From positions 12,430-76,429 of the forward strand of contig JBFLWP010000009.1 in assembly GCA_040757595.1 (NCBI GenBank): 64,000 nucleotides of DNA. The letters run 5' to 3'. Positions 1 through 64,000 of this stretch are shown here, piece by piece (position 1 is the stretch's first letter; every line of letters begins with the position of its first letter). Position numbers and translations under genes: made by a program. The notes below the pieces were generated by a model. The model searched no databases, was not told where the DNA came from, and saw only the letters and a list, made by a program, of their open reading frames with translations. This DNA comes from Nitrospirota bacterium. GTDB lineage: Bacteria > Nitrospirota > Nitrospiria > Nitrospirales > Nitrospiraceae.

Positions 1-612
1 GGCGGGCCGGAGCGGCGCGACGAGGCCTACGCGCACTTCGATCGCTGGCAGACGACGAAGGGGCTGACCGTGGCGGCCGTCCTCGTCGCGGTCTTTTTGA
101 CCGCGCCCTGGCCGCGGGAGCTGGCGGCGCTCGCGGGCGCCGGCCTGCTGCTCCTGAGCCGCAATCTCCACTCGCGCCGGATGCTCGGGCTGGTGGACTG
201 GGAGCTGCTCGTGCTCTTCGTCGGGCTCTTCGTCGTGAACCGCGCGTTCGAGCAGACGGGCCTGACGGCCCGGGCCGTGCAGGCGCTCGCCGAGGTCGGA
301 CTCCAGCTCGAGCAGCCGGGGGCGTTGTTCGTGCTGACGTTCCTGCTGAGCAACGTGGTGTCCAACGTGCCGGCGGTGATGCTGCTGCTGCCGCTGGCGA
401 CCCACCCGATGGCGGGCACTCTGCTGGCGCTCGCGAGCACGCTCGCGGGGAACCTGCTGATCGTCGGCAGCATCGCCAACATCATCGTGGTGGACGCGGC
501 CGAACGGCGGGGCCTGGCCATTGACTGGCGCCGGCACGCGCGCGTCGGCGTGCCGGTCACGCTCGCAACGCTCGGGATCTCCGCCGCTTATCTGTGGCTC
601 CGCCTCACGTAG
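1..612 (+). CDS. Anion permease, ArsB/NhaD-type, C-terminal part
   Basis: The reading frame is open from the first base, so the gene starts outside the window; about 203 residues are present. Hydrophobic segments alternate with short loops, and the stretch around residues 115-130 (LLSNVVSNVPAVMLLLP) is the SNVPA-type signature of the ion transporter superfamily that holds ArsB, NhaD and SLC13 permeases. The protein should lie in the inner membrane and move an anion or exchange ions; the substrate cannot be told from this half. A GTG at 70 is in frame but falls within the conserved part and is unlikely to be the start. Confidence 0.75.
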   Translation, partial: GGPERRDEAYAHFDRWQTTKGLTVAAVLVAVFLTAPWPRELAALAGAGLLLLSRNLHSRRMLGLVDWELLVLFVGLFVVNRAFEQTGLTARAVQALAEVGLQLEQPGALFVLTFLLSNVVSNVPAVMLLLPLATHPMAGTLLALASTLAGNLLIVGSIANIIVVDAAERRGLAIDWRRHARVGVPVTLATLGISAAYLWLRLT

Positions 613-651
613 GCGCGACACGACGAGTCGGCAGGCGGCCCTGATCGTGGT

Positions 652-816
652 TCAGCGGTTTTCCAGGCGGTTGTAGTCGAAGAGTCCCGCCTCGCGCGGC
701 GCCCGCGCGCGGTAGGCCCGGTGGAGCTGGTCGCTGTGGGACCAGAAATCCGGGCTGGTCCGGCGCACGCCGAAGTGTTCCGCGACCGTCCGCGAGGCAG
801 GTCCACGACACGCCAT
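652..816 (-). pseudogene. C-terminal relic of an unknown gene
   Basis: A minus-strand frame of 54 codons ends at 652. From about 788 down to the stop nearly every codon ends in G or C, as in real genes here, while the first nine codons next to the ATG lose this bias. The aromatic- and arginine-rich tail ends FDYNRLENR. The ATG sits only 2 bp from the divergent start of the phosphatase gene, leaving no room for a promoter or ribosome site. I read it as the 3' end of a gene whose front was lost; the family is not recognised. Confidence 0.35.
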
Positions 817-818
817 CC

Positions 819-1286
819 ATGACCACCGTCCTCTTCGTCTGCACGGGGAACATCTTCCGGAGTGTCGCGGCGGAGTACGCGCTCAAGGCGCACCTGGGGC
901 CGGACTCCGGCTACCTCGTCGGCTCCGCGGGCATCGAGGCCGTACCGCAGCCCCTGCACCCGGTCATCCTGGCGCGCCTGCGGGAGAAGGGTGCGGACCC
1001 CTCCCGCCACGCGCAGCGGCGCCTGACGCGCGAGCTGGTCGAGGCGAGCGACCTGGTCGTGGCCATGGGGCTGGACCACCGGGAGTTCATTCTCCGTCGG
1101 TTCGGCCGGAGGGCGCCCCTGTTCAACGAGCTGTGCTACGGGAGGGAGGAGCCGATTCTGGACGTCCACGAGGCGGTCCCGGACTGGGAGGTCAATCAGG
1201 AAGCCGCGCGCGACTACGCCTTTTCGGTCATCGAGTCCGTCTGGGCGGCCATGCCGGCCCTGCTTGCGCGGCTGCCCCGTCGGTAA
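819..1286 (+). CDS. Low-molecular-weight protein tyrosine phosphatase
   Basis: A 155-residue cytoplasmic protein of the LMW-PTP / arsenate reductase fold. The N-terminal P-loop reads CTGNIFRS, giving the C-x5-R active site with Cys8 and Arg14; the usual second cysteine of the family (CxGNxCRS) is replaced by Phe13. A PDW near residue 118 stands where the catalytic DP loop lies in the family. These enzymes remove phosphate from tyrosine, often on kinases of polysaccharide export, and the same fold serves as ArsC. No partner kinase is nearby, so the substrate is open. No clear ribosome site precedes the ATG. Confidence 0.8.
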   Translation: MTTVLFVCTGNIFRSVAAEYALKAHLGPDSGYLVGSAGIEAVPQPLHPVILARLREKGADPSRHAQRRLTRELVEASDLVVAMGLDHREFILRRFGRRAPLFNELCYGREEPILDVHEAVPDWEVNQEAARDYAFSVIESVWAAMPALLARLPRR

Positions 1287-1298
1287 GGCGATCGGCCG

Positions 1299-2306
1299 CT
1301 ACTTGATCGTCTTCTGCGCGCGCTCGACGATCCAGTCCTCGACCGGAAAGTAGCCGTCCTTGGTGACGAAGGCCTGGCCGTCCTGGCTGTAGACGTAGCG
1401 GAGGAACTCGCGGACGACGGGCGGGAGAGGCTTCTTACCACGCAGGATTTTCCGGGGCTCCTGGTCCACGTAGACGTAAAGGTAGCGCCGGAGCGGGTAG
1501 CGGCGGTTCTTCACGTTGTCGAAGGTGGGCTCGACGTAGGGTGAGAACTCGTCCGCGGCCAGGGGCACCGGCCGGACGTCGGGACTGACGGCCGCGAGCC
1601 CGCTGTAGCCGATGCCGAAACGGTCCTCGCCGAGCGCCTTGACGAGGGCGGCGGACTCGGTGAACAGCCTGACGTCGTCCCGGAGCTCGTTCCTGGCCAG
1701 GGCATGTTCCTTGAAGAATTCGGTCGTGCCGGAGGCCGCATCCCGACCGTAGAGGCGCAGGGGCGCGTTTTCCCACTCGCCGCCGACGGAGAGCTGTCCC
1801 CAACTGGCGACCCGGTCGTAGCTGGAGGCGGGGCTCTTCGAGAAGACGGCGCGCACCTGGTCCAGCGTCAGCCCTTCCAGTTGGTTGTCCTTGTGCACGT
1901 ACACGACCAGGGCGTCCACGGCGACGGCGTAGGGGGTCGGCCGGTAGCCGTGCTTGGCCTGAAACTTCGCGACTTCCCCGTCGTCCATCAGCCGTGACAG
2001 GTGGACCAGGTGCGCGGTGCCGTCCGCCAGCGCCGGCGGCACGGCGCCGGTCTTCTTGGCCTCCAGGCGGATGGCCACGGCCGGGTACAGCTTGCGGAAG
2101 CTCTCCGCCCAGAGCGTCATCAGGTTGTTGAGCGTGTCGGAGCCCACGATCGTCAGGGAGCCGGAGAGGCCGTCCGCCTTGGCATAGGGCTTCGCGGCCG
2201 GGGCGACCGTCGGCTGGTCCGCCGCAAGGACGGGCCGGGCGACCAATAGGGCCAGCAGCCAGAGGGCCGCCAGGCCGGTCCGGCAGGTCCACGCACGCGC
2301 GCTCAT
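1299..2306 (-). CDS. PstS-like periplasmic phosphate-binding protein
   Basis: 335 residues with a signal peptide ending near residue 28 (LLVARPVLA). The body is a periplasmic binding protein of the PBP-like/PstS type: GSDTLNNLMTLWAESF at the first ligand loop and GRDAASGTTEFF at the second, matching the phosphate-contact loops of that family. It presumably captures phosphate or a related oxyanion in the periplasm. No pstCAB or phoU is nearby, so it is a solitary copy, which can work with a distant transporter or a sensor. A GGAG ribosome site lies upstream of the ATG. Confidence 0.75.
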   Translation of the reverse strand: MSARAWTCRTGLAALWLLALLVARPVLAADQPTVAPAAKPYAKADGLSGSLTIVGSDTLNNLMTLWAESFRKLYPAVAIRLEAKKTGAVPPALADGTAHLVHLSRLMDDGEVAKFQAKHGYRPTPYAVAVDALVVYVHKDNQLEGLTLDQVRAVFSKSPASSYDRVASWGQLSVGGEWENAPLRLYGRDAASGTTEFFKEHALARNELRDDVRLFTESAALVKALGEDRFGIGYSGLAAVSPDVRPVPLAADEFSPYVEPTFDNVKNRRYPLRRYLYVYVDQEPRKILRGKKPLPPVVREFLRYVYSQDGQAFVTKDGYFPVEDWIVERAQKTIK

Positions 2307-2420
2307 GGAGTCTCCTTCCGTTGGAGCCGCGGCGGAACATCGGCTCGTCCGGCCGCGGGCGGGGCCATCGTACCGAAGCTCCGAGCGGGAATCAACGGGA
2401 ATCCAGACACCCGGCTTTGC

Positions 2421-2449
2421 TTGATTCCCCGCTCCGGCGGGACTATCAT
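2421..2449 (+). promoter_or_regulatory. Sigma-70 promoter, leaderless
   Basis: TTGATT at 2421-2426 and TATCAT at 2444-2449 are 17 bp apart. The predicted first transcribed base coincides with the ATG at 2456, so the message would have almost no 5' leader. Confidence 0.65.
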
Positions 2450-2455
2450 CGGGCC

Positions 2456-2857
2456 ATGATCAACCTGGTGATTCTCGCGACGACCCTGTGGGTCTGCCCC
2501 GGGGACGTCTATTCCAACGAGCCGAAGCCTGGGTGCAAGCCCTTCCATCCATCGGACAAGGAGGGATTCACCGTCATCCCCGAGGCCCAGCAGGCCCCCG
2601 CTGCTCCCCAGAGCCCGACGCAAGCGCCGGGCTCCGTCATCATCGAGGAGAACGTCGTCCAGCAGAAGTCGGAGCCGCGCCCCAGAGCCTCCTCGAAGGA
2701 GTGCGAGCTCTACGACGAGTATCTGACGCTCAGCACCAAGTCGCGCGGCATCGGGGCACTGGAGCTCACGACCGCCGAGTACGAGCGGTGGACGCTGCTC
2801 AAGAACATGTTCAACATCGGCGTGCCGCCGGTCTGCGACCCCCAAACCACCAAGTGA
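2456..2857 (+). CDS. Small secreted protein of unknown function
   Basis: 133 residues. A short hydrophobic N-terminus (LVILATTLWVC) acts as a signal or anchor and is followed by CPGDVYSNEPKPGCKPF, a cysteine/proline pattern I know from small exported proteins of Nitrospirota but cannot assign. A proline/alanine linker leads to a helical C-terminal half with further cysteines (KECELYDEY, PPVCDP), so disulfides are possible. The start was set at 2456 because the promoter ends just before it; an in-frame ATG at 2321 lies upstream of that promoter. Confidence 0.6.
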   Translation: MINLVILATTLWVCPGDVYSNEPKPGCKPFHPSDKEGFTVIPEAQQAPAAPQSPTQAPGSVIIEENVVQQKSEPRPRASSKECELYDEYLTLSTKSRGIGALELTTAEYERWTLLKNMFNIGVPPVCDPQTTK

Positions 2858-2921
2858 CCGGCTCGGTATGATCCGGCCCCTCGGCGCAACCCAGGAAATC
2901 CCTACCCGGACCAGCGCGCGC

Positions 2922-2950
2922 TTGCATTCGCGCCAGGGGCGTGGTATAGT
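2922..2950 (+). promoter_or_regulatory. Sigma-70 promoter of the RRM gene
   Basis: TTGCAT at 2922-2927 and TATAGT at 2945-2950, 17 bp spacer. Transcription would start near 2957, giving the RRM gene an untranslated leader of about 195 bases with no reading frame in it. Confidence 0.7.
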
Positions 2951-3150
2951 CTGCTTCGTGCGTCATCGAGCCAGGGCCGGACGGTGGCGCGCGGATGTGC
3001 ATTCCGGCCCGATTCCCGATATTGCCTTGTGGTATAGGAAGCTGATCGGAACGTCTGCCCCGCACGCTGCTTGACTCACTGCATCGGCTTGGCTCTCTGT
3101 CCTCTGCGTTCCCGACTCCCCAAGACAATGTCCAATAGACAGGAGGTACC

Positions 3151-3447
3151 ATGAGTACCAAGTTGTATGTGGGTGGCTTGCCCTATTCCACCACCGAGGC
3201 GCAGCTCGCCGAGCTGTTCGGCCAGCAGGGCAACGTGCAGTCGGCGCGGGTCATCACCGACAAGTTCACCGGGCAGTCGCGCGGCTTCGGGTTCGTGGAA
3301 ATGGCCACGGCCGAGGAGGCCGAACGGGCCATCACCGCGCTGAACGGCACCCAGTTGGGCGGCCGGTCCATCACGGTGAACGAGGCCAAGCCCCAGGAGA
3401 AGTCCGGCGGCGGGCGCTTCGGCGGTGGCCGCGGGAGCCGGTTCTAA
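3151..3447 (+). CDS. RRM-domain RNA-binding protein
   Basis: 98 residues forming one RNA recognition motif plus a tail. RNP2 is LYVGGL (residues 5-10) and RNP1 is SRGFGFVE (43-50), with the aromatic residues that stack on RNA bases. The tail is glycine/arginine-rich (residues 84-98). Single-RRM proteins of this kind in bacteria bind RNA and are commonly cold- or stress-induced. A full AGGAGGT ribosome site, a strong promoter 200 bases upstream and a terminator directly downstream mark a highly expressed single-gene unit. The long leader could carry post-transcriptional control. Confidence 0.92.
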   Translation: MSTKLYVGGLPYSTTEAQLAELFGQQGNVQSARVITDKFTGQSRGFGFVEMATAEEAERAITALNGTQLGGRSITVNEAKPQEKSGGGRFGGGRGSRF

Positions 3448-3471
3448 CGCGGATCTCCGCGTCGTGACCGT

Positions 3472-3508
3472 GGGGGCAGCGGCTTCGGCCGCTGCCCCCT
3501 TGCTTTTT
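3472..3508 (+). terminator. Rho-independent terminator
   Basis: A perfect 12-bp GC stem (3472-3483 with 3488-3499) closes a TTCG tetraloop and is followed by a T-rich run ending in five T at 3504-3508. It ends the RRM transcript. Confidence 0.92.
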
Positions 3509-3603
3509 GGCCCCCCTCCGCCTCTATTGAGGCCATAAGAACCCACTCCGGCACCCCGGCAACAACCCCAGCAGGAGATCACGGACGTAATTAGAGAAAA
3601 GTC

Positions 3604-3728
3604 GCAGGATGTTCAAAAAGGCCGGCCAGCGCGGCCGCAGCGAGGCGAGACCCCGAGGCGTACTTGGTCAGTACGTTGAGGGGTTGAGCGAGCGAGAACA
3701 AAGCTGGCGGACTTTTTCAACATCCTGC
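3604..3728 (+). repeat. MITE/REP-like palindromic element
   Basis: A 125-bp unit bounded by 17-bp inverted ends (GCAGGATGTTCAAAAAG on the left, its complement with one mismatch on the right). The inside also folds back imperfectly around position 3665, so the whole unit can form one long hairpin. The sequence type is one I recall as dispersed in Nitrospira genomes. It lies just upstream of the gene at 3744, and its right end abuts a TATGCT that could be a -10 box. Confidence 0.7.
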
Positions 3729-3743
3729 TATGCTGCTGCCCCG

Positions 3744-4256
3744 ATGATGCCGCCCGCACCACAGACTCCCGCCCAGGCCGCCGAAGCCTTCTACCGCGTG
3801 GCGCTGCGCGTTCTGTCGGACTGCGCGCCGGACGAGTACGGGATCGCGCTCTCGACGGAGCAGGCCTTCCTCCTCTCGCGCGAGCTCTTGTCCGTGACGT
3901 TGTACTGGGTGCACGCCGCGCTGGGCGTCGCCCTCCCGTCCGAGGCCGACGCGCAGCGCATCTTCGGATCGCTCACGGCGATCGTCCGGGAGAAATGGCA
4001 CGCCCCCCTGGGGTTTCAGGGACAGGACGTGGAGGCGTACCTGGCGGAGATGGAGGAGCGCAGGGCCACCTACCGGCAGATCGAGGAGGAAGGAGGCGCG
4101 CCGGTCGCCGTCCTGACGGAGACGACCGCGATCCTGGAGTCGGCCGGAGCGGTCCGGCCGGAGGACCAGCCGAAGCTGCTGGCCCTGCTGATTGACTTGG
4201 TGCCCGTGGACGAGATCGGGGAGATGGCGACGGCGATCAGGCTGGCCGGCGCCTGA
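3744..4256 (+). CDS. Hypothetical cytoplasmic protein
   Basis: 170 residues, no signal peptide or membrane span; acidic and mostly helical, with an acidic segment around residues 92-112. I do not recognise a family. The frame is open through the palindromic element upstream, but those codons belong to the repeat, so the start is placed at the ATG-ATG pair at 3744. It converges with gpmA, whose stop is 6 bp away. Confidence 0.6.
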   Translation: MMPPAPQTPAQAAEAFYRVALRVLSDCAPDEYGIALSTEQAFLLSRELLSVTLYWVHAALGVALPSEADAQRIFGSLTAIVREKWHAPLGFQGQDVEAYLAEMEERRATYRQIEEEGGAPVAVLTETTAILESAGAVRPEDQPKLLALLIDLVPVDEIGEMATAIRLAGA

Positions 4257-4262
4257 TCGGCG

Positions 4263-4868
4263 TCAGAGGTAGCGCCGCTCGCGGACGTTCCCGGCCTGAT
4301 CGAACTCGTAGAGCAGCGGCACGCCGGTCGGGATGTTGAGCTCGAGGACCTGCTCCCTGGTCAACCCGTCCAGGTGCATGACGAGGGCCCGCAGGCTGTT
4401 GCCGTGCGCGGACACGAGGATCGTGCGCCCGGCGAGCAGGTCCGGCCGGATGTGCGATTCATAGTAGGGGAGGACCCGCTCCGCCGTGTCCTTGAGGCTC
4501 TCCCCGCCGGGCGGGCGCACGTCATAGCTGCGCCGCCAGAGCTTCACCTGCTGCTCTCCGTACTTTCTGGCCGTTTCCGCCTTGTTCAGGCCCTGCAGCT
4601 CCCCGTACAGCCGCTCGTTCAGCGCTTGGTCTTTCTCGATCGGAATCCCGGTCTGGCCGATCACCTCGAGCACGATCCGCAGCGTGTCGATCGCGCGCTT
4701 GAGCACGGAGACGTAGGCGCGATCGAACCGGTAGCCCTTCAGCTTCTCGCCCGCCTCGCGCGCCTCCTGCTCGCCCTTGGGCGAGAGCGGCACGTCCACC
4801 CACCCGGTGAACCGGTTCTCCAGGTTCCACTGCGACTCCCCGTGCCGAAGCAGCACCAGCCGACTCAT
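4263..4868 (-). CDS. gpmA: Phosphoglycerate mutase, 2,3-bisphosphoglycerate-dependent type
   Basis: 201 residues. The phosphohistidine motif LRHGESQWN (His9) opens the protein, followed by the dPGM signatures [24 protein letters not shown] and, near the end, [10 protein letters not shown] with the second catalytic histidine. The enzyme interconverts 3- and 2-phosphoglycerate in glycolysis/gluconeogenesis. It is shorter than the 230-250 residues of classic GpmA, with a trimmed C-terminus. A GGAGG site lies 8 bases before the ATG. A broader phosphatase role within the histidine phosphatase superfamily is less likely given the intact LNERxYGxLQG motif. Confidence 0.85.
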
Positions 4869-5007
4869 GCGTTCGTCCTCCAGTCCTTCCGCCGCCTCGT
4901 CGTTCGCCCGTCAGGCCGCTCCAGAATACGCAATCGCCGCGCGCCTTGCAATCACCTTGCAATCACGTTGGACCAGCGGGTACCATCCACGCAGATTCAG
5001 GAGCCCC

Positions 5008-5868
5008 ATGACGTCGCCACCCCACCCATCGGCCCAGGCGGAGCAGCCCTGGCGCGAGATCGAGTCGTGGTGGGTTGCCATGGCGCAACGGCTCGGCGTA
5101 GCCGAGCGCGTCCAGCTCTTCTTCAAAAACGCGCTGGGCCGGAACGGGGCCTTGGAACGTGCGGCCCGCGTCGGTGCCGCCGTCCCCTACCTCCTGTTCG
5201 TCCTGCTCCGCTATTGGATCCCGCCGGTGCTGCCTCCGCCCGGGCAGGAGCGGATTGCCAAGAACGACCAGGACTACTGGCTCGAGTCCGAGCAGATCCT
5301 CAGGAAGGCGGTGGCCCGCCTGCGCGAGCTGAAGCCGCTCATCGAACTCCTCACCGCCCCCAACCCGCTGGCGGGCGGGCGCCCGCCCGACGCGGTGGAA
5401 GCCAAGCCGCTCGTCGAGGTGGAGCTGGCGCGCGTGCTCGAGGGAATCGCGGAGGTGGCCGGCAGCTACGGCGGCCCCGACTACACGTCGGTCATCAAGA
5501 ACTTCGACCCGGTGCCCCTGCGGCAAACCCAACCCTTCAAACACAACAAGAAGCACAGCGCGGAACTCTGGGTGGTCTTCCTCCTCCGAGAGCACTTCAA
5601 AAGCCTGGGCCTGGGAAAGGACCGCTACTGGCCCCTCATCGCGGACCTGATCGGCGCCGCCGGCATCCACCAGGCCACCGGGCAGCCCTACGCCGCCGAC
5701 GAGCTCAAGTCCTGGTGGCAGAAGAACTGGCCCCGCACCTATACGATGCTCGAGCAGAAGGGCCAAGCCGCCGAGCCCTCCGGCGCCGCCTACCAGCACG
5801 ACTTCGACTGGTTCCAGGCCTGGTTCGCCTGGCAGACATCCCGCCCTGCCCAGCCCTCAAGACGCTGA
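5008..5868 (+). CDS. Hypothetical protein
   Basis: 286 residues, rich in tryptophan and charged residues. A hydrophobic stretch near residue 60 (VPYLLFVLLRYWIPPVLPP) could be a membrane-associated helix; the rest is soluble, with GGPDYTSVIKNFDPVPLRQ in the middle. No family recognised. The frame is open further upstream, but the ATG at 5008 has AGGAG in front and the earlier part overlaps the gpmA start region. The 3' end overlaps the convergent gene by 12 bp. Confidence 0.55.
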   Translation: MTSPPHPSAQAEQPWREIESWWVAMAQRLGVAERVQLFFKNALGRNGALERAARVGAAVPYLLFVLLRYWIPPVLPPPGQERIAKNDQDYWLESEQILRKAVARLRELKPLIELLTAPNPLAGGRPPDAVEAKPLVEVELARVLEGIAEVAGSYGGPDYTSVIKNFDPVPLRQTQPFKHNKKHSAELWVVFLLREHFKSLGLGKDRYWPLIADLIGAAGIHQATGQPYAADELKSWWQKNWPRTYTMLEQKGQAAEPSGAAYQHDFDWFQAWFAWQTSRPAQPSRR

Positions 5869-6501
5869 AGCGACAAAGAGGCGGACGGCAGCCCGCTCCC
5901 CCCGCTCGAGCGGCAGCTTGCCCTTCTCCGGCGGGCCCTCCTTGATCGCGGCGAGGATCAGCGCCAGCAGGAGCAGGTGCAGCGCGACTCCCACCCAGAT
6001 CACATAGGGCTGGACGCCGCCTTCTTCGTGCAGCGACCGCTCGAGCCGCGCCTGGTCGAAGCCCGCGGCCTTGCGCAGCTCGGCGACGTGCTCCTTCACG
6101 TGCCAATAGTAGAGGTAGTTGGCGCTGCCCGCCGCGATGATGCGCCAGACGATCCCGACCGTGATGTCGCCGGTGAAGTAGGCCGAGACCACCGGCCCGA
6201 TCGCGTAGATGAGCGCGTAGAGGTACATCTTGCGGTAGAGGAACCAGAGGAAGGGATCGAATAGAAACGCGGGCCAATGCCAGGTGAGGGCGAAGCGCGG
6301 GGTCGCGCCCTCGGAGAACTTGCGGAATTGCTCCAGGTAACGATCGGCGTTCTGCCCGATGAAAGCCCGCCAATGCTCCTCCTCGGACGCCGCCGCCCGA
6401 GCGGCCGGCTCCGCCTCGGCGGCGGGAAAGGTCGCGCCGCATTGACTGCAGAACCGAGCCTCGTCGGGGTTCTGTCCCTGGCAGGAGACACAGGATTTCA
6501 T
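5857..6501 (-). CDS. Zinc-ribbon membrane protein, DUF2628-like
   Basis: 214 residues. The N-terminus carries a zinc ribbon (CVSC at residues 4-7 and CSQC at 18-21). A loop leads to three or four hydrophobic segments between about residues 75 and 190 (WPAFLFDPFLWFLYRKMYL is typical of DUF2628 proteins). These are small inner-membrane proteins of unknown role. No SD of note; the gene stands alone on this strand, converging with its neighbour. Confidence 0.7.
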   Translation of the reverse strand: MKSCVSCQGQNPDEARFCSQCGATFPAAEAEPAARAAASEEEHWRAFIGQNADRYLEQFRKFSEGATPRFALTWHWPAFLFDPFLWFLYRKMYLYALIYAIGPVVSAYFTGDITVGIVWRIIAAGSANYLYYWHVKEHVAELRKAAGFDQARLERSLHEEGGVQPYVIWVGVALHLLLLALILAAIKEGPPEKGKLPLERGERAAVRLFVASAS

Positions 6502-6605
6502 GCCCGGTGCTTATAACACGGTCATCCCGGTCCCTCAAGCGCGCATCCAAGGGAATTTCCCAGGCGAAAGAACGGGATAGAGGCCCAGGCCGGCAGGGTT
6601 TGATA

Positions 6606-6634
6606 TTGCGTTGCCCGGCTCGATGTGGTACGTT
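6606..6634 (+). promoter_or_regulatory. Candidate promoter of the arginine/lysine block
   Basis: TTGCGT and TACGTT are 17 bp apart, about 25 bases downstream of which the first gene starts. The -10 match is moderate. No riboswitch or ArgR-type box could be recognised in 6502-6665. Confidence 0.35.
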
Positions 6635-6665
6635 CACCGAATTGTCATCTTAGGGTGAAAATCCC

Positions 6666-7859
6666 ATGCCGACCGAGGAGTTACGCCAGGAAGCCGACCG
6701 CTATCTGATGAACACCTACGCCCGGCTGCCGATCTCGATCGTGCGCGGGCGGGGCGCCAAGGTCTACGACCTGGAGGGGAGGGAGTACCTCGACTTCGTG
6801 GCCGGCATCGCGGTCAACATCCTGGGACACGCCCACCCGGACCTGGTGGCTGCCATCCAGAAGCAGGCCCAGCACCTCCTGCACGCCTCCAACCTCTACT
6901 ACACGGAGCCGCAGGTGCGGCTGGCCCGGACGCTCGTGGACCATTCATTCGCCCGAAAAGTCTTCTTCTGCAACAGCGGCGCGGAGGCGAACGAGGCGGC
7001 CATCAAGCTCGCCCGCCGCTACGCCCACCAGAAGCACGGACCGGACCGGTTCGAGATCATCACGATGCTCCAGTCCTTCCACGGCCGGACGCTCGCGACT
7101 CTGACCGCCACCGGTCAGGAGAAGGTCCAGAAGGGCTTCGAACCGCTGATGCCCGGCTTTACTTACGTCCCATTCAACGACCTCGGAGCCATCGAGCGGG
7201 CGCTGAGCCCGGCCACCGCCGCCGTCATGCTGGAGCCGGTGCAGGGCGAAGGCGGGGTGCACGTCGCGGACCGCACCTACCTCCAGGGGCTGCGCGACCT
7301 CTGCCGGCAGCGGGACGTGCTGTTGATCTTCGACGAAGTCCAGACCGGCATGGGCCGCACCGGCACCCTGTTCGCGTACGAACAGCTCGGCGTCCAGCCG
7401 GACATCATGACCCTGGCCAAGGGGCTCGGCGGCGGCGTGCCGATCGGCGCCTGCCTCGCGACGGATGAGGCGGCGCAGGCCTTCGTTCCCGGCACCCACG
7501 CCTCCACCTTCGGCGGAAATCCCCTGGCCTGCGCGGCCGCGCTGGCCGTGTGCCGCGTGCTGCTGGAGAGCCGGGGGCTGGAGCACGCCCGCCGCATGGG
7601 CGATTATCTGGCCAAGGGCCTCCAGGAGCTGAAGGAACGTCTGCCCGTCGTGAAGGACGTGCGCGGGCTCGGCCTGCTGCAGGGCATGGAGCTGACCTGC
7701 GACGGGAAGGCGGTCGTGGCCGACTGTCTGGCGCGCGGGGTTCTGATCAATTGCACCGTGGATCGCGTCCTGCGCTTCATCCCGCCCCTCATCATTACCC
7801 AGCACGAGATCGACCGGCTGTTGGGCATCCTGTCCCAAGTTCTCGGCAAGCGGGCCTAG
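6666..7859 (+). CDS. argD: Acetylornithine aminotransferase
   Basis: 397 residues, class III PLP-dependent aminotransferase. Lys252 in TLAKGLGGGVP forms the Schiff base; Asp223 in IFDEVQTGMGRTG holds the PLP ring nitrogen; NSGAEANEAA (103-112) binds the phosphate. It converts N-acetylglutamate semialdehyde to N-acetylornithine, and in bacteria that make DAP by the succinylase route it can double as succinyl-DAP aminotransferase. First gene of argD-F-G-H on one strand, so probably first in the operon. The ribosome site is weak (AGGGTGA). Confidence 0.95.
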   Translation: MPTEELRQEADRYLMNTYARLPISIVRGRGAKVYDLEGREYLDFVAGIAVNILGHAHPDLVAAIQKQAQHLLHASNLYYTEPQVRLARTLVDHSFARKVFFCNSGAEANEAAIKLARRYAHQKHGPDRFEIITMLQSFHGRTLATLTATGQEKVQKGFEPLMPGFTYVPFNDLGAIERALSPATAAVMLEPVQGEGGVHVADRTYLQGLRDLCRQRDVLLIFDEVQTGMGRTGTLFAYEQLGVQPDIMTLAKGLGGGVPIGACLATDEAAQAFVPGTHASTFGGNPLACAAALAVCRVLLESRGLEHARRMGDYLAKGLQELKERLPVVKDVRGLGLLQGMELTCDGKAVVADCLARGVLINCTVDRVLRFIPPLIITQHEIDRLLGILSQVLGKRA

Positions 7860-7928
7860 CGGCAGGAGCTGGGCGGAGGGACCGTCCCGCCGTTCCCGGC
7901 CAGGGCTATGAATTTGGAGGAAGAATCG

Positions 7929-8932
7929 GTGTTTTCCGAAACGAGCCAGAAGAACGGCGCGGCCAAGCGGGCGGCGGGGCTCCTCGGCAAGGACCTGCTC
8001 ACGGTCAGCGCGATCCCGGTCCACGAACTCGAACGGCTGCTCAAGCTGGCGGAAGAGTTGAAGGCGCTGCAGCGCCGAGGGGTCCGGCCCCAGCCCCTGT
8101 TGGGCAAGACTCTCGGCCTCTTCTTCGAGAAGCCGTCCACCAGGACGCGGGTGTCCTTCGAGGCGGGCATGAACCAGCTCGGCGGCCAGTGCATCTTCCT
8201 CTCGGCCACCGACATCCAGATGTGCCGCGGGGAGAGCGTCGCCGACACGGCGCGCGTGCTCTCCCGCTACCTGGACGGGCTCGTGATCCGCACCTACGAC
8301 CATGCGATCGTGGAAGAATGGGCGCGGGAGGCGACGATCCCGGTCATCAACGGGCTCACCGACCTCTGCCACCCCTGTCAGGCTCTCTCGGACCTGCTGA
8401 CGATCAGGGAGAAGAAGGGAGCCCTCAAGGGCGTGAAGCTCGCCTACGTGGGGGACGGGAACAACGTGGCCAATTCGCTCATCGAATGCGCGGCCAAGAT
8501 AGGCATGGTCGTCAGCGTGGCCTGCCCCCACGGCTACGAGCCGGACCAGCGGATCGTGGACCTGGCGCGGCTTGAGGCGGAGCGGACCGGCGCCGCGATC
8601 GAGATCGGGGCGAATCCGCAGGTGGCGGTCAAGGGCGCGGACGTCCTCTACACCGACGTTTGGGTCAGCATGGGGCGGGAGCGGGAGCAATCGCGCCGCC
8701 TGAAGACCCTGGCCCCGTACCAGGTCAACGAGCGGCTGCTGAGGCTGGCGCGGCCCGGTGCGATCGTCATGCACTGCCTGCCGGCGCACCGGGGCCAGGA
8801 GATCACGGCTTCCGTGCTGGACGGGCCCCAGTCGGTCGTGCTGGACCAGGCCGAGAACCGGCTGCACATGCAGAAGGCCATTCTAGTGGAGCTGCTCAAG
8901 CCGAGCCGGAAGGCCGACAGGAAAAGGAGACC

Positions 8933-8936
<4 letters not shown>
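7929..8936 (+). CDS. argF: Ornithine carbamoyltransferase
   Basis: 335 residues. [12 protein letters not shown] is the carbamoyl phosphate loop, [12 protein letters not shown] the second substrate motif, and HCLPAHRG the ornithine-closing loop with its catalytic cysteine. It makes citrulline in the cytoplasm. The GTG at 7929 is chosen because GGAGG at 7916-7920 sits 8 bases before it; an in-frame ATG at 7908 would add seven residues but has no ribosome site and overlaps that GGAGG. The stop overlaps the argG start (ATGA), indicating translational coupling. Confidence 0.93.
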
Positions 8937-10148
<1,212 letters not shown>

Positions 10149-10153
<5 letters not shown>

Positions 10154-10229
10154 AGCGTGAGACGTGAAACGTAAAGCGACGGGCAAGAGACAGACGCCGT
10201 TCCCCTCCCCCCTCCCCCCTCCCCCCTCA
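10149..10229 (+). repeat. Paired heptamer array at argG/argH
   Basis: Five consecutive 7-mers start at 10149 (CGTGAAG, CGTGAGA, CGTGAAA, CGTAAAG, CGACGGG). After a short gap a second array has TCCCCCC repeated three times at 10206-10226. Period is exactly 7. The argH start lies inside it. Confidence 0.7.
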
Positions 10230-11597
10230 CGGATTTGGGGCGGACGGTTCCGGGAGGGGACGCACCGCCTCGTGGAGGCCTTTACGGCTTCGCTGGCGTT
10301 CGACCGGCGCCTGTACCCGTACGACATCAAGGGCAGCGTCGCCCACTGTAAGACGCTCGAGCGGGCCGGCGTGCTCACGCATCGGGAAACCGCGACGATC
10401 CTGCGCGGGCTGGAATCGGTGCGGGCCGAGCTGGACGGGGGACGCTTCCCCTTCGCCCCGCAGGACGAGGACATCCACATGGCGATCGAGCGGCGTCTCA
10501 CCGAATTGATCGGCCCGGTGGGCGGCAAGCTCCATACGGGCCGGAGCCGGAACGACCAGGTGGCGCTGGACCTCCGCTTGTATCTCAAGGACGAGCTCAC
10601 GCGGCTGCGCGACGGGCTCCGCCGGCTGCAGCAGGCGCTGGTGGCGCGGGCGCGGGCGGACAAGGACGTGGTCATGCCCGGTTACACGCACCTGCAACGG
10701 GCGCAGCCGGTCCTCTTCGCGCACCACCTGCTGGCCTACGTGGAGATGCTGGAGCGGGACAAGGGCCGGCTGCGCGACGCGCTGGCGCGGGTGGACGTGC
10801 TCCCGCTTGGCTCCGGCGCGCTGGCCGGCTCCAACTATCCGGTGGACCGGGCCTACACGGCCAAGCTGCTCGGCTTTTCGGCGGTGAGCGAGAACAGCCT
10901 CGACGCGGTCTCCGACCGGGACTTCGCGCTCGAGACCCTGGCGGCGCTGGCGCTCACGATGATGCACCTGTCCCGCCTGAGCGACGAGCTGATCCTCTGG
11001 TCGTCGCAGGAGTTCCGGTTCGTGGACCTGCCGGACGCCTTCTGCACGGGCAGCAGCATGATGCCGCAGAAGAAGAACCCGGACGTGCCGGAGCTCGTGC
11101 GGGGCAAGACCGGCCGGGTGTACGGGCACCTGCTGGGGCTCCTCACGACGATGAAGGGCCTGCCGCTCAGCTACAATCGGGATCTCCAGGAGGACAAGGA
11201 GGCGGTCTTCGACGCCCTGGACACGGTCGCAGCCTCGGTGGAGGTCCTGGGCGAATTGATCAAGGGGCTCAGGGTGAACCGCGCGGCACTCGCCGAGGCG
11301 GTCGAATCCGGCTTCCTGCTCGCCACCGAGCTGGCGGACTATCTGGTGACCAGGGGCGTGCCGTTCCGCGAGGCCCACGCCGTCACCGGCCGCATCGTGC
11401 GGGCCTGCCTGGACGAAGGACGCGATCTGCGGGACCTCACGCTGACCGAGCTGCGCGCCTTCTCGGACCGGTTCGAGAAGGACGTGCTGGACGTCGTGAC
11501 GGTCGAAGGGGCGATCGAGCGGAAGGCGCAGGTGGGGGGCACGGCGAGGAAACGGGTCGAGGCCCGGCTGAAGGCGCTGGAGAAAGCGCTGCGATGA
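10164..11597 (+). CDS. argH: Argininosuccinate lyase
   Basis: 477 residues, fumarase/aspartase superfamily. The protein proper begins at IWGGRF (residue 24); HTGRSRNDQ and the signature GSSMMPQKKNPD carry catalytic residues. It splits argininosuccinate into arginine and fumarate. The only plausible in-frame start is the GTG at 10164, which lies in the heptamer array, so the first 23 residues (proline/serine-rich) are encoded by repeat DNA and are absent from ordinary ArgH. The stop overlaps the next gene (ATGA). Confidence 0.93.
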   Translation: MKRKATGKRQTPFPSPLPPPPSRIWGGRFREGTHRLVEAFTASLAFDRRLYPYDIKGSVAHCKTLERAGVLTHRETATILRGLESVRAELDGGRFPFAPQDEDIHMAIERRLTELIGPVGGKLHTGRSRNDQVALDLRLYLKDELTRLRDGLRRLQQALVARARADKDVVMPGYTHLQRAQPVLFAHHLLAYVEMLERDKGRLRDALARVDVLPLGSGALAGSNYPVDRAYTAKLLGFSAVSENSLDAVSDRDFALETLAALALTMMHLSRLSDELILWSSQEFRFVDLPDAFCTGSSMMPQKKNPDVPELVRGKTGRVYGHLLGLLTTMKGLPLSYNRDLQEDKEAVFDALDTVAASVEVLGELIKGLRVNRAALAEAVESGFLLATELADYLVTRGVPFREAHAVTGRIVRACLDEGRDLRDLTLTELRAFSDRFEKDVLDVVTVEGAIERKAQVGGTARKRVEARLKALEKALR

Positions 11598-11818
11598 CGC
11601 GCTTCGGCGCGCGGCTCTGGCTCCTGCTCGCGTGGGCGCTGGCCGGGTGCGGAACGGTCGGGCCGCCAGTCGCGCCGGAGGATCTGGGCGTCGCGGCCAA
11701 GCTGGAGAAGGCTAAGCAGCAGGAGGAAGCGGCCAAGGCCGAGGCGGAGCGGAAGAAGCCCGAGGAGCAGGCCGTGCCAGAAGAGGAGGAGCTGCCGCCG
11801 CTCCGCCTGGACCGGTAA
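11594..11818 (+). CDS. Small LptM/YifL-like lipoprotein
   Basis: 74 residues with a signal peptide and lipobox LAGC. The mature end CGTVGPPVAPEDL resembles the CGxxGPxxxP start of LptM (YifL), the lipoprotein that assists LptD maturation in E. coli, where it is encoded just upstream of dapF. A charged, glutamate/lysine-rich helix and an acidic tail follow. The start overlaps the argH stop. Its place before lysA-dapF fits the known yifL-lysA/dapF association. Assignment to LptM is by motif and context only. Confidence 0.6.
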   Translation: MTRFGARLWLLLAWALAGCGTVGPPVAPEDLGVAAKLEKAKQQEEAAKAEAERKKPEEQAVPEEEELPPLRLDR

Positions 11819-11864
11819 GCCTCCGGCCCACATTGGGACGCGAGGAACGAGGGGAGGAAAAGCG

Positions 11865-13742
11865 ATGGACCTGATGCACGCCAGGGAGACCACACGCCGG
11901 TTGCTGCTGGTTGATCCCTATCCGAGGAACAACCCGTATCACCTGACGGCCAGCGAGCGTCGCGCGGTCTGGTTCCCCAAGCTGAGCCTGCCGGTCATCG
12001 CGGCCTACACGCCGCCCGAGTGGGACGTGGACCTCGTGGACGAGGCGGTGGAAGATGTGGACTTCGACCGGCCTTGCGACCTGGTCGGCCTTTCGGTCAT
12101 GACCTGCTACGCCCCCCGGGCCTACGAGATCGCGGCGGAGTTCCGGAAGCGGGGCAAGCCGGTGGTGTTGGGCGGGGTCCACCCGACCTACTGTCCCGAC
12201 GAGGCGCTGCGGCACTGCGACGCGATCGTTTGCGGGGAGGCGGAGGACCTCTGGCCTCGGCTCGTCGCCGACTTCGAAGCCGGTGCGATGAAGCGCCTTT
12301 ACAAAATGGAGCAGTTCCCCTCGCTGGACCGCTACAAGAGCCCGCGCGTGGAGCTGCTGAGCCCCGACGCCTACATGACCCGGCAGTGCAGCTTCACGAC
12401 GCGCGGCTGCCATTTCGACTGCGAGTTCTGCAGCGTCTCCCCCTTCAACGGGAAGACCACCCGACGCCGGCCGGTCCACGAGGTGGTGAAGGAGCTGAGC
12501 CAGATCAAGCAGTGGATCCGCGCCGAGCTGGTCGAGCGGATGCGGCACGGCTCGCTCTGGCAGGCCTTTCTGACCGGGCTGCGCATCCGGATCGGCCTCG
12601 AGGACGGAACGATCTTCGCCTTCGTGGACGACCTGCACAACAGCAACCGGGCCTATTGCCGCGAGCTCTGGACGGCGCTCAAGCCGCTGAAGATCAAGTG
12701 GGGCTGCCAATCCACCCTGTTCCTGGGCGACGACCCCGAGATGGTCAAGCTGGCGGCCGAGAGCGGTTGCGTGTCGGTCTTCGTCGGGATGGAGTCGCTG
12801 GATGAGGACGCGCTCGAGGAGACCAACAAGTCCTTCAACCGGGTGAAGAAGTTCGAGGACGAGATCAAGATGTTCCACGACCACGGGATCATGGTGAACC
12901 CCGGCATCGTCTTCGGCTTCGACCACGACGACGAGTCGGTCTTCGAGCGGGCCGTGGAGTTCCTCGTGCGCAACCGGGTGGAGCTGGCCTATTTCAACGT
13001 GCTGACCCCGCTCCCGGGCACCGCGCTCTACGAGCGATACCACCGCGAAGGCCGGATCTTCGACTATGACTGGGCCAAGTACGACGGCAAGCACGTGGTC
13101 TTCCGCCCGAGCCGCATGACGCCCGAGCAGCTCCAGGAGGGCTTCCACTGGGCCAACCATCAGTTCTACTCCTGGCCGTCCGTCTGGCGCCGGCTGTCCG
13201 GCACGAAGCAGCGGCTCCCCGCCCGGTTCGAGATGAACCGGGAGTTCCGCAGGCTCATCAAGCGGTCCTGCCCCAAGGGAAGCCTGTCCCCGATAGCCAA
13301 GGTGCTCAGAAACCTCCAGGCCAAGCTGCCAGCGCTGGACGCGGACCAGCTCATCCCGAACGCGCTGCACGCGATCAAGCAGACGATCGGGGAGAAGGAG
13401 CGGAGCGCCAAGGAGCTCTGGTTGAACATCAAGGCCAGGCGGCACGACCAGTTCGCCGCCCTGTTCGTGGAGCTGGAAGGAACCCTGGACCACCTGAACG
13501 CCAAGGAACTGCTGGACCGCGTCCGCCAGGCGGCCGAGCGCGCCCGGATGGACGTCATCGTCAACTTCGAGCACCTCAAGCACGCGACGCCGGCCGCGCT
13601 GCAGACGCTCCTGGACGGGGAGACGCTGAAGGCGATGGCCCCTCACGCGAAGGTGCGTTACCGGAAATTCAAGGAATCCTTTGAGGCGGCGCTGGATGAG
13701 ATCTCGCTGAGCGGGCTCGAGCTGCTCGAAGAGGAGCGGTAG
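11865..13742 (+). CDS. B12-binding-type radical SAM protein with helical tail
   Basis: 625 residues. Residues 1-145 look like a B12-binding Rossmann domain (LVGLSVMTCYAPRAYEIA, VLGGVHPTYCPDEAL). CHFDCEFC at 182-189 binds the 4Fe-4S cluster of radical SAM enzymes. An insert of about 35 residues follows near 212-250, and a DUF4070-type segment (LTPLPGTALYERY) comes before a 150-residue charged helical extension. HpnP and HpnJ-like enzymes share the core, but the substrate is unknown. A good ribosome site (GGGGAGG) precedes the ATG. The stop is 1 bp before lysA, so it is co-transcribed with lysine genes. No DxHxxG motif is visible. Confidence 0.8.
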   Translation: MDLMHARETTRRLLLVDPYPRNNPYHLTASERRAVWFPKLSLPVIAAYTPPEWDVDLVDEAVEDVDFDRPCDLVGLSVMTCYAPRAYEIAAEFRKRGKPVVLGGVHPTYCPDEALRHCDAIVCGEAEDLWPRLVADFEAGAMKRLYKMEQFPSLDRYKSPRVELLSPDAYMTRQCSFTTRGCHFDCEFCSVSPFNGKTTRRRPVHEVVKELSQIKQWIRAELVERMRHGSLWQAFLTGLRIRIGLEDGTIFAFVDDLHNSNRAYCRELWTALKPLKIKWGCQSTLFLGDDPEMVKLAAESGCVSVFVGMESLDEDALEETNKSFNRVKKFEDEIKMFHDHGIMVNPGIVFGFDHDDESVFERAVEFLVRNRVELAYFNVLTPLPGTALYERYHREGRIFDYDWAKYDGKHVVFRPSRMTPEQLQEGFHWANHQFYSWPSVWRRLSGTKQRLPARFEMNREFRRLIKRSCPKGSLSPIAKVLRNLQAKLPALDADQLIPNALHAIKQTIGEKERSAKELWLNIKARRHDQFAALFVELEGTLDHLNAKELLDRVRQAAERARMDVIVNFEHLKHATPAALQTLLDGETLKAMAPHAKVRYRKFKESFEAALDEISLSGLELLEEER

Positions 13743-13743
13743 G

Positions 13744-15003
13744 ATGCACGATTTCCAGTACCAGCACGGCGAGCTGCACTGCGAGGACGTGGCGATCGGC
13801 CGGATCGCCAAGGAGGTCGGCACGCCCTGCTACGTGTACAGCCACGCGACCCTGGTCCGCCATTTCCGGGCCTTCGACGGGGCCTTCCAGAGCGTCCCGC
13901 ACGTCGTCGCGTTCGCGATGAAGGCCAACTCCAACTTGGCCATCCTGCGGCTCATGGCCAAGGAGGGCAGCGGCGCCGACATCGTCTCCGGCGGGGAGCT
14001 GTACCGGGCGCTGAAGGCGGGCATCCCGCCCTCCAAGATCGTCTTCGCCGGCGTGGGGAAGAGCCGGGAGGAGATCCGCTACGCGCTCTCCACGGACATC
14101 CTGATGTTCAACGTGGAGTCCTCCGCCGAGCTGCGCGCGATCGACGAGGTGGCCGCCGAGACGGGCAAAAAGGCGCGGATCGCGCTCCGGATCAACCCGG
14201 ACATCGACCCCAAGACCCACCCCTACATCTCCACCGGGCTCAAGAAGAGCAAGTTCGGGATCAGCGCGGAGCGGGCGCTGGACGAGTACAAGCTGGCCTC
14301 CTCGCTCAAGCACGTCGAAGTGGTCGGCGTGCACAAGCACATCGGCTCCCAGTTGACCGACGTGACGCCGTTCGTGGACGCGCTCAAAAAGGTGCTGGCC
14401 CTGGTCGAGAAGCTGCAGGCCCACGGGGCCCACATCCGCTACATCAACATCGGGGGCGGGCTCGGGATCACGTACTCGGACGAGGCGCCGCCCAGGCCGC
14501 AGCAGCTGGCCGAGGCGATCTCCCCGCTGGTGCGCGACCTCAAGTGCGTGCTGATCATGGAGCCGGGCCGCGTCATCGTCGGGAACGCGGGCGTGCTCGT
14601 CACCCGGGTGCTCTACACGAAGGAAGGAGAGGCCAAGAAGTTCGTCATCGTGGACGCGGCGATGAACGACCTGATCCGGCCCAGCCTCTACGGGGCCTAC
14701 CACGAAATCAAGCCCGTGCGCGAGGCGCCGCACGCGAAGAAGGCCACGGTGGACGTGGTCGGGCCGGTGTGCGAATCCGGCGACTTTCTGGCGAAGGACC
14801 GCGCCATGTCGGAGGCCAAGCCGGGCGACTTGCTGGCGGTCATGAGCGCGGGTGCCTACGGGTTCGTCATGTCCTCCAATTACAACTCCCGGCCCCGCGT
14901 GCCCGAGGTGCTGGTCAAGGGCGGGGAGATTCACGTGATCCGGGCCAGGGAGGACTACGAGGATCTGGTGCGCGGCGAGGCGATTCCGGAGTTTCTGAAG
15001 TAA
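13744..15003 (+). CDS. lysA: Diaminopimelate decarboxylase
   Basis: 419 residues, fold III PLP decarboxylase. Lys60 (AMKANSN) carries PLP; HKHIGSQ and the glycine-rich NIGGGLGI loop bind the phosphate; GPVCESGD contributes the catalytic cysteine across the dimer. It converts meso-DAP to lysine, the last step of the pathway. Starts 1 bp after the preceding stop and is followed by dapF after 8 bp. Confidence 0.95.
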
Positions 15004-15011
15004 GGAGCGAC

Positions 15012-15884
15012 ATGGCCGTGAAGGGCAGGAAGGCGAACGGGAAGCCGATCCCGTTCATGAAGCTGTCGGGCAGCGGGAACGATTTCATCCTGATCGACAA
15101 CCGGCGGAAGGTCGTGGACCCTCGCCGGGCCGGCGAGTTGGCGGCCAAGGTCTGTACGCACCGGATGTCGGTCGGTGGCGACGGGCTCATCCTCGTCGAG
15201 CCCAGCCGGAAGGCCGATTTCCGCTGGCGGCTGTTCAACGCCGACGGGAGCGAGGCGGAGTTCAGCGGGAACGGCGCCCGGTGCGCCGCCCGGTTCGCCT
15301 ACCTCAAGCGGATCGCCCCCAGGCAGATGCGCTTCGAGACCCTGGCCGGGATGATCGAGGCGGAGATGGTGCCGGCGGCGCCCAGGAAGAAACCGGAGGC
15401 GGTCAAGGTGCGCTTCCCGGACCCGACCGGCCTCCGGCTGCACCTCCGCGTCCCGGTCGGTGGAACGGACCGGACCGCCCATTTCCTCGACACGGGCGTG
15501 CCGCACTGCGTCTACCTCGTGGAGGACCCGGACCAGGTGGACGTGGTGGGCATCGGCCGGCCGACCCGCTACCACGAGCTGTTCCAGCCGGCGGGTACGA
15601 ACGTGAACTTCATCAAGGTCCTGGACCAGCACCGGATCCGCATCCGGACCTACGAGCGCGGCGTGGAGGACGAGACCCTGGCCTGCGGGACCGGCTCGAT
15701 CGCCTCGGCCCTGATCGCAAGCCTGGTGGCCAAGGTGGAGTCGCCGGTCACGCTGATTCCCCAGAGCGGGCTGGAGCTGACCGTCTACTTTCGGACGGCC
15801 GGCGACCGGTTCACGGACGTCTACTTGCAGGGGGACGCCAGGGCGGTGTATGAAGGGCGCATGCTGCCGGACGCGTGGAAATGA
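15012..15884 (+). CDS. dapF: Diaminopimelate epimerase
   Basis: 290 residues. The two catalytic cysteines are in GNGARCAAR and ACGTGS; KLSGSGNDF near the start is the usual opening. It interconverts LL- and meso-DAP for lysine and peptidoglycan. The start at 15012 has AAGGAG seven bases upstream. The gene ends at a heptamer array. Confidence 0.95.
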   Translation: MAVKGRKANGKPIPFMKLSGSGNDFILIDNRRKVVDPRRAGELAAKVCTHRMSVGGDGLILVEPSRKADFRWRLFNADGSEAEFSGNGARCAARFAYLKRIAPRQMRFETLAGMIEAEMVPAAPRKKPEAVKVRFPDPTGLRLHLRVPVGGTDRTAHFLDTGVPHCVYLVEDPDQVDVVGIGRPTRYHELFQPAGTNVNFIKVLDQHRIRIRTYERGVEDETLACGTGSIASALIASLVAKVESPVTLIPQSGLELTVYFRTAGDRFTDVYLQGDARAVYEGRMLPDAWK

Positions 15885-15977
15885 GATGAAGATGGGTGAG
15901 AGGCTAGAGGCGAGTGGCAAGGGGGACCGCACCGCGGTGGTCATGACCCGCTGGCCCCGCGCCCCGCGCCCCGCGCC
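15885..15977 (+). repeat. Paired heptamer array at dapF/dapA
   Basis: From 15885: GATGAAG, ATGGGTG, AGAGGCT, AGAGGCG, AGTGGCA, AGGGGGA. A second half at 15955-15975 is CCCCGCG repeated three times. Purine-rich left half, pyrimidine-rich right half, exact 7-base phase. Confidence 0.7.
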
Positions 15978-15989
15978 AAGGGGTTATCT

Positions 15990-16862
15990 ATGTTCACCGG
16001 CTCATTAGTCGCGATCGTGACCCCGTTCCGGAACGGACGGGTGGACGAGCGGGCCCTGGGCGATCTGATCGAGTTCCAGCTTGCGAACGGCACGGACGGG
16101 ATCGTGCCCTGCGGGACCACCGGCGAGTCCGCCACGCTCTCGCACGAGGAGCACAACCGGGTCGTCGCCCTCACCGTCGAGGTGGTCCGGCGCCGCGTCC
16201 CCGTCATCGCCGGCACCGGCTCCAACAGCACCGAGGAGGCCATCGCGCTGACCAAGCACGCCAAGGCGGCCGGGACTGACGCCGCCCTGCTGATCACCCC
16301 CTACTACAACAAGCCGACCCAGGAGGGGCTCTTCCGCCACTACAAGGCGGTGGCCGAGGCGGTGGATCTCCCGCTCGTCCTCTACAACATCCCGGGCCGG
16401 ACCGCCGTGAACATGGCTCCGGCCACGGTGGCGCGGCTGGCGGCGATCCGGAACATCGTCGCGATCAAGGAAGGGGCCGGATCGCTGCAGCAGGTCTGCG
16501 AGATCATCCAGGCCTGCGGGGACCGGATGACCGTCCTGTCCGGCGACGATCCGCTCACGCTCCCGATGATGGCCGCCGGCGCCAAGGGGGTGATTACCGT
16601 CACCGCCAACATCGCGCCAGCCGACATGGCCGCCATGGTGGACGCAGCTCAGGCGGGCGACTACGCTGAGGCCCGCCGGCTGCACTACAAGCTGTACCCC
16701 CTCTTCACCGCGCTGTTCTACGAGACCAATCCGATCCCGGTGAAGGCCGCCCTCGCGATGATGGGGAAGTGCGACGGGGAGATCCGCCTCCCGCTGACGC
16801 CGATCGGCGCCGAGAACCGGGAGAAGCTGGCGCGGGTGGTGAAGGACTACGGACTCATTTGA
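15990..16862 (+). CDS. dapA: 4-Hydroxy-tetrahydrodipicolinate synthase
   Basis: 290 residues, class I aldolase fold. Lys160 (VAIKEGAG) forms the Schiff base with pyruvate; CGTTGES and Tyr132 in LYNIPGR complete the active site. It condenses pyruvate with aspartate semialdehyde, the committed step to DAP. Preceded by AAGGGG seven bases before the ATG. Flanked on both sides by heptamer arrays. Confidence 0.95.
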   Translation: MFTGSLVAIVTPFRNGRVDERALGDLIEFQLANGTDGIVPCGTTGESATLSHEEHNRVVALTVEVVRRRVPVIAGTGSNSTEEAIALTKHAKAAGTDAALLITPYYNKPTQEGLFRHYKAVAEAVDLPLVLYNIPGRTAVNMAPATVARLAAIRNIVAIKEGAGSLQQVCEIIQACGDRMTVLSGDDPLTLPMMAAGAKGVITVTANIAPADMAAMVDAAQAGDYAEARRLHYKLYPLFTALFYETNPIPVKAALAMMGKCDGEIRLPLTPIGAENREKLARVVKDYGLI

Positions 16863-16871
16863 ACCCAGGCG

Positions 16872-16951
16872 GGCGAGAGGCGCGGGGCGCGAGGCGAGTG
16901 GTCGGACCGTCAACTGACCCCTAGCCTCGTACCCCGAGCCCCGTGCCTGGC
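16872..16951 (+). repeat. Paired heptamer array at dapA/dapB
   Basis: Left half: GGCGAGA, GGCGCGG, GGCGCGA, GGCGAGT, GGTCGGA (16872-16906). Right half: ACCCCTA, GCCTCGT, ACCCCGA, GCCCCGT, GCCTGGC (16917-16951). The right half is roughly the complement of the left, so the RNA can fold on itself. Confidence 0.7.
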
Positions 16952-16966
16952 TCAGGAACTGAGCTT

Positions 16967-17770
16967 ATGATCAAAGTCGTCGTCGCCGGGGCGGCTGGTC
17001 GGATGGGCGGGAGGCTGGTCTGCCTGCTCAGGGAGTCCGCGGCCCTCACCTTGACCGGGGCGGTGGAGGGCAAGGGGCACGTGGCCGTCGGCGAGGACGC
17101 GGGTGAGGCGGCCGGCTGCGGCCGCACCGGCATCACGATTCGGGACGACCTCTCGGCCTTGATGGACCGGTGCGAGGTGGTCATCGACTTCTCGACACCC
17201 GCCGCGACCCTCGAGCACCTGCGCATCATCGCCCAGCACCGCAAGGCGATGGTGATCGGCACCACGGGGTTCACCGCGCCCGAGCTGAACGAGCTGCGGA
17301 CTCTGGCCCGCTCCATCCCCTGCGTCTTCTCTCCGAACATGAGCGTCGGGGTGAACATCATCTTCAAGGTCATCGCGGAGATGGCCAAGACCTTCGGGGA
17401 GGACTACGACATCGAGGTCGTCGAGGCGCACCACCGGCTGAAGAAGGACGCGCCGAGCGGCACTGCGCTGAAGATGGCCGAGGTTCTGGCTCGCGCGATG
17501 GGCCGCGACCTGGAGCAGGTCGGGGTCTACGCCCGCAAGGGCCTGATCGGGGAGCGCAAGAAGGGCGAGATCGGGATCCAGACCATCCGGGCCGGCGACA
17601 TCGTGGGGGACCACACGGTCCTGTTCGGCGGGATGGGCGAGCGGGTGGAAGTGACCCACCGGGTGCAGAGCCGCGACACCTTCGCCCGCGGCGCCTTGCG
17701 GGCGGCCCGCTGGGCGGTCAAGCAGCCTCCCGGGCTCTACGACATGATGGACGTGCTGGGACTCCGCTGA
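16967..17770 (+). CDS. dapB: 4-Hydroxy-tetrahydrodipicolinate reductase
   Basis: 267 residues, the family's normal length. GAAGRMG at residues 8-14 is the nucleotide-binding loop and HHRLKKDAPSGTA the substrate loop. It reduces the DapA product with NAD(P)H. The ATG at 16967 gives the standard N-terminus (MIKVVVAG); a few in-frame codons upstream belong to the repeat. Last gene of the block. Confidence 0.95.
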   Translation: MIKVVVAGAAGRMGGRLVCLLRESAALTLTGAVEGKGHVAVGEDAGEAAGCGRTGITIRDDLSALMDRCEVVIDFSTPAATLEHLRIIAQHRKAMVIGTTGFTAPELNELRTLARSIPCVFSPNMSVGVNIIFKVIAEMAKTFGEDYDIEVVEAHHRLKKDAPSGTALKMAEVLARAMGRDLEQVGVYARKGLIGERKKGEIGIQTIRAGDIVGDHTVLFGGMGERVEVTHRVQSRDTFARGALRAARWAVKQPPGLYDMMDVLGLR

Positions 17771-17778
17771 CAAAAAGC

Positions 17779-17819
17779 CGGAGGGGCGCCGACCCCTCCG
17801 ACGAGCCGACGCCCCTCCG
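17779..17819 (+). terminator. Hairpin after dapB
   Basis: A 10-bp perfect inverted repeat (CGGAGGGGCG / complement) lies 8 bp after the dapB stop. It lacks a T run, so it may be a Rho-dependent end or only a stabilising hairpin. Confidence 0.35.
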
Positions 17820-17845
17820 AAACCCCTCCGCTTCTCTTCAGCCGG

Positions 17846-18076
17846 TCATCCCCCCTTGGGCAGGAGGAGATACATTCCGATGGCGATGATGGGAGCGGCG
17901 ACGTACATCGCTTTCTTCCCGAAGACGTCGTACACGCCGAATACCAGGACGACCGTGATGAGCGTGAAGTACATGGAGGCAATGCCCCGGTAAGTGCCGC
18001 CGGCCCCTTCCGCCGAGGCCACGGTCGGCATCACCGCGAATGCCAGTCCCGAGACCGCACCGACGAATCGTCTCAT
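17846..18076 (-). CDS. Small exported membrane protein
   Basis: 76 residues: signal-like N-terminus ending AFAVMPTVASA, then a hydrophobic body (SMYFTLITVVLVFGVYDVF and APIIAIGMYLLLPKGG) that should form two membrane helices. Family not recognised. AAGGAGG lies seven bases before the ATG. The start overlaps the stop of a short upstream frame (ATGA), and a terminator hairpin lies upstream, so its expression may depend on that leader. Confidence 0.65.
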   Translation of the reverse strand: MRRFVGAVSGLAFAVMPTVASAEGAGGTYRGIASMYFTLITVVLVFGVYDVFGKKAMYVAAPIIAIGMYLLLPKGG

Positions 18077-18237
18077 AGCGTCCCTCCTTGTGAAGGTTCC
18101 TTCCGCAGCCCCGCCGCGTGACTTCCCCGAAAAGAAAAACGCCTCCACGGGCACAAGGAGCCCGTGAAGGCGCGCTCGACGACAGGCGTCTTGGAGCAGG
18201 AGATCCGGAGCTGGAGCCAAGCCTTCCCCGGCGCCAT
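18073..18237 (-). CDS. Possible leader ORF upstream of the small membrane protein
   Basis: 54 codons with an excellent ribosome site (GGAGG, 7-base spacing). The frame runs through a terminator hairpin and its stop overlaps the ATG of the next gene. The sequence is rich in basic residues and has no recognisable domain. It could be a regulatory leader whose translation stops the hairpin from forming, or an accidental frame. Confidence 0.3.
   Translation of the reverse strand: MAPGKAWLQLRISCSKTPVVERAFTGSLCPWRRFSFRGSHAAGLRKEPSQGGTL
18131..18172 (-). terminator. Intrinsic terminator in the leader of the small membrane protein
   Basis: Read on the minus strand, a 13-bp stem with one G-T wobble (18140-18152 with 18160-18172) and 7-base loop is followed by TTTTTCTTT. 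It lies about 55 bases before the gene at 18076, the position of an attenuator. Confidence 0.65.
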
Positions 18238-18314
18238 CACTCGCCCTCCTACAATCGTCCGTGGAAGCATCTTGCTCCTGCACGGGCAGGGAAGTCAACT
18301 TCCCACCCCCTTGC

Positions 18315-18343
18315 TTGACAGGACCCCTCCGCCGGCCTAGGCT
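18315..18343 (+). promoter_or_regulatory. Sigma-70 promoter
   Basis: TTGACA and TAGGCT, 17 bp apart, about 32 bases before the ATG at 18375. Confidence 0.6.
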
Positions 18344-18374
18344 ATCCTCCGCCATCCCAACTAAGGAGTCCCCC

Positions 18375-18713
18375 ATGATCCGAGCGTGCCTCCGACTCAT
18401 CTTGCCGGTTCTGGTTGTCGGTCTGTTGCCCTTCCAGCCATCCGGCTCCGCCCAGGAGCCGAACCCCGCGGCCCCCGACATCCAGGCCCTGCAGCGGAAG
18501 CTCCAGCAGGCGCAGGAGGCGGGCCAGCCGAGGGCTGGGGACTCCCTCAAGCGCCGGGACCTGAAGGGGCAGCCGCTCTCGTCCCAGGGAGGCGAGATGG
18601 AAGGGCTGACGCCCGAGCAGCGGAAGATGTACGAAGAGATCCAGCAGCAACTGGAGGTCCTCAAGGAGAACGTGAAGAAGCGGGACGCCGCGCTGGAGGA
18701 ATTGACCCGATGA
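18375..18713 (+). CDS. Small secreted coiled-coil protein
   Basis: 112 residues. A signal peptide (LILPVLVVGLLPF) ends near residue 26. Two glutamine/lysine-rich helices, about residues 37-50 and 80-112, have heptad spacing of hydrophobics and probably form a coiled coil. No family recognised. AAGGAG precedes the ATG. The stop overlaps the next start (TGATG), so the two are a coupled pair with related periplasmic roles. Confidence 0.6.
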   Translation: MIRACLRLILPVLVVGLLPFQPSGSAQEPNPAAPDIQALQRKLQQAQEAGQPRAGDSLKRRDLKGQPLSSQGGEMEGLTPEQRKMYEEIQQQLEVLKENVKKRDAALEELTR

Positions 18714-19420
18714 CGTCTCGGTCGGTGAGCAGCGCCGGCATCGGCCTGGCAGCGGCCCTCCTGATGACGGCGGGGTTGGCGCCGTCGGCGTGGACGGGCG
18801 ACTCGTCGCTCGCGAGTCTGGCCAAGGAGCAGGGGAACGGGTCCCGGTTCAAGCTCCACGCCCAGGGCAGCGTGAGCGACCTGCAGGTCGGTCTGGTCAC
18901 GGTGGATCAATCCGCCGCTCGCGTGATCGTGGAGGTCTTCGCTTCCGCCCAGCTCAGCGATCCGCTTTGGCAGCAGTTCAGCTTGTCTCTCAGGGGTTCG
19001 AAGCCGCAGGTGGAGGCCGGGTACATCCAGGTCGGACGCCGCGCCCCGATGCCCTTGCCGCAGAAGACCCTGGCCGGCACCGGCAACCTCGACGTCGGCC
19101 TCTTCCTGCTCTCGGAAGCCGATCTGAAAGGCGGCAGAACCGACCTCAAGGAAATCGGGCCGGAGGCCGTCACGATTCCGGCAGGCACCGTGACCTGCCG
19201 CCATTACCGAATGGATCGTCCGGAACAGAAGCTGGATGTCTGGATCAGCGACGCGGCACGGCCCATCGGGCTCGTCCGGCTGGTTTCCGTCGGGAAGAAG
19301 CCGATCGACAACTACCGGCTGGAGCTGGAAGAGCTGCTGTCCGGCATCGCGGCGAAGATTGATCCGGCCCGAGCCGTCCCCCTGACGGAAGACATCAAGG
19401 CCTTCCTCGCCCGGCCCTAG
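18710..19420 (+). CDS. Secreted protein of unknown function
   Basis: 236 residues with a signal peptide (residues 1-29). The mature part is beta-rich with regular alternation (VIVEVFASAQLSDP, HYRMDRPEQKLDVWIS, RPIGLVRLVS), a pattern like periplasmic DUF3108/LolA-type beta folds, but I cannot name the family. One cysteine only (VTCRHY). Coupled to the coiled-coil gene upstream. Confidence 0.55.
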   Translation: MTSRSVSSAGIGLAAALLMTAGLAPSAWTGDSSLASLAKEQGNGSRFKLHAQGSVSDLQVGLVTVDQSAARVIVEVFASAQLSDPLWQQFSLSLRGSKPQVEAGYIQVGRRAPMPLPQKTLAGTGNLDVGLFLLSEADLKGGRTDLKEIGPEAVTIPAGTVTCRHYRMDRPEQKLDVWISDAARPIGLVRLVSVGKKPIDNYRLELEELLSGIAAKIDPARAVPLTEDIKAFLARP

Positions 19421-19447
19421 CTTCCCAGGCAGTGTTCTGTGACCGGG

Positions 19448-19630
19448 TCAGTCGGCGCTCGGAGAGGGTCCGAGCGAGGGCGGAAGGTTCTGTCCCTTGA
19501 CCTTCGTCCCGCAGGCATGGCAGCGGACGACGGTCTGGCCGGCGTCGTAGCTGATCAACCGGTAGCATTGGGGGCAGCACACCAGGGCCGTCATGGGCAC
19601 GCTGGCGATCCTGTTGACGGAGGGCCTCAT
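19448..19630 (-). CDS. Tiny zinc-ribbon protein
   Basis: At most 60 residues. CPQC and CHAC are separated by 15 residues, the spacing of a rubredoxin-type zinc ribbon. Start uncertain: the first ATG is at 19630, a second at 19594 gives 48 residues that begin just before the ribbon. No ribosome site decides it. Role unknown; such ribbons bind nucleic acid or other proteins. Confidence 0.45.
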   Translation of the reverse strand: MRPSVNRIASVPMTALVCCPQCYRLISYDAGQTVVRCHACGTKVKGQNLPPSLGPSPSAD

Positions 19631-19737
19631 AAAACGAGCATGCTCCTATCTGGTCTCGTCCGAGCCAGGGTGAACCAATCCCTCTCCGCCGTCGGGCGGA
19701 GGACCTCTCGCGGGTCAGGCTCGGGACGGGAGCTGAA

Positions 19738-19890
19738 TCAGTGTCGGGCCGTCAAAGGCCGAGGCTGGTTTTCCGCGGCCTTGCGCCGGCCGCAGTTGAG
19801 GCAGGCGAACACGGTGATGGCGAGCCCAGCATCCAGGTCCACCGCCCGCTCCAACAGCATCGTTCCTTGGCACTTGTCACAGATACGCAT
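19738..19890 (-). CDS. Tiny zinc-ribbon protein
   Basis: 50 residues starting at 19890. CDKC near the N-terminus and CLNC 26 residues later make a four-cysteine zinc site. The frame is open further upstream, but only from this methionine does it look like protein. It sits 100 bp from another tiny zinc ribbon on the same strand. Family not recognised. Confidence 0.45.
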   Translation of the reverse strand: MRICDKCQGTMLLERAVDLDAGLAITVFACLNCGRRKAAENQPRPLTARH

Positions 19891-20036
19891 GACGAGCAAG
19901 CTAACACTCGGCCGGCGGCGTTTCCATCGGTCTGAAGTCCCCGCCGCCGGAGGGCAAAGGACCCCGTTTCCGACCGACCCATAGGCCCTTCGGCCCAGGC
20001 CGACCCTTCCTCCGGCTGATTCCACCGGGAGCCGGC

Positions 20037-20065
20037 TTGACAGGGCCCCGGGGTCTTCCTAGGAT
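20037..20065 (+). promoter_or_regulatory. Sigma-70 promoter
   Basis: TTGACA and TAGGAT separated by 17 bp, about 26 bases before the ATG at 20092. Confidence 0.65.
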
Positions 20066-20091
20066 GGGCAAGCCTGATCGGGGATGGCTCT

Positions 20092-20340
20092 ATGTATCGG
20101 TTGCTGCTCGTTCTGGGACTCCTGATCATCTTTTACTTCCTGCTCCGCAGCGCGGTGCGGGAATTCTTGGGACGACGGAAAGACCAGGCGCTCACCGGCA
20201 GGGATCAGATGGTGCAGGACCCGGTCTGCCGGATGTACGTGCCGAAGGGCGCGGCCGTCGAGGCGAGCATCGGAGGCCAGACCTACTACTTCTGCAGCCA
20301 CGACTGCGCCCAGACCTTCCGCCAGCAGCTCTCCGGTTGA
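20092..20340 (+). CDS. Membrane-anchored YHS/TRASH-like metal-binding protein
   Basis: 82 residues. One N-terminal membrane helix (LLLVLGLLIIFYFLL) is followed by a YHS-like domain: DPVCRMYVPKGAA, then YYFCSHDCAQTF. The three cysteines match metal-sensing or metal-handling TRASH/YHS modules. Probably binds a transition metal at the cytoplasmic or periplasmic face. It has its own promoter and converges with a lipoprotein gene 6 bp away. Confidence 0.7.
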   Translation: MYRLLLVLGLLIIFYFLLRSAVREFLGRRKDQALTGRDQMVQDPVCRMYVPKGAAVEASIGGQTYYFCSHDCAQTFRQQLSG

Positions 20341-20346
20341 CGCGAG

Positions 20347-20661
20347 CTAACAGCCGGAGTAGCTGTAAGAGCTGAGCCGGTCGTCCTCCCCGAACTTCAG
20401 CGTGATCTGGCACTGGTTGGGCGTGAAGGTAAAGTTCAAGGGCAGGAGGCTGGTCTCCCCCCCCGCGATGCGGAAGTAGGTCCAGGTCTCGCCGCCGAAA
20501 AAACGCGGAGATTTCCCGCTGGGGGGGCCCCAGTTCTTCTCGAACCAGGCCTTGTCCTTCCCCTCGAATTCGGCCGGCTGCAAGGTTGCGTCCAGATAGG
20601 GATTTCCGCCGCACCCGGCCAGCACGATCAGCGCCAGGACCAATCCGGTGAGTCGTCGCAT
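20347..20661 (-). CDS. Small lipoprotein
   Basis: 104 residues. Lipobox LAGC at residues 14-17, followed by GGNPYLDATLQPAEF. The C-terminal half is aromatic-rich (ETWTYFRI, FTFTPNQCQITLKF), ending in SYSGC, likely one disulfide. The W-x-P-P and GGETWTYF pattern recalls BamE/OmlA-type small outer-membrane lipoproteins but I would not assign it. Confidence 0.6.
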   Translation of the reverse strand: MRRLTGLVLALIVLAGCGGNPYLDATLQPAEFEGKDKAWFEKNWGPPSGKSPRFFGGETWTYFRIAGGETSLLPLNFTFTPNQCQITLKFGEDDRLSSYSYSGC

Positions 20662-20722
20662 GGGATCCTTCCTGCCGATTGACGCCGCTCCAAGCCGACT
20701 GGCTGGACGGCGCTCGTAAGAT

Positions 20723-22123
20723 TCAGGGTTCGCTCGGCGCGTCGGAGATCTTCTTTAAGCGTCGATCCAAGGCGAACCGGGTCAGTCCCAGGAATTTCGC
20801 CGCCTGGCTCTTGTTGTAGTCGGCCACCCGAAGGACCTCTTCGATGATGGCTTGCTCCACCTGGGCCAGGGACTCCTTGCCCAACGCCATCTCCACCCGG
20901 ACGATCGGCTCCCCCCCCTGGTTGACGGCCGAGGCGACCCGCCGGGCCGATTCGCCCAGTTCCCGCGGCAGACAATCGGGGGCGAGGGTCTTGCCGTGGC
21001 AGAAGATCACAGCCCGCTCGATCACGTTCTGCAGCTCCCGGATATTTCCCGGATAGGAGTACCGTTCCAGAACGGCCCGGGCCGCAGGATCGATGTCCTG
21101 GACATCCTTCCCGAATTCCTGCCCGTACCGCACGAGCGCTTTCATGGCCAGGGGGATGATGTCCTCGGCCCGCCTGCGGAGCGGCGGCAGCTCGAAGGAG
21201 ACCACGTTCAGACGGAAGAAGAGATCCTCGCGGAAGGCCCCGCGCGCGACCTCCTTCTTGAGGTCCCGGTTGGTGGCCGCGATCAGCCGAAAGTCCACGG
21301 CGATGTCGTCCGTTCCGCCCACGCGCCTGAACGTCCGCTCCTGCAGAACGCGCAGCAGCTTGGCCTGCATCGCCAGGTCCAGGTCGCCGATCTCGTCCAA
21401 AAAGAGGGTCCCGCCCTCCGCCCGCTCCAGGAGCCCGAGCTTGCGCTGGGTGGCGCCGGTAAAGGCGCCGCGTTCGTAGCCGAAGAGCTCGCTCTCGAAG
21501 AGCTCGCGCGGAATCGCCGTACAGTTGACGCCGACGAAAGGCCCTCCCGCACGGCTACCGTTGTGGTGCAGGACGCGCGCGAGAAACTCCTTGCCGGTGC
21601 CCGTCTCGCCCAGAAGGAGGACGGTGGTCTTGGGGTTCTGGGCCACGTCCCGCACCTGGGCCACCAACTGCTTCATGCTCGCGCTGTTCGCGACCAGGTT
21701 GGATAGGGCGTACTGGTCGCCCCGGTTCTCCATCTCATACAGCACCCGGTCCCGGAGCGTCAGGAAGTCCAGGGCCCGTTCCACCACGCCGTCCATGCTC
21801 TCCAGATCCACGGTCTTGATCAGGAAGTCGTGGGCGCCGAGCTTCATGGCTTCAACCGCGTCCTGCACGGTGCCGTAGGCGGTCAACAGGATCACCAGCG
21901 TCTGCGGGCACTGCTGCCTCACGCGCTTGAGCGTGTCAAGGCCCGACAATCCCGGCATCTTGAGATCCAGGAGGACGATGTCGGGCGTCTCCTGCTCGAG
22001 CGCCGTCAGCATGTCGTCCCCCGATTCGAACGGGAGAACCCGGTGGCGGCGCCGGGCCAGCCGGCGCACGATCACGGACCGGATCGCCGGCTCGTCATCC
22101 GTCACGAAGATCGTCGCGTGCAT
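20723..22123 (-). CDS. Sigma-54-dependent response regulator (NtrC family)
   Basis: 466 residues in three parts. Receiver domain 1-120: acidic pocket Asp9/Asp10, phosphoacceptor Asp53, Lys103; the usual proline after that lysine is threonine. AAA+ domain about 145-385: Walker A GETGTGKE (172-179) and the sigma-54 contact loop GAFTGA (219-224). C-terminal Fis-type helix-turn-helix (KSQAAKFLGLTRFALDRRL). It should activate transcription by sigma-54 polymerase from an upstream site. It follows the kinase gene by 3 bp on the same strand, so the two form one operon. Two sigma-54 promoters with a shared element lie nearby and are its likely targets. Confidence 0.93.
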   Translation of the reverse strand: MHATIFVTDDEPAIRSVIVRRLARRRHRVLPFESGDDMLTALEQETPDIVLLDLKMPGLSGLDTLKRVRQQCPQTLVILLTAYGTVQDAVEAMKLGAHDFLIKTVDLESMDGVVERALDFLTLRDRVLYEMENRGDQYALSNLVANSASMKQLVAQVRDVAQNPKTTVLLLGETGTGKEFLARVLHHNGSRAGGPFVGVNCTAIPRELFESELFGYERGAFTGATQRKLGLLERAEGGTLFLDEIGDLDLAMQAKLLRVLQERTFRRVGGTDDIAVDFRLIAATNRDLKKEVARGAFREDLFFRLNVVSFELPPLRRRAEDIIPLAMKALVRYGQEFGKDVQDIDPAARAVLERYSYPGNIRELQNVIERAVIFCHGKTLAPDCLPRELGESARRVASAVNQGGEPIVRVEMALGKESLAQVEQAIIEEVLRVADYNKSQAAKFLGLTRFALDRRLKKISDAPSEP

Positions 22124-22126
22124 GGA

Positions 22127-24055
22127 TCAGCACCCGCCCATCGGCATCGGCTGCCGCCGCGGCACCCAGATCTGGACTGTGGTCCCCACGCCCGGCTGGC
22201 TGTCCAGCTCGATCGTGCCCCGGTGAGCCTCGATGATCTTCCGGCAGATCGCCAGTCCCAACCCCGTGCCCCGGTGCTTGCCCGACGTGAAGAACGGCTC
22301 GAACACCCGGGGGAGATCCCCCGGCGCCACCAGGCGGCCCGTGTTCGCGACCCGCATCAAGATGCCGGCCTCCTGCTCGCGGGCGACGTCGAAGGCCGTG
22401 ATGCGAAGGGTGCCGACCTCGTTCAGCGCCTCCGCCGCGTTCTGGAACACGTTGATCAGCACCTGCTTGAGTTGATCGCGGTCGGCGTGAAGTCGAGACA
22501 AATGGGGGTGCAGTTGCCGTTCCACCCTGACCCGTTTCTTGGCCAGTGCGCCGTTCTGGAGCGCCAACGCCTCCTGGACGAGCTCCTCCAGGGCGAACTC
22601 CATCGGCGCCAGTTGGCGCGGGCTGGCATAATCGATGATCTGGTTCACGATCCGGTCCAGTCGCTTGGCCTCCCGCAGGATGGTCTCCAGATCAGCGCGC
22701 CGCGAGTCGGATGCATCCGTCTCCTCCAGCAGGAGGGCCAGGGTCGAGCCGATCCCGACCAGCGGGTTTCGGATCTCATGGGCAATGCCTGCGGCCACCT
22801 GCCCCAGGGTCGCCAGCCGCTCGGCACGATTCAACCGGGACTGCAGTTGATCCAGGGCCGTAATATCCACATTGAACCCCTGATACATGACGGTCTGCCC
22901 CTCGGCGTTCCGGATCGGAATCCGCCGGCTCAGGACTTTCCTGACCGTCCCGTCCTTATGGAGGAACCGGAAGACGGTCTCGTAGGGCTGGTCCTGCTCG
23001 ACCGCCTTGGCATACTCGGTGAGAACCCGCTCCCGGTCCTCCGGGTGAATGGCCTGCCTGATGGCTTCGGGATCGCTTTCCTCATCCGGGTCGAGCCCAG
23101 CCAGGGCCCGATTGTATCGGTTGGCGAAGACCATCGGCATCCCCTTCGTCGTAAAGATCCCGATCGGCGCATGGTCCACGATGCTGCGGTAATTGGCCTC
23201 GGAGGCCGACAGGTTTTGGTTGACCGCCCGCAGCTCGGCCTCCGACTTTTCGATCTGAGCGATGTGGTCGCGGATCTGTGCGCTCATCGCGCCCATCACC
23301 CGCGTCAAGCCTCCGATCTCGTCGCCCCGATCAAGAACCGGAACGTCCGGGACGGCGCCGCCTGTCGCCGAGCCGACCGCCTTGGCCAGCGCAACCAGCG
23401 GGCCGGTGATCGAACGGGCGATGAGATGCAGCGTGACCAACATCAACAGGAGCGCCAACGTCCCGCCGCCCAGGATGACGAGGAGCAGGAACGACCGATC
23501 GCGGGAGAGCTTGGTGAGCGCCTCATTCAGCGCATCCTGCTCGAGACGGTCGAACTGATCCATCTTCTCCCGGATGGCCGTCATGATCTCCCGGCCGCGA
23601 CCCTGCTCGATGTAGTGCAGGGCGTCCACCTCGTGGCTCGATCGGATCGCGGCGATGAGCCGCTCCTTGTCGCTGATCAGCCGCTTCACCAGTTGCTGAA
23701 CCTCCCTGACGAGCGCGTGCTGCACCGCGCGATCGTGAACCATCAGCTCCAGCGTGTCCCCGACGGTCTGGATCCGGTCGTTCGCTTTCAAGTACGGCCT
23801 GAGGTAGAGCTCCTGCTTGGTCAGCACGAACCCGCGAAACCCCGTCTCCAGATCCACCACGAGCCTGAGGTACTCGGCAGCTCGCCTCTGGACGAGATAG
23901 GCGTTGTTCAGCTGCTCTTCGTCTTCCGCATAGGTCTGGACGCTCTGATAGGTGAAGGCACTCAACAACACGACCCAGAGAATGGGTCCGACGGAGGTCA
24001 GCAGCAGCTTGCGTTCGATGGGAAGATTTCGCAGGAAAAGGAACGGTCGCTTCAT
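22127..24055 (-). CDS. CHASE3-PAS sensor histidine kinase (NtrB-like)
   Basis: 642 residues. Membrane helix about 17-36, a CHASE3 sensor domain (DLETGFRGFVLTKQELYLRPY-like centre near 68-88), second helix about 187-210, HAMP linker, PAS domain about 285-400, then HisKA with AGIAHEIRNPLVGIG carrying the phosphorylated histidine, and an ATPase domain (VFEPFFTSGKHRGTGLGLAI). It senses something extracytoplasmic and phosphorylates the regulator encoded 3 bp downstream. Transcription should come from the sigma-54 promoter at 24188-24203. The signal is unknown. Confidence 0.9.
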   Translation of the reverse strand: MKRPFLFLRNLPIERKLLLTSVGPILWVVLLSAFTYQSVQTYAEDEEQLNNAYLVQRRAAEYLRLVVDLETGFRGFVLTKQELYLRPYLKANDRIQTVGDTLELMVHDRAVQHALVREVQQLVKRLISDKERLIAAIRSSHEVDALHYIEQGRGREIMTAIREKMDQFDRLEQDALNEALTKLSRDRSFLLLVILGGGTLALLLMLVTLHLIARSITGPLVALAKAVGSATGGAVPDVPVLDRGDEIGGLTRVMGAMSAQIRDHIAQIEKSEAELRAVNQNLSASEANYRSIVDHAPIGIFTTKGMPMVFANRYNRALAGLDPDEESDPEAIRQAIHPEDRERVLTEYAKAVEQDQPYETVFRFLHKDGTVRKVLSRRIPIRNAEGQTVMYQGFNVDITALDQLQSRLNRAERLATLGQVAAGIAHEIRNPLVGIGSTLALLLEETDASDSRRADLETILREAKRLDRIVNQIIDYASPRQLAPMEFALEELVQEALALQNGALAKKRVRVERQLHPHLSRLHADRDQLKQVLINVFQNAAEALNEVGTLRITAFDVAREQEAGILMRVANTGRLVAPGDLPRVFEPFFTSGKHRGTGLGLAICRKIIEAHRGTIELDSQPGVGTTVQIWVPRRQPMPMGGC

Positions 24056-24187
24056 GGCTTAGGTATCGTACGGACCGCCAAAAGCCTTTGTCAAACCACC
24101 CCCGGAGCACCCGTCCGGCGCGCAATCGGCCCGATCCGGACGGCGCATGATGCGCTCGTCGGCCCCTGACAGCCGGGGCATGAGGTC

Positions 24188-24203
24188 AGCAAGGCCGGTG
24201 CCA
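24188..24203 (-). promoter_or_regulatory. Sigma-54 promoter of the two-component operon
   Basis: On the minus strand the 16 bases match the sigma-54 consensus with one deviation: TGGCACC, four bases, TTGCT. GG and GC are exactly 10 bases apart. The kinase ATG lies about 130 bases downstream. Confidence 0.7.
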
Positions 24204-24271
24204 ATCAGGCGGGAGCGATCACCGGACGATCCGGACGCTGGCCCGGCGTGATATCGGTCAAATCGTGCGAT

Positions 24272-24294
24272 TTCGCACGGCCCGCACTGTGCGA
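24272..24294 (-). promoter_or_regulatory. Candidate activator-binding element (UAS) 1
   Basis: This 23-base stretch, read on the minus strand, matches 26007-26029 at 20 of 23 positions and has GCAC/GTGC dyad symmetry. It lies 68 bases upstream of the sigma-54 promoter at 24188-24203, where NtrC-family activators bind. Confidence 0.6.
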
Positions 24295-24403
24295 CGACCG
24301 TTCTGACCCCGTCCGCAGGTAGCAGAATCAACGTACCCGCCTCGTTTTCGCCGTTTTTCACAGGTGTTTCGTCGCTTCATCTTTTTCCAATACGGGACCG
24401 GGA

Positions 24404-24666
24404 CTTGCGGGGGAGTTTCGAGCATCTCTCTTCATCAACCGGGCGGAGGAAGCCTGGACGGTCGTGCGCGACCGATGGCCGGCGATTCCCGTCGTCTTCC
24501 TCTCCAAGGAGACCGACGACACGCAACGGCTGGTGATCCAGGGAGGCGCCTATGCTTGGGTGCCAAGCCCTACGATGCGGCCAGGCTTCTGCAAGTCGTG
24601 GGCAGGGCGGCTCAGCGTGACGCGACATGGGTAGTCGAGCGATGTGGAAGCGGGGCGGCCCGTTGA
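24404..24666 (+). pseudogene. Decayed response-regulator receiver domain
   Basis: The frame from 24404 reads AEEAWTVVRDRWPAIPVVFLS and later QGGAYAWV, the second half of a receiver domain. At about 24561 the match jumps to another frame, which continues AKPYDAARLLQVVGRAAQR to a stop at 24664. One missing G (GTG-GCC become GTGCC) would join them as WVAKPYD, the conserved lysine-proline motif. No N-terminal phosphorylation half is left. Confidence 0.6.
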
Positions 24667-24697
24667 CGATGGACGTTCCCGCCCTCAGGATTTTTCG

Positions 24698-25288
24698 ATG
24701 AAGAGACGGCGCATCCTGACCCTGATCTTCGCTGCCTGTAGCCTGTCGGCCTCCGCATTGTTCTGGGCGGAGGGCGGGGAAAGCCTGGAGACCGCCCACG
24801 GGCATCAATGGCCCCGGCCGGTTCTCGCCTCCGAGGAAGGATGTGTGACGAGACCCTGGCTGGGGGTCTCGGGAATGCTTCTGAACGAGGACATCGTGGC
24901 GAGGCTGAGCCTGCCGGTCAGGGGCGGACTCCTGGTCGAGGACGTGGAGCGGGGCAGCCCGGCAGCCCAGGCCGGGCTGCGGGTCGGGAACCTGGACGTG
25001 ACGGTGGATGGGATCCACTGGCTCGTGGACGGGGATATCCTCGTGAGCCTGGACGGACAGCCGATCCTCTCGCCTCAGCCGCTTCTGGAGGCGATGAACG
25101 AGTTGCAAGCCGGGCAGACCGTGCTGATAGAGGTGCTCCGCAACGGCACCCGCTTCCGGACCTCAGCCGTGCTGCGCGAGCACCCCAGCGGCTCGCTCCT
25201 GGTCCGGCATATCGTCGGCCAAGGAAGAGACTTGGTGGTTCCCTGCGGCCCGCTGACGCTCGGCCCGACCGGGCACGTGCGCTTCTAG
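24698..25288 (+). CDS. Secreted PDZ-domain protein
   Basis: 196 residues with a signal peptide (about 1-24). From residue 51 a PDZ domain of the HtrA type: RPWLGVSG, then RGGLLVEDVERGSPAAQAGLR and GDILVSLDGQPILSP. No protease domain is attached, so it is likely a peptide-binding or scaffold protein in the periplasm. AGGA precedes the ATG at 24698. It converges with the heme gene, 7 bp apart. Confidence 0.75.
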   Translation: MKRRRILTLIFAACSLSASALFWAEGGESLETAHGHQWPRPVLASEEGCVTRPWLGVSGMLLNEDIVARLSLPVRGGLLVEDVERGSPAAQAGLRVGNLDVTVDGIHWLVDGDILVSLDGQPILSPQPLLEAMNELQAGQTVLIEVLRNGTRFRTSAVLREHPSGSLLVRHIVGQGRDLVVPCGPLTLGPTGHVRF

Positions 25289-25295
25289 CCTGCGG

Positions 25296-25862
25296 TCATT
25301 TGTCCGCCCGGACGACGACGGCTCCCATCAGATCCCCCATCTTGAAATCCCGTCGCGTGCTGTTCGGATGCTGGTTGTGGCAATCCGCGCAGGCCTGCTG
25401 GATCGCCACGTCCGCGATCACACCCTTGACCTGGTCGCCGTCTCCGAAGATCAGCACGGACCGTCGGGGATCCGCCGCCAGCCTCTTGAGCGCGTCCACC
25501 TCCGCCTGAGTCTTGGGAAAGTTGGAGGTATAGATGGGGGTCAGCGAGATGAGCCCGATCTCCAAATCCTTGAGGTCGGCCTTGACCTCCCGTGCCGCCA
25601 GCTTCACGAACTGAAAGGGCAGCATGACCGCATGGCCGTGCTTGTTCCAGTCCTCCTTCGGCATGATCCCGGCCTTGGCCAGATGCTCGACCACGTAGTT
25701 CATGTAGACCGTGCGAAAGGCGTGGACGGTCGAGAGCACGTACCGGACCACCAGTTCCCTCGTCTGCTCCTTCGATGGCTCGGCCGACCGGCCCGACGGG
25801 ACGCCCACCGCCAGCCCCACCGCGAGCGCCACCAACCCCCAATGCCATCGTTTGCGCTCCAC
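25296..25862 (-). CDS. DUF3365 c-type heme protein
   Basis: 188 residues with a signal peptide (about 1-26). The C-terminal part holds one heme c attachment site, CADCH (in QQACADCHNQHP), and the preceding domain has the layout of DUF3365/Tll0287-like heme sensors (NFPKTQAEVDALKRL, SVLIFGDGDQVKGV). Such proteins bind heme in the periplasm and often belong to redox sensing. The start is GTG with AAGGAGG seven bases ahead. Its 5' side faces the sigma-54 regulatory region at 26007-26104. Confidence 0.8.
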   Translation of the reverse strand: MERKRWHWGLVALAVGLAVGVPSGRSAEPSKEQTRELVVRYVLSTVHAFRTVYMNYVVEHLAKAGIMPKEDWNKHGHAVMLPFQFVKLAAREVKADLKDLEIGLISLTPIYTSNFPKTQAEVDALKRLAADPRRSVLIFGDGDQVKGVIADVAIQQACADCHNQHPNSTRRDFKMGDLMGAVVVRADK

Positions 25863-26006
25863 TCCGCTCCCTCCTTGTCAGCGATGAATTACGCCGTGCA
25901 CGTCGCTCCTTTTGAATCGCGCGACCTGTCCCGGACATTCAACTCCCGGACCCAGTGCCTTGACTTTCAAACTTGGCGGGGAAACCCCGTCAGCCGAGGG
26001 ATGGCT

Positions 26007-26029
26007 TCGCACGGTGCGGACCGTGCAAA
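26007..26029 (+). promoter_or_regulatory. Candidate activator-binding element (UAS) 2
   Basis: Contains the dyad GCACGGT, four bases, ACCGTGC, and matches the element at 24272-24294 at 20 of 23 positions in the same orientation to its promoter. It lies 59 bases upstream of the sigma-54 promoter at 26089. Confidence 0.65.
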
Positions 26030-26088
26030 TCCGCTCATGACTCGTGTCCGCACCTCTGAAAGAAGGCCCGGGACAAGCCTTCCCCGCA

Positions 26089-26104
26089 TGGCACGCGGAT
26101 TGCT
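26089..26104 (+). promoter_or_regulatory. Sigma-54 promoter
   Basis: TGGCACG, four bases, TTGCT: a perfect match to the sigma-54 consensus with correct 10-base spacing between GG and GC. The gene at 26143 starts about 28 bases after the predicted start site. Confidence 0.85.
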
Positions 26105-26142
26105 GTCTTATAGGCGTGACCTGAATTGAGGGGGAAAGGGTC

Positions 26143-26679
26143 ATGGGCAGCAGACTTTGGGTGTGGGTCGCGGCGGTGTTGCTCTGCTGGGGCAGTGCGG
26201 GATGGGCCGCCGAGCCGACTGACGGACCGGATGATCGGGAACTGGCCACGGTTGTCGTCGGGCAGGATCGTCCCGACGACTTGGAGCGTAAGCTGGGGGC
26301 CTCGGCGTGCCTCCTGCCGTCCATGTCCGGCGAACGAGTGTCCTATCTCTATAACGTCCAAGGATCGGACGGGCATTATTTTCTCAGATTCGAGGTGGAT
26401 GGCCGAGTGGACGCCATCACGGTCTCCAAGGACCCGCCGATCGCCGGGGTCTGCTACGCCCCCGTGCGCCGGGTTCTGCCCGTGAAAACCGGCAAAGGTC
26501 TGTACCTGGGCGCCACCAAGGAAGCAGTCCTTCAACTGTACGGGAGACCGGCCGAGAGTTTCGCCGTGGGACCCCTGGAGCGGTTTCGTTACGTTTCCGT
26601 GCTCGACCACTTGCACGAATGGGATCTGGTTTTCCGGGACGGACGGCTCGTGGAATGGACCGTGGTGACGGAGGAATGA
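26143..26679 (+). CDS. Secreted protein under sigma-54 control
   Basis: 178 residues with a signal peptide (about 1-22, WVAAVLLCWGSAGWA). The mature part has two cysteines (SACLLP, GVCYAP) that could pair, and YLGATKEAVLQLYGRPAES, a segment resembling the helix of BamE-like repeats. Function unknown. It is the only gene on this strand after the sigma-54 promoter before the divergent lipoprotein, so it may be a main target of the regulator encoded at 20723-22123. Confidence 0.65.
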   Translation: MGSRLWVWVAAVLLCWGSAGWAAEPTDGPDDRELATVVVGQDRPDDLERKLGASACLLPSMSGERVSYLYNVQGSDGHYFLRFEVDGRVDAITVSKDPPIAGVCYAPVRRVLPVKTGKGLYLGATKEAVLQLYGRPAESFAVGPLERFRYVSVLDHLHEWDLVFRDGRLVEWTVVTEE

Positions 26680-26683
26680 GGCT

Positions 26684-27193
26684 TCAATAATCCGATCGGT
26701 ACCGGTACCGCAGCAGCAGCGCCTCGGCCCGACGTTGCGCGGGCGTCATCTCCGGAAGATCCGAATACTTGAGGACCACTTCGTCGGCCAGTCCCTCGGC
26801 AATCGCCGGGCTCCCCTGCTTGACATACTCATCCGCCACGTCCAACAGCCAGGCCGTGCGCTGCGCCAGGGACGGGATCAAGTCCTCAGGCGGGTCCATC
26901 CTGGCGGACCGATAGGCCCGGTACAGGCCGAATCCGTGGTCCAGATAGGCCCGCACGGCATTCTCGTATCCCTGCAACATGTCCAGCGAGTTCTCTCTTC
27001 CGTACCGCTTCTGGGCGGTCTGCGCGTCGCCCCTGAGGACGGTCTCCCTCTGCTGCCACTCCGCAAACCCCTGAGGCGTCCGTAAGTAGTCGGCCGGGGG
27101 ACCTGGTTCGCTAGTTGCACAGGCTGAAAGCCAGAGGAGCATGGCCATGAGACAGAGCCCCGGTCGGTCCGCTTTGATGTCATCCGCTGCCAT
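26684..27193 (-). CDS. Lipoprotein of unknown function
   Basis: 169 residues. A signal peptide ends in lipobox LSAC at about residues 22-25. The mature protein is helical with many arginine/tyrosine residues (YRAYRSARMDPPEDL, LADEVVLKYSDLP), like TPR-type periplasmic proteins. A methionine at residue 16 is an alternative start. It is divergent from the porin genes and convergent with the sigma-54 target gene, 4 bp apart. Confidence 0.6.
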   Translation of the reverse strand: MAADDIKADRPGLCLMAMLLWLSACATSEPGPPADYLRTPQGFAEWQQRETVLRGDAQTAQKRYGRENSLDMLQGYENAVRAYLDHGFGLYRAYRSARMDPPEDLIPSLAQRTAWLLDVADEYVKQGSPAIAEGLADEVVLKYSDLPEMTPAQRRAEALLLRYRYRSDY

Positions 27194-27250
27194 GGCACCC
27201 GCCTTTCTCAAAGCATGGAATGAATGGTCGAGCGAAGGGATGAACGAGCC

Positions 27251-28987
27251 ATGAAAATCATAGCACGACACGTCCTCCCTGTGCTTCCTCGGATCGGAGC
27301 CCTTCTCCTGGGCTGGTTCCTGGGGACGGTCCCGCCGTCCGCCGCATGGGCGGGCGAACCGACCTTCACCTACTACGACGACCTCCCCCCCATCGAACAG
27401 ACCGAATTGGAGGCTGTGCAAGAGCGGGTCCAGGAGGCGCGGAAGCGTCTGAAGATCATCAAAGGGGAGCCGGCCAAGCCCAAGAGGAAGCCGGTGGAGC
27501 CGCTTCCCGAGCCGGGCCCTGATGAGCGCGACACCGCGGGCGCCGTCGACTTCGAGGAAGTGGACGAGCTCCGGCAGGCGTTCAAACAGCTCTCCAAGCA
27601 GCAGCCGAAGGAAGAAGAGCCTCCTTCTCCCTCGAAACAGGCCCCCGCCCCGCCGCAGGGAAGCGAGGCCGCCACGGAGAAGGAGATTAAGGCCCTCTCC
27701 GAACGCGTGGCCGCGCTCGAAAAGGTCATGGTCGGCACCGAGGAGCAGCCAGGCCTCGCCGGCCTCATTGGTGGCTATACGCGGCGCAACGGGTTCTTTC
27801 TCATGTCGAGCGAGGGCGACTTCTTCCTCCGCATCCCCGCCCTGCTGCAGGCCGACCTCCGAACCTTCCCGAGCGGCCAGAACGGGGCGAACCCCGGCGT
27901 GAGTCCCAGTACCTTCATCCTGCAGCGGGTTCGTCCCATGATCCACTTCCGGCTCTGGCGCTACTTCCGCGGGCTCATGACGCCGGACTTCGGAAACGGC
28001 TTCACGCAGAGCCCGCTGGTCCAGGGCCGGGTGCAGACGCCCGACGCCTTCGGGGAGTGGGACTATTTCCCCGCCTTCCGGGTCCGCGTCGGCAAGTTCA
28101 AGAGCCCGATCGGCCTGGAGATGCTCCAGGCGCCGCAGAACCTCAGCTTCATGGAGCGGTCGCTCACCAGGAACCTGCTCCCCAACCGGGATCTGGGCGC
28201 GATGGTCTGGGGCGCCTTCCAGCACGGCCTCCTGGAATACCAGCTCGGCGTCTTCAACGGCTCGCCGAACGCCAACTTCTACCAGGAGAGCGCGGCCACC
28301 AGCAGCGCGAAGACGTTGGAGGCCCGGGTCTTCAGCCGTCCGTTTGTCGGCGGGGACCACTGGCTGCGCGGGCTCGGCCTGGGCGTCGGCATGAGCGTGG
28401 GATCGGTCAAGCAGGCGAGCGGGCAGGACCAGATGCAGACGGAGACCTTCAGCTACACGTTTTTCCAATACCAGTCCACCAGTGCGGTGAACGTGCAGGG
28501 GAACGGCACCCGGCTGCGATTCGCCCCCCAGATCGCCTGGTACGGCGGGCGGGTCGGCGTCATGGGCCAGTACGTCCGCAGCACCCAGGAAATGATCAAC
28601 GTCGCCAACCAACAAACGGCCACGCTGACGCACGACGCCTGGTCCGGACAGGTGTCGGTCCTCCTCACCGACGACACGGCCACGTTCGGCCGCATCGAGC
28701 CGCGGCACCCGGTCGACCCGTCGAAGGGCCAGTGGGGCGCGTGGGAGTTGGCCGTCCGCTACGCCCAACTGAACATCGACCCGGCCACCTATACGTACAA
28801 CTTCGCCGATCCCGGAGTCAGCGTCCTGCGCGCCAAGAGCACCACGGTCGGCCTGAACTGGTATCTGAACGCGAACGTGCGGATCACGGCCAACTTCGTC
28901 CACACGGATTTCACCGGCGCGAGCCGGGCCTACCATGCGGCCAGCCACGAGGACGGCCTCCTGTTCCGCACGCAACTGGTGTTCTAG
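27251..28987 (+). CDS. Phosphate-selective porin O/P family protein
   Basis: 578 residues. Signal peptide 1-36; then a charged, proline/lysine-rich region with a coiled coil about 50-165 that may anchor to peptidoglycan; from about 175 a 16-stranded-type beta-barrel of the OprO/OprP family (RVRVGKFKSPIGLEMLQAPQ, FMERSLTRNLLPNRDLGAM). It should be an outer-membrane channel for anions. Start at 27251 chosen for its signal peptide. Followed after 2 bp by a second porin of the same family. Confidence 0.85.
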   Translation: MKIIARHVLPVLPRIGALLLGWFLGTVPPSAAWAGEPTFTYYDDLPPIEQTELEAVQERVQEARKRLKIIKGEPAKPKRKPVEPLPEPGPDERDTAGAVDFEEVDELRQAFKQLSKQQPKEEEPPSPSKQAPAPPQGSEAATEKEIKALSERVAALEKVMVGTEEQPGLAGLIGGYTRRNGFFLMSSEGDFFLRIPALLQADLRTFPSGQNGANPGVSPSTFILQRVRPMIHFRLWRYFRGLMTPDFGNGFTQSPLVQGRVQTPDAFGEWDYFPAFRVRVGKFKSPIGLEMLQAPQNLSFMERSLTRNLLPNRDLGAMVWGAFQHGLLEYQLGVFNGSPNANFYQESAATSSAKTLEARVFSRPFVGGDHWLRGLGLGVGMSVGSVKQASGQDQMQTETFSYTFFQYQSTSAVNVQGNGTRLRFAPQIAWYGGRVGVMGQYVRSTQEMINVANQQTATLTHDAWSGQVSVLLTDDTATFGRIEPRHPVDPSKGQWGAWELAVRYAQLNIDPATYTYNFADPGVSVLRAKSTTVGLNWYLNANVRITANFVHTDFTGASRAYHAASHEDGLLFRTQLVF

Positions 28988-28989
28988 CC

Positions 28990-30444
28990 GTGCGGCTGCT
29001 CGCCCTCCTGCTCCTCAGCCTGGCCCTGCACGGGCTGGCTTCGGCGGCCGAGCCGACCGGCTCGGAGCAGAAGCCGCCCGTCCAGGGGCCCAGCCGGGCA
29101 TCCGAAGCCTCTCCGCCGCGCCCGCACCTGTCTCCTTCCACCAGGCAGCAGCTCCGCGACCTGGATCGCCGGTTGAGCGTGCTGGAGTCGCTCGCCGTCG
29201 GGCGCGGACACGGCCGCGGCGTTATGGAACGGGGTCTGGGCTGGTCGCCGGAGCTGAAGGAACGGGGCTTTTTCCTCTATTCCACCGACGGCCTCTTCCG
29301 GCTTCACTTAAATGGTGGTATCCAAGCACAGTACAACGCCTTTCCTGGAGGCAGGACAGGGCGGGATCCGGGCACTGAGCCGGATGGCTTCGAATTTCGA
29401 CGCGTGCGCCCAATCCTGGACTTCCGGATTGGCCGCTTCGTGCGCGGGCAGATCATGCCCGATCTGGCCCCGCGTCGCCGCACGGAGTTGTACAATGCCT
29501 TTCTCGACTTCGAGCTGTCTGAGTTGGCGCGACTGCGCGTGGGGCAGTTCAAACCGGCGCTCAGTTTGGAGAAGCTTCAAGGAGAATTCGACTTAGTCTT
29601 CGCCGAGCGCTCGCTTGTCCAGAACTTTGTACCTTTCCGTGACTTCGGCGTCCAACTCACCGGCCGCCTGTTCCGACAGCAGCTCCGCTACGATATGGGA
29701 GCATTTAACGGCTCTCCACAAGCGATCGGACCTGCTAACCTGGGGGCTCCCTCTGCTGACAACAACAAGCACCTGGTGGCCAGACTCATGCTCACCCCCT
29801 TTCTCCTCCAAGGCCCACGAGCCTTCCGACAGTTAGAATTCGGAGTCGGAGTGATGTACGGAGCCTTCACCAACACGGCTGGCCAGCAGCCGATGCTCAC
29901 GATGGGGCAGGACCGGATTATCTTCCAGTATCAGGACACGGTGACCGGAAACGGGTTTCATACCAGGATTGTCCCGCAGATGAGCTGGTTCTGGGGACGC
30001 CTCGGGGTGATGTCCCTCTTCGTCCACACCTGGGAGCCCAAGATCAACCGGGCGACCGGCCTGACCGGCACGGTGCAGAACGAGGCCTGGATGGTCCAAG
30101 GCGAGTTCGCCCTGACTGATGACGAGCCGGCCTTCATCCGGGTGACGCCCAAGCGCCCCTTCAACCCGGCCAGGCCGTTGAGCGGCAACTGGGGGGCCTG
30201 GACGATCGCAGCCCGCTATTCGGAGCAACGGGTGGATCCCCAGGCCTTCGGGCTCGGCTTCGCCAGCGCCCAGCTCTACGCCCAGACCGCCAAGGGGACC
30301 AGCGTTGCCTTGAATTGGTACGCGAGCCGGGAGTTCCGTCTCCAGGGGATCTGGGAGCACACGGACTTCTTCGGCGCCACGCCCGCCTTCTCCGCCTCGA
30401 ACCGGGCCGACCTGCTGATCGTCCGCTTCACCTTGATCTATTGA
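28990..30444 (+). CDS. Second phosphate-selective porin O/P family protein
   Basis: 484 residues, GTG start 2 bp after the previous stop. Signal peptide 1-19, a short coiled coil about 48-66, then the same barrel type (RVGQFKPALSLEKLQG, FAERSLVQNFVPFRDFGVQ). It lacks the long charged linker of its neighbour. The codons between about 29300 and 29900 use many A/T third positions, unlike both ends and the upstream porin, which suggests a recombined or imported segment. The pair is probably one transcript. Confidence 0.85.
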   Translation: MRLLALLLLSLALHGLASAAEPTGSEQKPPVQGPSRASEASPPRPHLSPSTRQQLRDLDRRLSVLESLAVGRGHGRGVMERGLGWSPELKERGFFLYSTDGLFRLHLNGGIQAQYNAFPGGRTGRDPGTEPDGFEFRRVRPILDFRIGRFVRGQIMPDLAPRRRTELYNAFLDFELSELARLRVGQFKPALSLEKLQGEFDLVFAERSLVQNFVPFRDFGVQLTGRLFRQQLRYDMGAFNGSPQAIGPANLGAPSADNNKHLVARLMLTPFLLQGPRAFRQLEFGVGVMYGAFTNTAGQQPMLTMGQDRIIFQYQDTVTGNGFHTRIVPQMSWFWGRLGVMSLFVHTWEPKINRATGLTGTVQNEAWMVQGEFALTDDEPAFIRVTPKRPFNPARPLSGNWGAWTIAARYSEQRVDPQAFGLGFASAQLYAQTAKGTSVALNWYASREFRLQGIWEHTDFFGATPAFSASNRADLLIVRFTLIY

Positions 30445-30448
30445 GCCG

Positions 30449-30477
30449 TTGCATTCGGCTTCAGTTCTTCCTAGAAT
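30449..30477 (+). promoter_or_regulatory. Sigma-70 promoter of the transaldolase gene
   Basis: TTGCAT and TAGAAT with a 17-bp spacer, about 58 bases before the ATG. Confidence 0.7.
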
Positions 30478-30534
30478 AGCCGATACAGGAATTGCCGGGG
30501 TGCCCTCGCGCCCGGCGCACGAAAGGATTCGACC

Positions 30535-31185
30535 ATGAAGATCTTTCTCGACACCGCCAACGTGAAGGAAATCCACGAAGCGGCGAGCCTGGGGCTCCTC
30601 GACGGGGTGACGACGAACCCGTCGCTCGTCTCCAAGGAGGGCCGCAGCTTCAAGGAGGTCCTGATCGAGATCTGCAACATCGTGGACGGCCCGATCAGCG
30701 CCGAGGTCGTCAGCGTCGAAGCGGACGCCATGGTGAAGGAGGGCCGGGACCTGGCCAAGGTCCACAAGAACATCGTGGTCAAGTGCCCGCTGATCCCGGA
30801 GGGGCTCAAAGCCACCAAGAGGCTGGCGGCGGAGGGCATCCGCGTGAACGTGACCCTCTGCTTCTCGCCCACCCAGGCGCTGCTGGCCGCGAAGGCCGGC
30901 GCCTGGTGCGTCTCGCCCTTCATCGGCCGGCTGGACGACGTCAGCTCCAACGGGATGGAGTTGATCCGCCAGATCGTCGCGATCTACCGCAACTACGACT
31001 TCAAGACGCAGGTGCTGGTGGCCAGCGTCCGCCACCCGCAACACGTGGTCGAGGCGGCGCTCGCGGGCGGCGACATCTGCACGATGCCCTATTCCGTGTT
31101 CCAGCAGCTCTACAAGCACCCGCTGACCGACATCGGCCTGAAGAAGTTCCTGGCCGACTGGAACGCGAGCCCGGCGAGCAAATAG
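30535..31185 (+). CDS. tal: Transaldolase / fructose-6-phosphate aldolase-type
   Basis: 216 residues, the short transaldolase subfamily. [10 protein letters not shown] opens the barrel; the Schiff-base lysine is in [21 protein letters not shown] and [17 protein letters not shown] are family signatures. It exchanges C3 units in the pentose phosphate pathway, although members of this subfamily can act as fructose-6-phosphate aldolases. Single gene with its own promoter. Confidence 0.9.
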
Positions 31186-31195
31186 CGGGCACGCG

Positions 31196-31274
31196 GTTCG
31201 TCATTCGTCGCTCGTGAAGCGCGATGGAACAAGAGGGATGTCCGGTCACTCGCGAGAGACGGATGACGAGTGAC
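31196..31274 (+). repeat. Paired heptamer array
   Basis: Left: GTTCGTC, ATTCGTC, GCTCGTG from 31196. Right: CACTCGC, GAGAGAC, GGATGAC, GAGTGAC from 31247. The last codons and stop of the uracil-DNA glycosylase lie inside the right half. Confidence 0.6.
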
Positions 31275-31956
31275 GCAGCTTCAGCAGGCGGCGGGCGTCC
31301 CGGAAGACGGCGTGGAACATCGGCTTCGTGAGGGTCCCGGTGAAGGTGTTCTGCTGGCTGGGATGGTAGGAGCCGATGAGCGTGACGCCCCAGGGGAGCC
31401 GGCAGACCGTCCCGTGGCCGAAGCGGGGCAGCGGCGACGGCACCGGCCGGCCCAGTGCCCGGCAGGCTCGCAGGTAATGGTCGAACGCGATCTTGCCCAG
31501 CGCCACCACCACCCGCAGCCGTTTCAGCAGACGCAATTCCTCCAGCAGATAGGGCCGGCAGGCCTCGAACTCCTTGGGGAGGGGTTTGTTCCCCGGCGGC
31601 GCGCAGCGCACGGCCGCCGCGACGTAACAGTCCATGAGGCGGAGCCCGTCGCCCCGATGGGTCGACTGCGGCTGGCTGGCGAAGCCGAACCGGTGGAGGG
31701 CCTCGTAGAGCCAGTCCCCGCTGCGGTCTCCCGTGAAGACGCGGCCCGTGCGGTTGCCGCCGTGCGCGGCCGGCGCGAGGCCCACGACGAAGAGGCGGGC
31801 CCGCGGATCGCCGAACCCGGGCACCGGCCGGCCCCAGTAGGTCCAGTCGTGGAACTGCCGACGCTTCGTCCGGGCCACCGCCGTCCGGTAGGCGACCAGG
31901 CGGGGACACTTTCTGCAGCGGACGATCCGCTCATGGAGGACGGTCAGGCTCCGCAT
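31246..31956 (-). CDS. Uracil-DNA glycosylase, family 5 (UdgB type)
   Basis: 236 residues. Motif GLAPAAHGGNRTGRVFTGD is that of family 5 glycosylases, which lack the usual polar catalytic residue, and GSYHPSQQNTFTG is the DNA-intercalation motif. Cysteines in CRKC (residues 14-17), RCAPPGNK and EACRP would hold the 4Fe-4S cluster. It removes uracil and other deaminated bases from DNA. Start at 31956 gives the normal N-terminus. The C-terminal RHSSSVSRE comes from repeat DNA. Confidence 0.85.
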   Translation of the reverse strand: MRSLTVLHERIVRCRKCPRLVAYRTAVARTKRRQFHDWTYWGRPVPGFGDPRARLFVVGLAPAAHGGNRTGRVFTGDRSGDWLYEALHRFGFASQPQSTHRGDGLRLMDCYVAAAVRCAPPGNKPLPKEFEACRPYLLEELRLLKRLRVVVALGKIAFDHYLRACRALGRPVPSPLPRFGHGTVCRLPWGVTLIGSYHPSQQNTFTGTLTKPMFHAVFRDARRLLKLRHSSSVSRE

Positions 31957-31990
31957 CGGGGCGCCGAGTTTATCATAAGAACGGCGGTGC

Positions 31991-32019
31991 TTGCCGCCCG
32001 CACCGCTCCTTGCTAGCAT
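31991..32019 (+). promoter_or_regulatory. Sigma-70 promoter
   Basis: TTGCCG and TAGCAT, 17 bp apart, 47 bases before the ATG at 32067. Confidence 0.6.
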
Positions 32020-32066
32020 GGGGCGATGCGCAGCCGTTCGGTTCAACCCAGGGAGGCACGACGAGC

Positions 32067-33182
32067 ATGCGGCCTGACCAGATTCCGCGACCGCCGCGAT
32101 CGATCCTGTTTCCGACCATCGCGTTCCTGACGGTCGGCCTCGCCGCTGATCCGGCGCTCACCGGCGCGCAGCAGGGACCGGAGCCGGCCGCCCCGGCCGT
32201 CCAGAAGAGCCAGCCCGTACCGCCTGAGGAACCGGTTGCCAAACCGGAGAGCGGCGAGCCGCCGAACGGCTCGGCGGCACCGGAGGCGCTGTACGCCGCC
32301 CCGGAGGCGGAAGAGCAGATCGTCATCCTGCCCGAGATCCAACGGCAGGGGCAGCGCCACTTCCTCAGCTCGTTCAAGCTCCCGGAGACGCTGACCTTCG
32401 CCGGCCAGCCGGTGCCGCTGGACAACTGGCAGGTGCGCGAGCGGATCGAGTACGAGTTCTACCAGTTCCTCGAGGACGAAGGGGAGAGCATCATCCTGGC
32501 CAAGCGGACCGGACGGTGCTTTCCGCCGGTGGAGAAGCAGCTCGCCGAGGCCGGCCTGCCCGACGACCTGAAGTTCATGCTCCTGGTGGAAAGCAAGTGC
32601 ATCTCGGCCGCCTACTCGCGCGCCAAGGCCTCGGGGCCCTGGCAGTTCATCAGCTCGACCGGCAAGCGGTACAAGCTCTACAGCAACAAGTGGCGGGACG
32701 ACCGGCGGAACCTGGAGCAGTCCACCGAGGCGGCGATCAAGTACCTGCGCTTCCTCAAGCAGGAGCTGGGCGACTGGTTCCTCGCGATGGCCGCCTACAA
32801 CGCGGGCGAGGACAAGATCAGGAAGCTGTTGAAGCAGCAGCGGGTCGACGACTACTGGCGGCTCCACTACGTGCGGGAGACCATGCGGTACGTGCCGCGC
32901 ATCATCGCCGCCAAGGAGGTCTACTCCCAGCCGGAGAAGTACCTGGGCCTGACCAAGAAGGACCTCTACGCGCCGCTGGAGACGGAGACCGTCACGGTCA
33001 CGGTCAAGGAGCCGCAGCGCCACCTGGCCTCGATCGCCGAGGAGTTCGGGACCTATTTCCTCGAGCTCAAGCTGTTGAACCCGGAGATCCGCAAGGAGTA
33101 CCTGCCGAAAGGCTCCCACCACCTCAAGGTGCCCAAGCAGACCTGTCCCCTCCGCTGCTTCAAGCAGGACAAGACGCCGTAA
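32067..33182 (+). CDS. Lytic murein transglycosylase (SLT/MltD type)
   Basis: 371 residues. Signal peptide 1-33, a proline/alanine-rich linker to about 85, then a goose-lysozyme-like domain: catalytic Glu in LLVESKC, followed by SRAKASGPWQFISSTGK and MAAYNAGEDKI. It cleaves peptidoglycan glycan chains in the periplasm. The last 60 residues have a LysM-like feel (LASIAEEFGTYFLELKLLNPEI) and may bind the wall. The start at 32067 follows GGGAGG; a longer frame upstream overlaps the promoter. Confidence 0.88.
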   Translation: MRPDQIPRPPRSILFPTIAFLTVGLAADPALTGAQQGPEPAAPAVQKSQPVPPEEPVAKPESGEPPNGSAAPEALYAAPEAEEQIVILPEIQRQGQRHFLSSFKLPETLTFAGQPVPLDNWQVRERIEYEFYQFLEDEGESIILAKRTGRCFPPVEKQLAEAGLPDDLKFMLLVESKCISAAYSRAKASGPWQFISSTGKRYKLYSNKWRDDRRNLEQSTEAAIKYLRFLKQELGDWFLAMAAYNAGEDKIRKLLKQQRVDDYWRLHYVRETMRYVPRIIAAKEVYSQPEKYLGLTKKDLYAPLETETVTVTVKEPQRHLASIAEEFGTYFLELKLLNPEIRKEYLPKGSHHLKVPKQTCPLRCFKQDKTP

Positions 33183-33190
33183 CCGGTTCC

Positions 33191-34528
33191 ATGCAGATCG
33201 GCGCGCGGCAGCCTCTGGTTCGGGCGATCCTTGCCCGGCTGCTCCAGGCGGGGCTGGCCGCCGTGGAGCCCTCCGTCGCCCTCCGCCGGTGGGTCGTGAG
33301 GGCCGGCTCCGTCGTCCGCGTCGGTTCGCGCCGGTACGATCTGCGGGACTATGACCGGGTCGTGGCGATCGGGGCCGGCAAGGCCTCCGCGCGCCTGGCC
33401 GCCGCGCTCGAGCAGCGGCTGGACGGCTCGCTGACGGATGGGCTCGTCATCACCAAGTACGGCCATGCCGTCCCGACCAGACGGATCACGATCAAGGAAG
33501 CCGGCCATCCCGTGCCGGACGGGGCGGGGCTCAGAGCGACGGAAGAGCTGCGACGCCTCCTCGGCTCGCTGACCCGAAACGATCTGGCCTTCGTCCTCCT
33601 GTCCGGCGGGGCCTCCAGCCTCCTGCCGGCTCCGGCCCCGGGCCTGACGCTGGCGGACCTCCGGCGCACGACGGACCTGCTGCTCCGATGCGGAGCCGCG
33701 ATCCGGGAGATCAACGCGGTCCGCAAGCACCTCTCGACCATCGCGGGCGGGCGGCTCGCGGCGGCGACGCGCGCCCGGATCGTAAGCCTGATCCTCTCCG
33801 ACGTGACCGGCGACGACCTGGGCGCGATCGGCTCGGGCCCCACCGCGCCGGACTCGACCACTTATGCGGACGCCAGCGAGGTCCTGTGCCAGTATGGCGC
33901 CTGGGCCAAGGTTCCCGCCCGCGTGCGCGCGCACCTGCTCAAGGGCCGGCGGGGAGGGATCGCGGACACGCCCAAGCCCGGCTCCGCCCGGTTCCGCCTG
34001 GTGCACAATCAGCTCATCGGCAACAACGGAGCGGCGGTCGAGGCCGCGGCTCGGGCCGCCGCGCGCGACGGGCTCAGGCCGCTGGTCCTCACCACGTCGC
34101 TCACCGGCGAGGCCAGGGAGGCGGCCAAGGTCTTCGGCGCGCTGGCGCGGGAGATCGTCGCCCGCGGCAGACCGGTCCGCCGGCCCGCGTGCCTGCTCGC
34201 CGGCGGCGAGCTGACCGTCACGGTCCGCGGCGAGGGACGGGGCGGCCGGGCCCAGGAGTTCGCGCTCGCGGCCGCACGGGAGATCGCCGGGCTTTCTCGG
34301 GTGTGGATCGCCGCCTTCGGGACCGACGGGACGGACGGGCCCACGGACGCAGCCGGCGCGGTCGTGGACGGGGAGACCGTCGTACGGGCGGCGCGGATCG
34401 GGCTCGACCCAGCCGCGTCGCTGGCCCGAAGCGATGCCTACGGTTTCTTCAAGCGAGTCGGCGGACACATCGTCAGCGGGCCGACCGGTACGAACGTGAA
34501 CGACCTGTATATCCTGATCGTACTGTAG
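33191..34528 (+). CDS. Glycerate kinase, MOFRL/GckA type
   Basis: 445 residues. VVAIGAGKAS near residue 60, LLSGGASSLLPAP and NAVRKHLSTIAGG define the N-terminal DUF4147 domain; GGELTVTVRGEGRGGRAQE and FGTDGTDGPTDAAGA define the C-terminal MOFRL domain. It phosphorylates glycerate, usually giving 2-phosphoglycerate, which enters lower glycolysis. The next gene, a PEP-utilising enzyme, starts 14 bp downstream, so they are likely co-expressed. Confidence 0.88.
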   Translation: MQIGARQPLVRAILARLLQAGLAAVEPSVALRRWVVRAGSVVRVGSRRYDLRDYDRVVAIGAGKASARLAAALEQRLDGSLTDGLVITKYGHAVPTRRITIKEAGHPVPDGAGLRATEELRRLLGSLTRNDLAFVLLSGGASSLLPAPAPGLTLADLRRTTDLLLRCGAAIREINAVRKHLSTIAGGRLAAATRARIVSLILSDVTGDDLGAIGSGPTAPDSTTYADASEVLCQYGAWAKVPARVRAHLLKGRRGGIADTPKPGSARFRLVHNQLIGNNGAAVEAAARAAARDGLRPLVLTTSLTGEAREAAKVFGALAREIVARGRPVRRPACLLAGGELTVTVRGEGRGGRAQEFALAAAREIAGLSRVWIAAFGTDGTDGPTDAAGAVVDGETVVRAARIGLDPAASLARSDAYGFFKRVGGHIVSGPTGTNVNDLYILIVL

Positions 34529-34542
34529 AAATCCGCCAACCT

Positions 34543-37122
34543 ATGTCGCGTCCCTACGTGTTGCCGCTCGAGTCCTGCTCCGATCCGGCCCTCGCCGGCG
34601 GCAAGGCGACGGGCTTGGCACGGCTGATCCGCCTCGGTTTTCCGGTCCCACCCGGCATCTGTCTGACCACGGAAGCCTATCGGGACGGTGTGCATGCCCT
34701 CGGTCTGGCCCCTCAACGGGCATGGCCGCGCATCGCCGACGCACCGGAAGCGGAGCGGAGCCGGGCCCTGGAAGAGCTGCGGAGGTCCTTGACGGATGTC
34801 GCCCTTCCCCAGAAGGTCCGCGAACTGCTGGAGCAGGCGCTCGACGGGCTCGGCGTCGCCTCGGACCGGCTCTGGGCCGTCCGCTCATCGGCCACCGATG
34901 AGGGCTCAGCCATTGCCACCTGTGCTGGGATCTACCGGACGAGGCTCGGCGTGCGCCGCGAGGCCATTCCCCGGGCTGTTGCTGATTGCTGGAGCTCCTT
35001 GTGGAGCAAGGCGGCGGTCGCCTATCGGGACCGGCTCGGCAAGACGGCCCCGCCCGAGATGGCCGTGCTGCTCCAGCCGATGCTGGCCCCCCGCGCAGCC
35101 GGCGTCGCCTTCTCCCGCCACCCTGTCACGGACCAGCCGCACGTGGTGATCAACGCGGTACACGGGCTCGGAGAGCCGCTCGCAAGCGGGCTCGTCCAGC
35201 CGGACCAGTATGTGGTGGAGGTCGGCACGGACTATCCGTCGTCCCGGTTGCTCGAAGGGCCCAGCGAGAAGGACCGGCCCGAACAGGAGCACCGACCGCC
35301 GGCCCTGCAACCCTCGGAGGCGCTGGCCCTGGCCGAGCTGGTGAAGAAGGTCGAGCAGGCTCTCCAAATGCCCGTGGACCTGGAATGGGCCATGGATGAT
35401 CGGGGCATTTGGCTGCTCCAGGCCAGGGCCATCCCTTCTGCGCGCACGGCCTTGACCGACCTCACGAGCGTCTGGTCCCGCGCGAACTTCAAGGAGACCA
35501 TGCCGGATGTGCCGAGCCCCCTGGGTCTGTCGTTCCTCGAGCAGTTCATGGAGCGGAACATCGTGCGGCCCTACCGGGAGCTGGGCTGCACGGCCCAGCC
35601 AGGCCTCTCCTCCGTGCGGATTGTGAACGGGCGGCCCTACATCAACGTGAGCCTGTTCCAAGGCTTCACCGCGCAACTGGGCGGCGATCCGACTCTGGTC
35701 ACCGAGCAGATGGGGGGTGAGAACCTGCCGCTGCCGCCCCTGCCCCCGCGACTGCCCTGGTGGAAGCTGTTCCGCGCCGGGCTCATCATGGAGCGGCGGA
35801 TTCGCCGCGCGGCCAGGCTGGGTCCCGCCTGGTTCGCCGAGCTCAAACGGCTGGGCGAGACGGAAGCGGGCGATTCGGTCCTGGCCCTGCCCCCCCTCGA
35901 GCGGCTGGCCCGGCTGGACCATCTGGGCCGACGCCTGCACGAGGGGGACCTGACCTTCGCCATCGTGGCCGCCGTCTCTCAGGGACTCTATGCCCTGGGC
36001 TTGCTGCTGGAGCGCCGGGCCGGGCCGGACTGGCGGGCCCTGCTCAACGCCTCGCTGCAAGGCTTGGGGGACGTCATCAGCGCGCAGCAGATTCTCCTCC
36101 TGCACCGGCTGGCGGACAAGGCCCGCCGCGAGCCGATCGTGCAGGCCTACTTCACGGCCCAACCCTTCGACCCGTCGGGATTCCGCCGGCAACTGGCGGG
36201 CACAGCCTTCCTTGAGGAGTTCGACGCCTTCCTCGGAGAGTACGGCCACCGGGCCGTCGGAGAGTCGGACGTCGCATCGCCGCGCTTCTCCGAGCGGCCC
36301 GAGCATTTCCTGGAGGTCATCCGGGTGCACCTCCTCGAGTCACCAGCCCGGCAGGCCGATGACATCCTGCGTGAGCAGGAGTCGGCGCGCCGGCAGGCTT
36401 TGCAGGAGATCCACCGGCGATTCGGCTGGCGCGTGCCTCTCCGGCTGGTCTTCGCCTGGTGGTACCGGCGATTGGCCCGGTACCTGACGCTGCGGGAAGC
36501 CAACCGCCACGCGCTGATGTATTTCACGGCCGCCACCCGCCGCCTTCTCCTTTCTCTCGGCGCACATCTGGTAGAACGGGGTGTCCTGACCGGACCGGAC
36601 GACGTCTTTTTCCTGACGGCCGAGGACCTGCAGGAGGCGGTCTTCGGGATCGAACGTGACTGGAGGGGACTGGTGGCGGGCAGACGGGCCGAGCGGAAAC
36701 GGCACCTCGGTGAAACGGCGCCGGACCTCCTGATCGGCCTGGCCGGCCCCCAGCCCGACAGGCCCGCCCAAGCGGGGGCGATCCTGGCCGGCATCGCGAT
36801 CAGCGCCGGCTATGCCGAAGGACCGGTGCGCGTGCTCCGCAGACCGGAGGACATGAGGACGGTCAGGAAGGGGGAGGTGCTCGTGGTGCCGGTCATTGAC
36901 CCGGGCCTGGCTCCGCTCATGGGGCTGGCCGTCGGGCTGGTCGTGGAAATGGGCGGCACCCTTTCGCACGGAGCGATCATCGCCCGCGAGTACGGGATCC
37001 CGACCGTGGCCAACGTGCCCGGCGCGACGCGCCTGCTCAAGGACGGGGAGCGGGTCGCGGTGGATGCCTCCCGCGGCACGGTGAGCCGGCTGAACTCTCC
37101 CTGGCGGTTGGCGGGAGGATGA
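34543..37122 (+). CDS. PEP-utilising enzyme, PEP synthase or rifampicin phosphotransferase-like
   Basis: 859 residues. N-terminal ATP-grasp domain: GGKATGLARL, VRSSATDEGSAIATCAG and FSRHPVTDQP. A long helical middle (about 320-750). C-terminal swivelling domain with phosphohistidine in GGTLSHGAIIAREYG. PEP synthases have a PEP-binding TIM barrel after this histidine domain; here the protein ends with it. That order and length match rifampicin phosphotransferase (ATP, substrate, histidine domains). So it likely transfers a phosphate from ATP to an unknown acceptor rather than to pyruvate. It follows glycerate kinase. Confidence 0.75.
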   Translation: MSRPYVLPLESCSDPALAGGKATGLARLIRLGFPVPPGICLTTEAYRDGVHALGLAPQRAWPRIADAPEAERSRALEELRRSLTDVALPQKVRELLEQALDGLGVASDRLWAVRSSATDEGSAIATCAGIYRTRLGVRREAIPRAVADCWSSLWSKAAVAYRDRLGKTAPPEMAVLLQPMLAPRAAGVAFSRHPVTDQPHVVINAVHGLGEPLASGLVQPDQYVVEVGTDYPSSRLLEGPSEKDRPEQEHRPPALQPSEALALAELVKKVEQALQMPVDLEWAMDDRGIWLLQARAIPSARTALTDLTSVWSRANFKETMPDVPSPLGLSFLEQFMERNIVRPYRELGCTAQPGLSSVRIVNGRPYINVSLFQGFTAQLGGDPTLVTEQMGGENLPLPPLPPRLPWWKLFRAGLIMERRIRRAARLGPAWFAELKRLGETEAGDSVLALPPLERLARLDHLGRRLHEGDLTFAIVAAVSQGLYALGLLLERRAGPDWRALLNASLQGLGDVISAQQILLLHRLADKARREPIVQAYFTAQPFDPSGFRRQLAGTAFLEEFDAFLGEYGHRAVGESDVASPRFSERPEHFLEVIRVHLLESPARQADDILREQESARRQALQEIHRRFGWRVPLRLVFAWWYRRLARYLTLREANRHALMYFTAATRRLLLSLGAHLVERGVLTGPDDVFFLTAEDLQEAVFGIERDWRGLVAGRRAERKRHLGETAPDLLIGLAGPQPDRPAQAGAILAGIAISAGYAEGPVRVLRRPEDMRTVRKGEVLVVPVIDPGLAPLMGLAVGLVVEMGGTLSHGAIIAREYGIPTVANVPGATRLLKDGERVAVDASRGTVSRLNSPWRLAGG

Positions 37123-37138
37123 GTCCCTTGACCGGTCC

Positions 37139-37765
37139 TTACCGCACCGCGACGTGGGCGCGGCGGTTCTGCTTCCAGCAGGCGACGCTGTGCTCGGTGC
37201 AGACCGGCCGTTCCTTCCCGTAGCTGGTGGTCTCGATCTGCGAGGACGGCGCCCCCTTGGCCTCCAGATAGCGCCCGACGGCCTTCGCCCGCTTCTCGCC
37301 CAGCGTCAGGTTGTACTCGATCGTCCCCCGCTCGTCGCAGTGCCCCTCGACGAGCACCTGCTTGCCGCTCTCGGTCTTCAAGTACTCGATGATGGCGTCC
37401 AGCGCGCCCTTCTCGTCGTCCTTCAGCACGGCCTTGTTGTAGTCGAAATAGACGTCCACCGGCTCCGGCACCGGCGCTGCTGGGGGCGCCGCGGCTTGAG
37501 CCTCTGCCTCCCGCGTCTGCTCGACCGGCGGGGGTGGGGAGGGCGGAGGGGGTTCCTCGACCCGCTCTTCGACCTTGGGCGGTTCCGGCTTCGGCGGCTC
37601 CGGTGGCGGGGGCGGCGGCTCCTGCTTGACCACGGGCGGGGGCGCCGGCTCCGGCGCCACCGTGGACCCGCTCACCCCGCTGCAGGCCGCGAGCAGCGCG
37701 AGCAACCAGAACATCCCGAACAGGCTGGTCATCCGAACAAGGGAACGCATCACCGACGATGCCAT
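37139..37765 (-). CDS. pal: Peptidoglycan-associated lipoprotein
   Basis: 208 residues. Lipobox LAAC near residues 24-28 and a long proline/glutamate-rich linker to about residue 98. Then an OmpA/Pal domain: VDVYFDYNKAVL, LVEGHCDERGTIEYN and LGEKRAKAVGRYL, with the peptidoglycan-binding Asp and Arg. It ties the outer membrane to the wall. The C-terminal part has two cysteines (PVCTEHSVACWKQNRRAHV). No tolB or tolQRA neighbours here. The first ATG is at 37765; methionines at residues 6 and 12 are alternatives. Confidence 0.88.
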   Translation of the reverse strand: MASSVMRSLVRMTSLFGMFWLLALLAACSGVSGSTVAPEPAPPPVVKQEPPPPPPEPPKPEPPKVEERVEEPPPPSPPPPVEQTREAEAQAAAPPAAPVPEPVDVYFDYNKAVLKDDEKGALDAIIEYLKTESGKQVLVEGHCDERGTIEYNLTLGEKRAKAVGRYLEAKGAPSSQIETTSYGKERPVCTEHSVACWKQNRRAHVAVR

Positions 37766-37902
37766 GATGGACCTCGTGCAGGCGGCTCGGTGCAGTCGAG
37801 CGGGCCCCGGTCACGGCCGCTCACGTCGCGGGCTACCATTACCACAGGAGGCGGGGACTTGCGAGTTTTTCTTTACTAGGTAGTCGCCCGGTTCGGTCCC
37901 GG

Positions 37903-38661
37903 TCACCGCTTGGGCAGCGGCTGGCCGGCCCAGCCGGCCTTGGAGGCAAAGCCTTTGCCATACCGGTCGTACAGCTCGAAGAACTGGTAGGCCTTGCAGT
38001 CGGTGAGCACTTCCTTGATCTCGGTGAGGTACCGTTCGAAGGAGTACTGGAAGATCACGCCCTGGCCCCCGACCAATGTGACGGTCCGCCGGACCGGATC
38101 GATCGCGCTCTCCTGGTGGAAGACGTACCGATAGTAGGGACTGTCCGGCCCGCCGACGTGCTCGAGAAATTGCGCCCAGGTGGGCGGCCGGTCCATGGAC
38201 AGCCGCTCCCTGATGCTCACGCCCTTCACCGGTCCGAACCGTTCGAAGAACTCCTTGAACATGGTGTCCCGCCAACGATGCTCGTCCGCAACGTGGTGGA
38301 TCGCGTGGTCGAACGGGACCACCGTGTGGGTCTCCCACCGGGAGCCGGGCGCCCAGTGGAAGATCACGCCGTCGGTCGGGCCGCTCCAGCCGGTGCCGCC
38401 CACTTGCTCCACCTGATGCTCGATGATCTTGTTGGCCCAGACCCAGTAGGCGAAGTCCAGGAAGCGCGGGTCTTTCGTCGTGATCGTCAGGGCATCGGCG
38501 CGCAGCGGGGTCTCGGGATTGTAGCTGGTCCGCACGGCGTTGCACCGCTGTTGCCATTCCTCCTCCGACCAGGCGGCGCCGCTCACCGGAAAAGCCCAGG
38601 CTTGGCCAGACGGAGCGGCCAGCAGCCAGAGCGATCCGGCGATCAGCAACAGGTGGTTCAT
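37903..38661 (-). CDS. Secreted protein of unknown function
   Basis: 252 residues with a signal peptide (1-23, SGQAWA). The mature part is rich in aromatic and histidine residues (DGVIFHWAPGSRWETHTVVPFDHAIHHV) and has two cysteines far apart. Histidine clustering suggests metal binding, but no family is recognised. Single gene between pal and rmuC. Confidence 0.55.
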   Translation of the reverse strand: MNHLLLIAGSLWLLAAPSGQAWAFPVSGAAWSEEEWQQRCNAVRTSYNPETPLRADALTITTKDPRFLDFAYWVWANKIIEHQVEQVGGTGWSGPTDGVIFHWAPGSRWETHTVVPFDHAIHHVADEHRWRDTMFKEFFERFGPVKGVSIRERLSMDRPPTWAQFLEHVGGPDSPYYRYVFHQESAIDPVRRTVTLVGGQGVIFQYSFERYLTEIKEVLTDCKAYQFFELYDRYGKGFASKAGWAGQPLPKR

Positions 38662-38733
38662 GCTAATTCTCCCCTTCGTCCAGCACCGTCACGCTACCTA
38701 TTGTACCGCAATCCACCGGCCTCCGTCCGTTCC

Positions 38734-38762
38734 TTGACGCCTTCGCCGGTTTCCCGTACTGT
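38734..38762 (+). promoter_or_regulatory. Sigma-70 promoter of rmuC
   Basis: TTGACG and TACTGT with a 17-bp spacer, 27 bases before the ATG. Confidence 0.6.
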
Positions 38763-38789
38763 AGGGACCGGCCCCGCGAGGAACGTCCC

Positions 38790-40130
38790 ATGCCCGACCC
38801 GACATCCCTCCCGTTCGGCCTCGCTGCCGGCTTCCTGGCCGGCGCCCTCCTCGCCTGGCTCTGGGCCGCGGCCGCCGCCGCCGAGCTGCGCAAGCAGGCC
38901 GACGAGGCCCGAACCGACCTGGTCCGACTGCGCGACGAGCTGGCGGCCGCGCAACAAGCCCGCGTGGCGGCGGAAACGCGCGGCGAGGAGACGCTCAAGA
39001 GCCTCCAGGAGCAGAAGGCGCTCCTCTCCCAGGCCCGGCAGGAGATGGCCGAGGCCTTCAAGGCCCTCTCCAGCGAGGCCCTCAAGACCAACAACGAGTC
39101 CTTCCTGAACCTGGCCAAGACCACCTTCGCAACTCTGCACGCCGAAGCCAAAGGCGACCTCGCGCAGCGGCAGCAGGCGATTGACGGGCTGATCAAGCCG
39201 CTGCAGGACGCTCTCCGTCGCTACGAAGAGCAGATCCACCTGATCGAGCGGTCCCGCCGCGAGGCCTACGGAGGGCTCGACCAGCACCTCAAGTCGCTGG
39301 CCGAGTCCCACCAGCGCCTGCAACAGGAGACCGGCAACCTCGTCAAGGCCCTGCGCGCGCCGACGGTGCGGGGACGCTGGGGCGAGATCACGCTCAAGCG
39401 CGTGGCGGAGCTGGCCGGCATGGTGGCCCACTGCGACTTCATCGAGCAGGCCAGCGTGGCCACGGACGAGGGGCGGCTCAGGCCCGACATGATCGTGCAG
39501 CTCCCCAACGGCCGCCAGATCGTCGTGGACGCCAAGGCCGTGCTCTCGGCCTACCTAGAGGCCCACGAGGCCCAGGACGAGGCCCAGCGGATCGAGCGGC
39601 TCAAGCGGCATGCGGCCCAGGTCCGGAGCCGGATCGAGGAACTGGGCGCGAAGGCCTACTGGGCCCAGTTCCCCCAGGCGCCGGAGTTCGTCGTGCTGTT
39701 CCTGCCCGGCGAGCATTTCCTCGGCGCGGCGCTGGACCAGGACCCGACGCTCATCGAAGACGGCTTCGCGCAGGGCGTTGTGCTGGCCACCCCCACGACG
39801 CTGATCGCCCTGTTGCGCGCCGTCGCCTACGGCTGGCGGCAGCAGCAGCTCAACGAACATGCGCAACAGGCCGGCCGGATGGGGGAAGAGCTCTTCGAGC
39901 GGGTCTCGGTGCTGGTCAAGCACATGGAGGACGTGGGACAGGCGCTGGACCGGGGCGTCCAGGCCTACAACAAGGTGCTCGGCTCCTACACGAGCCGGAT
40001 CCTGCCGACCGCCCGCCGCCTGAAGGAACTGGGCGTCGCGTCGGACAAGGAGCTCCCGCAACTGGAGCCGCTGGAGCAGGCGCCGAAACCGGCGCCGTCC
40101 GGAGAGCCAACCGGAAAGGATCGCGCATGA
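38790..40130 (+). CDS. rmuC: DNA recombination protein RmuC
   Basis: 446 residues. One N-terminal membrane helix (LAAGFLAGALLAWLWA), a coiled coil about 30-180, then the RmuC nuclease-like domain (RGRWGEITLKRVAELAGM, RPDMIVQLPNGRQIVVDAKAV with the D-x-K motif, FLPGEHFLGAAL). RmuC limits inversions at short repeats, notable in a genome full of such repeats. The stop overlaps the next start (ATGA). Confidence 0.92.
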   Translation: MPDPTSLPFGLAAGFLAGALLAWLWAAAAAAELRKQADEARTDLVRLRDELAAAQQARVAAETRGEETLKSLQEQKALLSQARQEMAEAFKALSSEALKTNNESFLNLAKTTFATLHAEAKGDLAQRQQAIDGLIKPLQDALRRYEEQIHLIERSRREAYGGLDQHLKSLAESHQRLQQETGNLVKALRAPTVRGRWGEITLKRVAELAGMVAHCDFIEQASVATDEGRLRPDMIVQLPNGRQIVVDAKAVLSAYLEAHEAQDEAQRIERLKRHAAQVRSRIEELGAKAYWAQFPQAPEFVVLFLPGEHFLGAALDQDPTLIEDGFAQGVVLATPTTLIALLRAVAYGWRQQQLNEHAQQAGRMGEELFERVSVLVKHMEDVGQALDRGVQAYNKVLGSYTSRILPTARRLKELGVASDKELPQLEPLEQAPKPAPSGEPTGKDRA

Positions 40131-40561
40131 CCGACGAGCAGCGGATGGTGGACGAATTCCACCGCCAGTTCGAGATCAAGACCGCCCAGATTCCGACCGT
40201 GCCGGACGAGGCCACCGCCGCGCTGCGGGTCAGGCTGATCCAGGAGGAGTTCGACGAGCTGCGGGAGGCCCTCTCGCAGCGGGACCTGGCGGCCGTCGCC
40301 AAGGAGCTGGCCGACCTGCTCTACGTGGTCTACGGAACCGCGGTTTCCTGCGGCATCGACATGGGGCCGGTCTTCCGCGAGGTCCACCGGTCCAACATGA
40401 GCAAGGTCGGGGGGCACAAGCGGGCGGACGGGAAGTGGGTCAAGCCGCTCTCCTATTCGCCCGCCAGCATTGCCCCGATCCTGGCAGCGCAGACGGACGG
40501 AGTGGAGCGTCCCGGCTCGAGCTCGATCACGGATACGCTCCAGCCGGGCAATTTCGCATGA
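40127..40561 (+). CDS. MazG-like nucleotide pyrophosphohydrolase
   Basis: 144 residues, all-alpha NTP pyrophosphohydrolase. The metal-binding EExxE and ExxD motifs are in QEEFDELREAL and KELADLLYVVYG. These enzymes hydrolyse nucleoside triphosphates, often modified ones, to monophosphates. The HRSNMSKVGGHKRADGKWVK tail resembles the phage/HisE-like subgroup. Overlaps rmuC by four bases, so probably linked to genome maintenance. Confidence 0.8.
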   Translation: MTDEQRMVDEFHRQFEIKTAQIPTVPDEATAALRVRLIQEEFDELREALSQRDLAAVAKELADLLYVVYGTAVSCGIDMGPVFREVHRSNMSKVGGHKRADGKWVKPLSYSPASIAPILAAQTDGVERPGSSSITDTLQPGNFA

Positions 40562-40577
40562 CGGGAGGACACCGCCG

Positions 40578-41066
40578 ATGCTGCCGACCTGTCCGCAATG
40601 CGGCCGCGACTTCGTCAAACGGACCCATCGCGAGGGGCTGCTCGAGCACGTCCTGAGCGCGGTCTACGTCTATCCCTACCGGTGCCAGCTCTGCACCCAC
40701 CGGTTCCGCGCGATGGAGTGGGGCAAGCGCTACACGAAGCAGGCGATCGACAAGCGCCAGTATGACCGGTTCACGGTCAGCGTCCCGGCCCTGCTCCTGA
40801 GCGATCTCGGTCGCGGGGAGGGCACGGTCGTGGATCTCTCGATGGGCGGCTGCGGGATGGAGACGGGAGTGCCGCTGCAAACCGGAGCGCTCGTGCAATT
40901 GGAGCTCAGCCAGGAGGCGGGGGAGAAGCCGATCTTGGTGGAGTCGGCGGTCGTCCGCTCGGTCAGGAACAAATTCGTGGGCCTGCAATTCCTCCGGCTT
41001 CAGCCCGAGGACGAGCTGCGCCTCAGCCGGTTCGTCCACAGCCTCTGGGCCACATCCAAAAGATAA
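40578..41066 (+). CDS. Zinc-ribbon PilZ protein
   Basis: 162 residues. N-terminal zinc ribbon: CPQC (5-8) and CQLC (36-39). Then a PilZ domain: RQYDR supplies the RxxxR motif and DLSMGG the D/NxSxxG motif that bind cyclic di-GMP. It is likely a cyclic-di-GMP receiver with an unknown output through the ribbon. A GGGAGG site precedes the ATG; 16 bp after the MazG-like gene. Confidence 0.8.
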   Translation: MLPTCPQCGRDFVKRTHREGLLEHVLSAVYVYPYRCQLCTHRFRAMEWGKRYTKQAIDKRQYDRFTVSVPALLLSDLGRGEGTVVDLSMGGCGMETGVPLQTGALVQLELSQEAGEKPILVESAVVRSVRNKFVGLQFLRLQPEDELRLSRFVHSLWATSKR

Positions 41067-41102
41067 AGGTGAAGTAGGAAGGATGAAGTTATGAAATAAG
41101 GA
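41061..41102 (+). repeat. Heptamer array, left of the S23-type gene
   Basis: AGATAAA, GGTGAAG, TAGGAAG, GATGAAG, TTATGAA, ATAAGGA in exact 7-base phase. Its complement-like partner is at 41467-41508, on the other side of the gene between them. Confidence 0.6.
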
Positions 41103-41104
41103 GG

Positions 41105-41467
41105 TTAATGGCGTCGCTTGACGGTTTTCACGGTGGCAACAAGAATCGCCATGAGTTCGTCCGCCTCTTGATGCACAGGCTCAACCCGATCCCGGGAAGC
41201 AATGCCCCTCTCATTGAGTAGCTCCAGCTAATAGAGAGTCTCTTCGAGTTCCTGTAATCCACCTTCGATCTTGCTAATGAACTCGGCTGTTGAGCGGGCC
41301 CGCCTCGACTCGCGATAATGGGCTCCCACTGACGTCCCACTTCGTAGGAGCTGCTTCCCCAACACCTGGGCTTCAGGACTTCTGGGGAGGGAGGAGTACA
41401 GCCTGATGACCTTCAATGCAAAAGCCTTGGTTCGAGGCCCTATGTCCTTCTCACTTGAACCAGGCAT
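41105..41467 (-). pseudogene. Four-helix-bundle (S23/IVS) protein with an in-frame amber codon
   Basis: 120 residues if read through. KDIGPRTKAFALKVIRLYSSLP and SGTSVGAHYRESRRARST identify the S23 ribosomal intervening-sequence family. Codon 80 (41228-41230) is TAG where the family has tryptophan (TGG); the frame then continues LELLNERGIASRD to a TAA at 41105. One base change explains it. Heptamer arrays bracket the gene on both sides. Members are encoded in rRNA intervening sequences and in diversity-generating elements; neither is here. Confidence 0.8.
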
Positions 41468-41510
41468 TTCTCCACCTTCAGACTTCAGCGTTCATACTCC
41501 ATACTTTCAC
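41467..41510 (+). repeat. Heptamer array, right of the S23-type gene
   Basis: TTTCTCC, ACCTTCA, GACTTCA, GCGTTCA, TACTCCA, TACTTTC in 7-base phase. It encodes the last residues and stop of panC on the minus strand. Confidence 0.6.
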
Positions 41511-42354
41511 CGAGCGTCACGAGGATGTTGTCGATCAGCCGGACGCGGCCGATCCGGACCGCGCCCAGGAGCACGGCGGTCTTCGTCACCCGCGCGAGCG
41601 GCTCCAGCCGGTCCGGGTCGCAGACGTCCAGGTAGTCCACCTCGACCGAGGGTTCCGTCGCGATCACCTGCTGCATGGCCTTCACGACCTGGCTCCCGAA
41701 CCGGACGCCCCGGAGGATGGCGGTGCGTCCAGCCTGCAGGGCCTCGTGCAGCACCGGCGCGACGCGGCGCTGGGCGGGTGTGAGGTACCGGTTGCGTGAG
41801 CTCAGCGCCAGCCCGTCAGCCTCGCGCACGGTCGGACAGACGACGAGACGCACTCCCAGGTTCAAGTCCCCGATCACCCGCCGTACGATCACGGTCTGCT
41901 GAAAGTCCTTCTGGCCGAAGAAGGCCGATTCCGGCTTGACGAGACCGAGCAGCTTCGTCACCACGGTCGCCACCCCCTCGAAGTGCCCGGGCCGGTGCGC
42001 CCCTTCCCAACGTCGCGCCAGGTCCGGCACGGACACGGTCGTCTGAAAACCGGCCGGGTACATGTCCTCGGCGGACGGAGCGAAAAGGACGTCCACCCCT
42101 TCGGCGCGACAGAGGGCCGCGTCCGCCTTGAACGGCCGGGGATAGCGGGCGAAGTCCTCCCCCGGCCCGAACTGGGTAGGGTTGACGAAGAGGCTGACGA
42201 CGACCGCGTCGCAGGCGAGCCTCGCTCTGTGGATGAGCGAGCGGTGTCCCTCGTGGAGCGCTCCCATGGTCGGCACCAGGCCGACCACGACGCCCTCCCG
42301 GTGCAGGGTACGGCTCCAGGCCGATAGGGCTTGAGCTGACCGGATAATCCGCAT
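41485..42354 (-). CDS. panC: Pantothenate synthetase
   Basis: 289 residues. MGALHEGHRSLI holds the HxGH nucleotide motif, and SLFVNPTQFGPGEDF, GQKDFQQTVIV and LSSRNRYLTP are family signatures. It joins pantoate and beta-alanine with ATP for coenzyme A synthesis. The start overlaps the folK stop (ATGA). The C-terminal SMEYER is encoded by a heptamer array. Confidence 0.95.
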   Translation of the reverse strand: MRIIRSAQALSAWSRTLHREGVVVGLVPTMGALHEGHRSLIHRARLACDAVVVSLFVNPTQFGPGEDFARYPRPFKADAALCRAEGVDVLFAPSAEDMYPAGFQTTVSVPDLARRWEGAHRPGHFEGVATVVTKLLGLVKPESAFFGQKDFQQTVIVRRVIGDLNLGVRLVVCPTVREADGLALSSRNRYLTPAQRRVAPVLHEALQAGRTAILRGVRFGSQVVKAMQQVIATEPSVEVDYLDVCDPDRLEPLARVTKTAVLLGAVRIGRVRLIDNILVTLGESMEYER

Positions 42355-42953
42355 CAGAACGCTGAGGGCTGACGGCTGGGGACCCGTTGCTCTTCTGATG
42401 CAACGGGCGTTGCTGATGGCCCTAGACGCGAGCCGTAGCGTGGGCTGGGCTGCGGGTCGAGCCGGCGCACCGTTGCCGGATCGGCGAGGTGGTCGAGGAG
42501 GTCCTTGATGGTTCGGTGCAGGACCGGGTGGATCAAATCTGGGGCCAGCTCGGCCAGGGGAGCCAGGACGAAGCGCCGGAGATGCAGGCGGGGATGGGGC
42601 ACGACGAGGCCCGCCTCATGAAGAACCCGATCCCCATAGAAAAGCAGGTCCAGATCGAGCGTGCGGGGCCCGGCGCGATGCTCCAAGTCGCGTCCCAGGG
42701 CCTTCTCCACTTCCCGGCAGACATCCAAGAGCCGATGGGGAGGAATCTCCGTCTCGAGCCGCACGACCCCGTTCAGGAACCAGCCGCTGCCCGGCCTGGC
42801 CCCGTCGTCCACCGGCTCCGTTTCGTAGAGCGAGGAGACCCCGGTCACTTGCGAGGCGGGGAGGAGGCCCAGGAGCGTGACCGCCCGGTCGCAGAAGTCC
42901 AGCCGATCCCCGACGTTGGACCCGAAGGCGATGTATACGATCTCGCGGCTCAT
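42354..42953 (-). CDS. folK: 2-Amino-4-hydroxy-6-hydroxymethyldihydropteridine pyrophosphokinase
   Basis: 199 residues. AFGSNVGDR opens the protein; GPRTLDLDLLFYGD is the FolK signature with the two metal-binding aspartates, followed by VPHPRLHLRRFVLAPLAEL. It makes the pterin pyrophosphate for folate. The last 35 residues are beyond the family's usual end and are low-complexity, partly from repeat DNA (GCTGACGG type). The ATG at 42953 is preferred over one 30 bases upstream. First gene of a folK-panC pair. Confidence 0.92.
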   Translation of the reverse strand: MSREIVYIAFGSNVGDRLDFCDRAVTLLGLLPASQVTGVSSLYETEPVDDGARPGSGWFLNGVVRLETEIPPHRLLDVCREVEKALGRDLEHRAGPRTLDLDLLFYGDRVLHEAGLVVPHPRLHLRRFVLAPLAELAPDLIHPVLHRTIKDLLDHLADPATVRRLDPQPSPRYGSRLGPSATPVASEEQRVPSRQPSAF

Positions 42954-42970
42954 ACGCGCCCCGCAGCGGA

Positions 42971-43005
42971 GAGCAAGTGACAAGCGAGCAAGCTGACAAG
43001 TGTGG
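42971..43005 (+). repeat. Heptamer array
   Basis: GAGCAAG, TGACAAG, CGAGCAA, GCTGACA, AGTGTGG in 7-base phase between folK and the nuclease-like gene. No clear partner half was found. Confidence 0.5.
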
Positions 43006-43062
43006 TTGGCTCATGAGGTATATAAGCCTTGGCCGTGTTCTCACCGTTCAGCATGGAAGCAT

Positions 43063-43091
43063 TTGACATCTTAGTGGTCTCTGGCTAGAGT
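43063..43091 (+). promoter_or_regulatory. Sigma-70 promoter of the nuclease-like gene
   Basis: TTGACA and TAGAGT separated by 17 bp, about 70 bases before the start codon at 43161. Confidence 0.65.
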
Positions 43092-43160
43092 CTGCCAGCT
43101 AGAGGAAACCATTACACCAGTTCGGGCGTCTACTTCAAGCTAGACCACGCCATTACTGTA

Positions 43161-44279
43161 GTGCGCGATCACATGGGCCTGGAACAAGACATCGAAGACA
43201 TCCGAGCCGGAATTAAAGCTGGCCGCTTCTCGAATGAAGCATCAGTGTCACAGGGCATTGTGCTTCGGCTTCTCCATGCGCTCGCTTGGCCCGCATATGA
43301 CACACAGGTCGTATGCCCTGAGTATCCCCTCGATGGAAGACGAGTTGACTTCGCGCTCTGTCACCCTCCAGGTAAACCAATCGCATTTATCGAGGTAAAA
43401 CAAATCGGTCAGAGCGAAGGTACGGAACGGCAGCTCTTCGAGTACGCCTTCCACGCCGGGGTCCCGCTCGCTATCCTGACAGACGGTCAGGAATGGAATT
43501 TCTTCCTTCCGGGGGAGCAGGGGGACTACGGTGAACGCCGGGTATACACACTTGACATCGTCGGACGAGACATCATTGAGTGCGTGTCGCGGCTGAATCG
43601 CTACCTTAAGTATAGCGCCATCACTTCCGGCTCAGCGATTCAGGCTGCGCGAGATGACTATCGCGACGTGTCGCGTGAAAAGCAAATGAAGGCCACTCTG
43701 CCGAGTGCTTGGACGAAGCTTGTTACAGACGAAGACGTTCTCTTGCTGGAGCTAGTCGCAGATCAGGTTCAAAGTCTGTGTGGCTATAAGCCAGACCTGG
43801 ACACCGTTGCACGGTTTCTTAAGGAAAACGTTGCCTTGCGCTCAACGCAAACCACACACGTACCACAGTCGTCGCGAGCTCCTGTTCAGTCCTCACAACC
43901 GGCTTCCCCCGTCGGCAGTGCAGCCCGTTCTCTTAGCTCAATAGGTTTCGTCCTCAACGGAACACATGTTTCCGCTAGGAACGCGATTGAGGTCTTGATC
44001 GCCGTGCTGGAGGAACTGGCTAAACGGGATGCGTCGTTTCTTGATCGCTTTGCGGCGCTTCCGAAGCACGGCCGCACTCGACGATACGTCGCGCGTAGGC
44101 CCGAGGAGCTTTATCCAGGTCGTCCAGACCTCGCACGCGACTATTCTGTGCAACTCACTTCAGGATGGTGGGTCTGTACGAACCTTAGCAGAGCGGCAAT
44201 AACGCGAATCATTGAAATGGCCTGCGAGGTCGCGCGCATCGTCTTCGGTCGCGATCTTGTAGTTACTCTGGGCGAGTGA
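43161..44279 (+). CDS. PD-(D/E)XK nuclease-like protein, type I restriction R N-terminal type
   Basis: 372 residues, lower GC than its neighbours. Residues about 30-130 resemble the HsdR N-terminal nuclease: YPLDGRRVDFAL gives the aspartate and AFIEVKQIG the E-x-K, then YAFHAGVPLAILTDGQEWNFF. The rest (about 170-372) has a serine-rich linker and a C-terminal domain I cannot name. No helicase or methylase is beside it, so it is not a complete restriction system; stand-alone proteins of this kind occur in defence islands. Start may be Met5. Its 3' end overlaps a truncated toxin gene. Confidence 0.65.
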   Translation: MRDHMGLEQDIEDIRAGIKAGRFSNEASVSQGIVLRLLHALAWPAYDTQVVCPEYPLDGRRVDFALCHPPGKPIAFIEVKQIGQSEGTERQLFEYAFHAGVPLAILTDGQEWNFFLPGEQGDYGERRVYTLDIVGRDIIECVSRLNRYLKYSAITSGSAIQAARDDYRDVSREKQMKATLPSAWTKLVTDEDVLLLELVADQVQSLCGYKPDLDTVARFLKENVALRSTQTTHVPQSSRAPVQSSQPASPVGSAARSLSSIGFVLNGTHVSARNAIEVLIAVLEELAKRDASFLDRFAALPKHGRTRRYVARRPEELYPGRPDLARDYSVQLTSGWWVCTNLSRAAITRIIEMACEVARIVFGRDLVVTLGE

Positions 44280-44408
44280 AGTGATTGAGAAAAATGGTCG
44301 GGAGTCGTTTCGTGACACGATGTCCAATGCGGCTCGTGGAGTGCCCGGCCACAGGTAGGCGGAAATCAGAACATTGGTGTCAAAGACTGTGCGCCGAATC
44401 CTGGCCAT
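44160..44408 (-). pseudogene. Truncated PIN-domain toxin
   Basis: The first 35 residues (RRTVFDTNVLISAYLWPGTP) are the start of a PIN RNase of the VapC/COG1569 type with its first catalytic aspartate. After about residue 40 the frame enters the opposite strand of the nuclease-like gene and similarity stops, so the other acidic residues are lost. The ATG overlaps the antitoxin gene's 3' end by 29 bases. The toxin was cut off when the nuclease gene or its flank arrived. Confidence 0.65.
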
Positions 44409-44637
44409 CTCGGACTTGGCGGACAATGGCGGCGATCTTGGCGAGAGAGAGCTTCTTGAGGCGCTTCCGCTTGGCGATGGTCGCGGCGTAGTCGTAGATG
44501 GCCGGCCCATTTCTTCGTCGGGATCGAGCGGACCCAAGCGATTCGACGAAATTTAAGACGGCGGCCTGTTTTCCGGCTGGAAGTCTTTGCAACTTTTCCC
44601 AGATCACACTCGTGACGGTTTGGGAACTTCTGCTCAT
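44380..44637 (-). CDS. Antitoxin-like protein of the broken PIN pair
   Basis: 85 residues, basic. VIWEKLQRLPAGKQAAVLNFVESL resembles DUF2281-like antitoxins that precede PIN toxins; the tail is lysine/arginine-rich. It overlaps the toxin start by 29 bases, the common arrangement. With the toxin truncated, it is an orphan. An ATG 45 bases further up is an alternative start. Confidence 0.6.
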   Translation of the reverse strand: MSRSSQTVTSVIWEKLQRLPAGKQAAVLNFVESLGSARSRRRNGPAIYDYAATIAKRKRLKKLSLAKIAAIVRQVRDGQDSAHSL

Positions 44638-44717
44638 GGGACACCTGCGATGAACGATAGCATTAATTATACGCCGCGTCATTCTGTACTGCTAGCGATG
44701 ACCATCCGCCCGCTCTC

Positions 44718-45893
44718 CTAAAACCCGGCTTTCCTGATGCGTTCAACCGCTTCCGCCAGCCGCTCCTTCGTGGTGGTCACGGTCATCCGGATGTAGCCCT
44801 CGCCCGGCTCCCCGAAGCCGTTCCCCGGCGTGGTGACGATCCCGGCCTTCTCCAACAGGTGCGCGGTGAAGGAGGCGGAGGTGTAGCCCTTGGGCACCGT
44901 CACCCAGACGTAGAAGGCCGCTGGCGGCGGGTCCACGTCCAAGCCCAGCTTCTGCAACCCCGGCACCAGCACGTCCCGCCGCTCCTGATAGGTCTTCCGC
45001 AAGCCGTCCGTGAGCTGCTCGTCCGATTGGAGCGCCGTGATCCCCGCCTCCTGCACGGCCTGGAAGGTGCCGGAGTCCAGGTTGCTCTTGATCTTCAAGA
45101 GCCCGTTCAGCACCTGCTTGTTCCCCACGGCGAAGCCGATCCGCCAGCCGGTCATGTTGAAGGTCTTGGACAGGGAGTGGAACTCGATGCCCACCTCCTT
45201 CGCCCCCTCCGCCTCCAGGAAGCTGGCCGGCCGCTTCCCGTCGTAGAAGATCTCGGAATAGGCCGCGTCGTGGCAGACGATGATTTGATGCTCCCGGGCG
45301 AAGGCGACGACGCGCTTGAAATAGTCCTTGCCCGCCACCACCGAGGTCGGGTTGTTGGGCGAATTCAGGAACATGAGCTTCGCCTTCCGGGCCACGTCCC
45401 CGGGAATCGCGTCCAGGTCGGGGAGGAAGCCGTTCTTCTTGAGGAGCGGCATGACGTGTGAAACGCCGCCCGCGAAACTGGTCGCCACCGGATAGACCGG
45501 ATAGCCGGGGCTCGGCACCAGGACCACGTCACCTGGATCAATGAAGGCCAGCGGGATGTGGCCGATCCCCTCCTTCGAGCCGATCAGGGTCAGGACCTCG
45601 GCGGCCGGATCCAGCGTCACCTTGAACCGCCGCTGGTACCAGTCGGCGACGGCTTTGCGGAAGGAGAGCAGCCCCTCGTAGGAGGGGTATTGATGGTTCT
45701 TGGGGTCCGCGCAGGCCTGCTTCATGCGCTCGATGATCGGGGCCGGCGTGGGCAGGTCCGGGTCCCCGATGCCCAGGTTGATGATGTCCACGCCCCGGGC
45801 GAGCGCCTTCTGCTTCATCTCGTCAATCGCCGCGAACAGATAGGGCGGCAGGGTCTTGATGCGGCTTGCGTACTCGATCGGAAATGCGGCCAT
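44718..45893 (-). CDS. dapL: LL-diaminopimelate aminotransferase
   Basis: 391 residues, class I/II PLP aminotransferase. GIGDPDLPTP near the start, NSPNNPTSVV, and the PLP lysine in HSLSKTFNMTGWRIGFAVGN are typical of DapL. It converts tetrahydrodipicolinate to LL-DAP in one step. With dapA, dapB, dapF and lysA nearby and no dapD or dapE, this supports the aminotransferase route to lysine. An aspartate/alanine aminotransferase of the same family cannot be fully excluded. Confidence 0.82.
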   Translation of the reverse strand: MAAFPIEYASRIKTLPPYLFAAIDEMKQKALARGVDIINLGIGDPDLPTPAPIIERMKQACADPKNHQYPSYEGLLSFRKAVADWYQRRFKVTLDPAAEVLTLIGSKEGIGHIPLAFIDPGDVVLVPSPGYPVYPVATSFAGGVSHVMPLLKKNGFLPDLDAIPGDVARKAKLMFLNSPNNPTSVVAGKDYFKRVVAFAREHQIIVCHDAAYSEIFYDGKRPASFLEAEGAKEVGIEFHSLSKTFNMTGWRIGFAVGNKQVLNGLLKIKSNLDSGTFQAVQEAGITALQSDEQLTDGLRKTYQERRDVLVPGLQKLGLDVDPPPAAFYVWVTVPKGYTSASFTAHLLEKAGIVTTPGNGFGEPGEGYIRMTVTTTKERLAEAVERIRKAGF

Positions 45894-45923
45894 TCGCTTG
45901 CTCCTTTCAGTCGCCTGCTCTCA

Positions 45924-45999
45924 GCCGTCAGCTTCCCCCTCTCCCTAGCCCTCCCCCTTGAAGGGGGAGGAGGAGGTGGGGGTGCTGACTGCTGACGGC
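45924..45999 (+). repeat. Hairpin element with heptamer-like ends
   Basis: Arms GCCGTCAGC (45924-45932) and its exact complement (45991-45999) enclose a C-rich tract ending CCCTCCCCCTT and its G-rich partner, so the unit folds into one long hairpin. It lies upstream of dapL. Confidence 0.65.
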
Positions 46000-46093
46000 C
46001 TGTTGCTTAGTCCGCACAGGGTACTTCAGAAAGAGGCCGGCAATCAACGGCGGGGCTTACCGCAGAAGGATCTGGCAGCTGTGCGAGCCCTCA

Positions 46094-47281
46094 TCAACGA
46101 TCGCGGTTCGGTCTGGCCACAACGGGGCGAAATGAGAGCATGATTTCCTTCCCCGATTTGTATCTATTGCCAACCCTTTGCACAAGACCCTTCTCTACCA
46201 GCGCATTAAAGTCTCTGGTCAGCGTCTTCGCCGTCCGATTTGCGTAAGTAGCAGCGATTCGTGGATTCTCTTCAAGTAGTTTGGCAAGCGGTATCGGGTC
46301 GTCATGAGAAGATAGCGCAATGACCAGGTTGCACCTTCTCTCGTTTACTGGAGAGGAATGCCCCTTTAAGATCACATGAACATAGTTTTCCCATGAGATC
46401 TGCCATTGCTGCTTATGAATGAAGTCGATTTGCGCACGTAATCCATCGACAAATCCTTGCAATGCATAAGTGATGAACGGGATAACTTCGCCACTTGACC
46501 GACTAGACTGATTCAGTTGCCGGTAATACTCAGAACGAGTTTGGTTGTAATGGTTGCTTAGCAAGTGAGCAGCCGAACTTGGCACTCCGGAAGAGACGAG
46601 AATAAGCAACTCAATGAGACGAGCTGTTCGGCCATTTCCATCACCGAATGGATGTATCCAGGCCATATACAGGTGAGCGAGGATAGCTTTGATGATCGCA
46701 AACACGAGGGCGAGCTGTGGCATATCTTGTGGCGGCTGAAACGTCGGACCGTTCAGCCAATCGCAAAGACGCTGGAGCAAGTATTCACAGTCTTCCGGTG
46801 GTACTGCCCTGTAGCGCGCCACACCAACCGAGTGCTCTCGTATTTTTCCCGGAACCACTTCATCCGCAAGCTTCAACTTGTCGAGCACGCGACGGTTAAA
46901 ATCCTTGATCGTCTCCGGGCTCAAAACTGGTGGGCTGCCCTTTTCGATCTCTCCCAGTATCAGATTGCAAGTGTTAATAATGTTTTCGGTTTCTTGCCCC
47001 AGGTACTCCCTTGACGGCGGTAAACGTAACTTCCCTTCTAACTGTTTGAGTACCTCCTCTTCGGTCAGCGTATTCCCTTCAATCGCCGTAGTAGCTAGCA
47101 CCCCCTTAGCTAGGTAGATGGCGTGTAAGCGCTTAGCGGCATCCGGAGCCAGTATGACGTTGGATAAGTGTTCGCATTTGGACTTTGCCTCACCCAGAAG
47201 CATCCACAAAGTCTGAGTCCGACACGTGAGGTCGATCGAAAAAGTTATCCAGGGATGAGTGTTTTCGTATGTCCTGGTCAT
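46094..47281 (-). CDS. Fic-domain protein with N-terminal inhibitory helix
   Basis: 395 residues, low-GC. The Fic core HPFGDGNGRTAR (His210) transfers AMP from ATP to target proteins. TTAIEGN at 64-70 is the (S/T)xxxE(G/N) inhibitory motif, placing it in class II, where the glutamate blocks the active site in cis. A C-terminal winged-helix (about 320-385: IAATYANRTAKTLTRDFNALVEKGL) suggests DNA binding and self-regulation. The A/T-rich 154 bp upstream holds no gene. Likely acquired. Confidence 0.85.
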   Translation of the reverse strand: MTRTYENTHPWITFSIDLTCRTQTLWMLLGEAKSKCEHLSNVILAPDAAKRLHAIYLAKGVLATTAIEGNTLTEEEVLKQLEGKLRLPPSREYLGQETENIINTCNLILGEIEKGSPPVLSPETIKDFNRRVLDKLKLADEVVPGKIREHSVGVARYRAVPPEDCEYLLQRLCDWLNGPTFQPPQDMPQLALVFAIIKAILAHLYMAWIHPFGDGNGRTARLIELLILVSSGVPSSAAHLLSNHYNQTRSEYYRQLNQSSRSSGEVIPFITYALQGFVDGLRAQIDFIHKQQWQISWENYVHVILKGHSSPVNERRCNLVIALSSHDDPIPLAKLLEENPRIAATYANRTAKTLTRDFNALVEKGLVQRVGNRYKSGKEIMLSFRPVVARPNRDR

Positions 47282-47435
47282 TGTCCAAATTTATGTCCTA
47301 ATATGGTGTTTGTTTTTCAATATCTTGTATTTGTTTTTGTTAAATATGTGTCCGCAAATTTACAGCCATTGTACCGCGAACTATTCCCGTTTTCAATCTG
47401 CTGAAAATTTAGTTAGGGAGGGCTTTGAGCTGTGG

Positions 47436-48107
47436 TCAGCTAGTAAGGTGCTCGATGAGGAAGCTCGCCCAGTCGTGCAGGCGGGACAGGTGCGGCTCGG
47501 CTTCCCGGAGGAGGGCAGCGGGACTCGTTCCGGCTCGGCGGACATCCTCGGGGCATTCCCGGCAGAGGGCCTCGATACCGGCCCGTTCCATCTCCAGGTG
47601 AAACAGCAGCCCATAGGCCCGTTCCCCGTAGCGGAAGGCCTGCAGACAGAGGTCGGACGTGGCGAGCGGGACGGCGCCGGCCGGGAGGTCGAAGATCTCC
47701 CCGTGCCATTCGAACACGGAGGCCGGTTCGGGCAGCCGGCTGAAGATCGGGTCCTTGCGCCCCTCTTCGGTCAGGCGGATCGGCGTCATGCCGAGCTCCA
47801 GCGCCGGACCGGGACGGACCGGTGCGCCCAGTGCCCTGGCCATGAGTTGCGCGCCGAGACAGACGCCCAGCACCGGCTTGCCTAGTCGGATCGTGCGCCG
47901 GATGAACTCGATCTCCTGCTCGATCCAGCGGTCCGGATCGTTGACCGACATGGGCCCGCCCATGACGAGGAGGAAGTCCCCGGCCTCCTTGGGGAGCCCC
48001 TCTTCGGGCACGAGGCGCCGTTCGAGCCTGTACTCCCGTCGTGCGAGCAGCGGCTCGAAGATCCCCGGCCCTTCAAATGGGACGTGTTGCAGGCAGGTGG
48101 TGCGCGT
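47436..48107 (-). CDS. Class I glutamine amidotransferase
   Basis: About 223 residues from the proposed start. The triad cysteine is in VLGVCLGAQLMARAL, histidine and glutamate in LLFHLEME. The normal first strand (CLQHVPFEGPGIF) lies upstream of the first ordinary start, a GTG at 48011, and in frame. Just before it stands ACG (48105-48107) with GGAG eight bases ahead, where homologues have ATG. So translation may begin at a non-standard ACG, or the start was mutated. Stand-alone amidotransferases of this type have varied or unknown targets. Confidence 0.7.
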   Translation of the reverse strand, partial: TRTTCLQHVPFEGPGIFEPLLARREYRLERRLVPEEGLPKEAGDFLLVMGGPMSVNDPDRWIEQEIEFIRRTIRLGKPVLGVCLGAQLMARALGAPVRPGPALELGMTPIRLTEEGRKDPIFSRLPEPASVFEWHGEIFDLPAGAVPLATSDLCLQAFRYGERAYGLLFHLEMERAGIEALCRECPEDVRRAGTSPAALLREAEPHLSRLHDWASFLIEHLTS

Positions 48108-48183
48108 AGGCAGAGCTCCGAGAGTGTGAGCGCCTAACAGAGCATAGGGAGGGATGAGACGTCAAGACCGCCCTGGCGCCAGG

Positions 48184-48312
48184 TTACGCTGGCTGGTGAT
48201 GCCCGTGGTGGTGGCTGTGGCGCTGGTCATGGACCACCGCGTGGCCCCGGCCGCGGCTGATCAGCCAGCGGTTCACCGGCAGGGCGGCGACGAAGGCCAG
48301 CGCGAGCCCCAA
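48184..48312 (-). pseudogene. C-terminal relic of a DUF4396-type membrane protein
   Basis: 42 codons on the minus strand reading LALAFVAALPVNRWLISRGRG and then a histidine-rich tail (HSHHHGHH) to the TAA at 48184. PVNRWLI near the end is typical of DUF4396 proteins. A stop blocks the frame just upstream, and no start or ribosome site is present. Confidence 0.5.
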
Positions 48313-48357
48313 CCTCGTGGGCTGTCATGATCTCCTCCATCCCTCGTGTGGCTTGGC

Positions 48358-49077
48358 TCACGCACCCATCTCCCAGATCAGGACCTCGGCTCCTGTTTGG
48401 CCGTCGGCGGTCAGTCTCCGGTCCCCGGCCGAAGTCAGACGGACCGCGTCTCCGGTGTCGAGCGGTCCCGCTCCCTCCAGATCGGCGGCTCCCCCCGCGA
48501 CGTAGAGGTGGACGAACCGGGCGTCGGGCACCGCGACCGTCTCGCCAGGCTTGAGTCGCCCGCCCCAGAGGACCGCGCCCTTCTGCCGGATCGAGATCGC
48601 CGCCTCATGTCCGCGGCCCGAGGCGATCGGCACCAGCCCGCCCTTGGCCAACTCGGCCGAGATGTCCACCTGCTCGTAGCCGGGGGTGATCCGCTCCCGG
48701 TCCGGGAGCACCCACATCTGAATCAGGTGCAGATCCTTGTCCAGCCGCGGATTCATCTCCGAGTGCCAGATGCCGGTCCCCGCGCTCATCCGCTGGGCCA
48801 GGCCGGGATAGATGATCCCCCTGTTCCCGACCGAATCCTTGTGCTCGACCTCCCCGTCCAGGACCCAGGTGACGATCTCCATGTCCTGGTGCGGGTGGGT
48901 GCGGAAGCCCGTGCCGGCCTTGATCACGTCGTCGTTGCTCACGAGCAGGAGCCCGTGGCGGACGTTCCGCGGATCATAGTGGTCCGCGAAGCTGAAGCTG
49001 TGCCGTGAGTCGAGCCAGCCGATCTTCGTGTGGAACCGCTCGTGGCTGCGCCGGATGTCGATGGCGGGCCTGGTCAT
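48358..49077 (-). CDS. Pirin-family protein (YhhW/quercetinase-like)
   Basis: 239 residues, bicupin. The metal site is in FRTHPHQDMEIVTWVLDGEVEHKD, and GTGIWHSEMNP follows; DSRHSFSFADHYDP is the pirin start. Members bind iron and some act as quercetin dioxygenases; most have unknown substrates. AAGGAGG lies six bases before the ATG. A promoter with an internal palindrome lies directly upstream, so the gene is probably regulated by a dedicated repressor. Confidence 0.9.
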   Translation of the reverse strand: MTRPAIDIRRSHERFHTKIGWLDSRHSFSFADHYDPRNVRHGLLLVSNDDVIKAGTGFRTHPHQDMEIVTWVLDGEVEHKDSVGNRGIIYPGLAQRMSAGTGIWHSEMNPRLDKDLHLIQMWVLPDRERITPGYEQVDISAELAKGGLVPIASGRGHEAAISIRQKGAVLWGGRLKPGETVAVPDARFVHLYVAGGAADLEGAGPLDTGDAVRLTSAGDRRLTADGQTGAEVLIWEMGA

Positions 49078-49122
49078 GGCGGCCTCCTTTCCCGACCCTG
49101 CATGGGTCAAGCCGTACTGGTC

Positions 49123-49151
49123 ATAATAATCCTAGTTAGAACTATAATCAA
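49123..49151 (-). promoter_or_regulatory. Promoter of the pirin gene with operator-like palindrome
   Basis: On the minus strand TTGATT and TATTAT are 17 bp apart. The spacer contains the dyad TAGTT-CT-AACTA (49133-49144), a typical repressor site that would block polymerase. Confidence 0.6.
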
Positions 49152-49274
49152 CCCCTTCGACTATCCCGCCTTCCGGGCGAGGCTCGCGCGGGATTGACGG
49201 CGGCGGCGCAAGTCCGCGTCACTCCACCGTATTCCCTCTGGCCTCCGGCGCGCGGGCTGCGTTACAATGGCGCC

Positions 49275-50138
49275 ATGAGGCACCGGATCAAGAGCGCCGA
49301 GGATCTGGCCTGGTTGCTGGAGCACACCCGTTCCTTCCAGGGCGGGCAGGTCACGGACCTCCACATCCAGAAGAAGCGGCTCCTGGACGAGGACTCAGGC
49401 CGGGAGGTGACGGCGGGCACCATTGTCACGGCCATCATCCGGTATCACCTGGTGGTGCGGGGCACCGTCGGCCTCTTCACGGTCTCCCGCGTGGCCAAGC
49501 TGACCATGACCGGCGCGACCGACTTCTCCGTCTTTGAGCAGGAGGGGGCCGACTGCTCCGAGATCGGCGTGATCCATGCGGAGGCCTCCGGCGGCCGGCT
49601 GCGCTTCTGGTTCGACCCGTGCGGGGAGCTCTACGTCGTCTGCGACGAGGCCGAGCTGGAAGAGGTCTCCACGCCCGGCCCGCCCAAGCCGACCGGGCTG
49701 GGCATGACCGAATGGACGTTCCAGGCTCCAGCCGGCGAGCTGCCGGCCGTGGCCTGGTTCCTGGAGCACCTCGATCAGGCGGGACTGCCCTGCGTCTGGC
49801 GGGAGCTCAAACGGTCGGCCGCTTCCCACGCGGCGCTGCGGTGGGGCGGGGTCCTCGCGCCAGCCTCCGACCTAAGCCTGCTCCAGCGCGGCCCGGAGGC
49901 GCCGGGCGGCGTCCTGATCCAGGCCTATGGCCCGCTCGACGGCAGCGACTTCGTGATCACCCTGCGGGCCGCCGATCCCCACGAGCTCGGCGCCTGCCGG
50001 CTGCTGAGCGCCCTGGCCGACCTCATCGCCCGCACCTTCCCCGGCACCTGCCTGGCCGGCAACCAGGTCATGGGGGGCGAGGAATGGCTCGCCTCGCACG
50101 GACGGGGCCGGTGGGACCGCGCGTCCGATTTCAGTTGA
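49275..50138 (+). CDS. Hypothetical cytoplasmic protein
   Basis: 287 residues, no signal or membrane span. Two halves: a beta-rich N-terminal part (TIVTAIIRYHLVVRGTVGLF, KLTMTGATDFSVFEQEGAD) and a C-terminal alpha/beta part. No family recognised. TACAAT at 49263 ends 6 bases before the ATG, so the message is probably leaderless; the longer frame upstream is disregarded for that reason. Confidence 0.6.
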   Translation: MRHRIKSAEDLAWLLEHTRSFQGGQVTDLHIQKKRLLDEDSGREVTAGTIVTAIIRYHLVVRGTVGLFTVSRVAKLTMTGATDFSVFEQEGADCSEIGVIHAEASGGRLRFWFDPCGELYVVCDEAELEEVSTPGPPKPTGLGMTEWTFQAPAGELPAVAWFLEHLDQAGLPCVWRELKRSAASHAALRWGGVLAPASDLSLLQRGPEAPGGVLIQAYGPLDGSDFVITLRAADPHELGACRLLSALADLIARTFPGTCLAGNQVMGGEEWLASHGRGRWDRASDFS

Positions 50139-50175
50139 TCTGTTTGGGGGAGAAGACCTGCAGGGAGCGGTTCGG

Positions 50176-50817
50176 CTAGTGGGAGGCCGCGGCGGAGCCG
50201 TTCTTCCGATTCACGCACTCGACCAGGTGCCAGAACCGCAGCGGGTTGACCTTTTCCTTCCTCGCCACCAGCAGCGACGTCCCTTCCAGCACGTGGCTCA
50301 GCGCGAGATCGGTCCGGAACCCGATGTGCTTGCAGAGCGGGGAGATCGCCTTTTCGACCGCGGCGATCAGCTTGTTGCCGTTGCTGAAGTGGTTCAGCAT
50401 GACGATGCGCCCGCCCGGACGGCAGACGCGGATCATTTCGTTGACGACCTTGCGGTAGTCCGGCACGGCGGTGACGACGTAGGCGGCCATGACCGTGTCG
50501 AAGGCGTCGTCCGGGAACTCCATCCGGCCGGCGTCCATGCGGACCAGCTCCACGTGCTGGAGGCCGTAGGCCCGGACCCGCGCCTCCGCCTTCTCCAGCA
50601 TGCCGGCGGAGAGGTCGATTCCCACCACGCGGCAGTGGCGGGGGTAGACGGGCAGGGAGAGGCCCGTGCCCACCCCGACTTCCAGGATTTGCTCGCCGGG
50701 TTTGACGCCCAGGCGGCGGACCGCCGCCTCGCGCGACTCGTGGAAGATCCGGCCGAAGACCTGATCGTAGAAGCCCGCGTAATTCGAGTAGACCCGTTCG
50801 ACTTTCTCCAGATCCAT
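50176..50817 (-). CDS. SAM-dependent methyltransferase, phospholipid PmtA-like
   Basis: 213 residues, class I fold. ILEVGVGTGLSLPVYP is motif I, GIDLSAGMLEKA motif II, RVCRPGGRIVMLNHF motif IV. The overall pattern, including YSNYAGFYDQVFGRIFHES at the start, resembles bacterial phosphatidylethanolamine N-methyltransferases (Rhodobacter PmtA type) and UbiE relatives. Substrate not certain. Single gene. Confidence 0.75.
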   Translation of the reverse strand: MDLEKVERVYSNYAGFYDQVFGRIFHESREAAVRRLGVKPGEQILEVGVGTGLSLPVYPRHCRVVGIDLSAGMLEKAEARVRAYGLQHVELVRMDAGRMEFPDDAFDTVMAAYVVTAVPDYRKVVNEMIRVCRPGGRIVMLNHFSNGNKLIAAVEKAISPLCKHIGFRTDLALSHVLEGTSLLVARKEKVNPLRFWHLVECVNRKNGSAAASH

Positions 50818-51029
50818 ACGCCCTCCGTCTCACGCCCGTGCCAGTGCCACAAATCCGCCCCGGCCTGAACCACGGCCGCGGGAGCAGGCATCGCGACGAT
50901 GTGGTGAGCGGGAAATCCTCACGAAGGCGGGAAACCCGGATCGTGAAGCGTTATCGAGGAGGCCCGCCTGCGCAAAAAAACGGGTGGTACTCTACCGAAG
51001 TTCGCCGAAAGAGTCAACGGACTGGCGCA

Positions 51030-51124
51030 GGTGCGGGGCCAGGGGCGCGGGGCACGAGGCTCAGGGGACCGTCACGCGTGATGCGTCACGGCTTCCTTGC
51101 CCCGTGCCTCGAACCTCGCGCCTT
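51030..51124 (+). repeat. Paired heptamer array
   Basis: Left: GGTGCGG, GGCCAGG, GGCGCGG, GGCACGA, GGCTCAG (51030-51064). Right: TTGCCCC, GTGCCTC, GAACCTC, GCGCCTT (51097-51124). A GTCACGCGTGATGCGTCAC palindrome lies between. Confidence 0.65.
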
Positions 51125-51158
51125 CCGATCTCCTGAACGGTGTGGTATCGTGCCCCCG

Positions 51159-51767
51159 ATGGTGCTCGCCGGGCTCTTCGCAGGACTCCTGATTCTGGCC
51201 CTGGTGCTGGGCGACTGGTTCCACTTCACCAGCCTGACGGTTGCGAGCAGCCGCTACGGCTGCCGGGTCGGCCTGGTGCAGGACCCGTCGCCCTTCCCGC
51301 CGCTCGCCGCCCTCCGCGAGCGGTTCGACCGGGGCGGCGTGCTGCAACTGCCGAACGGCGTCGCGCGCCTGTTCGCCGAGGAGCGGCGCATCCTGCTGCG
51401 CCCGCAGTATGGACTCCTTTCCCGCCGGTTCCGCACGGCCTGGCCGATCAAGGGCTCCGTCGAGCTGGAGCCGGACGGGGAAGCCGTGCGCGCGACCTGC
51501 GTCAAGCGCGTCCCCTGGTCCTCCGCGGTCCTCACGCTGATCTGGTTCCTGCTCGTGGGGGTCGGCACGCTGGCCTTCGCCGTCGCGTTCCTGATCGAGG
51601 GGGGGCTGGCGTCGCTCGGGAGCCTGTTGATGGGACTGGGAATCGTCGGCCTGGGGCTGCTCGTCCTGGCCTTCGGCCTGGTCACGGTCCTCGTGGCCTA
51701 CCGTCTGGAGGACCAGCGGTTGACCCTGGCCTACCAGGATCTGCGCGGCGCGCTCCTGCAAAACTGA
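51159..51767 (+). CDS. DUF-type membrane protein
   Basis: 202 residues. One N-terminal helix (LFAGLLILALVLG) and two C-terminal helices (about 128-180: LIWFLLVGVGTLAFAVAFLI, LGIVGLGLLVLAFGLVTVLV) flank a soluble middle of about 90 residues. Family unknown. TATCGT ends 7 bases before the ATG, suggesting a leaderless or near-leaderless message. Confidence 0.6.
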   Translation: MVLAGLFAGLLILALVLGDWFHFTSLTVASSRYGCRVGLVQDPSPFPPLAALRERFDRGGVLQLPNGVARLFAEERRILLRPQYGLLSRRFRTAWPIKGSVELEPDGEAVRATCVKRVPWSSAVLTLIWFLLVGVGTLAFAVAFLIEGGLASLGSLLMGLGIVGLGLLVLAFGLVTVLVAYRLEDQRLTLAYQDLRGALLQN

Positions 51768-51794
51768 CTGCCGCGAGCCTGCCCCGTCCCCGTG

Positions 51795-52940
51795 CTACCC
51801 GGGCGGCGGGACGACCCGAGCGGTCACCCTCGTGCCGGACCGCAACTCGTCGGTGCCGCGAAGCACCACCTGATCGCCGGCCTTGAGGTCGCCGAAGACT
51901 TCCACGAGACTGCCCGACGGTTGCCCCCGCCGCACGGTCACCCACTCCGCCTTCCCGTCGCGGATCAGGATGACGAAGGTCAGCTCGGTCGTGGTGACGA
52001 CGGCTTTGGCCGGGACGAACAGGCTCGGGCGAGAGCGGCGGACCGGCCACTCCACTTCCGGGAACATCCCCGGGGCCAGGCGCTCAGAGGGATTGGCCAC
52101 GTCCAACTCGACCGGCATCGTGCGCGTCTTGACGTCCACCGATTGGGCGATCCGGGCGATCGTGCCCCGGAAGGTCTCGGCCGGATAGGCCGGCACGGTG
52201 AAGGGAACCGTCTCGCCCGGCGCGAGGCCGCCGACGTAGGCCTCCGGGACGGGGACCATGAGGCGGAGATGCGAGGTCTGCTCGACGTGCAGCATGTGCT
52301 CGGTGCCCCCCGGCCCGCCTCCTTGAGGCCCGACCAGCGCGCCCGGATGCATGTGTCGCTCGGTGACGACACCGTCGAAGGGCGCGGCGATGATCAGGTA
52401 TCCCTCCATCTCCTTGAGGGTCCTCACCCGGGCCCGATCCGCTTCCACGGTCTTCTGCGAGACCTCCAGGTCGTTGGGCGCGACCACGCCCGGCGTGGCC
52501 GAGGCGGTGCGCAGCCGCTCGTAGGTGACCTGGTCCGCATGGAGCTTCGCCTCGGCCTCCAGGCGCTGCGTCGTGAGCTCGGGGGCGACCAGACGCACGA
52601 GCACCTCTCCCTTTTTGACCCGCGAGCCCCGATCCACGCCGATCCACTCGATGATCCCCGTCACCTTCGGGTAGAGGTCTACGCTGAGGAACGGCTGCAG
52701 CTCACCGGGCAGGCGGACCGTCCGGTTCAACGTCTGCTCGACGACGGGCACCACCTCCACGACCGGCTCGCCGTCCGGCTGCGGCCTGGCCGGCGGCGTC
52801 TCCTGTCGGACCGCGGGCGCGGACGGCGGCTCCCCGGATGGCTTGGCGGTGGAGTCCCCGTCCCTGCGCAGCACGAGCAGGAGTGCGACGATAAGGAACA
52901 GGCCCACGGCGACGCCCGTGACGACTTGCACTCGGCTCAT
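51795..52940 (-). CDS. RND efflux periplasmic adaptor (HlyD/MFP family)
   Basis: 381 residues. N-terminal anchor helix ([19 protein letters not shown]), barrel-sandwich and lipoyl-like parts ([42 protein letters not shown]) and a helical hairpin (about 125-175). It links the inner-membrane pump to the outer channel. Last gene of the padR-tolC-RND-MFP operon; its start overlaps the pump's stop by four bases. Confidence 0.92.
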
Positions 52941-55900
52941 GATTCAGCGGCTCCTTCAACGGCCGACGGGCGTCCCGGCTCATCGTGATAGGCGCTCTGG
53001 GGATCGTCTGGGTCCAGGGACGGGGAGAAGGCCGAGGCTCGGCCCTTGATCAGCGTAAAGACGAGCGGGAGCACTGTCAGCGTCGCCACCGTCGCGGCGA
53101 GGAGCCCGCCGATGACGGCCCGGCCCAACGGGGCGGTCTGCTCGCCGCCCGTGCCGATGGCCATGGCCATCGGAACCATCCCCGCGATCATGGCCATGCT
53201 GGTCATGAGGATCGGCCGCAGCCGGCCCTTGGCGCCCTCGACCGCAGCCTCCGGCGCCGGAAGGTCCTCGCGCCGCCTCGTCTCCGCGAACGACACGAGC
53301 AGGATCGCGTTGGCGACGGCGACCCCCGTGGCCATGATCGCCCCGAGGAAGGACTGGACGTTGAGCGTCGTGTGGGTGAGCAGCAGGGCGACGAGGATGC
53401 CGACCAGCACGGCCGGCATCGTGGACAGGACGACCAGCGCGTCGCGCAGGGACTGGAAGTTGGCCGCGAGCAGCAGGAAGATGACGGCGATCGCGAGCCC
53501 CAGCCCCGCCTTCAGCCCGTCCAGGGTCTGGCGCATCGGCGCCACCTGGCCGCGGACCGTCACGGTCACGCCGCGGGGCGGCTGTCCCAGGCGCGCGATC
53601 GCGGCCTCGACCCGGCGGGCCGCCCGGCCCAGGTCCTCGCCGGCCACGTTCGCGGTGACGGTCATCATCCGCTGCATGTTGTAGCGGGCGTACTCGCCGA
53701 TCATCGTGCCCTGGGCCACGTGGGCCACGTCCTGGATCAGCGGGCGGAGCGCGCCCGTCGGCATCGCGGGGATGTTCTGCACGTCCTCGAGGCTGGCCAT
53801 CTGGAACTGCGGAATCTCGATCTGGACCTGGTAGGCGTTCCCGGAGGTCGGATCCCGCCAGAAGATCGGCTGGACGAAGCGGCTGGAGGAGGTGGCCGAC
53901 ACGAGTGCGCGGGCGACGTCCGCCATGTTCACGCCCAGTTGCCCGGCCCGGACCCGGTCCACCGACACCTCCACCGTGGGATAATCCAGCGGCTGTCCGT
54001 ACTGGAGGTCCCGCAGAGTCTGAATCTGCCCCAGCTCCTGCATGAGCCGCTCGGCGTAGGCGCGGTTCGCCTCCAGCTTGGGCCCGCTGATCGCTACCTC
54101 GATCGCGGTGGGGGACCCCATGCTCATCGCCTGGCCCACGATGTCCCCGGCCTCGAAGGAGTAGCGCGTGCCCGGAATCAGCGCGGGCAGCTTCCGGCGC
54201 AGCCGCTCTTTCAACTCCTCGACCGCGATGCCGCTGTCCGGTTTCAAGGCCACGAGGAGGACCGCTTCGTGCGGCCCGCTGGTCCAGAGGTGGATCGTGT
54301 TCACGGGATAGCTGGCCGGCTGCACCCCGACGAAGCCTTGCGAGATCGAGACGTTCTCCGGGCCGGCCTCCGCCTTGATCGCCTCCAGCACCTGCCGAGC
54401 CAGGACCTCGGTCCGCTCGATCCTGGTCCCGTCCGGTGCGCGCAGCCGCAACTGGAACTGTCCCGTGTCCACCGCCGGAAACAGTTCCATCCCCATCCGG
54501 CCCGACAGCCAGACGATGACGAGCCCCGAAGCGACCAGGTACGCGCCCACCACCGGCCAGCGCCAGACGAGCAGCGTCCGGAGCAGGCGGCCGTAGGCGG
54601 CCTGGAAGGAGGCGAACGAGAGCCGGCCCTCCGAGGGCGCGGCCCCGTGCTCGTGGCGCAACAGCCAGGTCGCGAGCACGGGCACGAACGTGCTGGCCAG
54701 CAGATACGAGGCCGCCATCGCGAACCCGACCGCGAGCGCGAGCGGCACGAAGAGGGCCTTGCCCACGCCCACCATGAAGAACGAGGGGATGAAGACGGCG
54801 AGCACGCTGAGCATGGCCACCAGCCGGGGCACGAGCACCTCGCGTCCCGCATCCAGCGCTGCCCGGGCTGGCGCCTGCCCCCGGGCCAGGTGGACGTGGA
54901 TGTTCTCGATCGCGACGGTGGACTCGTCCACGAGGACGCCCACGGCCAGGGCGAGCCCGCCGAGCGTCATGACGTTGATCGTCTGGCCGACCGCCCAAAG
55001 CGCGACGACGGCGGAGAGCAGCGCGAACGGGATCGTGAGCAGCACGATCAGGGCGCTCCGCCACTCCCGCAGGAAGAGCAGGACCATGAGCCCGGTCAGC
55101 ACGGCGCCGAGCGCCCCTTCGGTCACGAGCGACCGCACCGCGTTCTTGATGAAGACGGACTGGTCGAATTCGAAGCTGATCGCGATGTCCTCCGGGACCA
55201 GCGACTGGAACCGGGGAATCGCCTCCTTGACCCGGTTGACCACGGCCAGCGTGGAGGCGTCGGCCCGCTTGGTCACGGGGATGTAAACCGCCCGGTGCCC
55301 GTTGACCAGCGCGTAGGAGGTGAGGATGTCCGTGCCGTTCTCGACGTAGCCGATGTCGCGCAGGTACACGGTGGCGCCGGCGCCGGCCCGGATCGGGAGG
55401 TCGCCGAACTCGCGGACCGACGGGATCACGGCGTTGACCGACGCGATCGTCGTCAGGTCGCCGATCCGGACGTTGCCGGCCGGCGCCACCACGTTCCCCT
55501 TGTTCACCGCCTGCACGACCTCCTCCGGAGACATCCGGTAGGCGCGCATCCGCTCCGGGTCCACGTGGACGACGATCGTGCGGGCGTTTCCGCCGAAGGG
55601 CGGCGGCGCCGACACGCCGGGGAGGGTGGCGAACATGGGGCGGACTCGGAAGAGAGCCAGGTCCTGGATCTCCCCGAGGCTTCGCGTCTCGCTCCGGAAG
55701 ATGAGCGAGCCCACCGGCACGCTGCCCGCGTCGAAGCGCACGATGAAGGGCGGCACCGTGCCCGGAGGCATGAAGGCCCAGGAGCGGTTGACGTAGGCCA
55801 CGGTTTGGGCCAGGGCCTGGTTCATGTCCGTGCCGGGATGGAAGAACAGCTTGATCAGCGCAGCCCCCTGGACGGACTTGGACTCCACGTGCTCGATGCC

Positions 55901-56125
55901 GGTGATGTAAAGGAAGTGGTACTCGTAAAAGGACACGAGGTAGCCTTCCATCTGGGATGGGTCCATGCCGGAGTAGGGCTGGGCCACGTAGATTGCCGGC
56001 AGTCCCAGCTCGGGGAAAATGTCGATCGGCATCCGGGTGAGGGCCAGGGCACAGCAGAGCGCGATCGCCACCACCGCGACGAGCACCGTGATCGGGCGCC
56101 GCATGGCGCCGAGCATGAGCCACAT
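52937..56125 (-). CDS. RND efflux pump permease
   Basis: 1062 residues, full length for the family. Twelve membrane helices with two large periplasmic loops; the helix-4 region reads [14 protein letters not shown], with the conserved acidic proton-relay residue. [12 protein letters not shown] near residue 37 marks the family. It expels small molecules using the proton gradient; metal or drug specificity cannot be read from the sequence. Third gene of the operon, 3 bp after the channel gene. Confidence 0.93.
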
Positions 56126-56128
56126 GGG

Positions 56129-57562
56129 TTACTTCCCCCTCGCGGCGGCCGTCCGCACCAGGTCCAGGAACGGTCCCAGATCGCCCCGCGCGCCGGCGAA
56201 CCCCAGGAGCGAGCGCCAGACCCCCAGGCGCGCCAGGGCATCGTCAATGGAGGCCTGCACGACCAGTTGCTGGGCCTCGGCCACCTCGACCACCGTCGCC
56301 AGCCCCGACTGGTAGCGGGCCCGCGCCTGCGACTCGGTGTCGCGGGCCGCGGCGAGCTGGATCGGCGTGTTCTCGGCCACCCGGCGAGCGCCCATGACCG
56401 TCGCAGCGGCTTTCTGATGCTTGCCGGTCAGGGCTTGGAGCACCTGCTCGTAGATCGCGAGCTCGGCCTGCTCGTTCTGCTGCTCGGCGAGGCGTTTCGC
56501 GCGGATCGAAGCGAAGTCCATCAGGGAGAAATTCACCTCCAGCCCCGCGGCCCAATTGGGGACGTCCGGGAACATCCCGCTGGCGCCAGGCCTCGGGGTG
56601 CCGCTCCGGTCCCAATTGCTCCCGCGGCTGAAGAAGATCCCGAGGAGGTCGAACCGCGGGACCCAGGCCCGGTCCAACGCGTCCTTCCGCTTCCCGTAGA
56701 CGTCCGCCGCCGCCTTCTGGGCCGTGGCCCAGGGATGGGCCCAAGGGGCCGGGTCTGGCAGCGTGCGGGCCTCCGGCAGGCTCAGCAACGGGTCCGTCTG
56801 CACCTCGACCGGATACCCGGCCAGGCCCATGACTTCGGCGAGCGTCGCCTTGGCCACGTCCGCCGCCTGCTCGGCCTGGATCAACTGCGTGCGCGCCATG
56901 GCCAGCTCGGCCTGGGCGCGCGACGCGTCCACGCCGGGCCTCAGCCCGCTCTTGACCAGGACGCCGACGGTGTTGGCGAAGACCTGCCGCCGCTCCACGT
57001 TCGCCTTCATCGCCTCCACGGTCTGCTGCGCCATCAGGAGCCCGAAAAACGCGTCCCCGACGTTCAGCCCCACGTCGAGCTGCGTGACGGCCAGGCCCAA
57101 CGCCTGCTGCCGCTCGACGGCGCGCGCCGAATCCACGTTCGCCGCCCGCAGGCCGAAGTCGAACGGCTCCCAGGCCGCCGCGGTGCCGGCCGCGCTGCCC
57201 CAGGCACCCCGATAGGAAATAGAATCACCCTGGCGGCCCCAGATGGGGGGCGTGTAGGGAGTCATGAAGAACAGACCGGACTCCTTGTTGAAGGTGGCCA
57301 TGTTCTCCTGGATGCCCATTTCCACCCGCGGGAGGTAGGCCGTGCGCGCCAGGTCGATTCCGGCCCTGGCCGAAGCGATCCGTGCGACCGAGGCGCGAAT
57401 GGACGGGTAGTGATCGAGCCCGTACTGGATGGCCTGATCCACCGCGAGCGGCGAGGGAGGCAGCTCAGGCGGCTGGGCGCTCGCAAGACCGGCCTCGGCC
57501 CACCGGACGAACGCGAGCAGGGCCATCACCAGCGCGACCGGCTGACTCACGATCCGCTCCAT
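56129..57562 (-). CDS. TolC-family outer-membrane efflux protein
   Basis: 477 residues with a signal peptide (about 1-29). Two repeats of long helices with strands between them, as in TolC (ALRxxxDxA-like segments: LDVGLNVGDAFFGLLMAQQTV, ARYQSGLATVVEVAEAQQLV). It forms the exit duct for the pump encoded downstream. Starts 3 bp after the regulator gene. Confidence 0.9.
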   Translation of the reverse strand: MERIVSQPVALVMALLAFVRWAEAGLASAQPPELPPSPLAVDQAIQYGLDHYPSIRASVARIASARAGIDLARTAYLPRVEMGIQENMATFNKESGLFFMTPYTPPIWGRQGDSISYRGAWGSAAGTAAAWEPFDFGLRAANVDSARAVERQQALGLAVTQLDVGLNVGDAFFGLLMAQQTVEAMKANVERRQVFANTVGVLVKSGLRPGVDASRAQAELAMARTQLIQAEQAADVAKATLAEVMGLAGYPVEVQTDPLLSLPEARTLPDPAPWAHPWATAQKAAADVYGKRKDALDRAWVPRFDLLGIFFSRGSNWDRSGTPRPGASGMFPDVPNWAAGLEVNFSLMDFASIRAKRLAEQQNEQAELAIYEQVLQALTGKHQKAAATVMGARRVAENTPIQLAAARDTESQARARYQSGLATVVEVAEAQQLVVQASIDDALARLGVWRSLLGFAGARGDLGPFLDLVRTAAARGK

Positions 57563-57565
57563 CCG

Positions 57566-57964
57566 TCAGGCTCCGCGCCGGGCATGGCGATCCTCCAGCA
57601 CCTCCTCGACCAGCTCCTTGATCTGCTTCCGGGCCTGCCCGAGGGCCCAGCGGCCCGTCGCCGTGATCCGGTAGCACTTCCGCCGGCGGCCGGCGTGCAG
57701 CTCCGACGCGCACCGCAAGTAGCCCTCGGCCTCGAGCCCGTGGAGCATCGGGTACAGCGTGCCGGGGCTGAGCCGGTACCCGTGCCGGGCCAATTCCTCG
57801 GACAGGTCCACGCCGCAAACCGACTCGGAGGCCGCGTGATAGAGGATGTGGGTCCGCACGAACCCCAGGAAGAGCTGCCGCATCAGACGTTCGGCCAGAC
57901 GGGACCGGGCCTGGCCGTCAGCTTCAACCGAAGAACGCGCCGACGGGTTCGCCGCACGTGCCAT
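57566..57964 (-). CDS. PadR-family transcriptional regulator
   Basis: 132 residues. Winged helix typical of PadR: YRLSPGTLYPMLHGLEAEGYL, then the wing and KCYRITATGRWALGQARKQI with a C-terminal dimerisation helix. First gene of the efflux operon, so it probably represses the operon and itself. AAGGAGG is six bases before the ATG, and a perfect palindrome overlaps the promoter. The first 25 residues are loosely conserved. Confidence 0.9.
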   Translation of the reverse strand: MARAANPSARSSVEADGQARSRLAERLMRQLFLGFVRTHILYHAASESVCGVDLSEELARHGYRLSPGTLYPMLHGLEAEGYLRCASELHAGRRRKCYRITATGRWALGQARKQIKELVEEVLEDRHARRGA

Positions 57965-57992
57965 GGGCCGCCTCCTTGATTACGATCACCGA

Positions 57993-58033
57993 TATCGAAT
58001 TGCGATACTAAAGGCCGATATTTCAAATGTCAA
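57993..58033 (-). promoter_or_regulatory. Promoter and PadR operator of the efflux operon
   Basis: On the minus strand TTGACA (58028-58033) and TAGTAT (58005-58010) have a 17-bp spacer. The perfect palindrome TATCG-N5-CGATA (57993-58007) overlaps the -10 box and start site, where a bound repressor would block transcription. Confidence 0.75.
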
Positions 58034-58110
58034 CCTTTTTGAGCCGGCCTCCTGAAGGATCGAGACCCGAGTCTGCCGAGCTCGGGGCGAAGGACGGAGA
58101 GGGAACTGTC

Positions 58111-58452
58111 TCAGGAGAGAAAGGCCTCGAGGAGAGAGCGGTAGTCGGCGGGCAGGTCGGCCCGGCCGGATCGGGCGAGGCCGGCGATGATGCCGCGATG
58201 TTTCTGGTGCAGGCCGGACTCGACGAAGGCGTCGCGGAAGCGACTCCACTTGAGCGCCGGGTCGGCGGCCAAGCGGGCGCGCTCCGTCGGCGGCAGCCCG
58301 TTCAAGGTGGCGGACAGCCGGGCCACCGCCTTCTCGACGCTGTGATAGGGCGGGGCCAGCTTCAAGCGGGCGTAGAAGACCTCCAGATGCCGACGGAACT
58401 CGGCGCACAGCCGCAGCACGTCGTCCGAGCCCGGTTTTTCAATTGTGGCCAT
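58111..58452 (-). CDS. Hypothetical cytoplasmic protein
   Basis: 113 residues, helical, rich in arginine and leucine (FRRHLEVFYARLKL, GLHQKHRGIIAGLARSGRADL). No family recognised. GGAGG precedes the ATG by five bases. Divergent from suhB, which starts about 97 bp away. Confidence 0.6.
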   Translation of the reverse strand: MATIEKPGSDDVLRLCAEFRRHLEVFYARLKLAPPYHSVEKAVARLSATLNGLPPTERARLAADPALKWSRFRDAFVESGLHQKHRGIIAGLARSGRADLPADYRSLLEAFLS

Positions 58453-58548
58453 CCACGCCTCCGGGAGCCGCGCTCTGGACGATAGCGCAGCCGGGCTCGT
58501 TCCGGCAAGGGCGCCCTGGGTATGCAAAGAACATGGTATGATGCGCCC

Positions 58549-59358
58549 ATGCCGATTGCCGCGCTGCCTCCTCCTGCTCTGCGGGACCAGTTGAAGGCGA
58601 CCCTGCTCGAAGCGGCCAGGACCGCCGGAGCCGTCCTGACGGACTGTGCGCGAGCCGGGTTTCGCGTCGAGTACAAGGACACGGTGAACCTGGTCACCGA
58701 CGCGGACCGGCGCGCCGAGCAGGCCGTCGTGGACGCGATCCGCAAGGCCTGGCCGGATCACCAGATCCTGGCCGAGGAGCGGGGCATGGAGCGGGGCGCG
58801 GACGCAGCCTACCGGTGGGTGATTGATCCGCTGGACGGGACGACCAACTTCGCGCACGGGTTTCCGGCCTACTGCGTGTCCATCGGCCTGGAGTATCGGG
58901 GCGAGGTGATCCTCGGCGCGGTCCTCGACCCGACGCGCGACGAGCTGTTCGTGGGGGAGGCGGGCCGCGGGGCCTTCCTGAACGGGAAGCCGCTGCGGGT
59001 GTCCGCGACGCCGACCGTGAACGCCGCCTTGCTCGTGACGGGCTTCGCCTACGACATCCGCGAAAGCCCGGAGAACAACCTGGACCACTTTTCCCGCTTC
59101 GCCCTGCGGGCCCAGGGCGTGCGCCGGACCGGCGCGGCCGCGCTGGACCTGTGCTATGTGGCGGCCGGCCGCTTCGACGGTTTCTGGGAGCTGAAGCTGC
59201 AGCCGTGGGACACGGCCGCCGGGCTCGTCATCCTGCGGGAAGCGGGAGGCCGCGCGACCGACTTCAAGGGCGAGCCCTACTCGATCTACGAACCTTCGAT
59301 CGTCGCCACCAACGGCCTGATCCACGAGGCCATGCTGAAGATCCTCGCCAAGGCCTGA
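58549..59358 (+). CDS. suhB: Inositol monophosphatase family protein
   Basis: 269 residues. The metal-binding motifs DPLDGTTNFAHG and WDTAAGLVILREAGG are intact, and LAEERG supplies the third metal ligand. It removes phosphate from myo-inositol-1-phosphate or related substrates; E. coli SuhB also works with NusB in rRNA transcription. The ATG at 58549 is used because TATGAT (58536-58541, preceded by TG) is 7 bases before it, so the message looks leaderless; an ATG at 58522 is upstream of the -10 box. Confidence 0.88.
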   Translation: MPIAALPPPALRDQLKATLLEAARTAGAVLTDCARAGFRVEYKDTVNLVTDADRRAEQAVVDAIRKAWPDHQILAEERGMERGADAAYRWVIDPLDGTTNFAHGFPAYCVSIGLEYRGEVILGAVLDPTRDELFVGEAGRGAFLNGKPLRVSATPTVNAALLVTGFAYDIRESPENNLDHFSRFALRAQGVRRTGAAALDLCYVAAGRFDGFWELKLQPWDTAAGLVILREAGGRATDFKGEPYSIYEPSIVATNGLIHEAMLKILAKA

Positions 59359-59438
59359 CCGGCCACGCTCCTCGTTCCCTTGGGCTCCGCCGATGCGGTA
59401 TGATGGGAGCCCGATTCGAGAACCGGAGGAAACAAGAC

Positions 59439-59729
59439 ATGGCACGCCAGGCCCCCCCGTCAGGTCCGCCGCCCGAAGGCCAGCCCGGCAACGGCGGGCC
59501 GGCTCCCGAAGGCCGCGCGCGGGAAATCGAGCTGCTCAAGGTCGTGGTGACGCGGAACGGCCAGCAGGTGAGCGCCCAGTGGGCGATCCATCCCCTGATG
59601 AAGCGGGACCTGCTGCCGCAGGAATGGCAGGAGCTCTCGGAGCTGATGGCCAAGGCCACCGGCCTCGTGGGAAGCCGCTTCGCGCAAGTGCTCGCCGAGG
59701 CCGAGCCGGACCGTCCGGGTACCGCCTAA
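59439..59729 (+). CDS. Small hypothetical protein
   Basis: 96 residues: a proline/glycine-rich first 27, then a compact helical part (EIELLKVVVTRNGQQVSAQW, PLMKRDLLPQEWQELSELM). No family recognised. GGAGGA lies 7 bases before the ATG, and TATGAT at 59399 could be its -10 box. Confidence 0.6.
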   Translation: MARQAPPSGPPPEGQPGNGGPAPEGRAREIELLKVVVTRNGQQVSAQWAIHPLMKRDLLPQEWQELSELMAKATGLVGSRFAQVLAEAEPDRPGTA

Positions 59730-59730
59730 C

Positions 59731-59830
59731 GGTGATGGGTGAAGGGTGATTCGTGACGGGTGACCGGAGACCGTCCACCTCGACCATCATCGCTTACTCA
59801 TCACCCATCATGCGTCACTCATCACGTAGG
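59731..59830 (+). repeat. Paired heptamer array
   Basis: Left: GGTGATG, GGTGAAG, GGTGATT, CGTGACG, GGTGACC (59731-59765). Right: ACTCATC, ACCCATC, ATGCGTC, ACTCATC, ACGTAGG (59796-59830). The right half is nearly the complement of the left. The ribosome site of the next gene is in its last unit. Confidence 0.7.
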
Positions 59831-59838
59831 AGTTCTAT

Positions 59839-60171
59839 ATGGAGACCTATTACCATCCGGCCGATCTCGGCAAGTTCGCCGACATGGGGAAGGGCAACAA
59901 GGACCTGTGGGACAAGTTCCAGAGCTATTATTCCGCCGTCTTCGCCGAGGGGGCGCTGACCGAGCGGGAGAAGGCCCTGATCGCGCTGGGCGTCGCCCAC
60001 GCGGTGCAGTGTCCCTACTGCATCGACGCCTACACGCAGGCCTGTCTGGAAAAGGGGTCCAACGTCGAGGAGATGACCGAGGCGGTCCACGTGGCCTGCG
60101 CGCTCCGCGGCGGCGCCTCGCTCGTCCACGGCGTCCAGATGCGCAACGTGGCCGAGAGGCTGTCGATGTAG
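59839..60171 (+). CDS. AhpD-like protein, arsenosugar-biosynthesis-associated type
   Basis: 110 residues, carboxymuconolactone decarboxylase/AhpD fold. The redox site CPYCIDAYTQACLEKG has the CxxC, and YYHPADLGKFADMGKG plus RGGASLVHGVQM match the subgroup encoded beside the arsenosugar/selenium radical SAM gene (arsS). No radical SAM partner is next to it here, so it is an orphan in this window. Likely a peroxidase or thiol oxidoreductase. Confidence 0.78.
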   Translation: METYYHPADLGKFADMGKGNKDLWDKFQSYYSAVFAEGALTEREKALIALGVAHAVQCPYCIDAYTQACLEKGSNVEEMTEAVHVACALRGGASLVHGVQMRNVAERLSM

Positions 60172-60841
60172 AAGCGGGGAACGCGCGGCTGACAAACGGC
60201 GGATAGCTCCGGCGTCGGCATGAATCTGAACAGAACGTCGAGCGGGTCCTGTCGCGGCGAGCACCCCCGCCGTCCTCGCTCCACCCATCCCCCCGTGGGA
60301 GTCGCTTCGCAGTGTGGCATTTCGCGGGTGCTTTGTGACCGTGCGAGATGACAACCATTTGGCTGTTCGCCCCTTCCGCTGCGGGCGGCGGGGGCCCTGC
60401 TCGCCGCGCCACCCGCTCTGCCAGCCGCCAAAAAAGGAAGTGAGAACGGGCAACAGGCCGCTCACAAGCCTGTTGCCCGTTCTCACCACAGATGGTATCC
60501 CACCACTCTGCCGAGTCTTCGCTGAATTGCAGACACATCCTGCAAGTTGACACACAGCTTCACACAGAGTAGCGGTCCCTGTGTTTCCCTTCTGACCGCC
60601 TCCGACCAGCCCATGGGCTAATATCTGGATACACCGCTCGGCTTTGCCGTCTATCCCAGCCCGCGCCATCTTGACAAAGCCACACAAGGGGCGGATATTG
60701 CGGACGTTTCCAGGATGGACGCTTGGGATATGGAACGAGATAAACCGCGCGTGTATCGCAGGACCTAAGCGGTTCACTTATTAGTTAGCAAGACAAGGCA
60801 AAACGCCGATGCCGCGATGGCTGCCCTGGTGGGTGTAGACG
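60172..60841. other. 670-bp region without a gene
   Basis: No frame on either strand has protein-like codon use. It contains the perfect inverted repeat at 60439-60485, a TTGACA at 60547 with only a poor -10 box, and a GTTAGCA at 60784 that resembles the recombination core of an integron site and could be the left edge of the cassette array. Confidence 0.5.
60439..60485 (-). repeat. Perfect 19-bp inverted repeat, terminator-like on the minus strand
   Basis: Arms 60439-60457 and 60467-60485 match base for base around a 9-base loop. Read on the minus strand the stem is followed by TTCCTTTTTT, so it could stop transcription entering from the cassette side. Confidence 0.65.
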
Positions 60842-61417
60842 ATGGCGAGTTCGAATCCGCTTAGAGTCCTGACCGCGAACCACGAGATCAGGTTCAATGC
60901 GGTTCTCGACCACTGGACCGGAGTCGGCGACTTTCACGCGGCCGGGTATCGACAGGCGGCGGAGACACTGCTCCACCGATTCCTCACCGATCCCGATGGA
61001 ACCGCGGGCGAACGGGACAGTGTCGTACTTCCAATACTCTTCCTCTTTCGGCACTATCTTGAACTCCGCTTCAAGGATATCATCGTCTACGGTCAGGTGC
61101 TGTCGGATGAACGAGCCCAATGGCGACGCGGACACGATCTTGACCGCCTCTGGGCGGAAGTCCAGCGGCTGTGCAGCGCCATCTACGGGTCTCCGGCCCC
61201 AGCGGAATTCGCCACCATCGCAGAGTGCGTCAGCGACCTGCACCAGATCGATCCAAACTCGGAAAGCTTTCGCTATGGCCGTGATTGCAACGACCGTCCG
61301 ATCTTCGAACACCTGGTTATCGGTCTCAAGGCGCTCAGCGCAACGATCACGTCGATTGGCGATTGTCTCGACGGAATCAGTATGGACCTGTGGGGGAGAG
61401 TCCAGAACCGAGCGTGA
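60842..61417 (+). CDS. Cassette protein, HEPN-like
   Basis: 191 residues, helical. FLFRHYLELRFKDIIVYG followed by GHDLDRLWAEVQRL has the layout of HEPN-type helical proteins, though the RxxxxH RNase motif is not clear. Function unknown; HEPN proteins often serve in defence or toxin systems. First gene of the cassette array; its attC-like site begins 24 bases after the stop. Confidence 0.55.
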   Translation: MASSNPLRVLTANHEIRFNAVLDHWTGVGDFHAAGYRQAAETLLHRFLTDPDGTAGERDSVVLPILFLFRHYLELRFKDIIVYGQVLSDERAQWRRGHDLDRLWAEVQRLCSAIYGSPAPAEFATIAECVSDLHQIDPNSESFRYGRDCNDRPIFEHLVIGLKALSATITSIGDCLDGISMDLWGRVQNRA

Positions 61418-61441
61418 CAGTGCGTACGAAGACGCGGGGCA

Positions 61442-61499
61442 TGCTAACTACAGGATTCACCCGACGGCCTCCCGCCGCGGGTGATCCTGCGCGTTGGAC
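61442..61499 (+). other. attC-like recombination site A
   Basis: R'' TGCTAAC and R' GTTGGAC bound the site. Inside, CAGGATTCACCCG (61451-61463) pairs with CGGGTGATCCTG (61478-61489) leaving one unpaired T, the extrahelical base that marks the strand an integrase uses. Confidence 0.6.
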
Positions 61500-61519
61500 G
61501 CCACGAGGCTGTCGCATAC

Positions 61520-62512
61520 ATGTCAGTGCTTGAGTTCGTCACGTCTGGTGGAATGGCCAGTATCGGTGGTGATCTTCCCGAAGGCGAACAGAAGGTCGTC
61601 AACGCCGTTTTGAAGTCGTTCGCGGAAAAGCTGCGAAAGTACGCCATAGCCCTCCAGGTACCCGCTTCCCGTCTGAAGGTTCGGCAGGCCACCTACCTGT
61701 TCGTCGGGAAGGATGCTGGTCGCTACCACGTCATCTTCGCCGACGCCCCCGGTGGCAACCAGCTCAACTACCGGGATTTGACCTCGCACGGAAGGCTCGA
61801 ACTTGGTGGACTGGCACATCAGGTCCGAATCGAGATTGGCGAGGTAACGTGGGCGTTCCCCTTCCCGGTCGGCTTGCCGGCGGCGGAGTTGGAGTCGCAC
61901 CTCGACACGATCGTTCAGCAGTATGTGAATTCCATCCTACAGGTCGAACGGAAGCCGGAGAAGACGATCAGCCCTCAATCCGTAGCGCCCCCAGAGATCG
62001 CATCAGGCATTGAGAAGTTCCGCGTCGACTATCCAAATCGGCGAGTAGCATTCATTATGATGCAGTTCGCGAACACAAAGGCGCACGAGGAGATTATTCG
62101 CGTCCTGAGGGAAGGTCTTGATGCACACGGAATCACGGGCCTGCGGGCCGACGATAAGCAGTACATGGATGATCTCTTTCCGAACGTGAAGGCCTACATG
62201 CATGAGTCCGAGTTCGGCGTGGCAGTCTTCGAGCGGATCACCGCCGATGATTTCAACCCGAATGTGTCGCTCGAAGTCGGCTACATGTTGGGGATGGGGA
62301 AGGACGTCCTTCTCCTGAAGGACCGTACTCTAAAGACGCTGCCGACCGACCTCACTGGCCGCCTGTATCGCGAATTCGACACTCTCGACGTCACCTCAAC
62401 CTCCCCAAGGAGCTGGACAAGTGGTTGTCGGACAAGGGCCTCTCCAGGAAGCGCGGTGGCGTCTAACAACAGCATGCAGCAGACGGCGCTGCGCGCCGCG
62501 CCTCAGCCGTGA
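61520..62512 (+). CDS. Cassette protein with TIR/nucleotide-binding-like domain, frameshifted end
   Basis: 330 residues as read. Residues about 1-175 form an unknown domain. From about 180, RRVAFIMMQFANTKAHEEII, LRADDKQYMDDLFPNV, FGVAVFERI and NPNVSLEVGYMLGMGKDVLLLKD match a TIR-like or deoxyribosyltransferase-like family with a conserved glutamate. After FDTLDV (62391) the match jumps frame: HLNLPKELDKWLSDKG then runs to a TAA at 62464-62466, inside attC site B. One lost base explains it. The true protein would have about 315 residues. NAD-cleaving defence activity is possible but unproven. Confidence 0.65.
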   Translation: MSVLEFVTSGGMASIGGDLPEGEQKVVNAVLKSFAEKLRKYAIALQVPASRLKVRQATYLFVGKDAGRYHVIFADAPGGNQLNYRDLTSHGRLELGGLAHQVRIEIGEVTWAFPFPVGLPAAELESHLDTIVQQYVNSILQVERKPEKTISPQSVAPPEIASGIEKFRVDYPNRRVAFIMMQFANTKAHEEIIRVLREGLDAHGITGLRADDKQYMDDLFPNVKAYMHESEFGVAVFERITADDFNPNVSLEVGYMLGMGKDVLLLKDRTLKTLPTDLTGRLYREFDTLDVTSTSPRSWTSGCRTRASPGSAVASNNSMQQTALRAAPQP

Positions 62513-62520
62513 CGTTAGCC
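62461..62520 (+). other. attC-like recombination site B
   Basis: R'' GTCTAAC (62461-62467) and R' GTTAGCC (62514-62520), 60 bases overall, with inner GGCGC/GCGCC arms. Length and layout equal those of the aadA-type attC sites of mobile integrons. The restored stop codon of the preceding gene lies in R''. Confidence 0.7.
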
Positions 62521-62539
62521 TGCACAAGCGATGCATCCC

Positions 62540-62568
62540 TTGAACTGACGAGTTGGTCAGCGTAGCAT
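62540..62568 (+). promoter_or_regulatory. Promoter inside the toxin-antitoxin cassette
   Basis: TTGAAC and TAGCAT separated by 17 bp, directly after attC site B. Toxin-antitoxin cassettes usually carry their own promoter, unlike most cassettes. The ATG at 62578 is 9 bases after the -10 box. Confidence 0.6.
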
Positions 62569-62577
62569 GGCCTCCGA

Positions 62578-62868
62578 ATGTTCGAGCGTGAGCTGAAACG
62601 ATTCTGTTCGCTTGTTCGGAAGCGGCAGTATGTTCTTACCGTTCATGCACTTGAGGAAATGGGCGAGGATGAGGTCCTCGCCGAGGATATCGAACATGTG
62701 ATACTCACAGGCCAAATCGTTGAGCGGCAAGTCGATCGCGCGACCAGGGAGCGAAAGTACGTGCTCACCGGAATGGACCTTGCCGGCGAGCTCGTGGGAG
62801 TCGTCTTGAAGATGGGTTCGATGGGCAAGGTAGTCATCATCACCGTCTATCGCGAGGAGAAGAAATGA
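62578..62868 (+). CDS. DUF4258 protein, probable toxin
   Basis: 96 residues. YVLTVHALEEMGEDEVLAEDIEHVI is the DUF4258 N-terminal helix with its histidine, then GQIVERQVDRATRERKYVL and a C-terminal strand (KVVIITVYRE). DUF4258 proteins paired with a YgiT-type zinc finger behave as MqsR-like RNase toxins. Its stop overlaps the partner's start. Confidence 0.75.
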   Translation: MFERELKRFCSLVRKRQYVLTVHALEEMGEDEVLAEDIEHVILTGQIVERQVDRATRERKYVLTGMDLAGELVGVVLKMGSMGKVVIITVYREEKK

Positions 62869-63107
62869 TGAAGTGCGAAATCTGCGGCGCCAAGGCCGCC
62901 GCCATCAAAAAGACAACGAAGAGTTTTGGCCGCGGCCATAATCTCGTCGTTATCGAAAACATTCCCATCGTCCATTGCACACGTTGTCATGAGTCCTACC
63001 TCACCGCTGACACAGCCCGCGAGATCGACCGCATTCGCAAAAATCGGCGCAACCTGGGGAAGGCAAAGCGCGTGCTCGTCGCCTCGTTCAAGAAAAGTGC
63101 GGCCTAA
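62865..63107 (+). CDS. YgiT-type zinc-finger antitoxin
   Basis: 80 residues. CEICGAKAAAIKK and CTRCHESYLT supply two CxxC pairs for zinc, as in the N-terminal domain of MqsA/YgiT. A basic tail (RKNRRNLGKAKRVLV) follows; the MqsA helix-turn-helix is missing, as is common in this short subgroup. Overlaps the toxin gene by four bases. The TAA stop (63105-63107) is inside the R'' core of attC site C, typical of a gene shaped to fit a cassette. Confidence 0.8.
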   Translation: MMKCEICGAKAAAIKKTTKSFGRGHNLVVIENIPIVHCTRCHESYLTADTAREIDRIRKNRRNLGKAKRVLVASFKKSAA

Positions 63108-63158
63108 CCATCGGATACACCCGATCGCTTGATGACGGGTGATCCTTGTGCGTTAGCC
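63102..63158 (+). other. attC-like recombination site C
   Basis: R'' GCCTAAC (63102-63108) and R' GTTAGCC (63152-63158). Inside, GGATACACCCG pairs with CGGGTGATCC leaving one extra A. The inner boxes are the same as in site A apart from that base, so sites A and C are related. Confidence 0.72.
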
Positions 63159-63180
63159 ACATCCTGTTGCGTCGGTTTCT

Positions 63181-63420
63181 ATGTTCCTCTTGTCCGGCGC
63201 CACAGCCCTTTTCGTTGTCGTCACTGCCGCGTGGCTCTTTGTTTCGTGCCGCCAGTCGCTTCCTTGTCCGGTCTGGTTACGCTGGTGCGTTGAGCTCGAC
63301 AATCCCTTCACGAAAACCAACCGCGCCGCGGTCATCGTTGACCATCTCGGGCTTCAGCCAGGCATGACCGTGCTGGATCTTGGCTGCGGTTCTTTGGCAA
63401 TCGCGTGGCATTTCCCGTGA
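63181..63420 (+). pseudogene. Truncated membrane-anchored methyltransferase
   Basis: 79 residues. A membrane helix (ATALFVVVTAAWLFVSC) is followed by the start of a class I methyltransferase: ELDNPFTKTNRAAVIV and GMTVLDLGCG (motif I). Right after LDLGCG the similarity ends and the frame stops at 63418. The rest of the enzyme is gone, so this is probably a broken fourth cassette. Confidence 0.6.
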
Positions 63421-63509
63421 ATTTGGAGAAGCCATCCAGTAGCCAGCAAGCCACTTAGCCCCCTCGCTTCGCTCGCAGCGAAAAAGCGCTTGATATAGAC
63501 TCCCGATCT

Positions 63510-63926
63510 TCAAATCCCAACCACCCGCAACCCACTGGCCTTGGCCGCAGTCGCCAGCGTGCCGTCATGGGTCGCCATCACAAGATCGGTGCCCGCCCGC
63601 TCTTGCCATAGTAGCGCTGTTGCTAAATGAATCGCGTCAAGGGTACCAAGCGCGGTCGGAAGCGGTTGAGCGGCCCGTGACAGGACCGGACGGGTGAACT
63701 CCACGATCTCCATTGCCTCGACCAGCCGGAACACGGCCTCACGTCGCAAGGCGATCTCGTCGTCGCTGAGTCCCTCGGCGAGACGCAAGCGATCCAGCGT
63801 CCGCAGACATTCCACCTCCACGAGCGCGGAACCGATTCCCTGCTCGATGGTAGGCCACTGCTTGAGGGCATTGGGTTGACGGAGGACGACGCGCAGGAGA
63901 ACCGACGAATCGAGGTAAGCGATCAC
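63510..63926 (-). CDS. PIN-domain RNase toxin (VapC type)
   Basis: 138 residues. Acidic residues of the active site are all present: YLDSSVLL (Asp6), VEVECLRT (Glu), GTLDAIHLATAL (Asp) and ATHDGTL (Asp). It should cleave RNA when freed from its antitoxin. GTG start overlaps the stop of the upstream antitoxin (GTGA), so the pair is translated together. Intact, unlike the PIN fragment at 44160. Confidence 0.82.
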   Translation of the reverse strand: MIAYLDSSVLLRVVLRQPNALKQWPTIEQGIGSALVEVECLRTLDRLRLAEGLSDDEIALRREAVFRLVEAMEIVEFTRPVLSRAAQPLPTALGTLDAIHLATALLWQERAGTDLVMATHDGTLATAAKASGLRVVGI

Positions 63927-64000
63927 CGCTCGCCCTGTCTCTCTTCGAGCAGAAGCGTCACGATGTCTTTGCGCACGGACAACGGCGGTGGCAGCCCCAC
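63923..64000 (-). CDS. Antitoxin, C-terminal part
   Basis: Only the last 25 codons are in the window (ending VTLLLEERQGER); the gene begins beyond the right edge. Its stop overlaps the toxin start by three bases. Family cannot be told; Phd/YefM or AbrB types commonly precede such toxins. Confidence 0.6.
   Translation of the reverse strand: MGLPPPLSVRKDIVTLLLEERQGER

Follow-up and report, generated by a model that had tools for sequence, protein, structure and literature searches.

A sigma-54 enhancer element shared by the promoters of an NtrC-type two-component operon and a secreted-protein gene in Nitrospira-type bacteria, with a possible role in inorganic-carbon supply

As two sigma-54 promoters beside an NtrC-type two-component system appeared to share an upstream element, we wondered whether this system controls both promoters and what such a circuit might serve. 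The window, that is, the whole stretch of DNA analysed here (64,000 nucleotides of a Nitrospirota bacterium, genome G000), contains the following features around the two promoters.

20723-22123, minus strand: NtrC-type response regulator with a receiver, a sigma-54 AAA+ domain with GAFTGA and a Fis-type HTH (domain search, translation)
22127-24055, minus strand: histidine kinase with CHASE3, HAMP, PAS, HisKA and HATPase domains (domain search)
24065-24094, minus strand: sigma-70-like promoter directly ahead of the kinase gene (10 of 12 consensus positions matched; called by consensus only)
24188-24203, minus strand: sigma-54 box TGGCACCGGCCTTGCT on the side of the kinase-regulator operon (box pattern match)
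24264-24295, minus strand: enhancer element of ~31 bp, GTCGCACAGTGCGGGCCGTGCGAAATCGCACG, upstream of the kinase-regulator operon (leave-out matrix score 37.1)
24272-24294, minus strand: 23-base element within it
25296-25862, minus strand: stand-alone Tll0287-like (sCache_heme) protein with a CADCH motif (domain search)
26006-26037, plus strand: enhancer element of ~31 bp, TTCGCACGGTGCGGACCGTGCAAATCCGCTCA, upstream of the secreted-protein gene (leave-out matrix score 38.5)
26007-26029, plus strand: 23-base element within it
26089-26104, plus strand: sigma-54 box TGGCACGCGGATTGCT on the side of the secreted-protein gene (box pattern match)
26143-26679, plus strand: secreted 178-residue protein with two BamE/BLIP-like repeats (domain search, structure model)

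Both boxes carry the GG(-24)/GC(-12) of the sigma-54 promoter pattern TGGCAYN5TTGCW. The boxes and the shared 23-base element were re-found exactly where the original prediction had placed them: the two copies are identical at 20 of 23 positions, have the same orientation and lie 68 (operon) and 59 bases (secreted-protein gene) from their own boxes, or 71 and 62 bases when measured from an 18-base core. What had to be revised was the length, as alignment of relatives showed that the element extends over ~31 bp. Derived from 32 distinct promoters, the full element reads TTCGCAC-A-GTGCG-NNYY-GTGCGAAWYCGCTC, and bases outside the search pattern are likewise fixed, mostly in 29-32 of the 32. Transcription is predicted to start at ~24177 for the operon and at ~26115 for the secreted-protein gene, and the sigma-70-like sequence is a possible basal promoter of the kinase gene.

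Because GTGC and GCAC words are common at 66% GC, two GC-rich upstream regions might resemble each other by chance. However, when two upstream regions of 157 bases were compared, their best 23-base match did not exceed 18 in 1,000 Markov shuffles, and the same comparison on ~1,000 real pairs of window pieces never gave more than 19 of 23. Allowing up to three mismatches, 0.02 occurrences of the element pattern would be expected per window, and the search returned two, one at each promoter. The exact 18-base core occurs only at these sites in the entire 3.37-Mb genome, as does an extended 29-base form with up to three mismatches; the 18-base core with three mismatches was too loose a query (169 matches versus 112 for a reversed control). 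When a scoring matrix was built without the window's own two copies, these copies scored 37.1 and 38.5; no other window site scored above 7.1, and no site in 400 kb of shuffled sequence above 10.7. The element is, moreover, kept in 87 of 175 genomes. Based on the shuffle controls, the genome-wide uniqueness and the matrix scores, we rejected a chance match, the probability of which we regard as negligible.

Searching 148 relatives with the element core plus box identified 28 genomes, every one from the Nitrospiraceae, and the reversed pattern gave none. Matches were confined to genomes with orthologues of the regulator, often at loci nearby, which is the outcome that the original prediction had named as support. 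A scan of 84,980 species returned 54 exact matches, 44 of them in Nitrospira or other Nitrospirota (one mislabelled Nitrosospira), with N. defluvii and N. moscoviensis both carrying the element; the other ten, mostly in high-GC Actinobacteria, look like chance matches.

Orthologues of the kinase (46-69% identity) are present in 89 other Nitrospiraceae genomes and in the sister family f3. We scored co-occurrence in 174 other Nitrospiraceae genomes, counting the kinase as present at E≤1e-150 and the element at no more than one mismatch. The element was found in 79 of the 89 kinase-bearing genomes versus 7 of the 85 without the kinase (Fisher p=1.8e-29; orthologous promoters are not independent, so that this and the other p-values overstate certainty). 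The association was also seen within the single genera g6, g10 and g18, and element and kinase co-occur even where they are far apart or on different contigs. Among the ten kinase-bearing genomes scored as lacking the element, two (G020, G028) have a degenerate element with a box and eight have no clear element, and two of the seven element-bearing genomes scored as kinase-less (G206, G230) contain kinase fragments, one of them at a contig end.

The distance between element and box follows a strict rule. A near-perfect box lies 30-115 bases from the core in 64 of the 117 non-redundant elements, with offsets of 59-63 bases in 33 cases, 70-76 in 28 and 80, 84 and 86 in one each; no other offset in this range was seen. 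The two window promoters (71 and 62) represent one class each. The classes are about one helical turn apart (Rayleigh p ~1e-16 for a 10.5-base period), as expected of an activator that touches the polymerase from one face of the DNA, and even with just 20 independent promoters, 19 of 20 within these 12 of 85 offsets would give p ~1e-15. Judged by sequence arrangement only, the element is thus placed like an NtrC-family binding site, upstream of and in helical phase with the sigma-54 box.

The regulator has the receiver, the sigma-54 AAA+ domain with GAFTGA and the Fis-type HTH that mark the NtrC family, and very probably is the activator that binds the element. Its HTH (..NK..AA..LG.TRF.LDRRL.K) is near-invariant in 13 orthologues from two families, and 13 other activators of the genome have just 7-10 of 23 HTH positions in common with it. 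Against the NCBIfam equivalogs NtrC, AtoC, ZraR and PEP-CTERM PrsR, it scored far below every cut-off (449 of 714 bits for AtoC, 414 of 558.6 for NtrC). The genome encodes about 25 sigma-54 activators and some of the 117 elements lie without a nearby box, so the element might be bound by another protein, activator or repressor, and its match with the kinase might reflect mere linkage. We consider this very unlikely, given that the co-occurrence includes distant and different-contig cases and that the HTH of this regulator hardly varies.

The same comparative evidence (co-occurrence, phased boxes and the near-invariant HTH) strongly supports the earlier proposal that the kinase-regulator operon and the secreted-protein gene are under the control of the regulator, and they probably are. 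Genome comparison is what reveals the regulator-element pairing, the helical phasing and the targets; we infer from it binding to the element, phosphorylation and the sign of regulation. In the mechanism that we propose, the kinase would sense an extracytoplasmic signal by its CHASE3 domain and phosphorylate its NtrC-family partner. The active regulator would then bind the composite 31-bp array of GTGCG half-sites, held on a fixed helix face relative to the sigma-54 promoter, and open sigma-54 RNA polymerase there. At its own operon the regulator would thereby raise expression over a basal sigma-70 level (positive autoregulation); the gene for the secreted BamE/BLIP-like protein would be the second target in this genome. 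We regard this mechanism as highly likely.

Whereas in this genome the element is found at two promoters only, those of the kinase-regulator operon and the secreted-protein gene, its targets in relatives are more diverse. Genes for AcrB-type RND pumps, porin-like proteins and a CBS-domain protein are among them, as is an FNT formate/nitrite transporter gene with efflux genes (MFS-OEP-HlyD) behind it. The element also lies upstream of sbtA in four g10 genomes, upstream of an alpha-carbonic anhydrase gene in several g6 genomes and at SulP genes upstream of the kinase. In 30 cases a SulP gene lay no more than 6 kb from the kinase gene, and in 20 cases the distance to an alpha-carbonic anhydrase gene was 25 kb or less. 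In G027, the genes directly upstream of kinase and regulator encode SulP, a carbonic anhydrase of CsoSCA-like type and a copy of the regulator that lacks the HTH. SulP was again found in the kinase neighbourhood of sister family f3, for instance in G064 (g24) together with the heme protein and a CitMHS-type transporter, and g32 and g34 genomes of this family have a variant element and a box 125-127 bases apart upstream of SulP. At the carbon genes the boxes differ from the rule above: elements at SulP and sbtA have no box at 59-86 bases and only weaker ones at 125-137, with none convincing at some SulP genes, and no box was found for the alpha-carbonic anhydrase elements. Neither SulP nor SbtA nor an alpha-carbonic anhydrase was found in G000 itself, leaving no such gene to be controlled there.

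Two of these loci can be described further. The CsoSCA-like protein beside SulP at L090:7639-8886 is a distant member with CMDGR and H-x9-C motifs and scores under the curated cut-offs of the family models. At the f3 loci L333, L338, L340, L341 and L343, the variant element reads TTCGCACAGGGCACACCGTACGAATTCGCACA and is accompanied by TGGCATGTAAGTTGCS at a distance of 125-127 bases; both precede the genes of SulP (STAS-type) and the kinase.

We also examined the secreted protein and the heme protein of the window. Orthologues of the secreted protein in G015, G018, G030 and G110 are preceded by the same element and box; used as a query against contigs of named organisms, the protein returned no relative. 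Against Pfam BamE it stayed below the cut-off (17.3 of 23.2 bits), and its predicted model resembles BLIP-like, DUF4309 and OsmE proteins in fold. The genes around it include a secreted PDZ protein (24644-25288) and two consecutive porin-like genes (27224-30444) that flank the circuit, and in G030 and G110 the BamE-like gene likewise has the porins as neighbours. The heme-protein gene adjoins the kinase gene in many genomes of both families and is its most deeply conserved neighbour. The original prediction had allowed for control of this divergent gene (start 25862), but the box search of the window revealed no sigma-54 box facing it, and we dropped sigma-54 control of the gene. Known stand-alone Tll0287/sCache_heme proteins are likewise single domains with CXXCH (here CADCH) and act as redox rather than NO-binding proteins (PMC12889525); the protein described here differs in that its gene is conserved next to that of a CHASE3 kinase. 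As stand-alone family members behave as redox proteins, the periplasmic heme protein may, by analogy, provide an accessory redox input to the kinase.

Downstream of promoters of the 61-base class, many relatives from several genera encode a single-helix membrane peptide of 33-42 residues, for example MVRMIKKVGDRELAWVMLAVAAVALWSTWGLAS, with the motif K..GDRE..W. It starts ~130 bases after the element core (L058, L086, L170, L138, L181, L182 and others); in G015 and G110 it makes up the N-terminal part of the BamE-like protein. The 33-residue peptide had no NCBIfam match.

What, then, does the system respond to? Its links in relatives to carbon transporters and carbonic anhydrases lead us to lean slightly towards a role in homeostasis of inorganic carbon (CO2/bicarbonate) and related anions. 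Three things weaken this role: SulP, SbtA and alpha-carbonic anhydrase are missing from this genome, boxes at the carbon genes are weak or absent, and efflux targets are numerous. As efflux and FNT genes recur among the targets, we do not claim a strict carbon-only reading. Indeed, efflux pumps, FNT channel, porins and CBS protein would fit nitrite, weak-acid or toxic-compound stress equally well. The same regulator-element-sigma-54 mechanism might therefore respond to nitrite, nitrous acid, redox or a toxic compound, with the carbon genes being secondary members of a general anion/envelope stress regulon. The FNT channel with MFS-OEP-HlyD efflux genes and the AcrB-type RND pump and porins under the element speak for such a signal, as does the redox type of the most conserved neighbour, and we take it as a real though lesser possibility; it leaves unaccounted for that four separate carbon-supply families (SulP, SbtA, alpha-carbonic anhydrase and CsoSCA-like carbonic anhydrase) have the element or lie near the kinase, and that the SulP link spans two bacterial families.

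The original prediction had seen a small self-amplifying envelope-sensing circuit made up of kinase, regulator and secreted protein, perhaps with the heme protein as well. Although only two promoters carry the element in this genome and the secreted protein has a modelled BamE/BLIP-like fold, this appears unlikely: no box faces the heme gene, and in relatives the element lies upstream of transport and carbon genes. The genes linked to the system there, for bicarbonate transport, carbonic anhydrase, a formate/nitrite channel and efflux, do not support envelope sensing. The explanation that joins the regulator-element-sigma-54 mechanism with the carbon role is, on balance, probably correct as a whole, the mechanism being the more certain part.

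In kind, an NtrC-type regulator acting with sigma-54 is known; the binding site, the target set and the peptide match no named family tested. NtrBC, AtoSC, ZraSR and PrsKR likewise combine a receiver-AAA+-HTH regulator with a partner kinase, dyad half-sites upstream of a GG/GC box and autoregulation, but the system described here has a CHASE3 sensor and reaches no NCBIfam equivalog cut-off. We know of no counterpart to the 31-bp GTGCG array and its target set among NtrC-family systems. The targets BicA/SulP, SbtA and carbonic anhydrase are shared with the cyanobacterial low-carbon regulators CmpR/CcmR and with proteobacterial carbon-concentrating mechanisms. CmpR and CcmR are LysR-type and work with other sigma factors, in contrast to the NtrC-type regulator and sigma-54 here. 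A literature search for sigma-54/NtrC control of carbon transporters, with most subscription papers outside its scope, returned no paper naming such a system, nor did it find a published regulon of this regulator in which the binding site is defined.

Nitrospira are among the most widespread nitrite oxidisers. Nitrospira-type bacteria fix CO2 via the reductive TCA cycle, and the N. marina genome paper lists BicA-like SulP transporters and carbonic anhydrases; when its text was searched for two-component systems, no more than a reference came up (PMC8115632). We tentatively propose that inorganic-carbon uptake in Nitrospira is controlled by a CHASE3 kinase and an NtrC-type regulator that are dedicated to this task and act, with sigma-54, through a 31-bp enhancer specific to the lineage. 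The regulon would include an apparently undescribed GDRE membrane peptide of 33-42 residues, in some species fused to the periplasmic BamE/BLIP-like domain found in the window; the peptide may provide feedback to the kinase or affect a transporter. If true, this switch may be how globally important Nitrospira-type nitrifiers manage their inorganic carbon supply. Since the analysis supplies an exact enhancer together with its regulator, the rule for its spacing and a list of targets, regulation of carbon supply in nitrite oxidisers becomes testable in the cultivable N. defluvii and N. moscoviensis.

Further regulator and kinase variants were observed at these loci. A short receiver-domain remnant, decayed in appearance, lies at 24449-24571 (plus strand) of the window and resembles stand-alone receivers in the same neighbourhood in G030, G110 and G116. 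Directly upstream of the kinase, L090:8867-10147 and L100:6847-8052 encode a second NtrC-type regulator without HTH, which could modulate the full regulator through mixed assembly. Another kinase, of 541 aa, is preceded by the element and a box at L087:864-4268 (G116) and L203 (G100); in G116 its gene is followed by that of an NtrC-type regulator with a different HTH, and this arrangement suggests a cascade to an RND pump cluster.
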